DNA from: Pseudoxanthomonas broegbernensis
GTDB taxonomy: Bacteria > Pseudomonadota > Gammaproteobacteria > Xanthomonadales > Xanthomonadaceae
Length of the DNA stretch: 64,000 nucleotides
Direction: 5' to 3'
NCBI RefSeq assembly: GCF_014202435.1
Contig: NZ_JACHGU010000002.1
Coordinates: 248,001 to 312,000 of the forward strand
Shown: positions 1 to 64,000 of the stretch, piece after piece
Position numbering within the stretch: position 1 is the stretch's first letter
Layout of the letters: each line of letters begins with the position of its first letter
Notes under the pieces: model-generated
What the model was told of the DNA's origin: nothing
What the model saw: only the letters and a program-made list of their open reading frames with translations
Database searches by the model: none
Position numbers and translations under genes: made by a program

Positions 1-823
1 CCACGCCCGAGCCCTTGGGCAGCAGGCCGAGCAGGGCGACCTTGCCGCCGTGGTACATGCAGTCGAGCATGTCGTTGAACGCGCGCGGGTTGCCGCTCAT
101 CTCCAGGCCCACGTCGAAGCCTTCCATGTGCAGGTTGGCCATCGCGTCCTTGAGCGAGGCGTCGGCCACGTTGACCACGCGGGTGGCGCCCATGTCCGCG
201 GCCAGCTTCAGGCGGAAGTCGTTGACGTCGGTGATGACGACATTGCGCGCGCCGATGTGCTTGCAGATGCCGGCGGCGATGATGCCGATGGGGCCGGCGC
301 CGGTGATCAGTACGTCCTCGCCGACCACGTCGAACTCCAGCGCGCAGTGAGCGGCGTTGCCGCAAGGGTCGAAGAAGGCAGCCAGCTCCGACGGGATCGG
401 GTCGGGGATCGGCCACAGGTTGGAGGCCGGCATCACGATGTACTCGGCGAAGGCGCCGTCGCGGTCGACCCCTATGCCCTGCGTGTGCGGGCACAGGTGC
501 GGGCGCCCGCCGCGGCAGTTGCGGCAGTGGCCGCAGACGATGTGGCCCTCGGCCGACACGCGCTGGCCGATGCGGTAGCCGGACGCACCCGGGCCCAGCG
601 CGGCCACCCGGCCGACGAACTCGTGGCCGATCACCAGCCCCGGGCGGATGGTGCGCTGCGCCCACTCGTCCCACAGGTGGATGTGCAGGTCGGTGCCGCA
701 GATGGCGGTCTTCTCGACCCGGATCAGCACCTCGTTGGGGCCGGCCATGGGCACCGGCACCTCGTCCATCCAGAGGCCCCTGGTGGCCTCGCGCTTGACC
801 AGCGCCCTCATCGTACCGGCCAT
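1..823 (-). CDS. tdh: L-threonine 3-dehydrogenase, 3' end cut by window
   Basis: Zinc-dependent medium-chain dehydrogenase that oxidises L-threonine to 2-amino-3-ketobutyrate with NAD+, the first step of threonine breakdown to glycine and acetyl-CoA in the cytosol. About 274 of the usual ~342 residues are visible; the C-terminus lies left of position 1. Seen: catalytic-zinc Cys42 in [14 protein letters not shown], the structural-zinc cysteine cluster [15 protein letters not shown], and the Rossmann loop ITGAGPIGI. The start at 823 has GGAG 7 nt upstream. An in-frame ATG at 811 matches the E. coli Tdh N-terminus exactly but has no ribosome site. Divergent from the S46 peptidase. No defects seen in the visible part. 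Confidence 0.95.
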
Positions 824-939
824 CGTCGGTCTCCGGCGGGGAAAGCGGCATTGTATGTTGCTCGAGAAACCATTGGCGTGATGCCGCCGCGGTGCGGCCG
901 TAGGCCATCGGTCATGGGGCGCCCCGGACCGGGCGTGGC

Positions 940-945
940 TAGAAT
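940..945 (+). promoter_or_regulatory. candidate -10 box for S46 peptidase gene
   Basis: TAGAAT sits 30 nt before the start codon of the peptidase gene in the 152-bp divergent gap with tdh. No convincing -35 hexamer is visible 16-18 nt upstream, so this is a weak call. Confidence 0.3.
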
Positions 946-975
946 GGGGAAATCATTTCACATGGAACCGTCGCC

Positions 976-3141
976 ATGCGCCTGCGTCTGCTCTCCGTTT
1001 CCGTCCTGGCGGTCCTGGCCGCCGTTCCCGCCGCCCATGCCGGCGAGGGCATGTGGGTGCCGCAGCAACTGCCGCAGATCGCCGGCCCGCTGGAGAAGGC
1101 CGGCCTGAAGCTGTCGCCGCGGCAACTGGCCGACCTGACCGGCGATCCGATGGGCGCGGTGGTGGCGCTGGGCGGCTGCACCGCCAGCTTCGTCTCCCCC
1201 AACGGCCTGGTGGTGACCAACCACCACTGCGCCTACGGCGCCATCCAGCTCAACTCCACCGCGCAGGACAACTTGATCGAGCAGGGATTCAACGCGCCCA
1301 CGCCGGCCGCCGAACTCAGCGCCGGGCCCAACGCGCGCGTGTTCGTGCTCGACCAGATCACCGACGTGACCGAACGGGCGCAGGCGGCCATCGCCGCCGC
1401 CGGCGACGACGCGCTGGGCCGCACCCGCGCGCTGGAGGACTTCGAGAAGAAGCTGGTCGCGCAATGCGAGGCCGACGAGGGCTTCCGCTGCCGCCTGTAC
1501 AGCTTCTCCGGCGGCAACGTCTACCGCCTGTTCAAGAACCTGGAGATCCGCGACGTGCGCCTGGCCTACGCGCCCCCGGGCAGCGTGGGCAAGTACGGCG
1601 GCGACATCGACAACTGGATGTGGCCGCGCCACACCGGCGACTTCGCCTTCTACCGCGCCTACGTCGGCAAGGACGGCAAGCCGGCCGCGTTTTCGGCCGA
1701 CAACGTGCCGTACAAGCCCAGGCACTGGCTCACGCTCGCCGAGCAGCCGCTGGGCGCGGGCGATTTCGTGATGGTGGCCGGCTACCCGGGCTCGACCAAC
1801 CGCTATGCGCTGGCCGCCGAGTTCGACAACACCGCGCAATGGACCTATCCCACCATCGCCCGCCACTACCGGGAGCTGATCGCCCTGGTCGGCGAGGCCG
1901 GCAAGCAGGACCCGGACATCCAGGTGAAGTACGCCAGCACCATGGCCGGCTGGAACAACACCAGCAAGAACTACGCCGGCCAGCTCGAAGGCTTCCGCCG
2001 GATCGACGCGGCCGGGCAGAAGCACGCCGAGGAAGCGGCGGTGCTGGCCTGGCTGAAGGGGCAGGGCGGCAAGGGCGCTGCCGCGCTGGCCGCGCACGAC
2101 CGGCTGGTGGCGCTGCTGGAGCAGTCCAAGGCCACGCGCGAGCGCGACCTGGCGCTGGGCATGTTCAACAACACCGCCGTGCTCGGCTCGGCCACCCAGC
2201 TCTACCGCCTGGCGATCGAGCGCGCCAAGCCCGACGCCGAGCGCGAGCCCGGCTACCAGCAGCGCGACCTGCCGGCGATCGAGGGCGGCCTGAAGCAGCT
2301 CGAGCGCCGCTACGTGCCGGCGATGGATCGGCAGTTGCAGGAATACTGGCTCAACGAGTACCTCAAGCTGCCGGCCGCCCAGCGCGTGGCCGCGGTGGAC
2401 GCCTGGCTGGGCGGCGGCGACGCGGCCGCGGTCCAGCGCGCCCTGGACCGCCTGGCCGGCACCCGGCTGAGCGGCACCGAGGAACGCCTGAAGTGGATGG
2501 ATGCCGAGCGCGACGCGTTCGAGTCCAGCGACGACCCGGCCATCCAGTACGCGGTGGCGGTGATGCCGACCCTGCTGCAACTGGAACAGGAGCGCAAGAC
2601 CCGCGCCGGGCAGAACCTGGCCGCGCGCCCGGTCTACCTGCAGGCGCTGGCCGACTACAAGAACGGCCAGGGCCGCTTCGTCTACCCGGACGCCAACCTG
2701 TCGCTGCGCATCACCTTCGGCAACGTCACCGGCTACGTACCCAGGGACGGCGTGGAGTACACCCCGTTCACCACTCTGGAAGGCGTGGTGGCCAAGGAAA
2801 CCGGCGCGGCCCCGTTCGACTCGCCCAGGGCGCTGCTCGATGCGGTGGCGGCCAAGCGCTACGGCGGCCTGGAAGACCCGCGCCTGGGCTCGGTGCCGGT
2901 GAACTTCCTGGCCGACCTGGACATCACCGGCGGCAACTCCGGCTCGCCGGTGCTGGACGCGCACGGCCGGCTGGTGGGCCTGGCCTTCGACGGCAACTGG
3001 GAATCGGTCAGCTCCAACTGGGTGTTCGATCCGAAGATGACCCGCATGATCTCGGTCGACCAGCGCTACATGCGCTGGATCATGCAGGAGGTCTATCCGG
3101 CGCCGCAGTTGCTGCGCGAGATGGGCGTCGGCGCCCGCTGA
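976..3141 (+). CDS. S46 family dipeptidyl-peptidase (DPP7-type)
   Basis: Secreted or periplasmic serine exopeptidase of family S46 that removes dipeptides from peptide N-termini and helps asaccharolytic growth on protein. 721 residues, the family's usual size. A signal peptide (1-22, AHA cleavage) is followed by the split trypsin-like domain. The triad is complete: His84 in TNHHCAYG, Asp222 in HTGDF and Ser655 in GGNSGSP. Residue 673 (FDGNW) is Gly. In this family Gly at this position marks DPP7-type preference for hydrophobic P1 residues, while Arg marks DPP11 preference for acidic ones, so DPP7-like specificity is inferred. The start was chosen because it alone gives a clean signal peptide; the ribosome site is weak. 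Monocistronic. Confidence 0.93.
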   Translation: MRLRLLSVSVLAVLAAVPAAHAGEGMWVPQQLPQIAGPLEKAGLKLSPRQLADLTGDPMGAVVALGGCTASFVSPNGLVVTNHHCAYGAIQLNSTAQDNLIEQGFNAPTPAAELSAGPNARVFVLDQITDVTERAQAAIAAAGDDALGRTRALEDFEKKLVAQCEADEGFRCRLYSFSGGNVYRLFKNLEIRDVRLAYAPPGSVGKYGGDIDNWMWPRHTGDFAFYRAYVGKDGKPAAFSADNVPYKPRHWLTLAEQPLGAGDFVMVAGYPGSTNRYALAAEFDNTAQWTYPTIARHYRELIALVGEAGKQDPDIQVKYASTMAGWNNTSKNYAGQLEGFRRIDAAGQKHAEEAAVLAWLKGQGGKGAAALAAHDRLVALLEQSKATRERDLALGMFNNTAVLGSATQLYRLAIERAKPDAEREPGYQQRDLPAIEGGLKQLERRYVPAMDRQLQEYWLNEYLKLPAAQRVAAVDAWLGGGDAAAVQRALDRLAGTRLSGTEERLKWMDAERDAFESSDDPAIQYAVAVMPTLLQLEQERKTRAGQNLAARPVYLQALADYKNGQGRFVYPDANLSLRITFGNVTGYVPRDGVEYTPFTTLEGVVAKETGAAPFDSPRALLDAVAAKRYGGLEDPRLGSVPVNFLADLDITGGNSGSPVLDAHGRLVGLAFDGNWESVSSNWVFDPKMTRMISVDQRYMRWIMQEVYPAPQLLREMGVGAR

Positions 3142-3245
3142 GGCCGGCCCGGCGGCGGCCGGGCCACGGGCCGGCCGCGAGCGGGTATGATGCGCACCCC
3201 GCCGCGCCCACCCGGCGCGGCGGTTTGCCGATACCAGGGATTTCC

Positions 3246-3890
3246 ATGCGCATCCTGCTTGCACGCCACGGCGAGACGCCGTGGAACGCCGAAGGCCGAT
3301 ACCAGGGCCAGATCGACATTCCGCTCTCGCCGGTGGGCGAATCGCAGGCGCGCGCGCTGGGCGAGCGACTGCGCGAAGTGCCGATCTCGCGGGCGGTGGC
3401 CTCGCCGCTGTCGCGCGCGCGCCACACCGCCGAGCTGGCACTGGGCCAGGCGCGCACCGGCCTGCTGTCGATCGACCCGGACGTGCAGGAGATCGCCCAC
3501 GGCGAATGGGAAGGCCTGCTGGCCAGCGAGATCAACGACAAGGACCCGGCCCGCCTGCGCGCCTGGCGCGAGGAGCCGGACACGGTGCTGATGCCCGGCG
3601 GCGAGTCGCTGCGCCAGGTGCTGGACCGTTCCTGGCGCGGATTGGTCCGCGCCACCGAGGGCCTGGGCGCGGACGACATCCTGCTGCTGGTCGCGCACGA
3701 CGCGGTCAACCGGGTGCTGTTGTGCAAGATCCTGGGCCTGCCGATCGGCAAGCTGTGGACCTTCCGCCAGGCCCCGACCACGCTCAACCTGCTCGAAGGC
3801 GCGGACGTGGACAGCCTGGAAGTGGTGCGCCTGAACGACTGCGCCCACCACACCCCGTTCTTCGGCGAGGCCAAGCACCGGGCGCTGTAG
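3246..3890 (+). CDS. histidine phosphatase family protein (phosphoglycerate mutase-like)
   Basis: Cytosolic phosphatase or mutase of the histidine phosphatase superfamily; 214 residues. The phospho-acceptor His8 lies in LARHGET, and the second catalytic His is in VAHDAVNR, with the Glu-containing segment EIAHGEWEG between them. Substrate cannot be told from sequence: relatives include alpha-ribazole phosphatase (CobC), GpmB-like proteins and general sugar-phosphate phosphatases. There are no cobalamin genes beside it, so CobC is not favoured. A GC-rich inverted repeat lies between it and the upstream peptidase gene, and 195 bp separates it from folC, so it is probably transcribed alone. Confidence 0.85.
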   Translation: MRILLARHGETPWNAEGRYQGQIDIPLSPVGESQARALGERLREVPISRAVASPLSRARHTAELALGQARTGLLSIDPDVQEIAHGEWEGLLASEINDKDPARLRAWREEPDTVLMPGGESLRQVLDRSWRGLVRATEGLGADDILLLVAHDAVNRVLLCKILGLPIGKLWTFRQAPTTLNLLEGADVDSLEVVRLNDCAHHTPFFGEAKHRAL

Positions 3891-4085
3891 CCGGAAACGC
3901 CACCGCGCCATCGCCGGGCGGACGGCGCGTCCGCTTCCGTGCCGCCCCTCGCGCAGCCGCCGTGGGCGTGGGTGGCCCGATCATCCCGCGGGCCGGCGCA
4001 TGCTGGCTGCGGGCCCTGGCTTTGACCGCCGCCCTCCGCGGGACGAGGATGGCCGGCGCAGGCTCGAGGATTCGAGGGCATCGAC

Positions 4086-5348
4086 GTGAACCTGGATCGT
4101 TGGCTGGCCTACATCGAGCGCCAGCATCCGCGCAGCATCGAGATGGGGCTGGAACGCGTGCGCGCGGTCGCCGCGCAGATGGGCCTGGCGCGGCCCGCGC
4201 CGCGGGTGGTCACGGTGGCCGGCACCAACGGCAAGGGCTCGACGGTGGCCTTCGTCGAGGCCATCGCCCGCGCCGGCGGCTGGAAGACCGGCGCCTACAC
4301 CTCGCCGCACCTGCTGCGCTACAACGAGCGGGTGCGCATCGATGGCGAGGAAGCCTCCGACGACGCACTGGCGCAGGCCTTCGCCGCGGTCGAGGCCGCG
4401 CGCGGCGATACCGCGCTGACCTACTTCGAGTACGGCACCCTGGCGGCGCTGTGGCTGTTCGAGCGCGCCGGGCTGGACCTGGCGGTGCTGGAAGTGGGCC
4501 TGGGCGGGCGCCTGGACGCGGTTAACGTGGTCGATGCGGACGTGGCGGTGGTCACCACCGTGGACATCGACCATACCGACTGGCTGGGCGCGGACCGCGA
4601 GGCGATCGGCCACGAGAAGGCCGGCATCGCGCGGGCCTGGAAGCCGCTGGTGCTGGGCGAGACCGACCCGCCGTCCAGCGTGCTGCGCCATGCCTACGCC
4701 ATCGGTGCCAACGCCATCCGCCTGGGCAGCGACTTCTTCCACGAGCCGGTGGACGCGGCGCACTGGCGCTGGCGCGAGGTCGGCGCCGATCTGCTGTTGC
4801 CGGTGCCGGGGCTGGCCGCGCCGGCGCAGCGGGCCAACGCGGCCACGGCGATCGCTGCGCTGCGCGCGCTGCCGGGTGCCGCATTGCCGGAGCGGGCCTT
4901 CGCCGAGGGCGTGGCGAACGCGGCGCTGCCCGGGCGTCTGCAGCGCTTCGACCGCGGCGGCGTGGAGATCGTGGTCGACGTGGCCCACAACCCGCAGGCC
5001 GCGCGCGAGCTGGCCGCCTGGCTGCAGGCGCGGCCGGCCGCGGGCAGCACCGCGGCGGTACTGGCGATGCTCGGCGACAAGGACGCCACGGCGGTCGTCC
5101 AGACGCTGGCGCCGCACGTATCGCGCTGGCACCTGGCGGGCCTGGACGGCATCGCGCGGGGCCAGGACGTGGCCGCCTTCGCGGCGCGGCTGGCCGGCAC
5201 CGCGGCCGCGGCCGGCAGCCGCGATGCGCAGGTCGCCGCTGCGCTGGATCGCGCGCTGTCCCTGGCGGCGTCCGGCGACCGGGTGCTGGTGTTCGGCTCG
5301 TTCCACACCGCCGCGGCGGCCCTGGCGGCCCTGCATTCAGGCCGCTGA
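4086..5348 (+). CDS. folC: bifunctional dihydrofolate/folylpolyglutamate synthase
   Basis: Mur-ligase-type ATP-dependent enzyme that joins dihydropteroate and glutamate, then extends the polyglutamate tail of tetrahydrofolate. 420 residues, normal for FolC. The P-loop GTNGKGST is at residues 46-53, followed by the FolC signature YTSPHLLRYNERV and the Mur-type core motifs FEYGTLAAL and EVGLGGRLDAVN. The C-terminal domain carries VVDVAHNPQAA. It starts with GTG; no in-frame ATG upstream gives a better FolC N-terminus. It is followed 63 bp later by dedD, the same folC-dedD-cvpA-purF order known in gammaproteobacteria, but dedD has its own strong -10 box here. Confidence 0.95.
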   Translation: MNLDRWLAYIERQHPRSIEMGLERVRAVAAQMGLARPAPRVVTVAGTNGKGSTVAFVEAIARAGGWKTGAYTSPHLLRYNERVRIDGEEASDDALAQAFAAVEAARGDTALTYFEYGTLAALWLFERAGLDLAVLEVGLGGRLDAVNVVDADVAVVTTVDIDHTDWLGADREAIGHEKAGIARAWKPLVLGETDPPSSVLRHAYAIGANAIRLGSDFFHEPVDAAHWRWREVGADLLLPVPGLAAPAQRANAATAIAALRALPGAALPERAFAEGVANAALPGRLQRFDRGGVEIVVDVAHNPQAARELAAWLQARPAAGSTAAVLAMLGDKDATAVVQTLAPHVSRWHLAGLDGIARGQDVAAFAARLAGTAAAAGSRDAQVAAALDRALSLAASGDRVLVFGSFHTAAAALAALHSGR

Positions 5349-5372
5349 CGGCCTGGCGACGGAGGGGCGGCC

Positions 5373-5378
5373 TATAAT
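5373..5378 (+). promoter_or_regulatory. candidate -10 box for dedD-cvpA-purF
   Basis: A perfect TATAAT followed by CG, 34 nt before the dedD start. The -35 region is poor. The same TATAATCG word occurs upstream of rsfS (43900), which supports it as a real promoter element in this genome. Confidence 0.55.
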
Positions 5379-5411
5379 CGCCGCGCTATCCCCCACGGCG
5401 CCGCGAACCGC

Positions 5412-6404
5412 ATGGACACCCCGCTGAAACAACGCCTGATCGGCGCCGTCGTGCTGGTCGCGCTGGCGGTCATCTTCCTGCCCATGCTGGTCCAGGGGCC
5501 GGCGCCGGACAGCGGCGTGGCCGACGTGTCGATGCGCGTGCCCGATGCGCCGGCGGGCGAATACGAGACCCGCGAGCTGCCGCTGCTGGCGCCGCCTTCC
5601 GGCCCGGCGGGGCAGGGCGGCGCGCTGCCGGCGCCGGCGCCCGCCGCCGAATCCGCCGCCGACGAGGCCGAGGCTCCCACGACCGAGCCTGAGCGCACCG
5701 ATCCCGGCACGGCGGCCGGCCAGTGGGCCGTCAGCTTCGGTGCATACGCCAGCGCCAGCGATGCCGAGGCGGTGCTCTCGCGCCTGCGCCAGTCGGGCCT
5801 GCAGGGGTTCAGCGAGGCGGCCGAGCTCAATGGCCGCCAGGCCTGGCGCGTGCGCGTAGGCCCCTACCCGGACCGTGCGCTGGCCGAGGCCGGGCGCCTG
5901 CAGGCCATCCGCATCCGTGGCGACGTCAATGCGCAGGTGATCGCGCTGGATGCCGGCGAAGGCGCGTCCACGCCGGCCGCCGCCTCGCCTGCGCCCGCCG
6001 TGCCCGTGCCCGGACGCAGCACCGTCGCCGCGAGCACGGCCGTCGTGCCGGTGGACACGCCGCCGCGCCCGGCGGCCGCGTCCACCGCCGCGCAGACGAC
6101 GACCGCCGCGCCGGCACGGCCCGCACCCGCACCCGCATCGACCGCAACATCTAATCCGGCCGCCAGCAGCATCGGCTTCGCGGTGCAGATGGGCGCCTTC
6201 GCCGGCACCGCCGACACCGAGGCCATGCGCGAGCGCCTGCGCGCGGGCGGCTTCAGCACCATCGTCCAGCCGGTGCGCACCGACAAGGGCGTGCTCAACC
6301 GGGTCCGGGTGGGGCCGGTGAGCAGCCGCGCCGAGGCCGAGCAACTGAAGGCGCGCCTGGCCGCCGGCGGCTTCGGCGCCGGCATGGTGGTTCCGCACCC
6401 GTGA
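5412..6404 (+). CDS. dedD: SPOR-domain division protein, DedD-like, two SPOR domains
   Basis: Inner-membrane protein of the DedD type, expected to bind denuded septal peptidoglycan during division. 330 residues: short cytoplasmic N-terminus, one membrane segment at about 9-27, a long Pro/Ala-rich periplasmic linker, and SPOR domains. The usual DedD has one SPOR domain. Here one starts near Trp105 (QWAVSFGAYAS) and a second near residue 254 (IGFAVQMGAFAG), each ending in the RVRVGP motif and a final helix. Position in front of cvpA and purF is the conserved dedD context. The second SPOR domain is the odd feature; a CDS error is unlikely because both copies are full length in one frame. Confidence 0.85.
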   Translation: MDTPLKQRLIGAVVLVALAVIFLPMLVQGPAPDSGVADVSMRVPDAPAGEYETRELPLLAPPSGPAGQGGALPAPAPAAESAADEAEAPTTEPERTDPGTAAGQWAVSFGAYASASDAEAVLSRLRQSGLQGFSEAAELNGRQAWRVRVGPYPDRALAEAGRLQAIRIRGDVNAQVIALDAGEGASTPAAASPAPAVPVPGRSTVAASTAVVPVDTPPRPAAASTAAQTTTAAPARPAPAPASTATSNPAASSIGFAVQMGAFAGTADTEAMRERLRAGGFSTIVQPVRTDKGVLNRVRVGPVSSRAEAEQLKARLAAGGFGAGMVVPHP

Positions 6405-6438
6405 CCGCGATGCGCCGCACGCGGGCGCGACAGGGCGC

Positions 6439-7092
6439 ATGAACGCGATCGACCTGCTGCTGCTGGCGGTGGTGGCCGCCTCGGCGCTGCTGGGGTTGAT
6501 GCGCGGCTTCGTCGGCACCGTCGCCTCGGTCGTGGCCTGGCTGGGCGCGGGCTGGGTCGCGTTCCGCCATGGCGCCGAACTGGCGTTCTGGTTCAGCGAC
6601 GACGGCCAGCCCGGCGCCACCGAACTGCTCGGCGGCTACGTGGTGTCGTTCCTGGCGGTGATGATCCTGGCCGGCGTGGTGGGCTGGATCATGCGCAAGC
6701 TGCTGGCCTCGGTCGGCCTGTCGGGCGTGGATCGCGCGCTGGGCCTGTTCCTGGGCCTGGCCCGTGGCGGCCTGGTGGCGTGCATGCTGGTGCTGCTGAT
6801 GGCCTTCAGCCGGCTGCCGCAGGAGCCGGCCTGGGGGCAGTCGCGGGCGGTGCCGGTGCTGGTGCCGGGCGCGCAGTGGCTGGCCCGCTGGCTGCCGGCC
6901 TGGGCGCTGGACGAGCTGGACTTTGGCAATGGCCGGGCGAGCGGCGATAATTCGCTGCTGGAACGGGACGCCCTCGGGCGTGCCGCCGCGGCGGCCAGGT
7001 CGGTCGCCGAGGCGCTGCCCGCTCCGATGGACGGGGACCCAGCCCCGCCAGGCGCGGCACCGCCGCCTTCCCCGTCCAACCCCGGTCATTGA
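6439..7092 (+). CDS. cvpA: CvpA family inner-membrane protein
   Basis: CvpA (colicin V production) membrane protein, 217 residues. Four hydrophobic segments are visible in the first ~130 residues, with the conserved start MNAIDLLLLA and the LMRGFVGTVASVVAW segment. The C-terminal third is hydrophilic and Pro/Ala-rich. In other bacteria CvpA affects envelope homeostasis and bile or deoxycholate resistance; its biochemical role is not settled. It lies 34 bp after dedD and 21 bp before purF, so co-transcription is likely. Confidence 0.9.
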   Translation: MNAIDLLLLAVVAASALLGLMRGFVGTVASVVAWLGAGWVAFRHGAELAFWFSDDGQPGATELLGGYVVSFLAVMILAGVVGWIMRKLLASVGLSGVDRALGLFLGLARGGLVACMLVLLMAFSRLPQEPAWGQSRAVPVLVPGAQWLARWLPAWALDELDFGNGRASGDNSLLERDALGRAAAAARSVAEALPAPMDGDPAPPGAAPPPSPSNPGH

Positions 7093-7113
7093 CCGTCGCG
7101 GAGATTTCGCAAC

Positions 7114-8586
7114 ATGTGCGGCATCGTCGGTATCGTCGGCAACCAGAACGTCGCCGCGCAACTCTACGACGGCATGACCGTCCTCCAGCACCGTGGCCAG
7201 GACGCGGCCGGCATCGCCACCGCCGACGGCACCCGGCTGCGCGTGCACAAGGGCAACGGCCTGGTCCGCGACGTGTTCGACGCCAAGGCCATGGGCCTGC
7301 TCGAAGGCCGCGTGGGCATCGCCCATTGCCGGTATCCCACCGCCGGTTCGGAAGGGCTGGACGAGGCGCAGCCGTTCTACGTCAACTCGCCCTACGGCAT
7401 CGCCCTGGCGCACAACGGCAACCTGACCAACACCGACGCGCTGCGCCAGCAGGTGTTCGCCCAGGACCGGCGCAACATCAACACCGACTCGGACAGCGAG
7501 GTGCTGCTGAACGTGTTCGCGCACGAACTGGACCTGCAGCGCGAGCTCAGCCCCGAGGCGGCGCTGCGCGCCGTGGCCGGGGTGCACCGCCGGGTGACGG
7601 GCGGCTACGCGGTGGTCAGCGTGGTGCTGGGGCTGGGGCTGATCGCCTTCCGCGACCCGCACGGCATCCGCCCGCTGGTGCTGGGACGGCGCGAGCACGG
7701 CGAGGGCGCCGAGTACATCGTCGCCTCCGAGTCGGTGGCGCTGGACATCCTCGGCTTTTCCCGGGTGCGCGACGTGCAGCCGGGCGAGGCCATCGTCATC
7801 ACTCCGCGCGGGGAGATGTTCGCCGAGGTCTGCGCCGAGCCGGTGGAGCGCGCGCCGTGCATCTTCGAGTACGTGTACTTCGCCCGCCCCGACTCGATGA
7901 TCGACGACGTCTCGGTGCACAAGGCGCGCATGCGCATGGGCGTGAAGCTGGGCGAGAAGATCCTGCGCCTGCGCCCGGACCACGACATCGACACCGTCAT
8001 CCCCATTCCGGACACCTCGCGCGACGCGGCGCTGGAAATCTCCAACGTGCTGGGGGTGAAGTACCGCGAGGGCTTCATCAAGAACCGCTACGTCGGCCGC
8101 ACCTTCATCATGCCGGGGCAGGGCGAGCGGGTGAAATCGGTGCGGCGCAAGCTCAATCCGATCCACCTGGAGTTCCGCAACCGGGTGGTGCTGCTGGTGG
8201 ACGATTCCATCGTGCGCGGCACCACCAGCCAGCAGATCGTGCAGATGGCCCGCGACGCCGGCGCGCGCAAGGTCTACCTGGCCAGCGCCGCGCCGCCGGT
8301 GCGCCACCCGAACATCTACGGCATCGACATGCCCGCGGCCGACGAATTGATCGCGCACGGCCGCAGCGTGGAGGAGATCGAGGCCCTGCTCGGCTGCGAC
8401 TGGCTGATCTACCAGGACCTGGAAGACCTGGAGGCGGCGGTGCGCGAGGGCAACCCGCAATTGCATCGCTTCGACTCCTCGTGCTTCGACGGCAAGTACG
8501 TCACCGGCATCGACGCCGGCTATTTCGAGCGCATCCGGCAGATGCGCAGCGACGAGGCCAAGAAGAAGCGGCGCGTGGCGTCCTGA
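7114..8586 (+). CDS. purF: amidophosphoribosyltransferase
   Basis: First committed enzyme of purine synthesis: glutamine plus PRPP gives 5-phosphoribosylamine. 490 residues. The catalytic N-terminal nucleophile is Cys2 (MCGIVGI) with no propeptide, as in the E. coli-type enzyme. The glutaminase domain includes QHRGQDAAG, and the PRPP-binding loop [14 protein letters not shown] is at 358-371. GGAG lies just before the ATG. Last gene of the dedD-cvpA-purF unit; no clear terminator follows it. Confidence 0.97.
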
Positions 8587-8683
8587 TGCCCGCGGCGTCC
8601 CGGTACGATGCCCGCCGCCGCTGCGGCATCGGTCCCGGTTGCCGTGAAGACCCTCGTGGACCCGGGCTGAGGGCGCCTACGCC

Positions 8684-9502
8684 ATGACTTCCCTGTTCGA
8701 AGCCGCCGCGCAATGCCTGGCCGCCGCCGACCCGGGCGAGAAGGTGGCGCTGACCCACCGCCATGCCGCGGCCTTCGCCCGCGGCGAACTGCGCATCCCC
8801 CGGGATGCGCCGCCACCGGCTCCGATCCGCATGCCCGGCCGGCCGCCGCGGCCGCGCCTGGTGCATCCGCGCGAACTGCCCAAGCGCGGCCTCGGCAGCG
8901 ACGAGGGCAGGGCGGCGTTCATCCATGCCATCGCCCACATCGAGCTCAACGCCATCGACCTGGGCTGGGACGCGGTCTATCGCTTCCGCGGGCTGCCGCC
9001 GGAGTTCTATCGCGACTGGGTACGGGTGGCCGACGACGAGGCGCGGCATTTCATGCTGTTGCGCGAGCGCCTGCGCGAACTGGGCCACGAGTACGGCGAC
9101 TTCGACGCCCACAACGGGCTGTGGGAGATGTGCGAGAAGACCGCGCTGGACGGCCTGGCGCGGATGGCGCTGGTGCCGCGGGTGCTGGAGGCGCGCGGGC
9201 TGGACGTGACGCCGGGGATGATCGAGCGCCTGCGCGGGCTGGGCGACACCCGCACGGTGGAGATCCTGGAGACCATCCTGGGCGAGGAAGTGGCGCACGT
9301 GGCCGCCGGTTCGCGCTGGTACCGCTGGTACTGCGAGCGCGCCGGGGTGGAGCCGCGCGCGCGCTTCCGCGAGCTGCTGCGCGCATACGCCGGCGGCTAC
9401 CTGCGCGGGCCGTTCAACGTCCAGGCGCGGCTGCTGGCGGGCTTCGACGAGGACGAACTGGAATCGCTGCGGCACGTGGAAGCGACGCAGGCGCAGGGCT
9501 GA
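8684..9502 (+). CDS. DUF455 ferritin-like protein
   Basis: 272-residue protein of the DUF455 family, a predicted ferritin-like four-helix di-metal fold. Three metal-ligand-type motifs are visible in order: HIELNAIDL, ADDEARHF and GEEVAHV, the ExxH spacing expected for a di-iron site. The N-terminal ~60 residues are Pro-rich and hydrophilic. No enzyme activity is established for the family that can be named here; relatives include tRNA-modifying MiaE-type monooxygenases, but this is only fold similarity. It has its own likely promoter region after purF and converges on lpxH. Confidence 0.85.
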   Translation: MTSLFEAAAQCLAAADPGEKVALTHRHAAAFARGELRIPRDAPPPAPIRMPGRPPRPRLVHPRELPKRGLGSDEGRAAFIHAIAHIELNAIDLGWDAVYRFRGLPPEFYRDWVRVADDEARHFMLLRERLRELGHEYGDFDAHNGLWEMCEKTALDGLARMALVPRVLEARGLDVTPGMIERLRGLGDTRTVEILETILGEEVAHVAAGSRWYRWYCERAGVEPRARFRELLRAYAGGYLRGPFNVQARLLAGFDEDELESLRHVEATQAQG

Positions 9503-9551
9503 GGCAGCCTGCCGGCGCCGCCATGCCTGACGGGCCACTGGCCGGTGGTTC

Positions 9552-9583
9552 GCCATGGCGGTCGCCGGCCCGCCGGCTCCTAC
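9552..9583 (-). repeat. GTAG-type REP element
   Basis: Read on the minus strand it begins GTAGGAGCCGGC and continues GGGCCGGCGACCGCCATGG, a short imperfect palindrome of the GTAG REP type known in Xanthomonadaceae. A close copy lies at 48734. It sits between the convergent genes DUF455 and lpxH, and its GTAG supplies the TAG stop codon of lpxH (9580-9582). Confidence 0.7.
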
Positions 9584-10347
9584 GGGGGAGCGACCCGCTC
9601 GGTGGCGGTCGCCAGCGCTTCCAGCGCCATCCCGTCCGGGTCCACCCGCAGCACCGAGCCTTGCCGGTACCAGTCGCCCAGCACGATTCGCCGGCCCGCG
9701 CGGCCGCCGGCCCGCAGCGCGTGGATCGCAGGCCTGTGGGTATGGCCATGGATCAGGGTGGCCACGCCAAAGCAGGCCAGGGTGGCTTCCACCGTGGCCG
9801 GGGTCACGTCGGTGATGGTCTCGAACGCGCCGCGGTCCCCGGCGATCATTTCCTTTTGCCGGGCGGCGCTGGCCTGGCGCGCCTGCTCGGCGAAGGCCAG
9901 CCGCGCGGCCAGCGGCTGGGCGAGGAAGCGCTGCTGCCAGCCGGGGTCGCGGGTCTGGGCGCGGAAGGCCTGGTAGGCGGTGTCCTCGCTGCACAGCAGG
10001 TCGCCGTGCATCAGCAGCACCGGCTCGCCGTAGAGCGACACCACCGCCGGATCGGGCAGGACCCGCATGCCGGCGCGGTGCGCGTATGCGGGGCCGAGCA
10101 GGAAGTCGCGGTTGCCGTGCATGAAGTACACGGGCACGCCGGCGTCGGCCAGGGCGCGCAGCCCGGCGGCCACCTCGCCGCCGGCCGCCGAGGGGTCGTC
10201 GTCGCCGACCCAGGCCTCGAACAGGTCGCCGAGGATGTAGAGCGCATCGGCGCGTCTGGCTTCCCCGCGCAGGAAATCCAGGAACAGCGCGGTGATCGCC
10301 GGCCGGGCCGGGTCCAGGTGCAGGTCGGAGACGAACAGCGTGGTCAT
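9580..10347 (-). CDS. lpxH: UDP-2,3-diacylglucosamine diphosphatase
   Basis: Mn-dependent metallophosphoesterase of lipid A synthesis; cleaves UDP-2,3-diacylglucosamine to lipid X and UMP at the inner membrane. 255 residues, normal for LpxH. All calcineurin-type motifs are present: [27 protein letters not shown] and HGHTHRP. The start at 10347 is the first Met giving [11 protein letters not shown]; longer upstream frames overlap the gltX promoter region. The stop codon falls inside a REP element, so the extreme C-terminus (VAPP) abuts repeat DNA. Divergent from gltX. Confidence 0.95.
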
Positions 10348-10502
10348 GGGCCGATTGTAGGCCGGCCCGGCAACGTCACGGTCGTCCTTCCTTGAGGGGC
10401 ATGGCCGAAATGGCACATGGCTGTGCCACGGCCCCGAGTAAAGGCAGGAGGTCGTCCCCCCATGCGGGTAAAATGGCCGGATTCCCCGGAACATCGATCC
10501 TC

Positions 10503-11906
10503 ATGACCTGCCGCACCCGCTTCGCCCCCAGTCCCACCGGCTACCTGCACATCGGTGGCGCGCGCACCGCGCTGTACTGCTGGCTGGAGGCGCGCCACCG
10601 CGGCGGCGAGTTCGTGCTGCGCATCGAGGACACCGACCGCGAGCGCAGCACCCAGGCGGCGATCGACGCGATCCTGGAGGCGATGGACTGGCTGGGCCTG
10701 GACTACGACGAAGGCCCGGTCTACCAGACCGCGCGCATCGGCCGCTACCGCGAGGTCGCCGAGCGGCTGGTCGCGCAGGGCAAGGCCTACTACGCCTACG
10801 AATCGAAGGAAGAACTCGACGCCATGCGCGAAGCGGCCATGGCCCGGCAGGAGAAGCCGCGCTACAACGGCGCCGCGCGCGAGGCCGGGCTGCCGTACCG
10901 CGACGATCCCAACCGGGTCATCCGCTTCAAGAACCCGCTCGACGGCACGGTGGCGTTCGACGACCTGATCAAGGGCCGCATCGAGATCGCCAACGGCGAG
11001 CTGGACGACATGGTGATCTTCCGCCCGGACGGCTACCCCACCTACAACTTCGCCGTGGTGGTGGACGACTGGGACATGGGCATCACCGAGGTGATCCGCG
11101 GCGACGACCACATCAACAACACCCCGCGCCAGATCAACATCTACCAGGCGCTGGGCGCGCCGGTGCCGAAGTTCGCGCACATGCCGATGATCCTGGACGA
11201 GTCCGGCGCCAAGCTGTCCAAGCGCACCGGCGCGGCCGACGTGATGCAGTACAAGGACGCCGGCTACCTGCCGCACGCGCTCATCAACTACCTGGCGCGG
11301 CTGGGCTGGTCGCACGGCGACCAGGAGATCTTCAGCCGCGCCGAGCTGATCGGCCTGTTCGACGTCAAGGACGTCAACTCCAAGGCCGCGCGCCTGGACA
11401 TGGCCAAGCTGGGCTGGGTCAACCAGCATTACCTGAAGGCCGACGACCCGGCCACGATCGCGCCGCAACTGGCGTACCACCTGGAGAAGCTGGGGCTGGA
11501 CCTGGCCGCCGGCCCGGCGCCGGTGGACGTGGTGCTGGCGCTGCGCGAACGCGTGCAGACCCTGAAGGAAATGGCCGAGAAGGCGGCGGTCTGGTACGTC
11601 CCGCTGGAAAGCTACGACGAGGCCGCGGTGGCCAAGCACCTGAAGGCCGGCGCCGAGGCGCCGCTGGCCAAGGCGCGCGAACTGCTGGCCGCGCTGCCGC
11701 AGTGGACGGTGGAGGCCGTGTCCGCCGCGCTGCACGAGGCCGCTGCCGCGCTGGAACTGGGCATGGGCAAGGTCGCCCAGCCGCTGCGCGTGGCCATCAC
11801 CGGCACCCAGGTCAGCCCCGACATTTCCCATACCGTGTACCTGGCCGGCCGCGAGCAGGCCTTGAAACGCATCGACGCGGCGCTTATGAAGGTAATGAGG
11901 GCCTGA
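10503..11906 (+). CDS. gltX: glutamate--tRNA ligase
   Basis: Class I aminoacyl-tRNA synthetase that charges tRNA-Glu. 467 residues. Signature HIGG (HIGH box) at 16-19 in the segment [10 protein letters not shown] and KLSKR (KMSKS box) at 237-241. The N-terminal catalytic fold is followed by the helical anticodon-binding domain. The start [13 protein letters not shown] gives the family N-terminus; the frame stays open upstream but lacks homology there. A TAAAAT hexamer at 10469-10474 is a possible -10. zur follows after 24 nt. Confidence 0.97.
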
Positions 11907-11930
11907 TCCGCCGGGCCGACGGAGTCCGCC

Positions 11931-12425
11931 ATGTCCGCCGAGCACGCCTGCACCGATCCGCACCATCACGTCGAAGGTGCCGATGCGTTCGTCCGCGCGG
12001 TCGAGCGCGCCTGCGCCGAGCGCGGCCTGCGCCTGACCCCCATCCGCGGCAACGTGCTGCGCCTGATCGCCGATGCCGGCAAGCCGGTCAAGGCCTACGA
12101 ACTGCTGGAGAAGGTGCGCGAGGGCAAGGGCGTCGGTGCCGACGCGCCGCCCACCGTGTACCGCGCGCTGGATTTCCTGATGGCCAACGGCTTCGTGCAC
12201 AAGCTCGAGTCGGTCAACGCCTTCGTCGCCTGCCACCACCCCAACAGCGCCCAGCACTCGGTGCCGTTCCTGATCTGCGACCGCTGCCACAGCGCGGTGG
12301 AACTGGAGGACCGCCAGGTCGTCGCCCAGCTCGATGCCCGGGCCAAGGCGCTGGGCTTCCAGCCGCAGGCGCAGACCCTGGAAGTGCACGGGCTGTGCGC
12401 GCGCTGCGCCGAGGCCGGCGGCTGA
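11931..12425 (+). CDS. zur: Fur-family zinc uptake regulator Zur
   Basis: Zinc-sensing repressor of the Fur superfamily, 164 residues. The N-terminal winged helix includes LRLTPIRGNVLRLI and PPTVYRALDFLM. The structural zinc site cysteines are Cys116/Cys119 (ICDRC) and Cys156/Cys159 (CARC). The His-rich start (CTDPHHH) and the HHPNSAQH stretch in the sensor domain fit Zur rather than Fur. A good Zur-box candidate lies 4.5 kb downstream at 16878, between a His-rich TonB receptor and a MerC-domain gene, which supports the zinc assignment. Close spacing to gltX suggests read-through transcription. Confidence 0.9.
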   Translation: MSAEHACTDPHHHVEGADAFVRAVERACAERGLRLTPIRGNVLRLIADAGKPVKAYELLEKVREGKGVGADAPPTVYRALDFLMANGFVHKLESVNAFVACHHPNSAQHSVPFLICDRCHSAVELEDRQVVAQLDARAKALGFQPQAQTLEVHGLCARCAEAGG

Positions 12426-12432
12426 CTGCCTC

Positions 12433-12457
12433 GCAGGAGCCGGCTTGCCGGCGCCCG
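12433..12457 (+). repeat. degenerate GTAG-type REP element
   Basis: GCAGGAGCCGGC-TTGCCGGCGCCCG, a short hairpin related to the copies at 9552 and 48734, between the convergent ends of zur and the MarR gene. Confidence 0.5.
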
Positions 12458-12470
12458 TGTTCCCTCGGGT

Positions 12471-12953
12471 TCAGGCGGGCGGCCCTGCCTCGAGGGCATC
12501 GGCGAACCTTCGCATCAGTCTGACGAAGACATCGAGTTCGTCCCGGCTCCAGTCCTTGAAGATCGCATGGCCCATGCGTTCGCGCGCAGCGTCGATGCGG
12601 TCCGTCATCGCCTTGCCCTTTGCGGAGACGACCGCCTCGCGCACGCGGCGGTCGAGGGGGTTCTCGCGGCGCTTCACCAGGCCCAGGCTTTCGAGCTTGG
12701 CGACCTGGCGGCTGACGGTGGTGTAGTCGCGGCCCGCGCGCTCGGACAGCTCCACCACGCCGATCGGCCCCAGCCGCTCGATGCCCACCAGCACCGAGAA
12801 CAAGGCCCGGTCGAGCCGGATGCCGGCCTCCTCGATCATCCGCTCGTCGTTCCGCGGCCGGTTCATCGCGCCGGCGATGCCGACCAGCGCCGCGTGCAGC
12901 GCCTTCATCTGCGCCGATATATGTGCATCTTGCACATTGTTTTTCGTTGGCAT
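12471..12953 (-). CDS. MarR family transcriptional regulator
   Basis: 160-residue winged-helix regulator. The MarR DNA-binding segment is clear: GVVELSERAGRDYTTVSRQV as recognition region, then LVKRRENPLDRR as the wing. Divergent from a FAD monooxygenase gene with only 44 bp between the start codons, the classic arrangement of a local repressor and its target. AGGAG lies 8 nt before the ATG at 12953, so that start is preferred over the internal Met at 12908. A perfect inverted repeat (12921-12937) lies within its first codons. The inducer is unknown, probably an aromatic compound handled by the monooxygenase. Confidence 0.9.
   Translation of the reverse strand: MPTKNNVQDAHISAQMKALHAALVGIAGAMNRPRNDERMIEEAGIRLDRALFSVLVGIERLGPIGVVELSERAGRDYTTVSRQVAKLESLGLVKRRENPLDRRVREAVVSAKGKAMTDRIDAARERMGHAIFKDWSRDELDVFVRLMRRFADALEAGPPA
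12921..12937. promoter_or_regulatory. candidate MarR operator 1
   Basis: Perfect inverted repeat ATGTGCA-TCT-TGCACAT inside the start of the marR gene. Its core GTGCATCTTGCAC matches operator 2 at 11 of 13 positions. Confidence 0.6.
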
Positions 12954-12970
12954 AGCATGGCTCCTATCGA

Positions 12971-12983
12971 GTGCATATTACAC
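12971..12983. promoter_or_regulatory. candidate MarR operator 2
   Basis: GTGCATATTACAC, near-palindromic and nearly identical to operator 1, 48 bp away and 15 bp before the monooxygenase start codon. Binding at both sites could shut both divergent promoters. Confidence 0.55.
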
Positions 12984-12997
12984 ATATTGGAGTCGCC

Positions 12998-14512
12998 ATG
13001 GCGCATCGTTCGACGACCGACGTGCTGGTCTGCGGGGCCGGCGCGGCCGGCCTCACCCTTGCCATCGAACTGGCGCGCCGCGGCGTCCGGTTCCGGCTGG
13101 TCGAGAAGAGGGCCACGCCGTTCCCGGGTTCGCGCGGCAAGGGCATCCAGCCGCGCACGCAGGAGATTCTGGAAGATATGGGCATCCTCGACAGGGCGGT
13201 GGCGGCCGGCGGCCTCTACCCGCCGCTGCGCGCCTACCGTGACGACGGCGGCTGGACCGATGCGGACATCGCCGAGCACGCCGGGCCGACGCCGGCCGAG
13301 CCCTACCGCCTGCCCCTGATGGTTCCGCAGTGGGTGACCGAACGCCTCATGCGCGAGCGGCTGGCCGAGCTGGGCCACCGGGTGGAATTGGGCTGCGAGC
13401 TGCTCGGCTTCGAACAGGACCGGGACGGCGTCGCGGCGCGCCTCGCGGGCCCGGCCGGCGAGGAGACCGTGCATGCCCGCTATCTGGTCGGTGCGGATGG
13501 CGGGCGCAGCTTCGTGAGGAAGGCGCTCGGCGTGGACTTCCCCGGCAAGACCCTCGGCGTGCGCGCGCTCGTCGCCGACGTCGTCCTGACCGGGCTTGAC
13601 CGCGATGCCTGGCACCAGTTCAACGGCGGCGACATGGCGCGGACAGTCGCGATCTGCCCGCTGGCCGGAACCGGCCTTTTCCAGATCCAGGCGCCGATCC
13701 CGCCGGATGCGCAGGCCGACCTCTCGGCCGAAGGGCTGGGCGCCCTCGTCGCCGAGCGCACGGGACGCACGGACATCCTCGTGCGCTCGGTGTCCTGGGC
13801 CTCGGACTACCAGATGAACGCGCGGCTGGCCGAACGCTACCGCGTGGGCCGGGTGTTCCTGGCCGGCGACGCCGCCCACGCGCATCCGCCCACCGGCGGC
13901 CAGGGGCTGAACACCAGCCTGCAGGATGCCTACAACCTGGGCTGGAAGCTCGCGGCCGCGCTGAAGGGCGCGCGGGAAGACCTGCTCGACAGCTACGAGG
14001 CCGAGCGCCGCCCGGTGGCCGAGGCCATGCTCGGTCTTTCCACCCGGCTGCTCGATGCCCAGAAGCAGGGCCGGATGCGGCGCGGACGCGAGGTGCTCCA
14101 ACTCGACATCGGCTATCCGGACTCGCCGCTGTCCAAGGAAACGCCCGCACGCACCGGCGGCCTGCGGGCGGGGGACCGTGCACCGGATGCCCCGGTCCGC
14201 GGCGCCGCAGGCCAGGCCACGCGGCTGTTCCGGTTGTTCCAGGGGACGCACTGGACGTTGCTGGCCCATGAGGCAGGCGATGCGTTGGTCGAGCCACGTC
14301 CGGGCCTGCATGTCCACCGCATCGGCGCGCAGGGCGAGGTGGCCGATGCCTGGGGGCATGTCCGCGATGCGTACGCATTGGCGCCGGGCGCGTGCGCGCT
14401 GATCCGCCCGGACGGATACGTCGGCGCGATCTTCGACGCGGAGCGGACCGCGAAGCTCGAGGCCTATCTGGCCCGGATGGGGGTGGCTCGGCTCGAGGAA
14501 GCATCCAGGTGA
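12998..14512 (+). CDS. class A FAD-dependent aromatic monooxygenase
   Basis: Flavoprotein hydroxylase of the PHBH/phenol-hydroxylase group (MhpA/PheA/RebC-like), using NAD(P)H and O2 to hydroxylate an aromatic substrate. 504 residues. FAD-binding GAGAAG at 13-18, the DG motif in VGADGGRS near 165, and the GD motif FLAGDAAHAHP near 288 followed by GGQGLNTSLQDAYNLGWKL. The C-terminal ~120 residues look like the thioredoxin-like tail of the phenol hydroxylase family. Start ATG at 12998 with GGAG 7 nt upstream. Regulated, by inference, by the divergent MarR protein. Substrate unknown; antibiotic-modifying relatives exist, so a detoxification role is possible. Confidence 0.85.
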   Translation: MAHRSTTDVLVCGAGAAGLTLAIELARRGVRFRLVEKRATPFPGSRGKGIQPRTQEILEDMGILDRAVAAGGLYPPLRAYRDDGGWTDADIAEHAGPTPAEPYRLPLMVPQWVTERLMRERLAELGHRVELGCELLGFEQDRDGVAARLAGPAGEETVHARYLVGADGGRSFVRKALGVDFPGKTLGVRALVADVVLTGLDRDAWHQFNGGDMARTVAICPLAGTGLFQIQAPIPPDAQADLSAEGLGALVAERTGRTDILVRSVSWASDYQMNARLAERYRVGRVFLAGDAAHAHPPTGGQGLNTSLQDAYNLGWKLAAALKGAREDLLDSYEAERRPVAEAMLGLSTRLLDAQKQGRMRRGREVLQLDIGYPDSPLSKETPARTGGLRAGDRAPDAPVRGAAGQATRLFRLFQGTHWTLLAHEAGDALVEPRPGLHVHRIGAQGEVADAWGHVRDAYALAPGACALIRPDGYVGAIFDAERTAKLEAYLARMGVARLEEASR

Positions 14513-14580
14513 AGCCGGGGGCGCGTCCGGCTGGAGCCGGCCGGCGCGGCCGAAGCCGGCCGCATCGTTCGTCCTGAAGC

Positions 14581-14611
14581 GAAAAGGGCGGTGCCGTTGC
14601 CGGCACCGCCC
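14581..14611 (-). terminator. rho-independent terminator of TonB receptor gene
   Basis: 11-bp perfect GC stem (14586-14596 pairing with 14601-14611), 4-nt loop, followed on the minus strand by TTTTC. It lies 26 nt after the receptor stop codon. Confidence 0.8.
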
Positions 14612-14636
14612 ATCCAGGCCGGTCGAGGGAGAGGGC

Positions 14637-16844
14637 TCAGAACCAGGCGCGGATGCCGAACGCCAGCGCGCGCCCCGGCAGCGGCGCGTAGTCGCGCAGC
14701 AGCGAGGTGTGCGGGCGCACCTCCTCGTCGGTCAGGTTGCGGCCATCCAGGAACAGTTCCCAGCCGTTGCCGCCGGCGCGGTCCCAGCGGTAGGCCAGAT
14801 GCGCGTCGACCAGGGTGTAGGCGGGGCTGGGCGCCTCGTTCTGCGCCACGTCGTCCTGCTTGCGATGGTGCACGGCTCCCAGCGAGGCGCGCCAGCCGCC
14901 CAGGGTCCAGCCCAGGTCGGCACCGAGGCGGGCCGGCGCGATGCGGGGCAGGTAACCGTCGTTGTCCAGTTCCACCCGGTAGTGGTGGAAGTGGTCGCCG
15001 TGCGGCACGGCGAAGCCGACCTGGCGGCTGCCGTCGCCGTCCAGCCGCGCACGCACCCGGTCGGCGAACAGGCGCAGGTCCCAGGCGCCGCTGGCGTTGT
15101 CGGCCAAGTGCAGCACGGCCTCGGCCTCGGCGCCGGTGAACACCGCGTCGGCCTGGGTCCACAGCCGCACCGGGGTGCCGTGTTCCTCGATGCCGGTGTC
15201 GGCCAGGTAGATGAAATCGTCGAAGCGGCTGCGGTAGACCGACAGCTTCAGGTCGAAGCGTTCGTCGTGGGCGTGCAGGCCGATCTCGCCGCGCAGCGCG
15301 CCTTCCACGTCCATGCCCGCATCGCCGATCTCGATCGAGCCGGTGGCCACGTGCAGGCCGCCGGCGAAGAGCTCCTCCTGGGTGGGCGCGCGTTCCGACC
15401 GGTCCAGGCCCAGGCGCAGGTCCATCGCCGGGTTCAGGCGCCAGATCGCCGCGGCCGACAGGCTGGTCGCGCCGAACCGGCGGTCCGTATGCCCGTCCTC
15501 CGGTTCCACCCGCACGCGGTCGTGGCGCGCGCCCAGTTCCAGCTTCACCGGCCCCAGGGTCTTCTCCTGCAGCAGGAACAGGCCCTGGCTCGCGGTCACC
15601 GTCGCCGGCACGAAGGCTTCCTCGCCGACGGCGGCGAAATCCACGCGGCCCAGTTGCAGGCCGAAGGCGCCGCGCCAGCCGGCCATTTCCTTCTGCACCG
15701 CCTGGATGCGCGCATCGTAGCCCTGGCTGGTGAAGCGGGTGCCGACCTCGTCGCCTTCCAGCTCGACGTGCTCGTAGTCGCTGTAGGCGCCGTGGACGTC
15801 GATGCGCTGCAGGAAGGACAGCGGCTCGTACACGCCGCCCTTCAGCTCCAGCCGGTTCTGGACCATGTCGATGCGCACGTGCTCCTCGCCGTGCGCCTCG
15901 TCGCCATGCGCGTGTTCCTCTTCGTGGTCGTGGTCGTGGTCGTGTCCGTGGTCGTCTTCCGCATGCACGTGGGCACCGGCGGGAATGCCGTAGTTGGTGC
16001 GATAGGTACTGGCGGCCAGGCCGAAATAGCCCGTCTCGCCGAGCCAGGTCGCCCCGACCGCGCCGGCGCGGGTCTTGAGCGAGCTGTTGCCGAGGCGGCC
16101 CGGCACGTCTTCGTCGTGGTCGTCTTCGCCCGGGTGGTCGTGGTCATGGTCATGCCCGTGGTCGTCGTCGTGCGCGACCGCCGCAAGGCCGGGGATGTCG
16201 TAGTCGCCGGTGTCGCGCAGCAGGCCGTCGATGTGCAGGACCAGGTTGCCGCCGCTGACGCCGTCGAGGCGGAACATGCCGCTGCGCTCGTCGTTGACGG
16301 TATTGCCGCGGATCTCGGCGCGGCCGCTCAGCGGCCGGTCCGGCAACGCGCGGGCGATGCGGCCGTCGACCACGTTGACGGCGCCGCCGATCGCGCCGCT
16401 GCCGAACAGCAGCGTGGCCGGTCCCTTCAGCACTTCGATCTGGTCGGCCAGGAACGGCTCGACGCTGGCGGCATGGTCGGCGCTCACGGTGGAGGCGTCC
16501 ATGCTGCCCAGGCCGCTGGCCAGCACCTGCACGCGCGGGCCGTCCAGGCCGCGCAGGATCGGGCGGCCCACGGCCGGGCCGAAGTAGCTGGTCTGCACGC
16601 CGGGCAGCTTGGCCACGGTCTCGCCCAGGGTGGCGCCCTTGGCCTGGTCCAGCGCATCGCCCTGCAGCACTTCCACCGGGCGGGCCAGCGATTCGGCGTC
16701 CCCGGACAACGGCGAGGCGGTGACCTCGATGGCAGGCAGTTCGGTCGGTTCGTGGGCCATGCCGGCGAAGGGCAGGCCGGCCAGCGCCAGGGCGGCAGCG
16801 AGGCGGGTACGGCGGGGAAGGAGGAGGCGCGCGAGGGTGGGCAT
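14637..16844 (-). CDS. TonB-dependent receptor, His-rich, ZnuD-like zinc uptake
   Basis: Outer-membrane beta-barrel with N-terminal plug, 735 residues. A signal peptide ends near residue 30; the plug contains LPGVQTSYFGPAVGRPILRG and the VLKGPATLLFGSGAIGG signature; the barrel ends in the aromatic terminus RAWF. Two His/Asp-rich loops (about 223-250 and 291-320) look like zinc-capture segments, as in ZnuD-type receptors. A strong Zur-box candidate covers its promoter, so zinc-starvation induction is inferred. Energised by TonB-ExbBD, which is not in the window. Substrate assignment rests on the His loops plus Zur box, not on experiment. Confidence 0.88.
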   Translation of the reverse strand: MPTLARLLLPRRTRLAAALALAGLPFAGMAHEPTELPAIEVTASPLSGDAESLARPVEVLQGDALDQAKGATLGETVAKLPGVQTSYFGPAVGRPILRGLDGPRVQVLASGLGSMDASTVSADHAASVEPFLADQIEVLKGPATLLFGSGAIGGAVNVVDGRIARALPDRPLSGRAEIRGNTVNDERSGMFRLDGVSGGNLVLHIDGLLRDTGDYDIPGLAAVAHDDDHGHDHDHDHPGEDDHDEDVPGRLGNSSLKTRAGAVGATWLGETGYFGLAASTYRTNYGIPAGAHVHAEDDHGHDHDHDHEEEHAHGDEAHGEEHVRIDMVQNRLELKGGVYEPLSFLQRIDVHGAYSDYEHVELEGDEVGTRFTSQGYDARIQAVQKEMAGWRGAFGLQLGRVDFAAVGEEAFVPATVTASQGLFLLQEKTLGPVKLELGARHDRVRVEPEDGHTDRRFGATSLSAAAIWRLNPAMDLRLGLDRSERAPTQEELFAGGLHVATGSIEIGDAGMDVEGALRGEIGLHAHDERFDLKLSVYRSRFDDFIYLADTGIEEHGTPVRLWTQADAVFTGAEAEAVLHLADNASGAWDLRLFADRVRARLDGDGSRQVGFAVPHGDHFHHYRVELDNDGYLPRIAPARLGADLGWTLGGWRASLGAVHHRKQDDVAQNEAPSPAYTLVDAHLAYRWDRAGGNGWELFLDGRNLTDEEVRPHTSLLRDYAPLPGRALAFGIRAWF

Positions 16845-16877
16845 GTGGAATATCCGTAGGGAGTGACGGCGGGTTAT

Positions 16878-16898
16878 GGATGTTATAATATATCCTCC
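16878..16898. promoter_or_regulatory. Zur box between receptor and MerC gene
   Basis: Core TGTTATA-A-TATATCC inside a 21-bp imperfect palindrome flanked by GGA and TCC arms. The E. coli-type Zur consensus core is TGTTATA-N-TATAACA; 12 of 14 arm positions agree. It overlaps TATAAT (16884-16889), so bound Zur would block RNA polymerase in both directions. A zur gene is in the same window. Confidence 0.75.
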
Positions 16899-16926
16899 AA
16901 TCCACCGCCATCCGTCAAGGCCCCCG

Positions 16927-17334
16927 ATGCCAGATACCCACCGCGACCTGCTGGACCGTTTTGGCGCGACCGGCTCCCTGTTGTGCGCGATCCATTGCGC
17001 GCTGACGCCGCTGTTGCTGGCGGCCTTGCCGGCGCTGGGCCTGTCGCTCTGGTTCGACGATCGCCTGGAATGGGCGCTGGTGGTGTTCGTGACCCTGCTG
17101 GGCCTGTTCAGCCTGGGCTGGAGCTATCGCCGACACCGGGTGTTGCGCGCGCTGGGTGTGCTGGTGCCCGGCCTGGTGGCGCTGTGGGCAAGCCTGCTGT
17201 ATCCGCCGCTGCACGAGTCCACGGTGCCGCATGCGGTGGCGATGACCTTCGGCGGCACCCTGGTGGGGATGGCGCACCTGGTGAACCTGCGCTTGAACCA
17301 TGGCCACGTCCATGACGCCGGCTGCGCCCACTGA
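16927..17334 (+). CDS. MerC-domain membrane protein
   Basis: 135-residue inner-membrane protein of the MerC family, named for mercury transport but often found under Zur control. Four membrane segments are predicted by eye, with a paired-cysteine motif in the first (LLCAIHCALTP). The C-terminus HGHVHDAGCAH is metal-binding in character. Start at 16927 because the longer frame would begin inside the Zur box. Shares the Zur-box region with the divergent TonB receptor, so the two probably respond together to zinc shortage. Function beyond metal handling is inferred. Confidence 0.8.
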   Translation: MPDTHRDLLDRFGATGSLLCAIHCALTPLLLAALPALGLSLWFDDRLEWALVVFVTLLGLFSLGWSYRRHRVLRALGVLVPGLVALWASLLYPPLHESTVPHAVAMTFGGTLVGMAHLVNLRLNHGHVHDAGCAH

Positions 17335-17411
17335 GCACGGCATGCTAGGCTTGCCGGCCTGTCGCGCAACGCGCACCAGCCGAACAATGCTAATTCTCAA
17401 GGAGTCGAAAG

Positions 17412-17594
17412 ATGGGCAAGGGTGACCGCAAGACCGCCAAGGGCAAGCGCTACAACGCCAGCTACGGCAATGCGCGCCGCCATGGCGGCACCCGCGCCGC
17501 CGCGGGCGCCGCTGCGCCGGTGGCGAAGAAGAGCGTGGTCAAGCCGGCCGCCAAGAAGGCCGTGGCCAAGAAGACGGTGGCCAAGGCCGGCTGA
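17412..17594 (+). CDS. 30S ribosomal protein bTHX family
   Basis: 60-residue very basic protein. Its first ~23 residues (MGKGDRKTAKGKRYNASYGN) match the Thermus small-subunit protein THX, which threads through the head of the 30S subunit. The rest is an Ala/Lys/Val-rich extension (AKKAVAKKTVAKAG) not present in Thermus THX and typical of the longer proteobacterial forms. A strong AAGGAG lies 8 nt before the ATG and a strong terminator follows, so it is probably a short, highly expressed single-gene transcript. Confidence 0.85.
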   Translation: MGKGDRKTAKGKRYNASYGNARRHGGTRAAAGAAAPVAKKSVVKPAAKKAVAKKTVAKAG

Positions 17595-17627
17595 GCCGGG
17601 GGGTTCCCGCGTAAGGGCGGCAACCGG

Positions 17628-17654
17628 AAACGCGGCGCATGGCGCCGCGTTTTT
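17628..17654. terminator. strong rho-independent terminator, possibly bidirectional
   Basis: 11-bp perfect stem 17628-17638 with 17642-17652, loop ATG, T-run on the plus side and A-run on the other. It ends the bTHX transcript and could also stop the convergent cnoX transcript. Confidence 0.9.
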
Positions 17655-17762
17655 CATGGGCGATAGGTTTCGCGCCGATGCCGTGGGGAACCGCCGCGAA
17701 GGCTCGGCCGCCGTGCGATTCCGTACCGGAAGGGATTCCGGAAGAGCGGACCGGCAGGCCGC

Positions 17763-18623
17763 TCAGAACAACAGCGAGGCCATCTTCCGCCGGTACTGGC
17801 CCACCAGGTCCTCGTCCTCGACCACGCGGAAAGCGTCGATCAGCGCCTGCTTGGGCAGGCCGTCCTCGAAGCCGCGGTCGCGGCGCAGCATCTCCAGCAA
17901 CTGCTCCAGGCCGGCGGCGGCATCGCCACCGACCAGGTGGTGCACCGCCAGCAGGTGGCGTGCCTTGAGGTCGTCCGGATTGGCGTCGACGGCCTGCTGC
18001 AGAACCGCGACCGGTGGCGCATTCTCGAGCAGGCCGGCGAAGCCGAGCCGGGCGCGGGCGCGGACGCTGCGGTCGTCGGTGGCGAGGTTGGCCGGCAGCG
18101 CGTCGAGCAGTTGCTCGGCTTCGGAGGCGGAACCGGTCTTCAGCAGCGCCAAGGCCAGGTCCAGCTTCAGTTCGGCCTGCTCGGGCTCGGCCTCGATGGC
18201 CTCGCGCAGGCGCACGACTTCCTCGTGCGGGTCCAGCGGCGCGAGATCGACCGCGGTGTCGTCGTCGTCGCCGGCGGCCGGCTCGATGCCGTGCTGTTGC
18301 AGGAACTGGCGCAACTGGCCTTCCGGCAACGCGCCCTGGAAGGCATCCACCGGCTGCCCGCCGATCAGCAGGAACACGCTGGGTACCGAGCGGATCTGGA
18401 AGGCGGCGGCGACCTGCTGTTCGCGGTCCACGTCGACCTTGGCCAGTATGAAGGCGCCGCCATATTCGGCGGCCAGCTTCTCCAGCACCGGCGTCAGCGA
18501 CTTGCACGGACCGCACCAGGTGGCCCAGAAATCGACCAGCACGGGCGTCTGCAGCGATTTCTGCAGGACCTCGGTCTCGAAGGTGGCGGTGGTGACGTCG
18601 AGGACGTGGGGCAGTTCGCTCAT
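17763..18623 (-). CDS. cnoX: thioredoxin-TPR co-chaperone CnoX/YbbN
   Basis: 286 residues: a thioredoxin fold (about 1-110) with intact active site Cys37-Gly-Pro-Cys40 (WATWCGPCK), then TPR-like helices to the C-terminus. The family (YbbN/CnoX) holds unfolded or chlorine-damaged proteins and hands them to GroEL/DnaK. E. coli YbbN has lost the first cysteine; this protein keeps both, as in the redox-active alphaproteobacterial type, so it may also reduce disulfides or mixed thiols. Start at MSELPHVLDV; longer in-frame starts lack homology. Single gene. Confidence 0.9.
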   Translation of the reverse strand: MSELPHVLDVTTATFETEVLQKSLQTPVLVDFWATWCGPCKSLTPVLEKLAAEYGGAFILAKVDVDREQQVAAAFQIRSVPSVFLLIGGQPVDAFQGALPEGQLRQFLQQHGIEPAAGDDDDTAVDLAPLDPHEEVVRLREAIEAEPEQAELKLDLALALLKTGSASEAEQLLDALPANLATDDRSVRARARLGFAGLLENAPPVAVLQQAVDANPDDLKARHLLAVHHLVGGDAAAGLEQLLEMLRRDRGFEDGLPKQALIDAFRVVEDEDLVGQYRRKMASLLF

Positions 18624-18687
18624 GGATAGGGGGCCAGTTCCGGGATTGCGCAGGGATATGGTGCCTGGCCGGGCAGGATACAAGACA

Positions 18688-18715
18688 GCGCGGCGCCGGG
18701 AGGGTGGCGCCGCGC
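18688..18715 (-). terminator. hairpin after DUF2968 gene
   Basis: 10-bp perfect GC stem (18688-18697 with 18706-18715), 8-nt loop, followed on the minus strand by TGTCTTGT. The weak T-tract makes it a probable rather than certain terminator. Confidence 0.55.
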
Positions 18716-18728
18716 CGAAGTCATGGCA

Positions 18729-19511
18729 TCACGGTGCCGGTGGCGAGGCCAGCGCGGGAACCGACGCGCCGTGGTCCGCCACCGAGGCCGACGGTATTGC
18801 CGGGGCAACCGATTCGGAGGAACCGGGCAGCGACAGCTCGGGATTGGCCTGCACCGCCTGCAGCGCCTCGATGCGCTGGTTGATCGCGTCCAGTTCGCTA
18901 TGGCTGGCGCGCAGGTCGCTGCTGAGCGAAACCGCCTGCTGGCGGGCCTGTTGCAGGGCGGTGCTGACCTGCAGCGATTGCTGGCGCTGCATCTCCACTT
19001 CCTGCTGCAGGTTGCGCAGGCGCTGCTCGTTCAACGCGACCATGCGCTCGGTGAAGCGCTTGCCGGCATCCAGGCGGACCGTGTCGATGTAGACCTGCGC
19101 CAGGTCTTCGGTCTGGGCGACGAAGGTGCGGTAGTAGCGCTCCGCGTCGTCGACCGAGTCGGTCTTGATGACGCGCCAGAACTCGCGGTCGCGGAACAGG
19201 GCCACGTAGTAGTGGAGACTCTGGGTATAGAACAGCAGGCTGGCGCCGTAGTTGCCGTTGTAGGTGGTGCGCAGCTCGGTAAGCCGGCCGCCGTCCATGA
19301 GCTCGCGCAGTTCGGCCACGGTGCTGCCGGCGGCTTGGTCGGCCGGCGGCGCGGCGGTGGCTTCCTCGGGCGTGCGTGGCTGCTTCCAGGGCCGCGCCGC
19401 CGAGGCATCGGCCATGGCCAGCACGGTGGCGGCCAGCAAGGGCAGGCAGGCCAGCGCTGCCAGGCGCGGACGGGACGGCGTGCAGCCGGTGCGGGTGCGT
19501 TCCTTGACCAT
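18729..19511 (-). CDS. DUF2968 family protein
   Basis: 260-residue protein matching the DUF2968 family. The N-terminus has a basic stretch and hydrophobic segment ending in ADASA, read as a signal peptide. The middle has the family block ELRTTYNGNYGASLLFY and the region around FWRVIKTDSVDD. Residues ~160-230 are heptad-like and Gln/Leu-rich, a likely coiled coil. AAGGAGAG lies directly before the ATG at 19511. Function unknown. It lies 125 bp after tadG on the same strand but no shared role is evident. Confidence 0.75.
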   Translation of the reverse strand: MVKERTRTGCTPSRPRLAALACLPLLAATVLAMADASAARPWKQPRTPEEATAAPPADQAAGSTVAELRELMDGGRLTELRTTYNGNYGASLLFYTQSLHYYVALFRDREFWRVIKTDSVDDAERYYRTFVAQTEDLAQVYIDTVRLDAGKRFTERMVALNEQRLRNLQQEVEMQRQQSLQVSTALQQARQQAVSLSSDLRASHSELDAINQRIEALQAVQANPELSLPGSSESVAPAIPSASVADHGASVPALASPPAP

Positions 19512-19636
19512 GACTCTCCTTCCCAGGGGGCGCAGGGTTCCGGTTGTCGCGCCAGAGCCCGAGCATGCGCCGGTACGCGGCACAAGGCAAAGGGGGGCGA
19601 CGGGGCGGTGGGAACCGGAGGGGCGTGTGATTGCGG

Positions 19637-21799
19637 TCATTGGACGAGCCGGACGGGTTTGCATTGGATGGAGTGCATGTGGACGTCGGTGCGGCCCAGT
19701 TGGATGCCGAGCACATCTTCCAGGGTCTCGCCGAGGAATCTGCCGACGGCGTTGAGCAGGGGTTTGAGTAGTGCCAGGGCCGGCTTGAGCACCAGGCACA
19801 GCAGCCCATTGCAGGAGACCGCATCGGTAGTCGGGTCGACCAGCCCGCCTTCATCGGCATGTGGGTCGAGGAAGCCATTCGGCGCGGTGCGCAGGTAAGA
19901 CACCAGGTTGTTTCTGACACAGGCGTTGTAATTGAGGTTGCCAAGCAGCGAATCGCACCGGTTGACTACCAATCCCCCCAGCAACCCGCCGAGAAGTACG
20001 TCCAGAGTGCCGAAGCCATCGCCGGTAACCAGGGCGCGATAGCTGTCCCAGACCGAACCATCGCTCCAGCAAGTATTGAGGCCCAAAAGGCCGCAAGGGC
20101 TGGGGACGGCTGCTTTCACCTCCCATTGACCCAACGGTTCCAACCCGGAGGCGCTGGAGCCGTTGCGCAGCGCCTGGATGATGGTGTCTACGTTGTAGCG
20201 GCCGCTCCCGGGATTCGTGGCAGCGATGTAGCGACTGGCGAGTCGTTGTGCGGTGTCTTGCTCGGGGGCGTCCGAGTTCTTGGGGTTCACGCCTTGCGCC
20301 ATGATTCCCAGGAGTTTTTCCACGAGTTCGGAGACGGTAGCGCCGACTGCCAGTGGATTGGCGCGCACCGAGCCGCTCTGGCCCTCGGCCAGCGTGATGT
20401 CCTGGGTGTCGGGCAGTGCCGGCAGCGAGAACCGGCCGTTGACCACGGGTGCCCCGAACAGGCGCAGCAGTTCCTCGTCCTGGAGCTGGCTGTCGCAGAC
20501 CGCCTGAGTGGAGAAGCGCAGCGCCGGCGGAACCCGGCCGACGCAACTGCGCAGGATCGAGGACTGGACGCGCACGGTGGCCGTCGGCGGGTCGGCATTG
20601 CAGTCGATTTCCTGCAGCGTCCCCATCGCGTTGACCAGGTCGAGGTGGATCGGCAGGTGCAGGCGCACGTCCAGGAGGCCGAGAAGGCTGGAAACGGCCG
20701 GGATGTTGTTGCTGTCGATGTCCAGGAACACCCGCACCTGCGCGTTGTAGGCAGTGACGCCGGGGCCGCCGATGGCGATGGAGGGCGGCTCGATGATGCG
20801 GGCTTGCGCCGTCACCAGCCCGAGGATGTCCAGTCCGTCCACGGTGACGGCATTGTCCCCGCGCGCGATCGCGATCCCGGTGTTCAACAGGCCGTATACG
20901 TCGACTTCTGCGTCCAGGACGCCGTTGATGGCCGCTTGTCCGGCGTCGATCCGGGCGAACAGGCCGCCCTGCTCGGGGGTGGAGCCGAGCGGGATCGACA
21001 GGCGATTCAGGTCGATGGCGGGCGCGAGGGCGTTGCGCAGCGCAGCCAGGTCGATGTCGGCCGCCTCGCTGCGCGAGACCAGCACGGCGCTGGCATCCAG
21101 CAGGTCGCCCAGCGAGACGGTACGGCCGGCCAGCAAGGCATCCAGCTCGCCGGCGCCGATGTCTGCCTGCACCGGGATGCCCAGTGCCTCCAGCAGGCCC
21201 CTGGGCGTGGCCTTGACCTGGGCCAGGCCGTCGTAGCCGAGCACGCTGGTGCCGTCGAGGTCGGCGCCGACCAGTTTCAGGGTGGTGCCCAATGGGGTCT
21301 GGCCGTCGATCCGCAGCAGTTGCGAGCCGACGCTGAAGCTGGCCTGCGGGTCCGGCAGGATGGCCACGGCCACGGCTTGGATCCGAGGCAGCGTCTGGAC
21401 CATGCCGAAGAACGGCACCACCGTGCGCGCGGCGACCGCCTTGACCGCGTTGAGCGGCAGCGACGGGTCGCCATGGACGAAGCGCTCTTCCACCGTGGCG
21501 TCGGGGCGCCAATGGCCGCATTCGATGCGCAGGTCGCCGGCGAAGCGGTTGTCGTCGAACGCATTGCCGCGCGCCGCGCCGTTGTCGAGGTTGTCGGGGC
21601 TGCACAGCTCCAGCGCCTGCGCGCCGGCCAGGGCCGCCAGGTCCGCCACCTTCTGGGCATCGCGCTTGGCCCAGAACAGGTAGCCGATCTCGGCCAGTCC
21701 GAGCATGCCGACCAGGGCGACTAGGATCAGCATCGCGGTCACCGACATGCCGCCCGCCTGGCGGCGGTGCGGTGGACGGCGAGCGGGCGGGCGGTGCAT
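19637..21799 (-). CDS. tadG: TadG-like pilus assembly protein
   Basis: 720-residue protein of the Tad locus. The N-terminus carries the Tad pseudopilin-like membrane segment (GGMSVTAMLILVALVGMLGL) of the TadE/F/G group, followed by ADLAALAGAQ, typical of TadG. The remainder is a large periplasmic domain of Asp/Leu/Gly-rich repeats ending in a hydrophobic region and HMHSIQCKP. Last gene of the tad run; starts 4 bp after DUF3613 ends. Expected to help assemble or anchor the Flp pilus. Its large C-terminal domain has no family I recognise. Confidence 0.85.
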   Translation of the reverse strand: MHRPPARRPPHRRQAGGMSVTAMLILVALVGMLGLAEIGYLFWAKRDAQKVADLAALAGAQALELCSPDNLDNGAARGNAFDDNRFAGDLRIECGHWRPDATVEERFVHGDPSLPLNAVKAVAARTVVPFFGMVQTLPRIQAVAVAILPDPQASFSVGSQLLRIDGQTPLGTTLKLVGADLDGTSVLGYDGLAQVKATPRGLLEALGIPVQADIGAGELDALLAGRTVSLGDLLDASAVLVSRSEAADIDLAALRNALAPAIDLNRLSIPLGSTPEQGGLFARIDAGQAAINGVLDAEVDVYGLLNTGIAIARGDNAVTVDGLDILGLVTAQARIIEPPSIAIGGPGVTAYNAQVRVFLDIDSNNIPAVSSLLGLLDVRLHLPIHLDLVNAMGTLQEIDCNADPPTATVRVQSSILRSCVGRVPPALRFSTQAVCDSQLQDEELLRLFGAPVVNGRFSLPALPDTQDITLAEGQSGSVRANPLAVGATVSELVEKLLGIMAQGVNPKNSDAPEQDTAQRLASRYIAATNPGSGRYNVDTIIQALRNGSSASGLEPLGQWEVKAAVPSPCGLLGLNTCWSDGSVWDSYRALVTGDGFGTLDVLLGGLLGGLVVNRCDSLLGNLNYNACVRNNLVSYLRTAPNGFLDPHADEGGLVDPTTDAVSCNGLLCLVLKPALALLKPLLNAVGRFLGETLEDVLGIQLGRTDVHMHSIQCKPVRLVQ

Positions 21800-21803
21800 C
21801 GGT

Positions 21804-22184
21804 TCACTCCGCGCGCGCGTCTTCGGTCTCGACCGTGGCCCGGAAGAACTCCGGGATGTCGTATTCGAAGCTGCGCAGGTAGCGGCGGTAGCTGGCGTCG
21901 GCCTGGGCGCCTAGGATCGGCCGCAGCGGCGCGGCGTGGTGGCCGTCCGCCTGCATGCGCAGCAGCGCGCGCGTGGTGTCGCCGACGGCACCGCCGGCGG
22001 CCGGGAGCGCGGGGACGGCGTCGATGGACGATGCGGCGCGGATGGGCGCGGGTGCGGGCGTTGGGCGATCCGCGGCCGGGTCGTTGCCGAGCATGCGGCC
22101 GGTCAAGGGCGCTTGCGCGGGATCCGAGGCGAGCGCATCGAGGGGAAGGAGCAGGCAGGTCAGGAGCAGGAAGCGTCCGTTCAT
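21804..22184 (-). CDS. DUF3613 tad-locus protein
   Basis: 126 residues: signal peptide (MNGRFLLLTCLLLPLDALA), Pro/Ala-rich middle, and a C-terminal DUF3613 block, LLRMQADGHHAAP then SYRRYLRSFEYDIPEFF. DUF3613 proteins are found almost only inside tad loci, but their role is unknown. Placed between tadD and tadG with 5 bp and 4 bp gaps, so it belongs to the operon. Confidence 0.8.
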   Translation of the reverse strand: MNGRFLLLTCLLLPLDALASDPAQAPLTGRMLGNDPAADRPTPAPAPIRAASSIDAVPALPAAGGAVGDTTRALLRMQADGHHAAPLRPILGAQADASYRRYLRSFEYDIPEFFRATVETEDARAE

Positions 22185-22189
22185 GGCGT

Positions 22190-23026
22190 CTACCGTTCGT
22201 CCAGGAGGCCGTCGCCGGCGGAGGGGGAGGGGCGGAAGCGTTCGAGCATCGGTGGAGGCGCGGCGATGCCGGCGGCGCTGGCCGCCAGCGGCGGGGGGGA
22301 TGCGCCGCCGGTGGATGCATCGGCGCGCTGCGCATGGCGCACGGCCGGACGCAGTTCCGAGGCGAGCCGGTACACGGCCTGGCGGCTGGCATCGGGCAGC
22401 TTGGCGCCCTGCATGAGGGTTTCCGCGCGCCGGGTATCGCCCTGCAGCAGCGACCACAAGGCCAGGTTGGCGATGGCGCGCGGGTTGGCCGGGGAAAGCT
22501 CGGCGGCCATGGCCAATGGCGTGCGGGCGTCGGCGAGGCGGCCGGCGCGCAGGCGCTGGTAGCCCAGGTCGCCCAGGTAGTCGGCATTCAGCGGGGCCAG
22601 CTCGGTGGCCCTGGCCAGGGCCTGTTCGGCGCGGGCGGGCTGGCCGCCGGCGACGGCGATCAGTCCCAGTCCATGCCAGGCCGCCGCCGCGTAGGCGCCG
22701 CCGGTCAGGGTTTCGTAGATCTGCCGGGCCGCATCGGCCTGGCCGGTGCCGCGCAAGGCGTCGGCCTGCATGAGCCGCAGGCGCGGCGGGTCGCCGTGAC
22801 GCTGGCGGAAGGCGTCTATATGCGCGAGCGAGGCGTAGTACGCGCCTTCGCGCTGCATGCGCTCGATCAGGCCCAGGTAGACGGTGCGGTCGTCGTCCGC
22901 GCGCCTGGCCGGCTCGTCCGCCGAGGGCGGCACGCGGTGCCCGGGGCCGGAGCCGCAAGCGCCCGCCAGCGCGGCGACCAGCGCCACCGCAGCCAGGGTC
23001 GCATGCCGCTTCGTCGAGTCGTTCAT
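22190..23026 (-). CDS. tadD: TadD-like TPR pilus assembly protein
   Basis: 278 residues. The N-terminal hydrophobic stretch ending ALAGACGSG suggests a lipoprotein, although Ala at the -3 position of the lipobox is not ideal. TPR repeats cover about 60-220 (AWHGLGLIAVAGGQPARAEQ and following). TadD proteins are outer-membrane or periplasmic lipoproteins needed for secretin assembly in Flp pili. Its ATG overlaps the tadC stop as ATGA. The C-terminal ~60 residues are low-complexity Ala/Pro. Confidence 0.85.
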   Translation of the reverse strand: MNDSTKRHATLAAVALVAALAGACGSGPGHRVPPSADEPARRADDDRTVYLGLIERMQREGAYYASLAHIDAFRQRHGDPPRLRLMQADALRGTGQADAARQIYETLTGGAYAAAAWHGLGLIAVAGGQPARAEQALARATELAPLNADYLGDLGYQRLRAGRLADARTPLAMAAELSPANPRAIANLALWSLLQGDTRRAETLMQGAKLPDASRQAVYRLASELRPAVRHAQRADASTGGASPPPLAASAAGIAAPPPMLERFRPSPSAGDGLLDER

Positions 23027-23964
23027 CCGCCTAGCTTCCCCAGGGTGCCGGACAGCGCGACCAACGCAGGCCCGGCAAGCACCAGCATCAGGGCCGGCAG
23101 CAGGGTCAGCATCATCACCACGGTCATCTTCACCGACAGCTTGCCGACCTTCTCCTTCATCTCCATCCGCCGCTGTTCGCGCAGGCGCAGGCTGAACTGG
23201 CGCATCGGCTCCTGCACCGCGCCGCCATGCTGGGAAACCTGGACGATGATCTGGGCCAGGCTGCGCAGATCCTCGTCGTCGTAGGACTCGGACAGCCGCC
23301 GCAGCGATTGCTCGCGCGTACGGCCGCGCATGTAGGCGGTGTTGGCGTCGCGCAGCTCTCGTCCCAGCACCGGCAGCACCGTGCCCAGCTTCTCGCCGAG
23401 CATCTGCAGGCTCTGGTCCATGCTCATGCCCACACCCTGCAGCAGGCGCAGCATGTCGATCAGCAGGGGCAACTCGTCGTGGGCCCGCTTGCGCAGGCGC
23501 CCGGCCCAGGCGCGCAGGGCCAGCTTGGGCAGGAGGATGCCGGCGGCCAGCGCGCCGACGAGTACCAGAAGCCCGGAGGCGCCCTCCGGGCGCAGCGTTG
23601 CCAGCGCGGCGAACAGCGCCAGCAGCGCCAGCGCCAGGCGCAGCCCCAGGTAGGCGGCGGCACCCGCACTGGTGTTCCAGCCGGTCTGGTCCAGCAGTAT
23701 CCGGTCCTCCGGAGCCAGCAGGGCCTGCTGCAGCCGGGTGCCGTCCAGGCGCTTGCCGAAGTCCTCCAGCCAGGCGAGCAGGCGCCGGACCAGGCCGGTG
23801 GGAACCGGGGATGGCATGGCCTGGTGATTGGCGTCCAGGGCTTCCTGGAGCGCCTGGCCGGCCCGTTTCCGGATGTTCTCGCGCCACAGCAGGCCGGCGG
23901 CGAACAGCCCGGAAGCGGCGGCCAGCATGCCCAGGGCGGTGGCGAACATCGCCTGCGCATTCAT
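23023..23964 (-). CDS. tadC: TadC type II secretion F-domain protein
   Basis: 313-residue inner-membrane platform protein of the Flp pilus machine. One N-terminal membrane segment, a pair near 110-145, the T2SSF cytoplasmic block (DELPLLIDMLRLLQGVGMS, then QHGGAVQEPMRQFS) and a final membrane segment at the C-terminus. Works together with TadB and the ATPase CpaF. ATGA overlap with tadB upstream and tadD downstream shows tight coupling. Confidence 0.93.
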   Translation of the reverse strand: MNAQAMFATALGMLAAASGLFAAGLLWRENIRKRAGQALQEALDANHQAMPSPVPTGLVRRLLAWLEDFGKRLDGTRLQQALLAPEDRILLDQTGWNTSAGAAAYLGLRLALALLALFAALATLRPEGASGLLVLVGALAAGILLPKLALRAWAGRLRKRAHDELPLLIDMLRLLQGVGMSMDQSLQMLGEKLGTVLPVLGRELRDANTAYMRGRTREQSLRRLSESYDDEDLRSLAQIIVQVSQHGGAVQEPMRQFSLRLREQRRMEMKEKVGKLSVKMTVVMMLTLLPALMLVLAGPALVALSGTLGKLGG

Positions 23965-24877
23965 AGCGACCTCGCCAGCCGATAGAGCAACAGAGCGCCG
24001 ATGACTTCCATCGCCAAGGCGATCAGCAGCAGCCGGTGGCCGAGGGGCTCATCGACCATGGGCTGGAAGAACTCGGGGCTGGCGAAGGCCATCAGCAGGG
24101 CGCACAGCGGCGGCAGCAGGCCGATCACCCAGGCCGAGGCGCGGGTCTCGGAGGTGGTGGCGCTGAGTTCCTGGCGCGCTTGCTGGAGGTCGTGCATGAA
24201 GTCGCTCATGCGCTGCAGGACCTGGTCGGTGCGTCCGCCCACGCGCATGCCGGTGCCCAGCACCACGGCCAGCACGTGGAGGACGCGCAGCCCGGTGGGC
24301 TGGCTGGCCTGCGCCAGTGCGCGGTCGAGGTCCAGCCCGGTGCGCGAGGCGGCCAGGGTCGCATCCAGGAGGTCGCGCAGCGGTGGCGGCGCATGGGCGG
24401 CGGCGCTCTGGAAGGCCATCGGCAGGCTGTTGCCGAGCGCGGCGAGGCGGACCATGTGGTCCAGGAAATCGGGAAGCTGCCGCAGCAGCGCCTGTTGCCT
24501 GCGCTCGATGCGCCTGCGCAGCCACACCCAGCACAGCAGCGCATAGGTGCACAGGACCACGGGGATCACGCCGGAAGTGCCGATGCGCTGTTTGAACAGC
24601 CACGCCAGGATCAGCCCGGCCAGCGCGCCGACCAGCGGGATGCGCCAGCCGGGCGGCAGGCCCGCGCGGTACAGCCATGGGTCCCAGGGCAGCCGGCCGG
24701 GGCGAGGCGGCGGAGCGGCCGCCGCCGGCGAGGGCGCCGCCGCTGGGTGCGCGTGCAGGTGGCGCTCGACGTTCTCCAGGTTGGCCGCGTGCAGCCTGCG
24801 CCGGCTCGCGCTGCGCCAGGCTTCCATCGCGGCCGCGAGCAGCAGCAAGGCGATGCTGGCCAGCAGCAGGGCCGCGT

Positions 24878-24881
<4 letters not shown>
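23961..24881 (-). CDS. tadB: TadB type II secretion F-domain protein
   Basis: 306-residue inner-membrane platform protein, partner of TadC. N-terminal membrane segment, a Pro/Ala linker, two membrane segments near 90-130, the T2SSF block (LPDFLDHMVRLAALGNSL and GTGMRVGGRTDQVLQRMSDF) and two C-terminal membrane segments. It starts with GTG at 24881, overlapping the cpaF stop as GTGA; no ATG start fits. Usual length for TadB. Confidence 0.92.
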
Positions 24882-26220
<1,339 letters not shown>

Positions 26221-26236
<16 letters not shown>

Positions 26237-27513
26237 CGGGATAGGCCCATGCGTGAGGCGAGATGTCGCCAGGGAGACGAGGGCTGCAGCGGGCCGGCAT
26301 CGGCATGCCCGATCCGCGCCAGCAGCGGACCGAGCGCGCGCAGGTAGGGGTCGCGCGGATGATCGTGGTGCAGCAGCAGGCCCTGGCTGGCGCTGGCGCG
26401 CAAGGTCTGCAGCCGCTCGGGGATGGTGGCGATCAGCGGCAGCTCGAAGCGCTCGGCGATCTGCCGCGCGTCGATGCCGCCGCTGTCGTCGAAGCGGTCG
26501 ACGATCAGGTGCAGGCGCCCGTCGCGCAGGCCGTCGCGTTCGAGCTGTTCGAGCAGCGTGTCCAGCGACACCAGGGCGCCGATCGATTGGTCCGTCACGA
26601 TCCAGGTCTCGTCGGCGCGGCGCAGCAGCGCGGCGGGGCATTGCTCGGGGGAAAGGCCGCCCAGGTCGCACAGGAGGGTGTCGAACAGGGCGCACAGCCG
26701 GTCCAGCAGCGGCTCCATCGTGCCGGACTGGGGCGGGTAGGGCACGCACGAGGGGTGGCCGAGCAGGGTCAGCCCGCTTTCGTGCTGGACCATGGCCGTG
26801 CGCACCAGCGTGGCGTCGAGTCGGGCGGCGTGGTGGATGGCGTCGGCGAAATGGAATTCGCTGCGCACGCCGAGGTAGAGCGCGGCGTCGCCGGCCGGCT
26901 GGCCCAGGTCCAGGAGCAGCACCTGCGGATCGTCCGCCGGCACGCGCGGCGCCGGCCCGGCCGGTTTCCGTGCAAGCGCGCCCAGGTGGGCGGCCAGCGT
27001 GCTCACGCCCAGGCCGGCGCGGGCGCCGAGCAGCAGGATCACGCGTGCCTCGCGCGGCGGTGCGGGAGCCAGGGGCGGCCGGTTGACGGGATTGGCCGGT
27101 GTCGTGCTGATGCGTCGCAAGGTGATGGCGATATCCTCGGACGAGGCGTCTCCGGCGATGAAGTCGCGCACGCCGGCGCGCAGCGCCGCGAGGACCGCAT
27201 TGGCCTGGTCGTGGTCGCTGGTGCCGACCGCCACGAGCGGCAGGTCCGGGACCAGCATGCCGAGCTGGCGGGCCAGGTCGGCGGACTGCACGTACTGGTC
27301 CGAGGCGAAGTCGAGCAGCAGGACCCGCCATGCGCTGCGGCGCGCGACCAGCGTGGTCACCGCCACGCTGCGGCTGTCTTCCCAGCACACTTCGGCGCCG
27401 ACCTGCAGGAGGTCGGCCAGACGCTGCGCCCGCTCGCGCGAGGGCCCGTAGAAGGCCACCCTCATTGCGGCGTAGGCGGGACCTTGTGGAAGCATGGCGG
27501 GGAGCGGCAGCAT
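26221..27513 (-). CDS. cpaE: CpaE/TadZ pilus localisation ATPase-like protein
   Basis: 430 residues: N-terminal receiver-like domain (VLLLDFASDQ, VRDFIAGDASSEDI), then a ParA/MinD-like domain. TadZ proteins localise the pilus machine to the pole. The P-loop is degenerate: GARAGLGVST in place of the ParA-type KGGxGKT/S, with no Lys in the usual place, so ATP hydrolysis is doubtful, as reported for some TadZ proteins. Start is uncertain: 27513 gives the longest form; MRVAFYGPS at 27465 is the other choice and neither has a clear ribosome site. Confidence 0.85.
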
Positions 27514-27531
27514 GGTCTCGATGGAACCGGG

Positions 27532-28839
27532 TCAGCGTGAGAATCCGGGCAGGGCGTCGGCACCGGCGGGATGCAGCAGCCAGGCCCCCCAGGGCGGCAG
27601 GCGGGCCTGGGTCTCGCGATCGCCCGGCAGCGTCAGGGGAGCATCGCGCGCCAGCGGGCGGACCAGCCGTGGCGTGACCACGATGACCAGTTCCTTGTCC
27701 TGCCGGCGGTAGTCCAGGTTGCGGAAGAACGAGCCGATGATGGGCAGGTCGCCCAGCAGCGGGATCTTGTCGACGCTGGAGCTGAGCGTGCTGCTGACCA
27801 GGCCGCCGATGATGAAGCTCTCGCCATCGCCGAGTTCGACGGTGGTGTCGGCGCGGCGGGTGGAGATGCTGGGCACCAGCACGCCGTTGTAGTTCACGCC
27901 GCTGGAGTAGTCGAGGTCGCTCGCCTCGGGCGCGACCTTGAGCGCGATCCGGTCCGGCGCCAATACCGTCGGGGTGACGGTCAGGCCGATGCCGAACGGC
28001 TTGAAGGCGACGGTGGTGGTGCCCAGGCCCTGGGGTTCCAGGATCGGCAGTTCGCCGCCGGCCAGGAAGCTGGCGCTCTGTCCGGACAGGGCCACCAGGG
28101 TCGGCTCGGCCAGGATGCGGGCCATGCCGTTGCTCTGCAGCAGGTCGAGGTTGGCGCGCCAGTCCAGCTTTCCGTTCTTGAACAGCGACGTGGCGACCAG
28201 GCCGAAGGCCGAGGACATGGGGTTGCCGCCGCCACTGGTCCCGGGCGAGGCGATCTCGTACGTGAATCCTCCGTTGGTGTTCTCGAAGCGCAATCCGAAC
28301 TGCTTGAGCACGGTCTTGTTCAGCTCCACCACCTTGACCTCGACCTGGACCACGCCGCCGCTCGCGACCGTCGAGACGTCGTCCACGGTGCCGTCCGTGC
28401 CGGTCGCCGCCGCCGCGGCCTGGCGTGCGCGGGCATGGTCGAGCAGGGTGGGCAGGCTGCCGGCGACCAGTGCCTGGTCGCCCTGGGCCAGCACCTGCGC
28501 GCCGCTGCCGGCCAGCAGCCCGGCCTGCACCGGATTGCGGACCTCCACGCGCAAGCGTTGCGGAGCGGGCTCCCCGCGATGCCACAGCAGCAGCGTGGTC
28601 GTTCCCGGCGTCTTGCCGACCAGCAGGGCCTGGCGGCGGTCGCGCAGCACGGTCAGGTCGGCGACCTCTGGATTGGCGATGGCGATCCGCTCCAGGTCGG
28701 CGGGCAATTGCCAGGGCCGCTGTTCGTGTTCGGCCAGCAGGATCGGGGTTTCCTGCGCGAGTACGGGAGCCGTCGCCAGGGCCAGCAGCAGGCCGGCCAG
28801 GCGATGCAGGAGGACGGAAGGTCGTGCTGGGCTGGGCAT
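27532..28839 (-). CDS. cpaC: CpaC/RcpA outer-membrane secretin
   Basis: 435-residue secretin forming the outer-membrane pore of the Flp pilus. Signal peptide ending VLAQ; BON/pilus-secretin N-domain (WQLPADLERIAIANPEVADL and LLVGKTPGTTTLLLW); secretin core with VEVKVVELNKTVLKQFGL, and the secretin signature around IPLLGDLPIIGSFFR near the C-terminus. Start at 28839 gives a clean signal peptide and leaves 16 bp after cpaB; upstream in-frame starts would overlap cpaB. Confidence 0.93.
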   Translation of the reverse strand: MPSPARPSVLLHRLAGLLLALATAPVLAQETPILLAEHEQRPWQLPADLERIAIANPEVADLTVLRDRRQALLVGKTPGTTTLLLWHRGEPAPQRLRVEVRNPVQAGLLAGSGAQVLAQGDQALVAGSLPTLLDHARARQAAAAATGTDGTVDDVSTVASGGVVQVEVKVVELNKTVLKQFGLRFENTNGGFTYEIASPGTSGGGNPMSSAFGLVATSLFKNGKLDWRANLDLLQSNGMARILAEPTLVALSGQSASFLAGGELPILEPQGLGTTTVAFKPFGIGLTVTPTVLAPDRIALKVAPEASDLDYSSGVNYNGVLVPSISTRRADTTVELGDGESFIIGGLVSSTLSSSVDKIPLLGDLPIIGSFFRNLDYRRQDKELVIVVTPRLVRPLARDAPLTLPGDRETQARLPPWGAWLLHPAGADALPGFSR

Positions 28840-28855
28840 CGTCGGCGTCCCGGAT

Positions 28856-29905
28856 TCAAAGTCGCTGGGCATGGGAGCCGCGTCCATCGCCGCGGATGAT
28901 CTCGATGCCCGCCTCGCGGCTGGCGTTCCTGCGCGCCGGCGGCGGCGTCGGTCGTGCGCGCTGCTGGTCCTGCCCGGACAGGGCCGGCAGGTCGATGCCC
29001 GAGAACGCATGGTTCTCCGGTGCGTCCAGCGCGGCCTTGCGTTGCGCCTCACTGAGCCCGGCCTGCGGCGTCAGCACCGGGCGCGGCGCAGGGAACAGCG
29101 AGGCGTCGGCGATTCCGGTGTCGCCGGGGTGGCGCAGGCCCAGGAACAGCTTGCCGTTCTGCGCGCCCAGCAGGAGGGCATTGACCTGCGCCACCGGCAC
29201 CGCGAGCAGGGCCGTCCGCGCAGCCGACTGGGCCTTGCGCTCCGGTTCGGGGGGGGCGCCGGAACCGCTGCTTGCGATCGCCTGCGCACGCCGGTCCGCG
29301 GGGGCGGGGGAGTGGGGCGCGGGCGCCCTCGCCTCGGCCGGCTGGCCGGCGTCTGCCGCAAGATCCATTGCGCCATAGCCGAGTACCCGCAGGCGCGACA
29401 GCAGCAGACGCGTCTGCGGGGCCGCCCGCTCGCCGCCGGTGGTGTTCGGGCGCAGGCTGAGGAACACGTCCACGTAGTCGCCCGGCACGATGCGGTTGCC
29501 GGCGCCGGCCAGTTCGTCCACGGGGATGGCCAGCGCCCGCTCGCCGGGGACCAGCAAGGCCGACACGCCGTGGGCGAAATGCGCGCGCGACAGCGGGGTT
29601 CCCGCGGGGATGGAGTCCAGCGGTATGGCCCCGACGAGATCGTCCCGCAGGGCGAAACCGCCGGCGACCTGCTGGGCAACGGCGACTTCCTCGACGTCGT
29701 CCCGCTCCAGGGCGATGCCCGCGGGCAGGTTCTTGGCGGCGGCGATTGCGTGGTGGGCGGACTTGGCGCTGGGCGGCGCGGCCGCGGCAGGGGCGGATGC
29801 GGCGGGTGCGGACGCCGAGCGCCGGCCCAGCATCAGGGCGGTGGCGGCCAGGATGACGGCCATGGCGACCAGGAGCAATGCGACGATGCGTATGACCTTG
29901 TACAT
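28856..29905 (-). CDS. cpaB: CpaB/RcpC pilus assembly protein
   Basis: 349 residues. N-terminal membrane anchor (MYKVIRIVALLLVAMAVILA), then the SAF/RcpC domain: AAKNLPAGIALERDDVE, GERALAIPVDELAGAGNRI and PGDYVDVFLS. The C-terminal half is longer and more Ala/Pro-rich than usual. CpaB is a periplasmic component thought to stabilise the secretin and contact peptidoglycan. Ends 16 bp before the cpaC start and follows tadE by 30 bp. Confidence 0.9.
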   Translation of the reverse strand: MYKVIRIVALLLVAMAVILAATALMLGRRSASAPAASAPAAAAPPSAKSAHHAIAAAKNLPAGIALERDDVEEVAVAQQVAGGFALRDDLVGAIPLDSIPAGTPLSRAHFAHGVSALLVPGERALAIPVDELAGAGNRIVPGDYVDVFLSLRPNTTGGERAAPQTRLLLSRLRVLGYGAMDLAADAGQPAEARAPAPHSPAPADRRAQAIASSGSGAPPEPERKAQSAARTALLAVPVAQVNALLLGAQNGKLFLGLRHPGDTGIADASLFPAPRPVLTPQAGLSEAQRKAALDAPENHAFSGIDLPALSGQDQQRARPTPPPARRNASREAGIEIIRGDGRGSHAQRL

Positions 29906-29935
29906 GCGGCTCCCCTGGACGTCCCCGTGTTGCCT

Positions 29936-30451
29936 CTATTCGGTGCCGGTGTCGATCTGGGCGATCGCCGAACTGGCGATCGTTCCGCCCAGCACCCACC
30001 CGTACACACGCCCCACGCCCGGGATGAAGGGGTGCGTGTCGTAGTCGTAGCGGGTGACGACCTGGAGGCAACGCGCCTGCACGTTGCCGGCGCACGGTGC
30101 GGGCGTGGAGACGGCCACCGCCGCGCTGCCGGAGGACGGGCTGTCGGGAGCGGCGCAGTCCGTGCCGTTACCGCTGAAGTCGAGCAGCCACTGCATCGAG
30201 CGTGTCGCCGCCATGCAGGCGGCGGTGCGGCGTTCGGCATCGCTGCCGTGGATCACGGCGGCGCGCGCGCCCTCGGCCGAGGCCAGGGAGAGCGACTGCT
30301 GCGCGGCCAGGATCATCACGCCCGAATAGGTGAGCAGCAGCAGCGGCAGCAGGCCGAGCATCAGCAGCAGCGCGAACTCGACGGTGACGACGCCGTGCGG
30401 TCGCCGGCGGCGTGCCGCACGGCATGCGCGCGGTGAGGTGGGCTCAACCAT
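29936..30451 (-). CDS. tadE: TadE-like pseudopilin
   Basis: 171 residues. Pseudopilin-type N-terminus: RRPHGVVTVEFALLLMLGLL, i.e. a Gly followed by a hydrophobic helix with Glu at the fifth position of the mature form, the substrate pattern for CpaA-type peptidase. The C-terminal periplasmic part has four cysteines. TadE proteins are minor pilins of the Flp system. Start overlaps the end of cpaA by 8 bp. Confidence 0.88.
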   Translation of the reverse strand: MVEPTSPRACRAARRRRPHGVVTVEFALLLMLGLLPLLLLTYSGVMILAAQQSLSLASAEGARAAVIHGSDAERRTAACMAATRSMQWLLDFSGNGTDCAAPDSPSSGSAAVAVSTPAPCAGNVQARCLQVVTRYDYDTHPFIPGVGRVYGWVLGGTIASSAIAQIDTGTE

Positions 30452-30968
30452 GCCGGAATACCTCCGGCGCCAGCAGCAGCACGACCGCGCCTATCGCCAA
30501 GAAGGTGGCGTACGGCGCCCCGGTCCTGTCCCGCGATGCCATGCGTGTGCCTGCGCGCACCGCCTGGGCGGGCAGCCATCCCCGCCGCTGGAATGCTCGC
30601 GCCGGTGCCCACGCCTCGTTGCGGCGAGTGGCCAGGACGGCCACGGCGTGGGCACCGGCCAACAGGCTGGCGACGATCCAGATGGGGAGGAGGGACGGCC
30701 AGCCGAGCAGGAATCCCAGTGTGGCGAAGAACTTGACGTCGCCGGCGCCCATCCATCCCAGTCGATAGAAGGGAAGGAGCACGGCGAGCCCGAGCAGTGC
30801 GCTCAAGGCCGCGGTCGAGGCCGGCATGCCGCTCCATGGCGTGCACATCGCGATTGCGCCCGCGCTCAGGGCTGCCAGCAGTGCCCGGTTGGAGACACGC
30901 CGCGCATGCAGGTCGCTCAGGGCGACGTGCAATGCGAGTAGCAATGCGATCAGGTGGAGGGGCGACAT
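30444..30968 (-). CDS. cpaA: CpaA/TadV type IV prepilin peptidase
   Basis: 174-residue membrane aspartic peptidase (A24) that trims the Flp prepilin and TadE. Hydrophobic throughout with the two catalytic aspartate sites: ALSDLHARRVSN in the first loop and MGAGDVKFFA (GxGD motif). Start at 30968 has GGAGG 7 nt upstream; a GTG 15 nt earlier is less likely. CpaA enzymes lack the long cytoplasmic N-terminal domain of PilD, as here. Confidence 0.92.
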   Translation of the reverse strand: MSPLHLIALLLALHVALSDLHARRVSNRALLAALSAGAIAMCTPWSGMPASTAALSALLGLAVLLPFYRLGWMGAGDVKFFATLGFLLGWPSLLPIWIVASLLAGAHAVAVLATRRNEAWAPARAFQRRGWLPAQAVRAGTRMASRDRTGAPYATFLAIGAVVLLLAPEVFRHG

Positions 30969-31040
30969 CCTGTGCCTCCGCACTCGGTGCTGCTGTCGTG
31001 GAGCGGTCTGCGTGCCTGGTGTTCTCTCGTGCGGTCCGGC

Positions 31041-31229
31041 TCAGGACGGGGGGGTGGTCGCCTCCGTCACCAGGGAGGCCAGGGTCGCGAACAGGCTGGT
31101 GAAGAAATTCGTGATCTGGGTGCGCCCCACCGTGACCAGAATCCCGGCGATGACCGCGGCCAGGAGCCCGTATTCCAGTGCGGTGACTCCGTCTTCCTCG
31201 TGCAGGAAGCGCGCGATGTGTTTTTTCAT
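31041..31229 (-). CDS. flp: Flp/Fap major pilin
   Basis: 62-residue Flp prepilin. Short basic leader MKKHIARFLHEEDG, then the mature start VTALEYGLLAAVIAGILV with the Flp motif (Gly cleavage site, Glu5-Tyr6) and one hydrophobic helix, ending in a short polar tail. GGGAG lies 9 nt before the ATG. First gene of the tad locus and probably by far the most expressed; there are 72 bp between it and cpaA, enough for partial termination. Confidence 0.95.
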   Translation of the reverse strand: MKKHIARFLHEEDGVTALEYGLLAAVIAGILVTVGRTQITNFFTSLFATLASLVTEATTPPS

Positions 31230-31642
31230 TTCATTTACTCCCGTCGTTGGTCCATTCAACTTGAGAAGCCGATTTTTATTGGTTTTATAACCGCCTTAGA
31301 GAAAATATTGCGATTCCATAAGGCAGGTAAATCGATGTTGCGATGAAGTGTCTCGGGCATAAACTGTGATGGGGGTCAAGGTATGGATATTCTTTTTTTA
31401 GGCTTCCGATAGCTCTTGCTGGTTATTGAATGATGCTCGGCCGTGCGCGAGGGAAAGTATGCACGGAACCGGCAAGATAAATGCCGTAACGATAGGCTGA
31501 ACTCCCGGCGATGTGTTTGTGCATTGGTTGCTTGAATCATCTTGCCGTTTATGTGCATCGCCATTCTCGTAAGGATTCGTATATAAGTGGTTGCGGGAAA
31601 TGTCGTTGCGCTTTGGATTTAGTGGCGGCGGTGTTTTCGGGA
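31230..31642. other. AT-rich control region between flp and the AraC gene
   Basis: 413 bp without a gene between divergent units, visibly lower in GC than the rest. It should hold the promoters of the tad locus and of the AraC-type regulator. TATAAA on the minus strand (about 31284-31289) and TATATAAG on the plus strand (about 31580) are possible -10 elements, but no matching -35 or clear operator repeat was found. Confidence 0.5.
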
Positions 31643-32695
31643 ATGGAGTCCCGGGCGGTTTCCGCCATGGGACCGGTTCGGGCAATGGAATGGGGACGTC
31701 ACTGCATCATGGTCGATGAGGTGTCGCTCGGTAAGCACGACGAGGTTCTGCGGGCCTACGACCTGGTGAGCCTCGGCGGCGTGCTGCAGGTCTGCGACCT
31801 GGAGATGGTCCTGTTGGACGACAACGGCCCGCGCGCGGACATCCATTCCCTGGTCCACGACGAGGCGCTGTTCTGCACGGTGCAATGCGGATTCCGCTTC
31901 CGGGGGCGCTTCATGCTGCCCGTGGACTGGGGCCTGCTCGGCTTCGTGCACGAAACCGGCGCATGGGAAAGCTGGTGCCATGGCACGGTGCTGCCTTCGG
32001 GTTCGGCGGTGACGGTGCTTCCCGAGGGCATCACCGAGATCGCGGTCGGCGCCGGTGCCTGCCTGACCCTGATGCTGGTGCCGCTGCGCCGGCTGCAGCG
32101 AAAGCTTTCCGAGATCAACCTGCGCGGCGCCGGCATGCCGGGCCATGCCCTGCAGACATTCGTCGTCGGCGACGATTCCTGGGGGCAGCACCTGGTGGCG
32201 CGCTACCGGCACCTGCGGGAGAGCCTGGCGAGCCAGGAATGCGTGCTGGGCGACGAGGAAGTGGATGCCCTGATCGACATCCACGTGCAGGCGGCGCAGA
32301 GCGCGGGGGCGGCCAGCCGACCGGTCTGCTCGCGCGGGCGCCGGGCCTACTACCTGATGCTGCAGCGTGCGGAGAATTTCATGCGCGCCAACATGCGCCG
32401 CGACATCTACATCGAGGAGATCTGCGAGGCGGCGGGCGGCAGCGAACGCGCGCTTCGCTATGCGTTCGACCACCTGCTGGGAACCTCGCCCAAGCGCTAC
32501 CTCTCGATGCTGCGCCTGTGCGCGGCGTGCCGCGGCCTGTCGATGGCTAACTCGACCCGCCGCTCGGTCAAGGCCATCGCCCTGAGTTGCGGCCTGTGGG
32601 ACCTGTCCCGGTTCGCGGAGAACTATCGCCGTGTCTTCGGCGAACTTCCGCGCGACACGCTGATGCGTTCGCCGATGGGCTCCGGCACGGCCTGA
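31643..32695 (+). CDS. AraC family transcriptional regulator
   Basis: 350 residues. N-terminal ~230 residues are a sensor-type domain without a family I can name beyond AraC-binding-like; the last ~110 residues hold the two helix-turn-helix units (YIEEICEAAGGSERALRYAF, then VKAIALSCGLWDLSRFAENY and the conserved RRVFGELPRDTL). Divergent from flp across a 413-bp AT-rich region and followed 200 bp later by the trimeric autotransporter, so control of one or both adhesion systems is a reasonable inference. Start uncertain: 31643 or 31667, neither with a clear ribosome site. Confidence 0.82.
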   Translation: MESRAVSAMGPVRAMEWGRHCIMVDEVSLGKHDEVLRAYDLVSLGGVLQVCDLEMVLLDDNGPRADIHSLVHDEALFCTVQCGFRFRGRFMLPVDWGLLGFVHETGAWESWCHGTVLPSGSAVTVLPEGITEIAVGAGACLTLMLVPLRRLQRKLSEINLRGAGMPGHALQTFVVGDDSWGQHLVARYRHLRESLASQECVLGDEEVDALIDIHVQAAQSAGAASRPVCSRGRRAYYLMLQRAENFMRANMRRDIYIEEICEAAGGSERALRYAFDHLLGTSPKRYLSMLRLCAACRGLSMANSTRRSVKAIALSCGLWDLSRFAENYRRVFGELPRDTLMRSPMGSGTA

Positions 32696-32895
32696 TCGCG
32701 CGCGGCATGTGGCCGCAGGGCCGATCTTGCCGGAATCGCCCATGCGCATGCCGTATTCGGCCATGCATTTGCCGGAAGCGGAATCCGTCATGCCGGATCG
32801 GCGCAAGCACGGGGCCTCGCACGCGCTGGAATGGAGACACGGCCGATTCCCGGTTCCAACGGAACGGCCACCGTCCTTTCCAGCGGGGAAGCACC

Positions 32896-35800
32896 ATGAA
32901 CAGCATGTATCGAATGACTTGGAGCAGCACGCTCGGCGCCTATGTCGCCGCACCCGGATCCGTGCAGGCCCGCGACCCGGTCGCGGTCCGCGCGGCGGAC
33001 CGTCCGCTCGCCGCGCCGGTGTCGGCGTTGTGCATGGCCTTGGTACTCGCGCTCGGGGCGGGAGCCGCGCAGGCTTCCGAGGACCGGCGCATGGAGGACC
33101 TGGCCGTGCTGGTCGGCAAGTACGTCGACAGCGCCGGCGCGTCGCGGTCCGCCGCGTCGTTGCCGGTCGCCACCCTGTCCAGAACCTCCCCCGGAACGGC
33201 GGCGCCCCGTGCGTCCAGGCAGGAAGCCTCGACCGTCGCGGCTGCATCCGCTCCTCTTCCCCCGCTGGCGTTGTTGGGGTCGGATGCAGCCGCCGGTCGC
33301 GCCAAGGACGCGATCGCCAGGAAGGTGGGAGGCGCCCTGGATTCCACCGTGCGCCGTGCGCTTGGCGTACCGCTGCAACGGGTGACGGCGCCGTCGTCCC
33401 GCGATGCCGCCACGGCGAATGGCATCCAGGCCGAGGTGACGGTGGTGACGCACCACGACCATGGCGGGATGTACGGTGCGCGGGCCAATGCCGCACTGGC
33501 CGCCGGTGGCTTCGTGTTCGCCGAGGCGGACGCCGGCGTGGCGCTGGACCGTGGCCTGGAGGTGTCCACCCAGGTCGCCGCGGGCCTGGGGCCCATCGGC
33601 GCGGGCGTGGCACTGGATGTCGATCTGGACGTGGCGGTCGCGCGCGCGGTGGCCGAACTGGACGTGGAGCTGGACACCGGCGTGGCGGCGCTGCCGGGCC
33701 AGGTCGGCAAGATCCTGGGCACGAACGTCGTGGGTATCGTCACGGGCGGGCCGGGCCAGGGCGCAGAAGGCGCGCGCACCGCATTGGACGGGACGCTGGA
33801 GGCGGTCGCCGGCACGGTCGGCGGCGTGGTCGCGGGCGCGGCGGGGCATGCGGGCCTGGGCGACGTGGCGAACGGTGCCACCGGCGCGCTGGCACAGACC
33901 GTCGAGCACGCCGGTACGGGTGCCGCGGGCTTGATCGGGAGCCTGACCGGTTCGAAGACGCTGGCCGATACGGTGGCCGGGGCGACCGGCGGGCTGGCTT
34001 CGGGATTGGAGGACATCGTCGGTGAGGTGCTCGGCGGCGACCTGCAGGGCGCCGTGGTCTCGGTCAAGGACACGGTGACCACGGTGGCCGGGCATGCGGT
34101 GGGCGGAACCGCCGGGACGGTTTCGGAATTGGTGGGATCGACCCATGGAGTAGGAGGGTTGGGCGGCATCGCCACCGGCGCCCTGGGCGGCCTGGGCGAC
34201 GTGCTGGGCGGGATCGCCGGCGGAGTGCTGCCGGGGCTCGCGCCGGCCGCGGCGCCGGCGGTGCCGGCCGCGGTGGGCAGCCCGGGCCTGATCATCGGCA
34301 CCGGCGGCCTGACCGGATCGATGGGGCAGTTGCTGGACAGCGTCGGCCCCAGTGCGCTGTTCGGCGGCGACGGATACATCCGCAACGGCGACCTGGCGGT
34401 GCGTGCCGTCAATTTCCAGCAGGGCTATAGCGTTCTGGACGTTGCCGGCGTGCCGGTGGTCCAGCTCACCCCGGTGGGCACGGTGCTGGACGCGCTCGGC
34501 AACGCGGCAACCGGCGGCAATGCCTACCTCACCCTGATCGGCGGGGTGACCTCGGACAGCTACATCACCGGCATCAACAACGGCGACCCGGGCGGCTTGC
34601 TCGACCTGCTGCTGCCCGGCAGCGCGCCGGCCTGGGCGGAGCGCTGCGCCAGCGTGCTGGGCCTGGTGAACGTGGACTGCTGGGCGGTCAACGCGGCGCA
34701 GAACTACCAGGTGCTGATCGGCGATGGCGCCTACGCCAACGGTTCCAAGGAAGTGGTGATCGGCACCGGCGCGCGCCACCAGTTGCCGCAGCAAAGCGCC
34801 GCACAGGCGTTCCCCGGCGCCGGCGGCAACGACCCGGCCAACCCCACCGGCGTGCCGACGGCCGACTACGACGCCCGGCTGGGCCATTCGGTGGTGATCG
34901 GCGACAGCGCCAGCGGTTCGGCCAACGCGCAGACCCTGATCGGCGCGGGCGCCACCTCGGACAAGGCCAACAGCGTGGCGCTGGGCTACAACTCCAGTGC
35001 CACGCGCGGCGGCCGGAACGGCTATGCCGCCTTCGGCCTGGCCGCGCCGCAGGACTCGATCGGCGAAGTGGCGGTCGGCTCGGCCGGCCGCGAGCGCCAG
35101 ATCACCCACGTCGCCGCCGGCAGCGCCTCGACCGATGCGGTGAACGTGGCCCAGTTGCAGGGCGCCATCAACCTGGCCAACGGCGTGGACCTGTTCTCGG
35201 TGAAGTACGACGCCGATGCGGCCGGCCAGCCCGACTACCGGCACGTGACCCTCGGCGACGCGAGCGGCGCCACCCTGCTGGCGAACCTGGCCGACGGCGC
35301 GATCGCCGCGGGCAGCAGGGAGGCGGTCAACGGCGGCCAGCTCCACGAGGGCTACCTGGCCCTGGCCGCGTTCTTCGGCGGCGGCGCGGCGCCTGGCGCC
35401 GCGGGCTGGACCGCCCCGGCCTTCCGCATCAGCCACATCGGTGCCGACGGCAAGGTCACCATGGCCACGTACGGCGACGTCGCCGCCGCCTTCGCCGCGG
35501 TGGACGGCTCCCTGGTCAACATCCACCGGCTCATCGGCCTGGAGGGCCCCGGACGCCAGGAGGGCGACGGCCCCGGCGCCTATTCGCAGCCCTATCTGGC
35601 GGTGAACTCGACCAAGAGCGGCGCCACCGCCGCGGGCGGCGAAGGCGTGGCGGTGGGGCCGGAGGCCTCGGCGGCGGGCGCGGGCAGCGTGGCGCTCGGC
35701 GACGGCGCCACCGCCAGTGCCGACCGCAGCGTGGCGCTGGGCGCGGGCTCGGTGGCCGACCGCAGCGACAGCGTGTCGGTCGGCAGCGCGGGCGCGGAAC

Positions 35801-36351
35801 GGCAGATCGTGCATGTGGCCGATGGCGCGGCCGCCACCGACGCGGTGAACGTGCGCCAGTTGCGCGCCTCCGAGCAAGGCACGCTGCGCTACGACACCGC
35901 GGCCGACGGCGGCACCGACTACACCAGCGTCACCCTGGGCGCGCCGGGCGTGGCCGCGGCGCCGGTGCGGGTACGCAACGTGGCCGCCGGCACCGCCGGC
36001 ACCGACGCGGTCAACCTGGACCAGCTCAACAAGGGCATGGCCGATACCCTGGACTGGTCGCGCGCCTATACCGACGAGCGGTTCTCCACGGTCCACGGCG
36101 ACCTGCGCCGGATCGACGACCGGGCCGCGGCCGGCGTGGCCTCGGCGATGGCGATCGCCGGTCTGCCGCAGCCCTACGAGGCGGGACGCAACATGGCGGC
36201 CATCGCCGCCGGCACCTTCAACGGCGAGTCGGGCATGGCCGTGGGCATTTCCGGCGTCACCGAGGGCGGGCGCTGGATCTACAAGTTCAGCGGTTCGACC
36301 AACACGCGCGGCGACGGCGGCGTTTCGATCGGCGCCGGCATCCAGTGGTGA
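32896..36351 (+). CDS. trimeric autotransporter adhesin (YadA-like)
   Basis: 1151-residue surface adhesin. Residues 1-25 are an ESPR-type extended signal (MNSMYRMTWSSTLGAYV), the hydrophobic core follows at 43-58 with AQA cleavage near 60. Residues ~170-560 are Gly/Val/Ala-rich. YadA-head-type motifs (SVALGYNSS, SVALGDGATAS, VALGAGS) lie near 690 and 905-965. Three neck motifs (TDAVNVAQLQ, TDAVNVRQLR, TDAVNLDQLN) lie near 745, 982 and 1036. The C-terminal ~75 residues are the YadA anchor ending AGIQW. It should form a trimer that exports its own stalk. GGGAA before the ATG. Followed by a TpgA-like partner gene. Confidence 0.93.
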   Translation: MNSMYRMTWSSTLGAYVAAPGSVQARDPVAVRAADRPLAAPVSALCMALVLALGAGAAQASEDRRMEDLAVLVGKYVDSAGASRSAASLPVATLSRTSPGTAAPRASRQEASTVAAASAPLPPLALLGSDAAAGRAKDAIARKVGGALDSTVRRALGVPLQRVTAPSSRDAATANGIQAEVTVVTHHDHGGMYGARANAALAAGGFVFAEADAGVALDRGLEVSTQVAAGLGPIGAGVALDVDLDVAVARAVAELDVELDTGVAALPGQVGKILGTNVVGIVTGGPGQGAEGARTALDGTLEAVAGTVGGVVAGAAGHAGLGDVANGATGALAQTVEHAGTGAAGLIGSLTGSKTLADTVAGATGGLASGLEDIVGEVLGGDLQGAVVSVKDTVTTVAGHAVGGTAGTVSELVGSTHGVGGLGGIATGALGGLGDVLGGIAGGVLPGLAPAAAPAVPAAVGSPGLIIGTGGLTGSMGQLLDSVGPSALFGGDGYIRNGDLAVRAVNFQQGYSVLDVAGVPVVQLTPVGTVLDALGNAATGGNAYLTLIGGVTSDSYITGINNGDPGGLLDLLLPGSAPAWAERCASVLGLVNVDCWAVNAAQNYQVLIGDGAYANGSKEVVIGTGARHQLPQQSAAQAFPGAGGNDPANPTGVPTADYDARLGHSVVIGDSASGSANAQTLIGAGATSDKANSVALGYNSSATRGGRNGYAAFGLAAPQDSIGEVAVGSAGRERQITHVAAGSASTDAVNVAQLQGAINLANGVDLFSVKYDADAAGQPDYRHVTLGDASGATLLANLADGAIAAGSREAVNGGQLHEGYLALAAFFGGGAAPGAAGWTAPAFRISHIGADGKVTMATYGDVAAAFAAVDGSLVNIHRLIGLEGPGRQEGDGPGAYSQPYLAVNSTKSGATAAGGEGVAVGPEASAAGAGSVALGDGATASADRSVALGAGSVADRSDSVSVGSAGAERQIVHVADGAAATDAVNVRQLRASEQGTLRYDTAADGGTDYTSVTLGAPGVAAAPVRVRNVAAGTAGTDAVNLDQLNKGMADTLDWSRAYTDERFSTVHGDLRRIDDRAAAGVASAMAIAGLPQPYEAGRNMAAIAAGTFNGESGMAVGISGVTEGGRWIYKFSGSTNTRGDGGVSIGAGIQW

Positions 36352-36357
36352 CGCGCT

Positions 36358-36394
36358 GGCCGGCCGTGGCCGCCATGCGCGGCCACGGCCGGCC
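36358..36394. other. 15-bp perfect hairpin between adhesin and tpgA
   Basis: 36358-36372 pairs perfectly with 36380-36394 around a 7-nt loop, starting 6 nt after the adhesin stop codon. No T-run follows, so it is not a standard terminator. It may adjust the ratio of the two messages by blocking 3' decay or by partial termination. Confidence 0.75.
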
Positions 36395-36419
36395 CAATCG
36401 ACAGACGAAGGGGACGACC

Positions 36420-37238
36420 ATGAACATCATTCGGACGATGACATTCGGCTTGATCGCCGGCGCAGCGCTGGCGCTGGCCGGCTGCAGCACCTCGGGCGGG
36501 AGCGCGGAAGCGGGCATGTGGGAGGACGCGTTTCCCGATCCCGCACGCGCCAGGCCACGCGAGGGCCTGTACGTGAACCTGGACGACCTGCGCCAGGCCG
36601 CGCCCGGCATGAGCAAGCGCCAGTTGTACGGATTGCTGGGCACGCCCCACTTCGGCGAGGGCATGTGGGGCGTGCGGCAGTGGAACTACCTGTTCAATTT
36701 CCGCCGCAGCGCCGCGGGCCAGGAGCATTTCACCTGCCAGCTAAGGGTCGATTTCGACCGCGAACAGCGCGCGACCGGCTACCACTGGAAACCGGAGGCC
36801 TGCAGGGGCCTGACCGACCCGTTGCCGGCGCCCACGGCGGCCGCGCCTGCGCCACCGCCGCCGCCGCGCCAGACGCTGCGGCTGTCGGCCGATGCGCTGT
36901 TCGCGTTCGACAGCGCCGAACTCAGTGCGCGCGGCCGGACGGACCTGGATGCGTTGCTGCACCAGATCCAGGGCGCGGCCCAGGTGGGGCAGATCGTGGT
37001 GGCCGGGCATGCCGACCGCATCGGCGGCGATGCCTACAACCTCGACCTGTCGCACCGGCGCGCGCTGGCGGTACGGCAGTACCTCGTCGAGCGCGGGGTG
37101 CCGGTCACCTCGATCACCGCCGAGGGGCACGGCAAGGCGGAGCCGCTGGTCGAATGCAAGGACGTGCCGGCCGGGCGCCTGGTCGACTGCCTGGCGCCGA
37201 ACCGCCGGGTCGAGATCAGCGGCGTGGCGATGAATTGA
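36420..37238 (+). CDS. tpgA: TpgA-like lipoprotein, BamE-type plus OmpA domain
   Basis: 272 residues. Lipobox ALAGC near residue 21. Residues ~48-122 are a SmpA/OmlA (BamE-like) domain (PGMSKRQLYGLLGTPHF and WNYLFNFR); after a Pro-rich linker, residues ~150-272 are an OmpA-type peptidoglycan-binding domain (FAFDSAELSARG, VAGHADRIGGDAYN, LSHRRALAVRQYL). This two-domain order is that of TpgA, which in Acinetobacter is encoded with the adhesin AtaA and ties it to peptidoglycan. Position 68 bp after the adhesin supports the same role here. Start at the ATG giving the lipoprotein signal. Confidence 0.87.
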   Translation: MNIIRTMTFGLIAGAALALAGCSTSGGSAEAGMWEDAFPDPARARPREGLYVNLDDLRQAAPGMSKRQLYGLLGTPHFGEGMWGVRQWNYLFNFRRSAAGQEHFTCQLRVDFDREQRATGYHWKPEACRGLTDPLPAPTAAAPAPPPPPRQTLRLSADALFAFDSAELSARGRTDLDALLHQIQGAAQVGQIVVAGHADRIGGDAYNLDLSHRRALAVRQYLVERGVPVTSITAEGHGKAEPLVECKDVPAGRLVDCLAPNRRVEISGVAMN

Positions 37239-37252
37239 GGCCGGTGCCCGGT

Positions 37253-37276
37253 GCCCGGCGTTGCTGCGCCGGGCAG
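37253..37276. terminator. hairpin after tpgA
   Basis: 9-bp GC stem (37253-37261 with 37268-37276) shortly after the tpgA stop; no T-run, so termination is only possible. Confidence 0.35.
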
Positions 37277-37343
37277 GGCTGGGGGATCATGCAGCCACGC
37301 TGCGCGGAATCGGTCGCGGCATCCACCGGTTCAGGGAGCAGGC

Positions 37344-37938
37344 ATGTCCACCGGCATGGCATCGCGCATCGCCGCCGCGCTCGCGCCGCTGTCCTTCCTG
37401 GCCGCCGCCGCGCTGGGCGCAGTGGCGGTGGAAGGCTATTCGCACCTGCGCCACCCGCTGGCGCTGCTGGGCGCGGTGCAGGCCCCGCACCCGGTGGCCT
37501 TCGGCGTGTTCGCCTTCGCCCTGCCCGGGCTGGCCGGTGCCTGGGTGGCCGTGGAGTTGCGCACGCGGCTGCCGCCGCTCGCGTCGTGGCTGGCGCGCAT
37601 CGGTGCGCAGTTGCTGCTGCTGGCCGCGCTGGCGTTCGCCGCCCAGGGCGCGCTGCCGCTGGACATCGAGGGCATGGACGCCGGCCGCAGCCGCTACCAC
37701 GCCGCCGCGTGGCTGCTGTGGGCGCTGGCGTTCCCGGCCGGCGCCGCGCTGCTGGCCCGCGGCCTGTGGCGGCAGCCGGGCTGGCACCGCTTCTGCGTCA
37801 CCAGCCTGCTCGCCGCGCTGGCGGTGGTCGGGTGCGGTTTCTTCGCCAGCGGTTGGATCGGCGCGGCGCTGGTGCAGCGCGCGGCCTTTGCCGCCTGGCT
37901 GGCCTGGGGCGTATGCGCGGCCGCGGCCGGGCGCGCCG

Positions 37939-37958
<20 letters not shown>
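37344..37958 (+). CDS. DUF998 family membrane protein
   Basis: 204-residue integral membrane protein with about six hydrophobic segments. The first loop GYSHLRHPLALLGAVQAPHP resembles the conserved start of DUF998 proteins. Function unknown. GGGAG lies 8 nt before the ATG. Its last 20 nt overlap the end of the convergent SemiSWEET gene. Confidence 0.65.
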
Positions 37959-41291
<3,333 letters not shown>

Positions 41292-41323
41292 GGGCTGGAC
41301 GGCTCCGGTGGTTGCGCTTCCCT

Positions 41324-41348
41324 GCAGGAGCTGGCCTTGCCAGGCCCG
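41324..41348 (+). repeat. degenerate GTAG-type REP element
   Basis: GCAGGAGCTGGC-CTTGCCAGGCCCG, a short hairpin of the same type as 12433 and 48734, in the leuS-lptE gap. Confidence 0.45.
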
Positions 41349-41565
41349 AAGCGTTCCGGTGCGATGCCAGCCGACGGGAAGTAAAGGAGGAGGCTGCGGC
41401 CGCAGGCCGGAGCCGGGGGACATGAGCGGCGGCAGGCATCGTGCAGGAACGCCGCGGCCAAGATTCCCAGTTGCGGCCATCCGTCTTTCTCAACCCGCGT
41501 TCACGCGCTGTCGGGCACGCTGCGTGCCTGTTGCCGCTCCCGGCCGGCTCGTCCAGACTTCCCCC

Positions 41566-42135
41566 ATGATCCCAACCGTGTCCACGCCTTCCCGGCTCCT
41601 GATCGTCCTGGTCGCAACGCTGGCCCTGGCCGGCTGCGGCTTCCACCTGCGCGAACGCCTGGCCCTGCCCAGCGACACGCCGCCGGTGCGGGTGATCTCC
41701 AACACGCCCTATAGCGAGCTGGTCACCATCCTGGAGCGCAACCTGCGCAATGCCGGGGCCAGCGTGGCCGGGGCGCAGGCCGCCGGCGGCGAGGTGGCGC
41801 GGCTGGAGATCGTGTCCGAGCGCTGGGGCGACCTGCCCATCGCCATCGACGAGCGCGGCCGCGCCCAGGAGTTCAGCCTGCGCTACGCCACCATCTTCTC
41901 CTTCCGCATGGCCGATGGCGCCGAGCTGGTGCCGCAACAGTCGGTGGAACTGTCGCGCGACTACGTCTCCCCGCCGGAGGACGTCACCGGCACCAGCACC
42001 GAGCGCGAGATCCTGGCCGACGAGCTGCGCCGGGAGATGGCCGCCTCGATCCTGCGCCGGATCGACAGCGTGGTCCGCGCCGACCTGGCCCGGCCCCATG
42101 GCGAGGCGGCCGTGCCGCCGCCCGCCGCGCAATGA
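41566..42135 (+). CDS. lptE: LPS-assembly lipoprotein LptE
   Basis: 189-residue outer-membrane lipoprotein that plugs LptD and helps insert lipopolysaccharide. Lipobox ALAGCGFHLR, the usual LptE start, then a ~130-residue domain and a Pro/Ala tail. Sits between leuS and holA as in most gammaproteobacteria; 37 bp before holA. No strong ribosome site before the ATG. Confidence 0.92.
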   Translation: MIPTVSTPSRLLIVLVATLALAGCGFHLRERLALPSDTPPVRVISNTPYSELVTILERNLRNAGASVAGAQAAGGEVARLEIVSERWGDLPIAIDERGRAQEFSLRYATIFSFRMADGAELVPQQSVELSRDYVSPPEDVTGTSTEREILADELRREMAASILRRIDSVVRADLARPHGEAAVPPPAAQ

Positions 42136-42172
42136 CCGTGCCGCACGGTTCCGGCACCGCGGGCGCGCGCTG

Positions 42173-43216
42173 ATGGAGCTGCGGCCCGAGCAACTGGTCG
42201 CGCAGGCCGGCAAGCAGCCGCTGCAGCCGGCCTACCTGGTCGCCGGCCCGGAAACCCTGCACGTGCTGGAAGCGGCCGACGCGGTGCGCGCCCGCGCCCG
42301 CGCCGATGGCGCCGAGCGCGAGGTGTTCGAGCTGGACGGGCGCGACATCGACTGGGACGCGCTGTCGGCCAGCTTCGCCGCGCCGGGCCTGTTCGCCTCG
42401 CGCCGCCTGCTGGAAGTGCGCCTGCCGTCGGGCAAGCCGGGCAAGGTCGGTGCCGAGGTGATCGCCGGGTTCTGCGCCGACCCGCCGCCGGACACCCACC
42501 TGATGATCGTCGCCGACGAATGGAGCAAGGCCCACCACAGCGGCAAGTGGGTCGATGCGGTCTCGCGCCGCGGGGTGGTGTCCATCGCCTGGGCGCTGAA
42601 GCCGCACGAACTGCCGGGCTGGATCGACCGGCGCCTGCGCGAGCGCGGCCTGCGCGCCGCGCCCGACGCGGTGCAGGGTCTGGCCGAGCGCGTGGAGGGC
42701 AACCTGCTGGCCGCCGCGCAGGAGATCGACAAGCTGGCGCTGCTGGCGCCGGAAGGCGTGCTGGACCTGGCGACGATGGAGTCGCTGGTCGCCGACGCGG
42801 CGCGCTACGACGTGTTCCGCCTGCTCGAATCGTCCCTCTCCGGCCATGCCGCGCAGGTGCGGCGCATGCTCGCCGGCCTGCGCGCCGAGGGCGAGCAGGT
42901 GGCCGGGCTGATGCCGATGGTGATCCGCGAGCTGCTGCGCACCGCCGCCCTGGCCCGCGCCCAGGCGCGCGGCGCCAACCTGGCCGCGGAGATGAAGTCG
43001 CAGGGCCTGTGGGAGGCGCGCCAGGCGCCGTTCAAGCGCGCCCTGCAGCGGCATGCCGCGCCGCTGCGCTGGAACCGCTTCGCCGCCTACGCCTCGCGCA
43101 TCGACCGCGCGGCCAAGGGCCGCGGGCCGGGTGACGCCTGGCAACTGCTGGAGCGCCTGCTGCTGGCCATCGCCGAGCCGCCGGCCACCCGGCTGCTGGT
43201 CGGGACCGGCCGTTGA
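42173..43216 (+). CDS. holA: DNA polymerase III delta subunit
   Basis: 347-residue clamp-loader subunit that opens the beta clamp. N-terminal HolA fold with QPAYLVAGPETLHVLEAADAV, the P-loop-less AAA domain typical of delta, then helical middle (GNLLAAAQEIDKLALL) and C-terminal collar domain (KRALQRHAAPLRWNRFAAYA). Start at 42173 is the first ATG giving MELRPEQL. Its stop overlaps a TTG start of nadD. Confidence 0.95.
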   Translation: MELRPEQLVAQAGKQPLQPAYLVAGPETLHVLEAADAVRARARADGAEREVFELDGRDIDWDALSASFAAPGLFASRRLLEVRLPSGKPGKVGAEVIAGFCADPPPDTHLMIVADEWSKAHHSGKWVDAVSRRGVVSIAWALKPHELPGWIDRRLRERGLRAAPDAVQGLAERVEGNLLAAAQEIDKLALLAPEGVLDLATMESLVADAARYDVFRLLESSLSGHAAQVRRMLAGLRAEGEQVAGLMPMVIRELLRTAALARAQARGANLAAEMKSQGLWEARQAPFKRALQRHAAPLRWNRFAAYASRIDRAAKGRGPGDAWQLLERLLLAIAEPPATRLLVGTGR

Positions 43217-43875
43217 CCCGCACCGATGCCGGCATGCTGGCGATCTGGTACGGCGGCACGTTCGACCCGGTCCACAACGGCCACCTGGCCATCGCCCGCG
43301 CCGCGGCGGATGCCTTCGGCGTGCCGGTGACCCTGGCGCCGGCGGCCGACCCGCCGCATCGCGCCGCCACCGGCGCGGCCGCGGAGCCGCGCGCGCGCAT
43401 GCTCGACCTGGCCGTGGCCGGCGATGCGCGATTGCGGGTGGACCGGCGCGAACTGCGGCGCCCGGGGCCTTCCTGGACCGTGGACACCCTGCGCGAGCTG
43501 CGCGCCGAGCGCGGCGGCGACGTGCCGCTGGCGTTGCTGCTGGGCGCCGACAGCTTCCGCTCGCTGCCCACCTGGCGGGATTGGCGGCGCTTGCCGGCGC
43601 TGGCCCATTTCATCGTGGCCGAGCGCAGCGCGGGCGGCCTGGACAATCTGCCGCCCGTGCTGGCGGCCGAGTTCGAAGGGCGCTGGGCGCAGGCGCCCGC
43701 CGACCTGGCCGCGTCCGCGGCCGGCCGCGTGTTCCGGCTGCGCCAGCCCTTGCGCGGGGAATCGGCCACCGCGGTGCGCCGGGCCATCGCTGCGGACGAC
43801 CCGGCATGGCCGGCGCAGATGCCCGCGGCCGTGGCCGGGTGGATCCGCGCCCACGGCCTGTACCGGGCTTCATGA
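43213..43875 (+). CDS. nadD: nicotinate-nucleotide adenylyltransferase
   Basis: NAD synthesis enzyme joining nicotinate mononucleotide and ATP. The nucleotidyl-transferase motif YGGTFDPVHNGHL is at the N-terminus and the ATP-binding ISSTxxR-type motif appears as ESATAVR near the C-terminus. Two starts are possible: TTG at 43213, overlapping the holA stop (TTGA), giving 220 residues, or ATG at 43234, giving 213. The ATG product is closer to family length. Part of the holA-nadD-rsfS run. Confidence 0.93.
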   Translation: MTRTDAGMLAIWYGGTFDPVHNGHLAIARAAADAFGVPVTLAPAADPPHRAATGAAAEPRARMLDLAVAGDARLRVDRRELRRPGPSWTVDTLRELRAERGGDVPLALLLGADSFRSLPTWRDWRRLPALAHFIVAERSAGGLDNLPPVLAAEFEGRWAQAPADLAASAAGRVFRLRQPLRGESATAVRRAIAADDPAWPAQMPAAVAGWIRAHGLYRAS

Positions 43876-43899
43876 ACGCGGCCCATGCAGGCGCCCCGG

Positions 43900-43905
43900 T
43901 ATAAT
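43900..43905 (+). promoter_or_regulatory. candidate -10 box for rsfS
   Basis: Perfect TATAAT followed by CG in the 89-bp nadD-rsfS gap, the same word as at 5373. -35 is weak. Confidence 0.5.
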
Positions 43906-43964
43906 CGCTCCGCCGGACCCATGCGCCGGCCACTCGACCTTCCCGAAACTCCCGAGCCTCCCAT

Positions 43965-44357
43965 TTGAGCAGCCAAGCCCACGTCATCAAGACCCGCCTC
44001 CCCGAACCGCCGCCGCCCGTGGAAGCGCTGCTGGGCGCCGTCCGCAACGCGGTGGAGGAGATCAAGGCCAAGGATGTCGTCGAGATCGACGTGCGCGGCA
44101 AGACCAGCGTGGCCGACCACCTGGTGATCGCCTCGGGCACCTCCACCCGCCACGTGAAGTCCATCGCCGACGAGGTGGTCCGGTTCGCCAAGAGCCTGGG
44201 CGCGATGCCGCTGGGCGTGGAGGGCGAGCGCGAGGCGGAGTGGGTGCTGGTCGACCTGGGCGACGTGATCGTGCACGTCATGCTGCCGCGGGTGCGGGAG
44301 TTCTACGCCCTGGAGCGGCTGTGGACGGTGGGCGACCAGCCCGACGCCGACGCCTGA
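43965..44357 (+). CDS. rsfS: ribosomal silencing factor RsfS
   Basis: 130-residue RsfS/Iojap protein that binds L14 and keeps ribosomal subunits apart during starvation. Core motifs KAKDVVEIDVRGKTSVADHL, RHVKSIADEVV and EWVLVDLGDVIVHVM. The start is TTG at 43965; there is no ATG before the conserved domain. The N-terminal ~15 residues are a Pro-rich extension. rlmH, which usually follows, is absent; the next gene is on the other strand. Confidence 0.94.
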   Translation: MSSQAHVIKTRLPEPPPPVEALLGAVRNAVEEIKAKDVVEIDVRGKTSVADHLVIASGTSTRHVKSIADEVVRFAKSLGAMPLGVEGEREAEWVLVDLGDVIVHVMLPRVREFYALERLWTVGDQPDADA

Positions 44358-44471
44358 GCGCCGCGCCTGCCTGCCCGGTTCCCGGCGCGTTGCGCCGGCG
44401 AGGCCCCGGCTTCGCGCCGGTCCACCGGTGATGCCGCCATCGCGCTGCCCGGCGCCGTGAAGCGGCGCCGC

Positions 44472-45320
44472 TCAGGCGCCGACCAGCAGCACGAATGCTC
44501 CCAGTTGCGAGTTCATCAGCAGGGCCAGGCTGCGGTCGCGGTCGGCGGCCAGTTGCGCGGCGGAGACGGAGTTGTCGGGCGGGAACGCGTGGTAGGACAC
44601 CTCGTCCGGCAGCACGTTGCGCACTGCATAGCCCATCAGCACGTTGACCACCTCGCCCAGCCCGTCCAGCGCCAGCGCATTGTCGCAGCGCTCCGGGCCG
44701 ATCTTGAGCAGGGCGCAGGTCAGCGCGCGCATCGTCTCCAGGTCGCAGGCCAGGCCGATGGACAGCGAGCGCTCGCCTTCCACGCGAACGTGCGCCACGT
44801 GCGGGTAGGCATCCAGTTCGCCGGGGCCAAGCAGCCCGGCGGCCTGGCACTGGCTGTCGAGCATGCGCGGGAACAGGCGCCCGCACAGGGCGATGGTGCC
44901 CTCGGCGAACTCGGCCAGCGCATGGTCGGCCACGCCGACGGCGAGCGCATGCTGGGCCGCGTCCTGGCCGGCGCGGTGCGCGGCCAGTTCCGCCTCCAGC
45001 CGCTGCGCGTCGATCACGCCTTGTTCCACCAGGACCTGGCCGAACAGCTTGCGCCCGGCCTTCTGCGCGGCCAGCAGCGATTCCAGTTGCCCGGCGTCCA
45101 GCAGCCCCATTTCCTGCGCGATGTCACCGAAGCGGCGGTCCTCCACGCGCTGGCGCTCGTTGATGCGGCGCGCCTGCGCCGCGCTCAGCAGGCCCTGGCG
45201 CACGGCCAGCTCGCCCAGCAACGGGTTAGAGGCGCGCTGCGCCTGGATCGCGGCCAGCAACTGCGGCGGCGTGATGACGCCGCGCTCCATCAGGAACTGG
45301 CCCAGGAATTTGACTGCCAT
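44472..45320 (-). CDS. CheX-like phosphatase domain with four GspE-N-type repeats
   Basis: 282 residues. The first ~118 residues contain four copies of a 24-residue helical unit with pattern GxxLxxxGxIxxxQLxxALxxQ: near 5-30 (GQFLMERGVITPPQLLAAIQ), 34-57, 63-86 and 92-115, the motif known from the N-terminal domain of GspE/PilB ATPases. From ~125 on it resembles CheX/CheC phosphatases, with the ExxN-type motif GLGEVVNVLMG. It lies 40 bp downstream of a CheY-like receiver gene, so it probably dephosphorylates or reads that receiver. Role in chemotaxis or motility is inferred; no other che genes are nearby. Confidence 0.75.
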   Translation of the reverse strand: MAVKFLGQFLMERGVITPPQLLAAIQAQRASNPLLGELAVRQGLLSAAQARRINERQRVEDRRFGDIAQEMGLLDAGQLESLLAAQKAGRKLFGQVLVEQGVIDAQRLEAELAAHRAGQDAAQHALAVGVADHALAEFAEGTIALCGRLFPRMLDSQCQAAGLLGPGELDAYPHVAHVRVEGERSLSIGLACDLETMRALTCALLKIGPERCDNALALDGLGEVVNVLMGYAVRNVLPDEVSYHAFPPDNSVSAAQLAADRDRSLALLMNSQLGAFVLLVGA

Positions 45321-45360
45321 CTCGTGCCCTCTGCGGATAGGTCGGACGTGGAGTCGCCGG

Positions 45361-45729
45361 TCAGGCGAGCACTTGGTGCAGTACGCGTTCCATCGCCTCC
45401 GGATCGATGGGTTTCTGCAGATAGGAGCGCGCGCCCATGCGCAGGCATTCCTCGATGTCGCTCTGCGCGCCCAGCGAGCTGAGGATAACCACGCGCGCGT
45501 CCGGGTCCACTTCCAGGATCTTGGCCAGGGCCTGGCGGCCGTCGCACTCGGGCATCACCAGGTCCAGCAGCACCAGGTCGGGCTTGAGCGCGCGGTACTG
45601 GCCCACCGCCTCCAGGCCGTTGCCGGCCTCGCCCACCACCTGGAACCCGGCTTCCTCCAACTGGCCGGCCGCGAGCATGCGCAGCGCGCGCGAGTCGTCG
45701 CACAGCAGCACGGTGGGTCGTGCGGTCAT
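45361..45729 (-). CDS. CheY-like single-domain response regulator
   Basis: 122 residues, a lone receiver domain. Acidic pair Asp11-Asp12, phospho-acceptor Asp56 (LVLLDLVMPE), the conserved Ser84 or Ser85 after beta-4, and Lys106 (YLQKPID) are all in place. No output domain, so it acts by protein contact. Encoded directly upstream of the CheX-like gene, forming a two-gene unit. Its cognate kinase is not in the window. Confidence 0.9.
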   Translation of the reverse strand: MTARPTVLLCDDSRALRMLAAGQLEEAGFQVVGEAGNGLEAVGQYRALKPDLVLLDLVMPECDGRQALAKILEVDPDARVVILSSLGAQSDIEECLRMGARSYLQKPIDPEAMERVLHQVLA

Positions 45730-45842
45730 CGGTGTTTCTCCCGGGTCGAATGACGGGCCGCAGGGGCCCTGTCCGGTTTAGCGGCCGCGGCAGCGCGCGC
45801 TTGAGGGGAATCGATGCTGCGCCGCCGCATGCCGGTGCCCGG

Positions 45843-45870
45843 CCGGTCGCCGGCTGGCGTCGGCTCCCAC
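45843..45870 (-). repeat. GTAG-type REP element (variant GTGG)
   Basis: On the minus strand it reads GTGGGAGCCGACGCC then AGCCGGCGACCGG, a hairpin-forming relative of the 9552 and 48734 copies, in the 204-bp gap upstream of the CheY-like gene. Confidence 0.55.
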
Positions 45871-45933
45871 GACACATGCCCACACGCCGGCATGGATCGA
45901 GTCGTGTTTTCCAGCGCGTATCGGTTTTGTCGG

Positions 45934-47211
45934 CTACAGCAGGACGATCAGCGCATGCAGTGCCAGGCCGATCAGCCCGCCGACCACGGTGCCGTTGTAG
46001 CGGATGTATTGCAGGTCGCGGCCCACGCCCAGCTCCAGCTCGCGCACCAGGTGGCGCTCGTCCCAGCCCTTCACGGTCTGGGCGATGTGGTCGGTCACCC
46101 CGCCGCGCAGGCGCAGGGCCAGCTTCTCCGCGCCGCCGAGCACGTGCTGGTTGATCGCCTCGCGCAGCGCCTCGTCGCGGCCCAGCGCCTGCCCCAGGCC
46201 GGCCAGCGAGCGCTCCACGTGGCCGGCCAGCACGCCGTCCTCGCTTTCGAGGTCGCGGCGCAGGGCGGTGTGGATGCGGTCCCACAGGCCACGCACGTAT
46301 TCCTGCACGCCCGGGTGGTCGATCAGGTCCTGCTTGATCGCCTCGGCCTTCGCCGCCAGCGCCGGGTCGTGGCGCAGCCGGGCGATGTAGTCCTGCAGCC
46401 AGCGCTCGTAGTCGCGGCGCAGCGGATGCTCCGGTTGCTGCAGGATCTCGTTGAGTTCCTCCAGCAGGGCGTGGGCGATGCGCTCGGCCAGGCCGTCGGC
46501 GATGCCTTCCACCGGTTTGACCCAGTCCACGGTACCGACCAGCCGCGGCCATTCCCGGCGCGCGTGCTTGACCAGCAGCTCCGCGGTGCGGCGCTTGACC
46601 CCTGCGTCGTCCAGGTGGCGGCCCAGGCGGCGCAGGGCCTCGTCCAGCAGCGCCTGATGGCGGCCGTCGGCGGTGAGCAGGCCGAGCACGTCGCCGGCGC
46701 TGGCGGCCGCATCCCACGCATCCAGGCGCGCCAGCACGAACTCCTGGATGCTCTGGCGCACCGCGCGCTCGTCCAGCAGGTCCAGCGCCTGCAACGCCCA
46801 TCCGCGCGCCATCCGCGCCAGCCGTTGCGACTGCTCCGGACGCGCCAGCCACTGGCCCAGCCTGGCCGCCGGGTCGAACACCTCCAGCCGCGCCAGCAGC
46901 GCGCGCGGCTCCAGGAAATGGTCGCGCACGAACGCGGCCAGGCTGTCGGCGATGCGCGCCTTGCCGCGCGGGATGACCGCCGTGTGCGGGATGGGCAGGC
47001 CCAGCGGCCGGCGGAACAGCGCGACCACCGCGAACCAGTCCGCCAGCGCGCCGACCGTGGCCGCCTCGCAGAACGCCGCCACCCAGGCCCACGCGCCCTG
47101 GTTGCCCATCAGGTGGGCGAGCACGAAGCCGGCCACCATCGCCAGCAGCATCGCCACGGCGATGGCCTTCAGGCGGCGCAACTGCGCCGGGCGCGGATCC
47201 TCGCTGCTCAT
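45934..47211 (-). CDS. DUF445 family membrane protein
   Basis: 425 residues. Two hydrophobic segments at the N-terminus (AIAVAMLLAMVAGFVLAHL and the following WVAAFCEAATVGALADWFAV with the DUF445 motif), a long alpha-helical hydrophilic body with Asp/Arg-rich repeats, and one C-terminal membrane segment (GTVVGGLIGLALHALIVLL). The DUF445 motif ADWFAVVALFRRPLGLPIPH is clear. Function unknown. Start MSSEDPRPA at 47211; a longer frame exists but has no homology. Confidence 0.88.
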   Translation of the reverse strand: MSSEDPRPAQLRRLKAIAVAMLLAMVAGFVLAHLMGNQGAWAWVAAFCEAATVGALADWFAVVALFRRPLGLPIPHTAVIPRGKARIADSLAAFVRDHFLEPRALLARLEVFDPAARLGQWLARPEQSQRLARMARGWALQALDLLDERAVRQSIQEFVLARLDAWDAAASAGDVLGLLTADGRHQALLDEALRRLGRHLDDAGVKRRTAELLVKHARREWPRLVGTVDWVKPVEGIADGLAERIAHALLEELNEILQQPEHPLRRDYERWLQDYIARLRHDPALAAKAEAIKQDLIDHPGVQEYVRGLWDRIHTALRRDLESEDGVLAGHVERSLAGLGQALGRDEALREAINQHVLGGAEKLALRLRGGVTDHIAQTVKGWDERHLVRELELGVGRDLQYIRYNGTVVGGLIGLALHALIVLL

Positions 47212-47484
47212 GCCGGTCCTGTGGAAGAGCGGTACGCGCCGCGTGGCCGATGTCCTGCAAGGCGCTGGCCGGCGGCGATGCGGCGCAGTGTAGCCGCCGT
47301 CGCGTGCAGGCCGCATCGCCGGCGCAGGGCGGCGCCGTGGAACCGGCGCCCGCATTGCCGCGCGGCGTCCGGCCTGCCTCGCCGGATGCGCCGGGAGAAG
47401 CGCCGGGTTCGTGCCCGCCTTGGATGATCGAACGAGGGCCATGCCGGCCCGGCGTCCGGCCTCCCGCCGGAAACGCCGCGCGGG

Positions 47485-48603
47485 CTACTGCGCCAGCGCC
47501 TCGGCCGCGGGCGTGTAGGGCAGGCCCAGCGCGTCGGCCACGGCGCGATGGGTGAGCTTGCCGGCATGCACGTTGAGGCCGTTGCGCAGGTTCGCATCGT
47601 CGGCCAGCGCCTGTATCGCGCCCTTGTCGGCCAGCGCCAGCGCGTGCGGCAGGGTGGCGTTGGCCAGGGCGAAGGTGGAGGTGCGGGCCACGCCGGCGGG
47701 CATGTTGGCCACGCAATAGTGGACGATCCCGTCCACCTCGTAGGTGGGCTGCTGGTGCGTGGTTGGCCGGCTGGTCTCGAAGCAGCCGCCCTGGTCGATG
47801 GCCACGTCCACCAGCACCGAGCCGGTGCGCATCAGCTTGAGCTGCGCGTGCGAGATCAGCTTCGGCGCCGCCGCGCCGGGGATCAGCGCCGCGCCCACCA
47901 CCAGGTCGGTGCGGGGCAGGCGCTGGTCGATGGCGTCGCGGGTGGAGTAGAGCGTGGACACGCGCCCGCCGAACAGCGCGTCGGCCTGTTTCAGCCGTTC
48001 CAGCGAGCGGTCCAGCAGGACCACCCGCGCGCCCAGGCCGATGGCCATGCGCGCCGCATTGAGGCCCACGGTGCCCGCGCCGATGATCATCACCTCGCCC
48101 GGCGCCACGCCCGGCACGCCGCCGAGCAGGATGCCGGCCCCGCCCTGGATCTTCTCCAGCGCATGCGCACCGGCCTGGATCGCCATGCGCCCGGCGACCT
48201 CGCTCATCGGCGCCAGCAGCGGCAGGCCGCCATGGTCGTCGGTGACGGTCTCGTAGGCGATGGCCGTGGCCCCGGAGGCCAGCAGCGCCTGCGCCAGTTC
48301 TGGATCGGGTGCCAGGTGCAGGTAGGCGTACAGCACCTGGCCGGGGCGCAGCATCGCGCATTCCCCGGCCTGCGGCTCCTTGACCTTGACCACCAGGCCG
48401 GCGCGGGCGTAGACCTCGGCGGCGCTGTCCACGATCTGCGCGCCGGCCGCCTCGTAGGCTTCGTCGGCGACACAGATGCCGGCGCCGGCGCCGCGCTCCA
48501 CCAGCACCTGGTGGCCGCGCGCGGACAACTCGCGCGCGCCGGCGGGGGTGAGGCCGACGCGGTATTCGTGGTCCTTGGTTTCCTTGGGTACGCCGACCAG
48601 CAT
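47485..48603 (-). CDS. ald: alanine dehydrogenase
   Basis: NAD-dependent enzyme converting L-alanine to pyruvate and ammonia; 372 residues, normal length. N-terminal [20 protein letters not shown], the catalytic-region motifs [10 protein letters not shown] and [10 protein letters not shown], and the NAD loop [24 protein letters not shown] lies 7 nt before the ATG. It lies beside a pyruvate-using omega-aminotransferase on the same strand; that enzyme makes alanine, which Ald would return to pyruvate. Confidence 0.95.
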
Positions 48604-48733
48604 GGGGATCTCCGTGGGTTGCGGGGGCCGTCGCGCGCCTGCGGACGTCCACAAGGCCATCCGCGCCGGCTACCCGTTCAATCGTATCGCTTTCGCCGCC
48701 GCCGCCGCGCGGGCGGTCCCGCATCCGGTCCCG

Positions 48734-48819
48734 GTAGGAGCCGGGTATGCCCGGCGACCGCCATGCCAGCCATCCCCGGTGGCCGGGCCCTGTCGCCGAC
48801 TGGCGCCGGCTGCCGCAGG
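48734..48819. repeat. inverted pair of GTAG-type REP elements
   Basis: 48734-48767 (plus) begins GTAGGAGCCGGGTATGCCCG and continues with GCGACCGCCATG, sharing most positions with the 9552 copy. 48792-48819 (minus) reads GCGGCAGCCGGCGCC then AGTCGGCGAC, close to the 45843 copy. The pair can fold into a cruciform between ald and the aminotransferase gene, a BIME-like layout. Confidence 0.65.
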
Positions 48820-48863
48820 AGGCGAACGAGAGGGTGGGCAGGACAGCGGAAGGAGCGCGCGGC

Positions 48864-50237
<1,374 letters not shown>

Positions 50238-50550
50238 GCGGGAGGCTCCGGTGGGGCGGGCGGGTACGCGGAATGCCAATCGTTCGATAAATTCAACGAT
50301 CCGTCCGAGTCCAAGCCGGAAATTGACCCTCTTGGACGCGCATGTAAAGTATCCGGCAACACGCCGGGCCACCGGCCGGTGGCGGAGCGGAACCACGGGA
50401 TGGACATTGGTGCCTGCAGCGGGTACGCACGGCCCGCGGCCTGAGCCAGCGCGAGCTGGCATGCCGCCCGCCGCCGGCCACTTTTTGAGCGCGGCGGCGC
50501 GCACGGCGCCCGCGCGCTGCCTTCCATCCACCGCCGCCCTGGAGGCCCCG
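50238..50550. other. divergent control region, aminotransferase and aldehyde dehydrogenase
   Basis: 313 bp with no gene. It contains a promoter candidate facing the dehydrogenase (next entry) and a second promoter must face the aminotransferase, though none stands out. No clear regulator-binding palindrome was found and no regulator gene is adjacent. Confidence 0.5.
50323..50350 (+). promoter_or_regulatory. sigma-70 promoter candidate for aldehyde dehydrogenase
   Basis: TTGACC (50323-50328), 16-bp spacer, TAAAGT (50345-50350). Would give a leader of about 200 nt before the ATG at 50551. Confidence 0.45.
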
Positions 50551-52053
50551 ATGTCCGCACCCCGCACCCGCGCCGACTGGCAGGCCATGGCCGGCCGCCT
50601 GGACCTGCGCACCCACGCCTTCATCGATGGCCGCTACGCGCACGCCGTCGACGGCGCCACCTTCGATTGCATCAGCCCCATCGACGGGCGCGTGCTGGGG
50701 CGGGTGGCCGCCTGCGGCGCGACGGACATCGACCGTGCGGTGCGCGCGGCCCGGCGCAGCTTCGAGGCCGGCGCCTGGTCGCAGGCCAGGCCCGCCAGGC
50801 GCAAGAGGACCCTGCAGACACTCGCGTCGCTGATCGAGAAGCATGCCGACGAGCTGGCCCTGCTGGAAACGCTGGACATGGGCAAGCCCATCGACGACGC
50901 CCGCAACGTCGACATCGCCGCCGCCATCCGCTGCTTCGCCTGGACCGCCGAGGCGCTGGACAAGGTGTACGGCGAGATCGCGCCGACCGGGCCGGGCGAA
51001 CTGGGCCTGGTCACCCGCGAGCCGCTGGGCGTGGTGGGCGCCATCGTGCCGTGGAACTTCCCGCTGCTGATGGCTGCCTGGAAGCTGGCGCCGGCGCTGG
51101 CCACCGGCAACTCGGTGGTGCTGAAGCCGTCCGAGAAATCGCCGCTGAGCGCGCTGCGCCTGGCCGAACTGGCGGCCGAGGCCGGCATCCCCGAGGGCGT
51201 GTTCAACGTGGTGCCCGGCACCGGGCAGGCTGCCGGCCAACCGCTGGCCCTGCACATGGACGTGGACGGGCTGGTGTTCACCGGCTCCACGGCGGTGGGC
51301 AAGCGCCTGCTGCGCTGCGCCGGCGAGTCGAACATGAAGCGCGTGTACCTGGAGTGCGGCGGCAAGAGCCCGAACATCGTCTTCGCCGACGCCCCGGACC
51401 TGGACAAGGCCGCGCAGGCCGCGGCCCTGGGCGTCTTCTACAACCAGGGCGAGGTGTGCACCGCCGCCTCGCGCCTGCTGGTGGAGCGCGGCATCAAGGA
51501 CGCGTTCCTCGCCCGCGTGGTCGAGGCAGGCAAGAAGATGCAGCCGCGCCACCCGCTGGAACCCGGCGCCCCCATGGGCGCGCTGGTGGACGAGGGGCAG
51601 GCCGCGCGCGTGCTGGACTACATCGGCAAGGGCCGGGCCGAAGGCGCCAGGCTCGCCCTGGGCGGCGAACGCGCCGAACCGGTGGCCGGCGGCAGCTACG
51701 TGCAGCCGACCGTGTTCGACGAGGTGCGTCCCGAGCACACCATCGCCCGCGAGGAGATATTCGGCCCCGTCCTGGCGGTGATCCCGTTCGACGACGAGGC
51801 CCAGGCCCTGCGCATCGCCAACGACACCCAGTACGGCCTGGCCGCCGGCGTGTGGACCGCGAACCTGTCGCGCGCCCACCGCGTGGCGCGCGGCCTGCGT
51901 GCCGGCAGTGTCTGGGTGAACCATTGGGACGGCGGCGACATGACGGCGCCGTTCGGCGGCTACAAGCAATCCGGGAACGGGCGCGACAAATCGCTGCATG
52001 CGTTCGACAAGTACACGGAGATCAAGGCGACGTGGATCGACCTGGGGGATTGA
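50551..52053 (+). CDS. aldehyde dehydrogenase, PuuC-like
   Basis: NAD(P)-dependent aldehyde dehydrogenase, 500 residues. Catalytic Cys303 in NQGEVCTAASRL, general base Glu268 in YLECGGKSPN, the Asn of IVPWNFPLLMAAWK, and EEIFGPVL. Closest in pattern to gamma-glutamyl-gamma-aminobutyraldehyde dehydrogenase (PuuC), i.e. polyamine breakdown; the divergent omega-aminotransferase fits. Other puu genes are missing from the window, so substrate is inferred. CTGGAGG lies 5 nt before the ATG. The last chromosomal gene before the cassette array. Confidence 0.92.
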   Translation: MSAPRTRADWQAMAGRLDLRTHAFIDGRYAHAVDGATFDCISPIDGRVLGRVAACGATDIDRAVRAARRSFEAGAWSQARPARRKRTLQTLASLIEKHADELALLETLDMGKPIDDARNVDIAAAIRCFAWTAEALDKVYGEIAPTGPGELGLVTREPLGVVGAIVPWNFPLLMAAWKLAPALATGNSVVLKPSEKSPLSALRLAELAAEAGIPEGVFNVVPGTGQAAGQPLALHMDVDGLVFTGSTAVGKRLLRCAGESNMKRVYLECGGKSPNIVFADAPDLDKAAQAAALGVFYNQGEVCTAASRLLVERGIKDAFLARVVEAGKKMQPRHPLEPGAPMGALVDEGQAARVLDYIGKGRAEGARLALGGERAEPVAGGSYVQPTVFDEVRPEHTIAREEIFGPVLAVIPFDDEAQALRIANDTQYGLAAGVWTANLSRAHRVARGLRAGSVWVNHWDGGDMTAPFGGYKQSGNGRDKSLHAFDKYTEIKATWIDLGD

Positions 52054-52239
52054 ACGAAGGGGCAGTCGGAGCGGGCCAGGCCGGCCAACCGGCTTGAAGC
52101 CGTTATGGCGGTACGGGTGCCGTGCTGGACCGGACAAGGCGGTGGCAACAGGCAAGGCCGCCGCATGACGCCGCGATGTGGGATGCCAAGGCGTCGATCG
52201 CTTCATGGCAAGTTATTGGTGGGCTGGGGGTATGCCCGG

Positions 52240-52268
52240 TTGACTGGTGTGGGGGGTAATCACAGAAT
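52240..52268 (+). promoter_or_regulatory. possible promoter driving the cassette array
   Basis: TTGACT (52240-52245), 17-bp spacer, CAGAAT (52263-52268), ending 34 bp before the first cassette core site. Matches 5/6 and 4/6 to the sigma-70 boxes. There is no attI or integrase here, so this may substitute for the usual Pc promoter. Confidence 0.4.
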
Positions 52269-52311
52269 CGGTGCTAAGCCGATGCTTTAGGTCTAATAAT
52301 AGTTAGCCCCC

Positions 52312-52716
52312 ATGAAAGGAATCAGCCACATTACATTCATCGTTCGTGACCTCGATCGCATGGCTGCGTTTCTATGTGAGGGGCTCGGCGCATGCGAGGT
52401 GTACAACAGCTCCAGCCAAAACTTTTCATTGTCACGCGAGAAGTTCTTTGTGCTCGGAGGCATCTGGTTGGCTGCAATGGAGGGCGATCCACCCGCTGAT
52501 CGTTCGTATCAGCACCTTGCCTTTGCAGTGAGTGAGTCTGACTTGCCCATGTACCAGGCCAAGCTTGAGGCACTTGGCGTCGAGATTCGTCCGCCGCGTA
52601 CTCGCGTCGAGGGAGAGGGCCTGTCCCTGTACTTCTACGACTTTGACAACCATCTATTTGAGCTGCACACAGGTACATTGGGGCAGCGTCTTGCCCGATA
52701 TGGGGCTGTGCGCTAA
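52312..52716 (+). CDS. fosX: FosX-type fosfomycin hydrolase (VOC family), cassette 1
   Basis: 134-residue vicinal-oxygen-chelate enzyme resembling Listeria FosX, which opens the fosfomycin epoxide with water in a Mn-dependent way. Metal ligands line up: His6 (ISHITFIV), His68 (YQHLAF), Glu117 (DNHLFELH). Glu43 in SLSREKFF matches the FosX general base Glu44, which sets FosX apart from FosA (glutathione) and FosB (thiol). EGEGLSLYFYDFDNHLF is nearly identical between the two. The stop TAA falls in the R'' box of attC1, typical of a cassette. First in the array, behind a possible promoter. Lower GC than neighbours. Substrate is inferred from residues. Confidence 0.87.
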   Translation: MKGISHITFIVRDLDRMAAFLCEGLGACEVYNSSSQNFSLSREKFFVLGGIWLAAMEGDPPADRSYQHLAFAVSESDLPMYQAKLEALGVEIRPPRTRVEGEGLSLYFYDFDNHLFELHTGTLGQRLARYGAVR

Positions 52717-52770
52717 CAATTCATTCGAGCCGAACCCGCTTCGCGGGTTGGCTTAACTCAGGCGTTAGGG
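52711..52770 (+). repeat. attC1
   Basis: 60 bp. R'' CGCTAAC, R' GTTAGGG (52764-52770). Inner arms AGCCGAACCCGC and GCGGGTTGGCT pair fully except for one extra G on the left arm, the extrahelical base that guides strand choice. Confidence 0.92.
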
Positions 52771-52787
52771 GCCACAGGGGAGTATCG

Positions 52788-53249
52788 GTGAACGACATTG
52801 ACCAAAACTGGCATGACCTTCGTCGCAATATTTCCGAGCGTAATCGCAGGCTCGCTGTTGAGAGCCGGTTGCACAAGCTCACAATGATCATTATGGGGCT
52901 TATGGCCTATTCGGCCTTTGGTAATTTCGTAGGGGCCGTCATGGTTCTTGGCACATCGCCAATCGATTTTGGCGTTGGGTTATTTTTTGGCATGTGGTAC
53001 TCATTCGGTGTTTACCGCGTCTGGCTGAAAGATGACACTCGCTGGTGGCCCGTAGCAGTGCCCGCCTGCTTGACGATCGTATGGCTATTGCTTGTTTGGT
53101 GGGCCACGGGCATGTTCCTCCCCATACCTGTGTTACTAAATGTAGCTCTGCTGGTACTGGTTCCTATCAGAGCGAGAGCTAGTGCGGCGTTGACTCCAGT
53201 GTTGCCTAGCAATACATTCAAGCCGAACCCGCTTCGCGGGTCGGCTTAA
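52788..53249 (+). CDS. cassette 2 membrane protein of unknown function
   Basis: 153 residues, GTG start with GGGGAG upstream. Hydrophilic ~30-residue start, then three or four hydrophobic segments (LTMIIMGLMAYSAFGNFVGA, GLFFGMWYSFGVY, ACLTIVWLLLVWW, LLNVALLVLV). The reading frame runs through attC2: the last 14 residues (PSNTFKPNPLRGSA) are coded by the recombination site, because R'' there reads CCTAGC. No family recognised. Low GC. Confidence 0.75.
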   Translation: MNDIDQNWHDLRRNISERNRRLAVESRLHKLTMIIMGLMAYSAFGNFVGAVMVLGTSPIDFGVGLFFGMWYSFGVYRVWLKDDTRWWPVAVPACLTIVWLLLVWWATGMFLPIPVLLNVALLVLVPIRARASAALTPVLPSNTFKPNPLRGSA

Positions 53250-53263
53250 TTCAGGCGTTAGGC
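53204..53263 (+). repeat. attC2
   Basis: 60 bp. R'' GCCTAGC (one change from GCCTAAC), R' GTTAGGC (53257-53263). Arms AGCCGAACCCGC and GCGGGTCGGCT pair with one extra A. Nearly identical to attC1 in the loop and arms. Confidence 0.92.
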
Positions 53264-53266
53264 TCC

Positions 53267-53605
53267 ATGATCATTTCCTTCGAAGGTCCAACATTCTTTG
53301 AGTTTGGGGGGTGAGGATCAGTTTTTTGGGCGGCTGTATTCGCTGCCTGAATACAAGGGCATTCGCGGCAGGGGTACGATCTTGGACCTGGAGTTCGCAC
53401 ATTCGGTAAGCGCTGACACCGTTCGGCAGCTCTTAGTCGTATTTCGCCGCTGGCGCATTGCCCCAGCGCCGCTAAACCCTTTGCGGGCCCCCTGAGGCAG
53501 ATGGCCTCGTACTTTGGGATATTTCCCTTCGAGAAGTCTGGCCTGAGGCCTGACAATTCATTCAAGCCTATGCCGCCTCTCGGCGTGGCTCAATTCAGGT
53601 ATTAA
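53267..53605 (+). pseudogene. cassette 3 gene, broken by two compensating frameshifts
   Basis: No intact long frame. Frame A starts MIISFEGPTFFEFGG then stops. Adding a shift at the G6 run (53303-53308) continues as GEDQFFGRLYSLPEYKG to LLVVFRRWRIAPAPLNPLRAP, then stops. A second, opposite shift at the C5 run (~53488-53492) returns to the first frame: MASYFGIFPFEKSGLRPD and a tail coded by attC3 ending at 53605. Restored protein is about 112 residues. Homopolymer sites suggest real decay or sequencing error. Family unknown to me. Confidence 0.7.
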
Positions 53606-53607
53606 GG
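53548..53607 (+). repeat. attC3, degenerate R' box
   Basis: 60 bp. R'' GCCTGAC, R' ATTAAGG in place of GTTRRRY, which loses the G of the cleavage dinucleotide context. Arms AGCCTATGCCG and CGGCGTGGCT pair imperfectly with an extra base. Recombination activity is doubtful. Confidence 0.8.
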
Positions 53608-53612
53608 CGCGC

Positions 53613-53939
53613 GTGGCGCATCCGCAGACACCCGATGGCCGATACATGGTGGTACGCGGCCGCCTCTGGCGGGTTGCGAACCCTCATCTTTCGCCACAGG
53701 AACGCGAGACCCTCGTCGGCGCGCTCATGGCCGCACGGCGGCAAGTAAAAGCCGCAATGGCAGTGGGCGATCCGGTTGCACTTTCGGCGGCCCGCAGCGC
53801 CGTCGACGCCGCGAAAACATCGCTTGGAGAGCGCGGCTCCGTCTGGTGGCATGATGGAGCCAAGGACTTCAATCGCTACCTGGTCAAGAACACCCCGTAT
53901 CGGGAGTGGTATGAGCAGCTCATCGGGCCGCAGGCCTAA
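53613..53939 (+). CDS. cassette 4 conserved protein of unknown function
   Basis: 108 residues, GTG start 5 nt after attC3; the AAGG of its R' box is placed as a ribosome site. Basic N-terminus (DGRYMVVRGRLWRVANPHLS), a helical Ala-rich middle (AARRQVKAAMAVGDPVALSA) and the C-terminal motif GSVWWHDGAKDFNRYLVKNTPY. Similar small proteins are common in proteobacterial genomes and cassettes, without known function. Stop TAA falls in R'' of attC4. GC closer to the chromosome than cassettes 1-2. Confidence 0.8.
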   Translation: MAHPQTPDGRYMVVRGRLWRVANPHLSPQERETLVGALMAARRQVKAAMAVGDPVALSAARSAVDAAKTSLGERGSVWWHDGAKDFNRYLVKNTPYREWYEQLIGPQA

Positions 53940-53990
53940 CCATCCATTCAAGCCGACGCTTCGCGGCGTGGCCGAGTTCAGGTGTTTGGC
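53934..53990 (+). repeat. attC4
   Basis: 57 bp. R'' GCCTAAC, R' GTTTGGC (53984-53990), which fits GTTRRRY except T at the first R. Arms GCCGACGC and GCGTGGC pair with one extra G on the left. Confidence 0.88.
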
Positions 53991-54004
53991 ACCGGGGGAC
54001 GACC

Positions 54005-54475
54005 ATGTCCGCGTATCTCGCTAACACATGGATCAGGATCGGCCTTGCCCTGGTCGTTCTTGGGTGGGGCCCGCTCTTGGCGATCATCGTGCTCGCCGCC
54101 ATCGGCCTCTGGCCGGACCCCAATCCAAACCCCATCGGCCCGGGCCTGCTGTTCTTCTTCACGTTTTGGCCGGCAATCATTTGCCTCTCGGTCGGCGTTG
54201 TTCGCGTCAGGCGCAACGCAGCGGCCGCCCCACGCGGCCCCATTTCCCGTACCGCGACCGCTTCCGCCGCGCGGACGCAGCCGGTTCTGGCACGCCTCAG
54301 CGGGTTTTTCTGGGTCAGGTTGTTCGTAGGCCTTTCCGGTGCGGGCCTGTTCCTGTATGGCTTGGCTTCTTTGTCCGAGGATTCCTCGCGCGGACCTGCG
54401 GCATCGATCGTCCTGGGGGGCGTGGCGATGTACTGGGGGTTTGTCGGTCGCGTTCCTTCGTGGTTCCGCCGTTGA
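54005..54475 (+). CDS. cassette 5 membrane protein of unknown function
   Basis: 156 residues with four hydrophobic segments: two near the N-terminus (IGLALVVLGWGPLLAIIVLA and LLFFFTFWPAIICLSVGVV), a basic middle loop (RVRRNAAAAPRG) and two toward the C-terminus (LFVGLSGAGLFLYGLASL and ASIVLGGVAMYWGFVG). GGGGGA lies before the ATG. No family recognised. Bounded by attC4 and attC5. Confidence 0.75.
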   Translation: MSAYLANTWIRIGLALVVLGWGPLLAIIVLAAIGLWPDPNPNPIGPGLLFFFTFWPAIICLSVGVVRVRRNAAAAPRGPISRTATASAARTQPVLARLSGFFWVRLFVGLSGAGLFLYGLASLSEDSSRGPAASIVLGGVAMYWGFVGRVPSWFRR

Positions 54476-54490
54476 TCGCGAAAGCCTGTT

Positions 54491-54550
54491 GCCTAACGGT
54501 TCGTTCAAGCCGGCGCCGCTTCGTGGCCCGGCTCAATTCAGGGGGTAGGC
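54491..54550 (+). repeat. attC5, degenerate R' box
   Basis: 60 bp. R'' GCCTAAC, R' GGTAGGC instead of GTTAGGC (54544-54550). Arms AGCCGGCGCCGC and GTGGCCCGGCT pair with one extra base and one wobble. The changed R' box may block further excision. Confidence 0.82.
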
Positions 54551-54557
54551 CGCACCG

Positions 54558-55022
54558 ATGCAATCTCATCGACTCCAGCTTTTCGCGGACTACCATCAGT
54601 TCTACCTCCAGGATGAGGCGGCGGACGGCGATCTATCCGAGGCGTGGAGCCCGGTCGCCGTACAACGGATGCTTGCCGTTTCCGACGGGGTCGTAGGCAT
54701 CGGCACGGTGCGCAACATGGACGTGCCCGTGACGATAGAACTTCTTGAGTCGGAGCCATCCGTCGATCTGGCGGGCTTTGACCACGTCGTCGAGGGGTCG
54801 CTTGCGATCGGCCGCGGCCCGCTTGTGGTGGCGGGCTGTACGGACTACTTCCCGGACGCAGCGCGCTTTGACTTGGCGCCGGGGACATACAGGGTGCGCC
54901 TGTCGGCCTCCGGCTTCGAAACGCTCTCGGAGGACGGCCTCGACGGGCAAGACCGCTACTTGGTGCAGTTGTGGCAAGCGCCGTTTATCGAGCCAACCGT
55001 GCTCAAGCAGGGTGCGGGGTGA
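54558..55022 (+). CDS. last cassette gene, possibly ComJ-like
   Basis: 154-residue soluble protein starting 8 bp after attC5. HRLQLFADYHQFYLQDE near the N-terminus and FDLAPGTYRVRL plus QDRYLVQLWQAP near the C-terminus resemble the pattern of ComJ/Nin nuclease-inhibitor-type proteins (YHQF, FDLPxGxY). The match is by eye and partial, so function is open. No attC can be found between its stop and the IS at 55199, so its recombination site is lost or never existed. Confidence 0.65.
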   Translation: MQSHRLQLFADYHQFYLQDEAADGDLSEAWSPVAVQRMLAVSDGVVGIGTVRNMDVPVTIELLESEPSVDLAGFDHVVEGSLAIGRGPLVVAGCTDYFPDAARFDLAPGTYRVRLSASGFETLSEDGLDGQDRYLVQLWQAPFIEPTVLKQGAG

Positions 55023-55192
55023 GTCGACGCCTCCGGCGCACCGTTCCTGGGGGGTCTTAGGTCGCCCGAGGGTGCCGTGCGGCCCTGGCGTTTCCTGGGC
55101 CGCGAGTTGAGTTCTCGGGCGGGGAAGCCGCAGCCGCGTCGTCGTATCCGGGCGAGGCTTTCGCGCTTCGGGAACCGGGCCAGGCCCGGCGA

Positions 55193-55198
55193 CCTAGG
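55193..55198. repeat. left target duplication CCTAGG
   Basis: CCTAGG, directly repeated at 56228-56233 on the far side of the IS. Fits the NCTAGN target known for IS481. Confidence 0.9.
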
Positions 55199-56227
55199 TG
55201 TGATCTCTCAGTAGGTTGTTCATCCGGGGCATCTCTGGAAGATGGGGGTTGCGAAGCCAACCCAGCCCCCAGGAGCCCCGGATGAACCTGCATAAACATG
55301 CCCGTCTTACGCCTCGCGGTCGAGCCCTGCTTGTCGAGCGGGTGATCGATCACGGCCTGCGGGTCGAGGAGGCCGCCCACGCCGCCGGGGTGAGCATCCG
55401 CACGGCGTACAAGTGGCTCCGCCGTTTCCGCCAGGAGGGCCTGGACGGGTTGCATGACCGCTCCTCGCGTCCTCTCCGATCCCCCACGGCGACTCCGCCA
55501 GGGGGGGGTGCGCAGGTGATCATGCTACGCCGTCAGCGACAGACCTATCGCCAGATCTCGCTGGCCTTGCCCGTCGGGCCGAGCACCATCGCCCGACTGA
55601 TGCAGCGTGCCGGGCTGCACCGACTGGCGGAGCTCGCGCCGGCACGCCCGGACAACCGCTACGAGTACCCGCAGGCGGGCGACCTGCTGCACCTGGACGT
55701 CAAGAAACTGGGGCGCTTCTGGCGGCCCGGACACCGGGTCACCGGTGATCGCCAACGCGCATCCGACGGCGCCGGATGGGAGTTCGTCCACCTGGCCATC
55801 GACGACCACTCCCGGGTCGCCTTCGGCACCATCGAGAACGACGAGCGTGGCTCCAGCGCCTGCCGCGCATTGCTGCAGACACTGCGCTACTACCGAACCC
55901 TCGGCGTCACCTTTACCCGGGTGATGACCGACAACGGGGCCTGCTACAGGAGCCGGCGGTTCCGCCGACTCCTGCAGCGCCTGGGGCTGCGACACCTGCG
56001 CACACGGCCCTATACGCCACGCACCAACGGCAAGGCCGAACGGCTGGTCCAGACCGCGTTGCGCGAATGGGCCTACGCCCGCTCCTACCACAACTCCCAC
56101 CAGCGCCAGCAGGCACTTCCTGCCTGGCTGCACCGCTACAACTGGCATCGACCGCATGCCAGCCTGGGCTACAAGCCCCCTATCAGCCGACTCCACCTCC
56201 CGCTGAACAACGTCATGGGTTTACACA
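55199..56227 (+). mobile_element. IS481-family insertion sequence, complete
   Basis: 1029 bp between 6-bp CCTAGG duplications. Ends are imperfect inverted repeats starting TGTG, with a second shared word GTTGTTCA about 22 nt in. One transposase gene fills it. Intact ends, intact frame and perfect duplication suggest a recent insertion. It separates the cassette array from the RIO kinase gene. Confidence 0.9.
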
Positions 56228-56232
56228 CCTAG
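55282..56232 (+). CDS. IS481-family DDE transposase
   Basis: 316 residues. N-terminal helix-turn-helix pair (LRVEEAAHAAGVSIRTAYKW), linker, and rve-type catalytic core with Asp139 (LLHLDVKKL), Asp217 (VMTDNG) and Glu253 (NGKAERL), a DD(35)E spacing. AGGAG lies 8 nt before the ATG. The stop codon TAG at 56230-56232 is in the duplicated target CCTAGG, outside the element, so each insertion into NCTAGN recreates it. A G8 run near 55501 was checked and the frame stays open. Confidence 0.95.
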   Translation: MNLHKHARLTPRGRALLVERVIDHGLRVEEAAHAAGVSIRTAYKWLRRFRQEGLDGLHDRSSRPLRSPTATPPGGGAQVIMLRRQRQTYRQISLALPVGPSTIARLMQRAGLHRLAELAPARPDNRYEYPQAGDLLHLDVKKLGRFWRPGHRVTGDRQRASDGAGWEFVHLAIDDHSRVAFGTIENDERGSSACRALLQTLRYYRTLGVTFTRVMTDNGACYRSRRFRRLLQRLGLRHLRTRPYTPRTNGKAERLVQTALREWAYARSYHNSHQRQQALPAWLHRYNWHRPHASLGYKPPISRLHLPLNNVMGLHT

Positions 56233-56233
56233 G
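56228..56233. repeat. right target duplication CCTAGG
   Basis: Second copy of the 6-bp target. It carries the stop codons of two genes: the transposase (plus strand, 56230-56232) and the RIO kinase (minus strand, 56231-56229). Confidence 0.9.
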
Positions 56234-57089
56234 CGTCGTCTTCCGCGGCGGCCTCGCGGCCCTGCTGACGGATCAGTGCTTCTTCGCGGGCGTCGTTGAT
56301 GGCCTGGCGCACGCTGTCCAGGTCGACCGCGGATTCGTCCGGGGTGAATTCGCCGGTCAGCTCCGTGTCCGGCTGCAGGTCGCCGGCCTGGAACAGCGCC
56401 CACATCTCCTCGCCGTACCAGGTGTCCAGCAGCTCGGGCGCCCAGCGGCCGAGGTTGGCGGTGAGGTTGTTGACGTCGCGCAGCAGCATCGTGCGCGCGG
56501 CGTTGTTGCCGGCGGCGCTGACCACCTGCGGGAAGTCGATCACCACCGGCCCGTCCGATCCGACGAGCACGTTGTAGGCGGACAGGTCGCCGTGGATCAG
56601 GCCGCAGCACAGCATGAGCTTGACCTGCCGCACCAGCACCTGGTGGTATTGGCGCGCCTGTTGCGCATCGAGTTCCACCTCGCCCAGGCGCGGCGCGGAG
56701 AAGCCTTCGGCATCGGCGACCAGTTCCATCACCAGCACGCCATGGAAGTAGCCGTGCGGCTCGGGTACGCGCACGCCGGCGGCGCGCAACTGGTAGAGCG
56801 CCTCGACCTCGGTGTTCTTCCAGGCGGCCTCCTGCTGCTTGCGCCCGTACTTGCTGGCCTTGCCGATGGCGCGCGCCTGGCGGCTGCCGCGCACCTTGCG
56901 GCCTTCCTGGTATTGCACGCGCTGCTGGAAGCTGCGCTGGGCCATGTCCTTGTAGACCTTGGCGCAGCGCACTTCGCCGCCGCTGCGGACGACGTACACC
57001 GCCGCTTCCTTGCCGCTCTTGAGCGGTCGCAGCACTTCATCGATGACGCCGTCATCGATCAGCGCCTGCAGGCCTTGGGGGGTCTTCAC
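56229..57089 (-). CDS. RIO-type serine protein kinase
   Basis: 286 residues of the bacterial RIO1-like kinase group (Pseudomonas PA4780 type). ATP loop SGKEAAVYVVRSGG, RIO block RCAKVYKDMAQRSFQQRVQY, catalytic HGDLSAYNVL and metal-binding VVIDFPQ. The start is GTG at 57089 (VKTPQGLQALIDDG); the only upstream ATG would add ~90 residues of low-complexity sequence. Substrate unknown. An IS481 element inserted exactly at its TAG stop without changing the protein. Confidence 0.9.
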   Translation of the reverse strand: MKTPQGLQALIDDGVIDEVLRPLKSGKEAAVYVVRSGGEVRCAKVYKDMAQRSFQQRVQYQEGRKVRGSRQARAIGKASKYGRKQQEAAWKNTEVEALYQLRAAGVRVPEPHGYFHGVLVMELVADAEGFSAPRLGEVELDAQQARQYHQVLVRQVKLMLCCGLIHGDLSAYNVLVGSDGPVVIDFPQVVSAAGNNAARTMLLRDVNNLTANLGRWAPELLDTWYGEEMWALFQAGDLQPDTELTGEFTPDESAVDLDSVRQAINDAREEALIRQQGREAAAEDDA

Positions 57090-57282
57090 GGAGTCTCTGG
57101 AGGGGGACGCGGCGATGCCGGCGCCGAGGCGGCGAATCTTCGCATCTTCGGGCGGGCGTAGCCATCGCCGGATGCGGCCCTGGCTGCCGGCGGAGGCCGG
57201 CGGCCAGGACGGAAGGGGCACGGGCGGTGCCCCTTCCGTCTTCCCGGTCCGCCGTGGATGCCGTCGGCCGGGAACCGGCCGC

Positions 57283-60200
57283 TCAGCCCGCCTGCGGCTC
57301 GGGTTCGCCGCTGGCTTCGCCCTCGGCCGCGGCGGCGCGGTCGTGGCCGTGGTCGCGGGCAAGGAACAGGTACATGGCTGGCAGCACGAACAGGGTGAAC
57401 AGGGTACCCAGGGTCATGCCGGCGGCGATGGTGGTGCCCATGGAGAAGCGCGCGGCCGCGCCCGGTCCCTTGGCCATCAGCAGCGGCACCATGGCGAACA
57501 CCAGCGCGGCGGTGGTCATCAGCACCGGGCGCAGGCGGATGCCGGCGGCCTGTTCGATCGCCTCGCGCTTGGACAGCCCTTGCCGCTGCAGCTTGTTGGC
57601 GAACTCCACGATCAGGATGCCGTGCTTGGAGATCACGCCGACCAGGGTCACCAGGCCCACCTGGGTGTAGATGTTGATGCTCATGCCGGGGAAGGCCTCG
57701 ATGCCGGCGAACTGCAGCACGCCGGACAGCAGGGCGAGGGCGTTGAGCACCAGTAGCGCCCCGGAGATGGCCATGGGCACGGTGATGAGCATGATCAGCG
57801 CGTCGCGGAAGCTCTCGAACTGCGCGGCCAGCACCAGGAAGATGGCCACCAGGGCGAAGGCCAGGGTGACCAGCATGGTCGCGCCTTCCTGCTTGAACTG
57901 GCGCGACTCGCCGGCGTAGTCGACGCTGTAGCCTTGCGGCAGCACCTCGGAAGCGGCCTGTTCCAGCACCCGCAATGCCTCGCCCTTGGACACGCCCGGG
58001 CGCGGTGCGAAGGTGATGCCCACCGCATTGAGCTGCTGGAAGCGCTTGAGCGTCTGCGGCTGGGTGGTCTCCTTCAGCGTCACCAGGGTGGACAGCGGCA
58101 CCAGTTGCCCGTCGCGGGTGCGGGTGTAGTAGTTCTCCAACTGCTGCGCGTTGAGGCGGTCGCTGCGCTGCACCTGCGGGATCACGCGGTAGGAGCGGTT
58201 CTCCATGGCGAAGCGGTTGGTGTAGCCGCCCGAGAGCATGGCCGCCATGTCCGCGGCCAGGGTGCGCATGTCGATGCCCAGCATCGCCGCCTTCTCGCGG
58301 TCGATCTGCACTTCTATGCGCGGCTTGTCGATCTTCAGGTCCTTGTCCAGGAAGATGAAGCGGCGGCTTTCCATCGCCTTCCGCAGGATCGCCTCGGACA
58401 GCTCGTCCAACTGCTGCAGGCTGCCGATGCCCAGCACCAGGAACTCGCCGCCGCCGTCGCCACCGGCGCTGGGCAGCGAGGGCGGGACCAGGGCGAAGGT
58501 GTTCAGGCCGGTGACCTGGGCCAACTTGGGCTGAAGGTCCTGCTGCAGCACCTGGTTGGTGGAGCGCGTGCGCTCGGCCCAGGGCTTGAGCACGAAGCCG
58601 GCCATGGCGCTGTTGCTGGCGCCGCCGCCGCCGAAGCCGCCGTTGAACAGGAAGAAGTCGTTGATCTCGGGGATGTCCCGGGCGATCGCGTTCACTTCCT
58701 CGGTGTAGCGCTCCACGTAGTCCAGGGTGGTGTAGGCGTCGGCGCTGCCGATGGCGAAGACGAAGCCCTCGTCCTCCAGCGGCGCCGGCTCCTTGGGCGC
58801 GGTGACGTACAGCACCGCGCACGAGGCCAGCACCAGGGCGCCGAACACGCCGATCACCACCTTGGTGTCCAGCGCGCCGTGCAGGCGCCGCTCGTAGCCG
58901 CCGCGCAGGCGCTCGAAGCGCGCGTCCAGCCACCGCTCCAGCCGGGTCTTGCCGTGGCCGCCCGCGTGCGCCTTGAGGAACTTGGCGCACATCATCGGAG
59001 ACAGGGTCAGGGCGATGATGCCCGACAGCAGCACCGCGCCGGCCAGGGTGAAGGCGAACTCGGTGAACAGCACGCCGGTCAGGCCGCCCTGGAAGCCGAT
59101 GGGCAGGTACACCGCCACCAGGGTGGTGGTCATGGCCACCACCGGCCAGGCCAGCTCGCGCGCGCCCTTGATGGCCGCGTCGTGCGGACTCATGCCGTCC
59201 TCGATGTGGCGGTGGATGTTCTCCAGCACGATGATGGCGTCGTCGACGACGATACCGATGGCCAGGACCATCGCCAGCAGGGTCAGCAGGTTGATGGTGA
59301 AGCCCATCAGCAGCATCAGGAACAGTGCGCCCACCAGCGACAGCGGCACGGTGATCGCCGGGATCAGCACGCTGCGCAGCGAGCCCAGGAACAGGAAGAT
59401 CACCACGATCACGATGAGCACCGCCTCGACGATGGTGCGCACCACCTCGTCGATGGCGCCCTGGATCGACTCGGTGCTGTCGTAGGGGATGGTGGCGACG
59501 ATGCCCTCGGGGAGTTGCGGCACGATCTCCTCGTCCCAGGCCTTGCGCACTTCCTCGATCACGTCCAGCGAGTTGGCGTCGGGCGAGACGTAGATGCCCA
59601 TGAAGGTGGCCGCGTCGCCGTTGATGCGCACCGAGGTGCCGTAGCTCTCCGAACCCAGGTGCACGTCGGCCACGTCGCCCAGGCGGACGATGGCGCCGTC
59701 GTGCTCGCGCACGACCAGCCGGCGGAATTCCTCGGCGCTGCGCAGGTCGGTGCGCGCGGTCAGGTCGATGGCCACCATCTGGCCCTTGGTCGAGCCCAGC
59801 GCGGACAGCACGTTGTTGGCCTGCAGTGCGTTGTGGATGTCGCTGGCGGTGACCTGCTGGGCGGTCATGCGGTCCGGCTTCATCCACACGCGCATGGCGA
59901 AGGTGCCCGCGCCCATGATCTCGGCGCGCTGCACGCCGGGGATGGTGGCGATGCGCGGCTCCACCGCGCGGCTGAGGTAGTCGGTGATCTGGTTGTTGTC
60001 CAGCCGCTCGCTGGCGAAGGACACGTACATCGCGGCGATCTGCTGGCCCTGCTGCAGGTCGATCACCGGGTCCTCGGACTCGGCCGGCAACTGGCTGCGC
60101 AGCTTGTTGACCTTGGCCGCGATCTGGGTGAGGGCCTCGTTGGCGTCGTGGTCCAGGCGGATGTAGGCCTGGATCACGCTGGCGCCGGCGGCGCTGGTGG

Positions 60201-60444
60201 AGGTGAGGTAGTCGATGCCCTCGGCGCTGGCCACCTCGCGCTCTAGCGGGGTGGTGATGAAGCCCTGGATCAGGTCCGCGTCGGCGCCGTAGTAGGTGGT
60301 GGTCACGGTGACCACCGCATTCTGCAGCTCCGGGTACTGGCGCACGTTCAGTTCGGAGAACGAGCGCAGCCCCAGCAGCAGCACGAACAGGCTGACGACC
60401 ATCGCCAGCACCGGCTTGTTGATGAAGATGTCGGTGAATTTCAT
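57283..60444 (-). CDS. RND efflux transporter, inner-membrane permease
   Basis: 1053-residue proton-driven pump of the HAE-1 (AcrB/MexB-like) type. Twelve membrane segments in the two-half layout; the proton-relay Asp pair is in GIVVDDAIIVLENIH, and the second-half helix GVISKHGILIVEFANK carries the Lys-bearing relay. Typical start MKFTDIFINKPVLAMVVSL. The C-terminus is Glu/Ala-rich. It starts 1 bp after the end of the adaptor gene. No outer-membrane channel gene is adjacent, so a shared TolC-like channel is inferred. Drug or solvent substrate unknown. Confidence 0.95.
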   Translation of the reverse strand: MKFTDIFINKPVLAMVVSLFVLLLGLRSFSELNVRQYPELQNAVVTVTTTYYGADADLIQGFITTPLEREVASAEGIDYLTSTSAAGASVIQAYIRLDHDANEALTQIAAKVNKLRSQLPAESEDPVIDLQQGQQIAAMYVSFASERLDNNQITDYLSRAVEPRIATIPGVQRAEIMGAGTFAMRVWMKPDRMTAQQVTASDIHNALQANNVLSALGSTKGQMVAIDLTARTDLRSAEEFRRLVVREHDGAIVRLGDVADVHLGSESYGTSVRINGDAATFMGIYVSPDANSLDVIEEVRKAWDEEIVPQLPEGIVATIPYDSTESIQGAIDEVVRTIVEAVLIVIVVIFLFLGSLRSVLIPAITVPLSLVGALFLMLLMGFTINLLTLLAMVLAIGIVVDDAIIVLENIHRHIEDGMSPHDAAIKGARELAWPVVAMTTTLVAVYLPIGFQGGLTGVLFTEFAFTLAGAVLLSGIIALTLSPMMCAKFLKAHAGGHGKTRLERWLDARFERLRGGYERRLHGALDTKVVIGVFGALVLASCAVLYVTAPKEPAPLEDEGFVFAIGSADAYTTLDYVERYTEEVNAIARDIPEINDFFLFNGGFGGGGASNSAMAGFVLKPWAERTRSTNQVLQQDLQPKLAQVTGLNTFALVPPSLPSAGGDGGGEFLVLGIGSLQQLDELSEAILRKAMESRRFIFLDKDLKIDKPRIEVQIDREKAAMLGIDMRTLAADMAAMLSGGYTNRFAMENRSYRVIPQVQRSDRLNAQQLENYYTRTRDGQLVPLSTLVTLKETTQPQTLKRFQQLNAVGITFAPRPGVSKGEALRVLEQAASEVLPQGYSVDYAGESRQFKQEGATMLVTLAFALVAIFLVLAAQFESFRDALIMLITVPMAISGALLVLNALALLSGVLQFAGIEAFPGMSINIYTQVGLVTLVGVISKHGILIVEFANKLQRQGLSKREAIEQAAGIRLRPVLMTTAALVFAMVPLLMAKGPGAAARFSMGTTIAAGMTLGTLFTLFVLPAMYLFLARDHGHDRAAAAEGEASGEPEPQAG

Positions 60445-60445
60445 C

Positions 60446-61642
60446 TCAGCGGTTCTCGGGCGTGGGCGCCTGGTCGGCGGCCGGCTGCACCTTGTTGTTG
60501 ACGATCACCGCCGCATCGTTGCGCAGGCGCAGCAGGCCGCTGCTGACCACCACCTCGCCGGGCGCCAGGCCGTCGATGATGCCGACCAGGTCGCCGCGGG
60601 TCGGGCCGGTGGTGACGAAGCGCTGCTTGACCACGTGCTGCGGCGCCTGCTGGCCTTCGGCCGCCCCGGCCTCCTTCATGCGCGGCGGCGCGTCCACCAG
60701 CACGTACACCGAGTTGCCGTACGGGTTGAAGCTGACCGCGGTCTGCGGCACCACCACCACGTCCTGCGCCTGGCCCAGGTCGAAGCCGACGCGGGCGAAG
60801 GTGCCGGGGCGCAGCGCGCCGTCCGGGTTGGCCAGGGTGGCACGCACGGCGAAGTTGCGGGTGCCGGCGTCCACCGAGGGCTCCAGCGCGGTGATCGTGG
60901 CCTCGAACTCCCGATCGGGCAGGGCGTCCACGCCGAGCGCCACCTTCGTGCCCACGGCGACCTGGCCCATGCGCTGCTCGGGCAGGGAGAAGTCGGCGTG
61001 GATCGGGTCCAGCGCCTGCAGGTTGACGATGGGGTCGCCGGGGCCGAGGTACTGGCCCAGGTTGACCCGGCGGATGCCCAGCACGCCGTCGAACGGGGCG
61101 CGGATGGTCTTCTGCGCGATCAGCGCGCGCTGCGCTTCGGCCTGGGCCTGGGTGCTGGCCGCGTCGGTGGCGCGCTGCTCGACGTCGGCGCGGGAGACCA
61201 GCCTGGACTCGCCCAGTTCGCGCCAGCGCTCGCGCTGGGTGGCGGCCAGGCGCGCGGCCGCGTCCAGCGCCTTGAGCTGGGCCAGCTCGTTGGCGGTGTT
61301 CAACTGCACCAGCAGGTCGCCCTTCTTCACCGGCTGGCCGGATTCGAACGCGATTTCCCGGACCACGCCGCCGGCCTCGGTGGTCACCTCGGTGCCGTTG
61401 TCGGCCACCAGGCTGCCCACCGCCTCGGCGCTGCCGGTCCAGTGCTCGGCCCGGGCCCGGTAGGTGCTCACTTCCACCGGCGGCTGCGGCATGTTGTCGA
61501 AGAACTGGTTGGTCATCGCGCGCATTGCCGCCCACACGGCGAACACGCCGCCGAAGACGACGAGGAAGGCCGCCAGCATCAGGACCATGCGGCGGGCGGT
61601 GGAGGGCGGGCGCTTGGCGCGGGGCGGCGTGCTGGGACTCAT
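60446..61642 (-). CDS. RND efflux periplasmic adaptor (membrane fusion protein)
   Basis: 398 residues. N-terminal membrane anchor (VLMLAAFLVVFGGVFAVWAA) in place of a lipobox; barrel-sandwich hybrid with VTTEAGGVVREIAFESGQPV and TIRAPFDGVLGIRRVNLGQY; long hairpin helices (about 125-180); beta-barrel and membrane-proximal domain (VVVPQTAVSFNPYGNSVYVL). Links the permease to an outer-membrane channel. First gene of the pair. No regulator gene is adjacent. Confidence 0.94.
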   Translation of the reverse strand: MSPSTPPRAKRPPSTARRMVLMLAAFLVVFGGVFAVWAAMRAMTNQFFDNMPQPPVEVSTYRARAEHWTGSAEAVGSLVADNGTEVTTEAGGVVREIAFESGQPVKKGDLLVQLNTANELAQLKALDAAARLAATQRERWRELGESRLVSRADVEQRATDAASTQAQAEAQRALIAQKTIRAPFDGVLGIRRVNLGQYLGPGDPIVNLQALDPIHADFSLPEQRMGQVAVGTKVALGVDALPDREFEATITALEPSVDAGTRNFAVRATLANPDGALRPGTFARVGFDLGQAQDVVVVPQTAVSFNPYGNSVYVLVDAPPRMKEAGAAEGQQAPQHVVKQRFVTTGPTRGDLVGIIDGLAPGEVVVSSGLLRLRNDAAVIVNNKVQPAADQAPTPENR

Positions 61643-61927
61643 GGCGATTCCATTCCGGTACGGTCTTGGGGGATGGAGCCCGGCGACGCGCGGGTCGGGG
61701 CGGTGTGCGGATGCGGGGCGCAGCGGCGGGGCGCGTGGCGGGGAGGGGCGGAAGGCCGGGCACGATCACGGGGCTGCGGAAGGGGGATTCTGCCGGTCGG
61801 CCGCTTGCCGGGCAACGCTTGCGCTCGGGGTGCCGGGTGTGGGCAAGGCGCCGCGGCCGCGGCGGGGCGGAGGCGGGCCGGCGTTGCTTCATAATCGCGG
61901 CGACTTCACGCCGACCCCACCCTGCCG

Positions 61928-63190
61928 ATGAGCGCACCCGCCTCGCCCCGCCGCATCCTGTTCGCCAGCCTCATCGGCACCACCATCGAGTTCTTCGACT
62001 TCTACATCTACGCCACCGCGGCGGTGCTGGTGTTCCCGGCGTTGTTCTTCCCCGCGGCCGAGCCGGCGGCGGCCACGCTGCAGTCGCTGGCCACCTTCGC
62101 CCTGGCGTTCTTCGCCCGGCCGCTGGGCTCGGCGCTGTTCGGCCACTTCGGCGACCGCGTCGGACGCAAGGCCACCCTGGTGGCGGCGCTGCTGACGATG
62201 GGCATCTCCACCGTGCTCATCGGCCTGCTGCCCACGCATGCGCAGATCGGCGTGGCCGCGCCGGCGCTGCTGGCGCTGTGCCGCTTCGGCCAGGGGCTGG
62301 GCCTGGGCGGGGAGTGGGGCGGGGCGGTGCTGCTGGCCACCGAGAACGCGCCGCCGGGCAAGCGCGCCTGGTACGGGATGTTCCCGCAGTTGGGCGCGCC
62401 GCTGGGCTTCCTGTGCTCGACCGGCGTGTTCCTGGTGCTGGCGCACTACTTGAGCGATGCCCAGTTCATGGCCTGGGGCTGGCGCATCCCGTTCCTCGCC
62501 AGCGCGGTGCTGGTGCTGATGGGGCTGTGGGTGCGGCTGCGCATCACCGAGACCCCGGCGTTCCAGGAAACGCTGGACCGTGGCGAGCGCGAGCGCCTGC
62601 CGATGCTGACCGTGCTGACCCGGCACTCGGGCACGCTGCTGGTCGGCACGCTGTCGCTGATGGCGACCTTCGTCCTGTTCTACCTGATGACGGTGTTCGC
62701 GCTGAGCTGGGGCACCTCGGCGCTGGGCTACGGGCGCGAGCAGTTCCTGCTGCTGCAGATGCTGGGCGTGCTGTGCTTCGCCATCACCATCCCGTTGTCG
62801 GCGGTGTACGCCGACCGCTTCGGCCGGCGCCGGGCGATGATCGTGGCCACGGTGGGGATCATCGTCTTCGGGCTGCTGTTCGAGCCGCTGTTCGCCGCCG
62901 GCAGCGCCTGGCAGGTGCTGCTGTTCCTCGGCCTGGGGCTGGGGCTGATGGGCCTGACCTACGGGCCGTGCGGGACGATCCTGGCCGAGATGTTTCCCAC
63001 CCCCGTGCGCTACACCGGCGCCTCGCTGGCGTTCAACCTGGCCGGCATCCTCGGCGCCTCGCCGGCGCCGTACATCGCCACCCGGCTGGCCGGCAGCCAT
63101 GGCATCGCCTCGGTGGGCTGGTACCTGGCGGGGATGTCGGCGCTGACCCTGCTGGCGCTGCTGGCGGTGCCGAAGCGGCCGCTGGACTGA
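61928..63190 (+). CDS. MFS transporter, metabolite:H+ symporter family
   Basis: 420-residue, twelve-segment transporter of the MHS group (ShiA/ProP/KgtP relatives). SLIGTTIEFFDFYIYATAAV in the first helix, GHFGDRVGRKATL in the loop 2-3 motif and RFGQGLGLGGEWGGAVLLAT after helix 4 are MHS signatures. Substrate (a carboxylate, betaine or shikimate-type compound) cannot be told. Divergent from the RND pair over 285 bp; CATAATCG at 61890 may be part of its promoter. Confidence 0.92.
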   Translation: MSAPASPRRILFASLIGTTIEFFDFYIYATAAVLVFPALFFPAAEPAAATLQSLATFALAFFARPLGSALFGHFGDRVGRKATLVAALLTMGISTVLIGLLPTHAQIGVAAPALLALCRFGQGLGLGGEWGGAVLLATENAPPGKRAWYGMFPQLGAPLGFLCSTGVFLVLAHYLSDAQFMAWGWRIPFLASAVLVLMGLWVRLRITETPAFQETLDRGERERLPMLTVLTRHSGTLLVGTLSLMATFVLFYLMTVFALSWGTSALGYGREQFLLLQMLGVLCFAITIPLSAVYADRFGRRRAMIVATVGIIVFGLLFEPLFAAGSAWQVLLFLGLGLGLMGLTYGPCGTILAEMFPTPVRYTGASLAFNLAGILGASPAPYIATRLAGSHGIASVGWYLAGMSALTLLALLAVPKRPLD

Positions 63191-63301
63191 GCGTCTCCTG
63201 CCGGGCGTTCGCGGCGGCTGGCGCGGGCCGGGCGGGCATGGCCGGGCGCTGCGTCGGTCCCGGCGGCGAAGGCGGGCATGCCGGCCGCCGCCGCCCGGCG
63301 C

Positions 63302-64000
63302 TCAATCGGACACGATCACCCGGTTGCGGCCGGCGGCCTTGGCCAGGTACAGGCGGCGGTCGGCCTCTGTGAGCAGGCGGTGCAGGTCGTCGCCCGGTTC
63401 GGCGCTGCGCACGCCGATGCTGACCGTCATCTGCAGCTCGCTGCCGCGCACCGGCACGCGCAGGTCCTCGATGCGCTGGCGCAGGTCCTCGAAGTAGCGG
63501 GCCAGTTCCTCCCCTTCCAGCCCGGGCACCAGCAGGCAGAACTCCTCGCCGCCGAAGCGCGCCACCTGGTCCTGGCGGCGGGCGTGGCTGGACACCGCGG
63601 CGGCCACCGCGCGCAGGGCCTGGTCGCCGGTGTCGTGGCCCCAACTGTCGTTGATGTGCTTGAAGTGGTCGATGTCCAGCATCGCCGCCGCCACCGGGGC
63701 GCGCACGTCCTGCAGGCGCGGCACCATCCGCTCGGCCTGTTCGAGGAAGTGGCGGCGGTTGGGCAGGCCGGTGAGGAAGTCGCGGGTGGCCAGGTCCTGC
63801 AGGCTGCCGATCAGCTCCAACTGGTCCACGTTCTGCGAGACGCGGCAGAAGAATTCCTCGCGCGTGTAGGGCTTGCGCAGGAAATCGTTGGCGCCGTTCT
63901 TGAGGAAGCGGGCGACCAGGCCCGGGTCGTCGCGCCCGGACACGCCGATCACCGCCACCCGGTCGCGGGTGCGCAGGGCGCGCAGGCGGCGGGTCAGCTC
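63302..64000 (-). CDS. response-regulator diguanylate cyclase, 5' end cut by window
   Basis: The C-terminal ~232 residues of a REC-GGDEF protein; the N-terminus lies right of position 64000. The receiver end is visible, with its conserved Lys in NDFLRKPYTREEF. The cyclase domain has LTGLPNRRHFLEQAERMV, DIDHFKHINDSWGHDTGD and the active-site GGEEF, a functional variant of GGDEF. An RxxD inhibitory site (RRQD) lies five residues before it, so product inhibition by c-di-GMP is expected. Makes c-di-GMP, which in this group often governs attachment; the adhesion genes here could be targets, but that is inference. Confidence 0.93.
   Translation of the reverse strand, partial: ELTRRLRALRTRDRVAVIGVSGRDDPGLVARFLKNGANDFLRKPYTREEFFCRVSQNVDQLELIGSLQDLATRDFLTGLPNRRHFLEQAERMVPRLQDVRAPVAAAMLDIDHFKHINDSWGHDTGDQALRAVAAAVSSHARRQDQVARFGGEEFCLLVPGLEGEELARYFEDLRQRIEDLRVPVRGSELQMTVSIGVRSAEPGDDLHRLLTEADRRLYLAKAAGRNRVIVSD

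Follow-up and report, generated by a model that had tools for sequence, protein, structure and literature searches.

An attI-headed cassette array without integrase behind an aldehyde dehydrogenase gene of Pseudoxanthomonas broegbernensis: a probable remnant of a chromosomal integron

Introduction

How does an array of integron cassettes come to stand in a bacterial chromosome with no integrase gene beside it? The initial annotation of the DNA described here left two origins open for such an array: a remnant of a chromosomal integron, or cassettes captured at a secondary site. In both Pseudoxanthomonas and Xanthomonas, arrays of this sort are common, and they are a known kind of element, already described in Xanthomonas. 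In the part of Colombi 2025 (PMC12444791) that was available, these clusters (CALINs) are reported from about 50% of the Xanthomonas genomes, at several chromosomal loci away from intI, and the present array is like them in both its missing integrase and its distance from intI. However, the main Xanthomonas integron of that text is located at ilvD whereas our array is located at aldH, the aldehyde dehydrogenase gene, and the same part of the text reports no attI at the head of the Xanthomonas clusters, whereas the present one is headed by an attI. Among the titles and abstract openings of the open-licence literature, no report of attI-headed integrase-less arrays in Pseudoxanthomonas was found.

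The locus offers one case indicating how an integrase-less array arises, namely when an existing integron loses its intI, and this loss can be read against sister species that have intI, attI and attC (G003) or intI and attI (G012) at the same place. The window, that is, the whole stretch of 64 kb that was analysed, belongs to a 753-kb contig (C2). Its features are collected in Table 1.

Table 1. Position of the array and of its neighbours in the window
Feature	Position	Strand	Basis or remark
Aldehyde dehydrogenase gene (aldH)	50551..52053	+	Pfam Aldedh, E 1.7e-174
Diverged attI	52234..52306	+	crossover after G at 52302 (G^TTAGCC); nhmmer profile, PWM, alignment
Candidate cassette promoter (Pc), TTGACT - 17 - CAGAAT	52240..52268	+	consensus scan, 9/12
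Cassette 1, crossover to crossover (gene and most of attC 1)	52303..52764	+	
Cassette 1 gene, FosX/FosE/FosI-family protein, 134 aa	52312..52716	+	NF000222, 200.7 bits
attC 1	52713..52768	+	R1 73.7 bits, E 1.9e-17
Cassette 2 gene, hypothetical, hydrophobic by eye	52788..53249	+	ORF; frame enters attC 2
attC 2	53206..53261	+	R1 81.2 bits, E 1.6e-19
Cassette 3 reading frame	53298..53495	+	read from the sequence and ORF list
attC 3, degenerate R' box (ATTAAGG)	53550..53605	+	R1 44.3 bits, E 2.3e-9
Cassette 4 gene, hypothetical, 108 aa	53613..53939	+	ORF
attC 4, R' box GTTTGGC, weak hairpin	53936..53988	+	R1 39.6 bits, E 4.5e-8; fold z +0.2
Cassette 5 gene, hypothetical, hydrophobic by eye, 156 aa	54005..54475	+	ORF
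attC 5, degenerate R' box (GGTAGGC)	54493..54548	+	R1 48.4 bits, E 1.7e-10
Cassette 6 gene, hypothetical, 154 aa	54558..55022	+	ORF
IS481-family insertion sequence	55198..56228	+	LZ_Tnp_IS481, E 4e-29; ends read from the sequence
RIO kinase gene	56229..57095	-	Pfam RIO1, E 3.5e-38

The attC sites

When both strands of the whole window were searched with filters off, a covariance model (R1) returned exactly five attC, all on the + strand and with E values from 1.6e-19 to 4.5e-8; the next match in the window had E 4.2. The model was trained on 11 attC located on a different contig of this genome, the window sites being excluded from the training, and the five same-direction sites of the initial annotation were all accepted by a model that was blind to them. 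Two details given there need correction. The sites span 53-56 nt from R'' to R', slightly shorter than the 57-60 bp first given, and not every R' box is intact: as read from the sequence, the GTT triplet of R' is kept at sites 1 (GTTAGGG), 2 (GTTAGGC) and 4 (GTTTGGC), but it is absent from sites 3 and 5.

Judged by R1 score, the first two attC are much fresher than the last three, which have decayed. Bottom-strand folding gave z values of -2.8, -4.3, -2.1, +0.2 and -2.2 for attC 1 to 5, and -4.5 for one site of the array on contig C10. Rfam at gathering thresholds gave 0 matches to any family.

The cassettes and their genes

Six small genes had been read between the attC. There are indeed six slots, but the third one holds two short overlapping frames and no attC follows the sixth. 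In cassette 3, the start frame (53267-53314) closes early and the other one (53298-53495) continues, an arrangement consistent with a frameshift, so that this gene is probably broken. Downstream of cassette 6 no attC was matched by R1, even at E 10, and the array is therefore cut at its distal end.

Regarding base composition, GC is 52.0-58.6% in the frames of cassettes 1-3 and 63.9-64.8% in those of cassettes 4-6, the references being 72.1% in the adjacent aldH and 70.8% in the window. The distinct composition ascribed to all six genes is thus strong for cassettes 1-3 and weaker for cassettes 4-6. Neither Pfam nor NCBIfam contained a family matching the cassette 2 protein or the cassette 3 frame, nothing over cut-off was obtained from them with the cassette 5 protein, and the cassette 4 protein had a Pfam match below threshold only and none in NCBIfam. 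The cassette 2 protein has a 40% match over 135 aa in an integrase-less array of another genome (L175, in G011).

Cassette 1 encodes a protein that, to judge by its sequence, belongs to the FosX/FosE/FosI family of fosfomycin hydrolases. It scores above the curated NCBIfam cut-off of 170 bits for NF000222 and is 85.1% identical to clinical FosI and 79.9% to FosE. Among solved structures, the FosX-like 1r9c and 2p7q are close to it, and its H6, E43, H68 and E117 are conserved in the alignment with both; these we take to be the metal ligands and the general base of FosX-type enzymes. The protein would be expected to open fosfomycin.

Cassette 1 has the attC type of the fosI and fosE cassettes known from clinical class 1 integrons (plasmids NZ_AP022376.1, NZ_AP022476.1 and NZ_AP024942.1), and the three share the start TTAGC-CCCATG and the length of 466 nt to the attC end, with DNA identities of cassette 1 of 80.3% to the fosI and 77.3% to the fosE cassette. 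The clinical cassettes are found behind intI1 on plasmids, whereas cassette 1 is chromosomal. Since the two clinical cassettes begin at the same base as cassette 1, the edge of the latter is fixed independently. In another member of the bacterial family (G262), an attC array next to a homologue of intI includes a cassette that shares 97.9% identity with clinical fosE over 467 nt. The clinical fosE cassette was predicted to originate from Xanthomonadales, according to the part of Ghaly 2021 (PMC8352920) that was available, and a FosI-like cassette placed in a Xanthomonadaceae chromosome agrees with this prediction.

The integrase

No intI is found next to the array, as the initial annotation had stated: the stretch 51901-52330 contains neither the gene nor a fragment of it (best tblastn E 0.043), and contig C2 gave no intI match over its 753 kb. 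The genome-wide search suggested at that time returned a sole intI match, which is intact (TIGR02249, 484 bits), is located on contig C10, away from the array, and heads 19 attC matches; single attC are present at C2:708596 and C7:36661. With its five accepted sites and no adjoining intI, the array is, as first proposed, a CALIN in a Xanthomonadaceae chromosome.

The attI and the candidate promoter

An attI is present at the head of the array, as recognised by sequence likeness with a profile and a position weight matrix (PWM), from both of which the own genome was left out. The nhmmer profile, made of 15 intI-linked attI regions from other genomes, ranked 52234-52306 first in the window (E 7.1e-5; next 0.31), with a match running into the crossover. 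The PWM, made of 13 intI-linked sites and scored on the bases upstream of the crossover only, ranked the same site first of 127,900 positions with 31.2 bits, the best unrelated position having 5.7. The site abuts the first cassette, and the likeness covers about 70 nt, beyond the crossover itself. Both tools do not recognise every attI, since the own C10 attI had a PWM score of -1.7 and was not reported by the profile. The window attI agrees with nine attI of the common type at 18-25 of 35 bases, and with a divergent set, made up of the C10 attI and four more, at 12-16 of 35; judged from these bases, it is of another type than that of the resident C10 integron.

A consensus scan found 3 promoter-like sites in 3.2 kb, versus 0.9 expected by shuffles. 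The TTGAC of the candidate Pc lies 63 nt before the crossover, the same as in G003, G009 and G012, and cassette 1 is probably still transcribed from this retained candidate promoter.

The aldH locus in other Pseudoxanthomonas genomes

The comparison of the aldH junction in relatives, also suggested initially, revealed intI-bearing loci in two of them. Behind aldH, G003 has the order amt-aldH-intI-attI followed by two attC. G012 has amt-aldH-intI-attI on a contig that ends 766 nt after attI, and no attC match was obtained at E 1e-4 anywhere in its genome, so that G003 holds the only full integron (intI, attI and attC) at this locus. In both genomes the neighbour gene, the orientation and the attI type are the same as in the window, and the attC of G003 are matched by the same covariance model; on the other hand, both keep intI whereas the window has lost it, and the attI and attC 3-5 of the window are more decayed. 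G013 shows amt-aldH-attI and two attC without intI. Its array is thus at the same locus as ours, with attI kept and intI absent, and its intI is found elsewhere, at a phhA-lrp locus, as in the window genome; nevertheless, its attI has a 5-nt gap relative to the others and its array gave no protein match to cassettes 2-6 of the window. Neither attC nor intI was found in the examined flank (some 2 kb for G009 and more for the other genomes) in 10 of the 13 other genomes of the genus with a strong aldH match, and the locus may therefore have gained integrons repeatedly, by more than one event.

Origin of the array

With an attI at the left end and integrons of congeners at the same locus, the array is better read as an integron relic than as a capture at a secondary site, and of the two origins first left open the former is the one supported. 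Very probably, a sedentary integron stood in the chromosome behind aldH, lost its intI and left this array as its remnant. Capture of the cassettes, singly or jointly, at a secondary site (attG) by the C10 integrase would account for the single attC at C2:708596 and C7:36661 in a genome with an intact integrase, and attG insertion has been described in print (Loot 2024, as cited in the available part of PMC12444791). Nevertheless, it is most improbable here: the left junction is attI-like over much more than the crossover, in G003 and G012 this locus is occupied by intI-bearing integrons, and the right junction is truncated, without the attC expected after an insertion.

The right-hand side has also been altered. 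In several congeners a gene block (porin, yitT, dapA2 and others) that is missing here lies between the RIO kinase gene and aldH. A DNA search with the RIO-aldH block of P. kaohsiungensis gave only three short or divergent matches in the own genome (98 nt at 86%, 467 nt at 67% and about 590 nt at 64%), and its DapA2 and Rlu proteins found only distant homologues there (45% and 28-39%, respectively). No exact empty site was found in relatives, in which the sequence past the aldH stop codon does not align, and no relative matches the right-hand boundary of the array. This rearranged interval, together with the IS481 element bordering the array, might suggest that inversion, transposition or a rearrangement mediated by an IS brought a piece of the C10 array to this place. 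Such a move is, however, very unlikely, because the array has its own attI of another type, its cassettes have no match in the fetched C10, C16 and C2:708-kb stretches (130 nt at 75%), and the contig that carries it is 753 kb long; besides, the IS481 element looks like a simple insertion, since copies of CTAG flank it (55194-55197 and 56229-56232).

In the preferred reading, a relic of an integron that stood behind aldH, the ancestral order would have been aldH, intI on the reverse strand, promoter and attI, and cassettes. A deletion would have taken out intI, stopping before the promoter-attI core, and a separate loss at the distal end would have removed the last attC; the block beside the RIO kinase gene may have been lost with it or in a separate event, and the RIO kinase stop codon would have been the point of the IS481 insertion. 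We infer these losses and their order, that of intI included, since nothing recognisable as intI is left in 51901-52330. The loss of intI has a parallel at a second attI of G003 (L198), which has no full intI beside it but lies by a 369-nt stretch 77.5% identical to the intI-linked region and keeps a 28-residue scrap of intI (53.6%, E 6e-4).

In-trans service by a distant integrase

The cassettes are probably frozen in place, since the local integrase is absent; they would be mobile only if the C10 integrase works in trans. Related to this, the array could be a working satellite platform, with attI and promoter kept by selection and supplied by the distant integrase. When the attI profile was applied to the fetched stretches of the genomes, integrase-less arrays with their own attI were found at 9 sites in 8 genomes, the window included: an attI without a full adjoining intI is at, near or inside arrays in G003, G004, G005, G006, G011 (two), G013 and G014, and each of these seven genomes has an intI match elsewhere. 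The fresher state of attC 1 and 2 also fits this reading, although the first cassettes could have been acquired in this fresh state before intI was lost. On the other hand, the C10 integrase belongs to a different intI branch from those at aldH (100/100 split), the C10 attI differs from that of the window (8/13 core bases) and the two arrays have no cassette match, so that a satellite role is unlikely for this array. The wider proposal, a distributed integron in Pseudoxanthomonas, is equally doubtful. In it, several attI platforms of a chromosome, every one having a promoter and cassettes of its own, would depend on one integrase acting in trans. If it were true, the local loss of intI would make a dependent satellite instead of a fossil, and the window array could acquire further cassettes through its own attI and express them. 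Since such arrays often keep their own attI, the in-trans service is directly testable.

Cassette exchange between intI-headed and integrase-less arrays was compared within 8 genomes, and none was found in G000. In G011, a 1,116-nt match at 99.9% was rejected as exchange because it overlaps a 361-aa frame, by eye an IS30-type transposase. A 753-nt stretch of the same genome, 93.5% identical between its integrase-less and intI-headed arrays and favourable to the satellite reading, is a possible cassette exchange.

The attC array of the window

The array is bounded by the aldehyde dehydrogenase gene aldH on one side and by an IS481 element next to a RIO kinase gene on the other, and it consists of six small reading frames with five attC-like sites between them, all in one direction. 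These sites were searched, with filters off, using a covariance model (R1) derived from 11 attC sites that lie on another of the genome's contigs, which avoids circularity. Exactly five sites were found (E 1.6e-19, 1.9e-17, 1.7e-10, 2.3e-9 and 4.5e-8), the next match being at E 4.2, and the five same-direction attC sites of the initial annotation are thus confirmed by an independent model, all at E 4.5e-8 or better. The first two are close to the consensus and the third to fifth are decayed; as read from the sequence, the crossover triplet GTT is missing from attC 3 and attC 5. After the sixth gene no attC was found in the window by R1 with filters off. The lowest GC content of any 400-nt bin is found at 31201-31600 (45.2% vs 70.8% for the window), below that of the cassette array too.

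Coordinates of the main features (positions without prefix refer to the window)
Feature	Position	Remarks
aldH	50551-52053	left neighbour of the array
intI	C10:44347-45411	next to lrp-like and phhA-like genes, both named by eye
attI without full intI, seven other Pseudoxanthomonas genomes	L175:11439(-), L176:7545(+), L177:11522(-), L181:5739(+), L188:16117(-), L193:1865(-), L198:2468(+), L251:5311-5501(+)	
fosE-like cassette of G262	L261:8436-8902	C1; 467 nt

A putative attI at the left end

The left edge of cassette 1 (52303 onward) is set by the clinical fosI and fosE cassettes, which have the same start, TTAGC.CCCATG, and therefore host sequence ends at G 52302. A position weight matrix made from 13 intI-linked attI sites of other genomes was used to score the 46 bases up to 52302, and this junction came first of 127,900 positions with 31.2 bits; the next scores in the window were 7.0, for an overlapping opposite-strand match, and 5.7, for the highest-scoring unrelated position. 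The best window match of a profile HMM of 15 intI-linked attI regions, own genome left out, is 52234-52306 (E 7.1e-5; 0.0011 with all loci in the file searched together). Moreover, a TTGAC motif stands 63 nt before the crossover in the window and in the Pseudoxanthomonas genomes G003, G009 and G012 (64 nt in G002), and over those 63 bases the window is identical to these three at 40, 38 and 36 positions, respectively. On these sequence likenesses, the stretch is read as a diverged attI. The attI of the resident integron on contig C10 scores -1.7 with the same matrix, which counts against this reading; because of that score, the matrix is seen to miss some attI sites.

The aldH locus in relatives and the origin of the array

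Gene order at this locus is amt, aldH, intI, attI and two attC in G003, and amt, aldH, intI and attI in G012, where the contig stops 766 nt past the attI and the search of the genome gave no attC. In G013, amt and aldH are followed by attI (5-nt gap) and two attC reaching nearly to the contig end, intI being absent. Strong aldH matches occur in 13 other genomes, and in 10 of these the examined aldH flank showed neither attC nor intI. The RIO and aldH genes of G002, G007, G004 and G014 have a block between them (porin, yitT, dapA2 and others); it is missing between these genes in the window, and close homologues of its dapA2 and rlu were not found in the own genome.

Two origins had been proposed, a remnant of a chromosomal integron or cassettes caught at a secondary site. 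The attI-like left junction, together with the congener integrons at aldH, intI-bearing in G003 and G012, supports the former and speaks against the latter. The simplest account is that an integron would have stood at aldH, that intI would have been lost from one side and that the other side of the array would have been cut, perhaps together with the neighbouring block. The observation is real and its earlier interpretation right, with the origin now narrowed to a relic. The IS481 copy has a CTAG on either side, lies at the RIO stop codon and appears to be a simple insertion of later date. Behind the aldH integron of G003, the stretch L197:7683-9162 resembles, by eye, a truncated HsdM-like frame and then an opposite-strand IS3-type transposase.

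The resident integron

The assembly has 3.47 Mb in 32 contigs, the window's contig (C2) being of 753 kb. A genome-wide search gave a single integron integrase, on C10, intact and of 354 aa (TIGR02249, 484 bits vs a cut-off of 265), whose gene heads 19 attC matches reaching nearly to the contig end. Further attC matches were located on C16 (three, and a fourth in a later search, near the contig end), at C2:708596 and at C7:36661, besides three weak ones. Because C10 carries an intact intI, the absence of integrase claimed for the window array holds locally and not genome-wide. Within the C10 array, one cassette seemingly occurs twice (L002:9823-10226 and 13947-14350), and the attC of each copy is unusually long (111 nt). 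The attC at C2:708596 (L171:8597-8651) is a lone site beside frames resembling, by eye, an IS3 remnant and a GNAT toxin-antitoxin pair on the other strand.

The integrase tree (n=15, 14 Pseudoxanthomonas and G262, from another genus of Xanthomonadaceae; midpoint root) has two branches with split support of 100/100. The C10 integrase branch holds G004, G006, G010, G011 and G262, and the other, common one includes the aldH integrases of G003 and G012; there are four long branches, and positions within the C10 branch are unsure. Over 35 bases, the window attI agrees with nine attI of the common type at 18-25 positions and with five others, including the own C10 attI, at 12-16. By these comparisons the integron that left the window relic seems distinct from the resident one, which makes it less likely that the C10 integrase still serves the window attI. 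Locus and branch are uncoupled in G013, because its intI is at the phhA-lrp locus, as in the own genome, yet comes from the common branch.

attI sites without intI in the genus

Among the 17 Pseudoxanthomonas genomes examined, intI is present in 16 (E 1e-60 or better; absent from G016) and attC likewise in 16 (E 1e-4 or better; absent from G012). The single-contig genomes G005, G011 and G014 (the last listed as 57% complete) contain seven arrays of at least two attC away from intI (E 0.01 or better). In Xanthomonas, clusters of attC sites lacking an integron integrase (CALINs) are found outside the main locus in about 50% of genomes, according to PMC12444791; CALINs as such are therefore ordinary here.

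With the attI profile HMM, attI without full intI alongside was detected at, near or inside arrays of G003, G004, G005, G006, G011 (two), G013 and G014. Within the sequence stretches analysed, and including the window, this amounts to nine such attI from eight genomes; whole-genome search puts intI elsewhere in each of them. Four of the seven single-contig-genome CALINs have such an attI (L175, L176, L177, L251) and three have none by profile (L250 at E 3.4, L252, L253). One attC stands before the attI in L176. At L198, from G003, a 369-nt stretch and a 28-residue intI scrap remain, and intI loss is therefore directly supported in that case; tblastn for a scrap at seven other sites (L251 not among them) gave nothing comparable, only a weak match in G013 (E 0.33). 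No report of Pseudoxanthomonas arrays headed by attI without intI was found in the open-licence literature searched, mostly at the level of titles and abstracts. That attI-bearing arrays are satellite platforms is an unproven suggestion.

Cassette genes and fos

Five of the six window cassettes match no family above cut-off (Pfam, NCBIfam). The product of cassette 1 belongs to the FosX/FosE/FosI family, with 85.1% identity to plasmid FosI and 79.9% to plasmid FosE, and it keeps H6, E43, H68 and E117, which we take to be the metal ligands and base of FosX. Homologues (E 1e-25 or better) occur in 34 of 395 Xanthomonadaceae genomes, own included; R1, applied to 24 of the other 33 loci, found attC (E 0.01 or better) at four (L203, L204, L206, L208). 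The homologue of G262 (L203, L261) forms part of a chromosomal cassette that is 97.9% identical, over 467 nt, to the clinical fosE cassette of a class 1 integron. The array in which it lies has 16 attC matches, all on one strand, and next to it stands an intI homologue (65.7% over 347 aa). This fosE-like cassette is consistent with the Xanthomonadales origin predicted for the clinical fosE cassette by Ghaly 2021 (PMC8352920).
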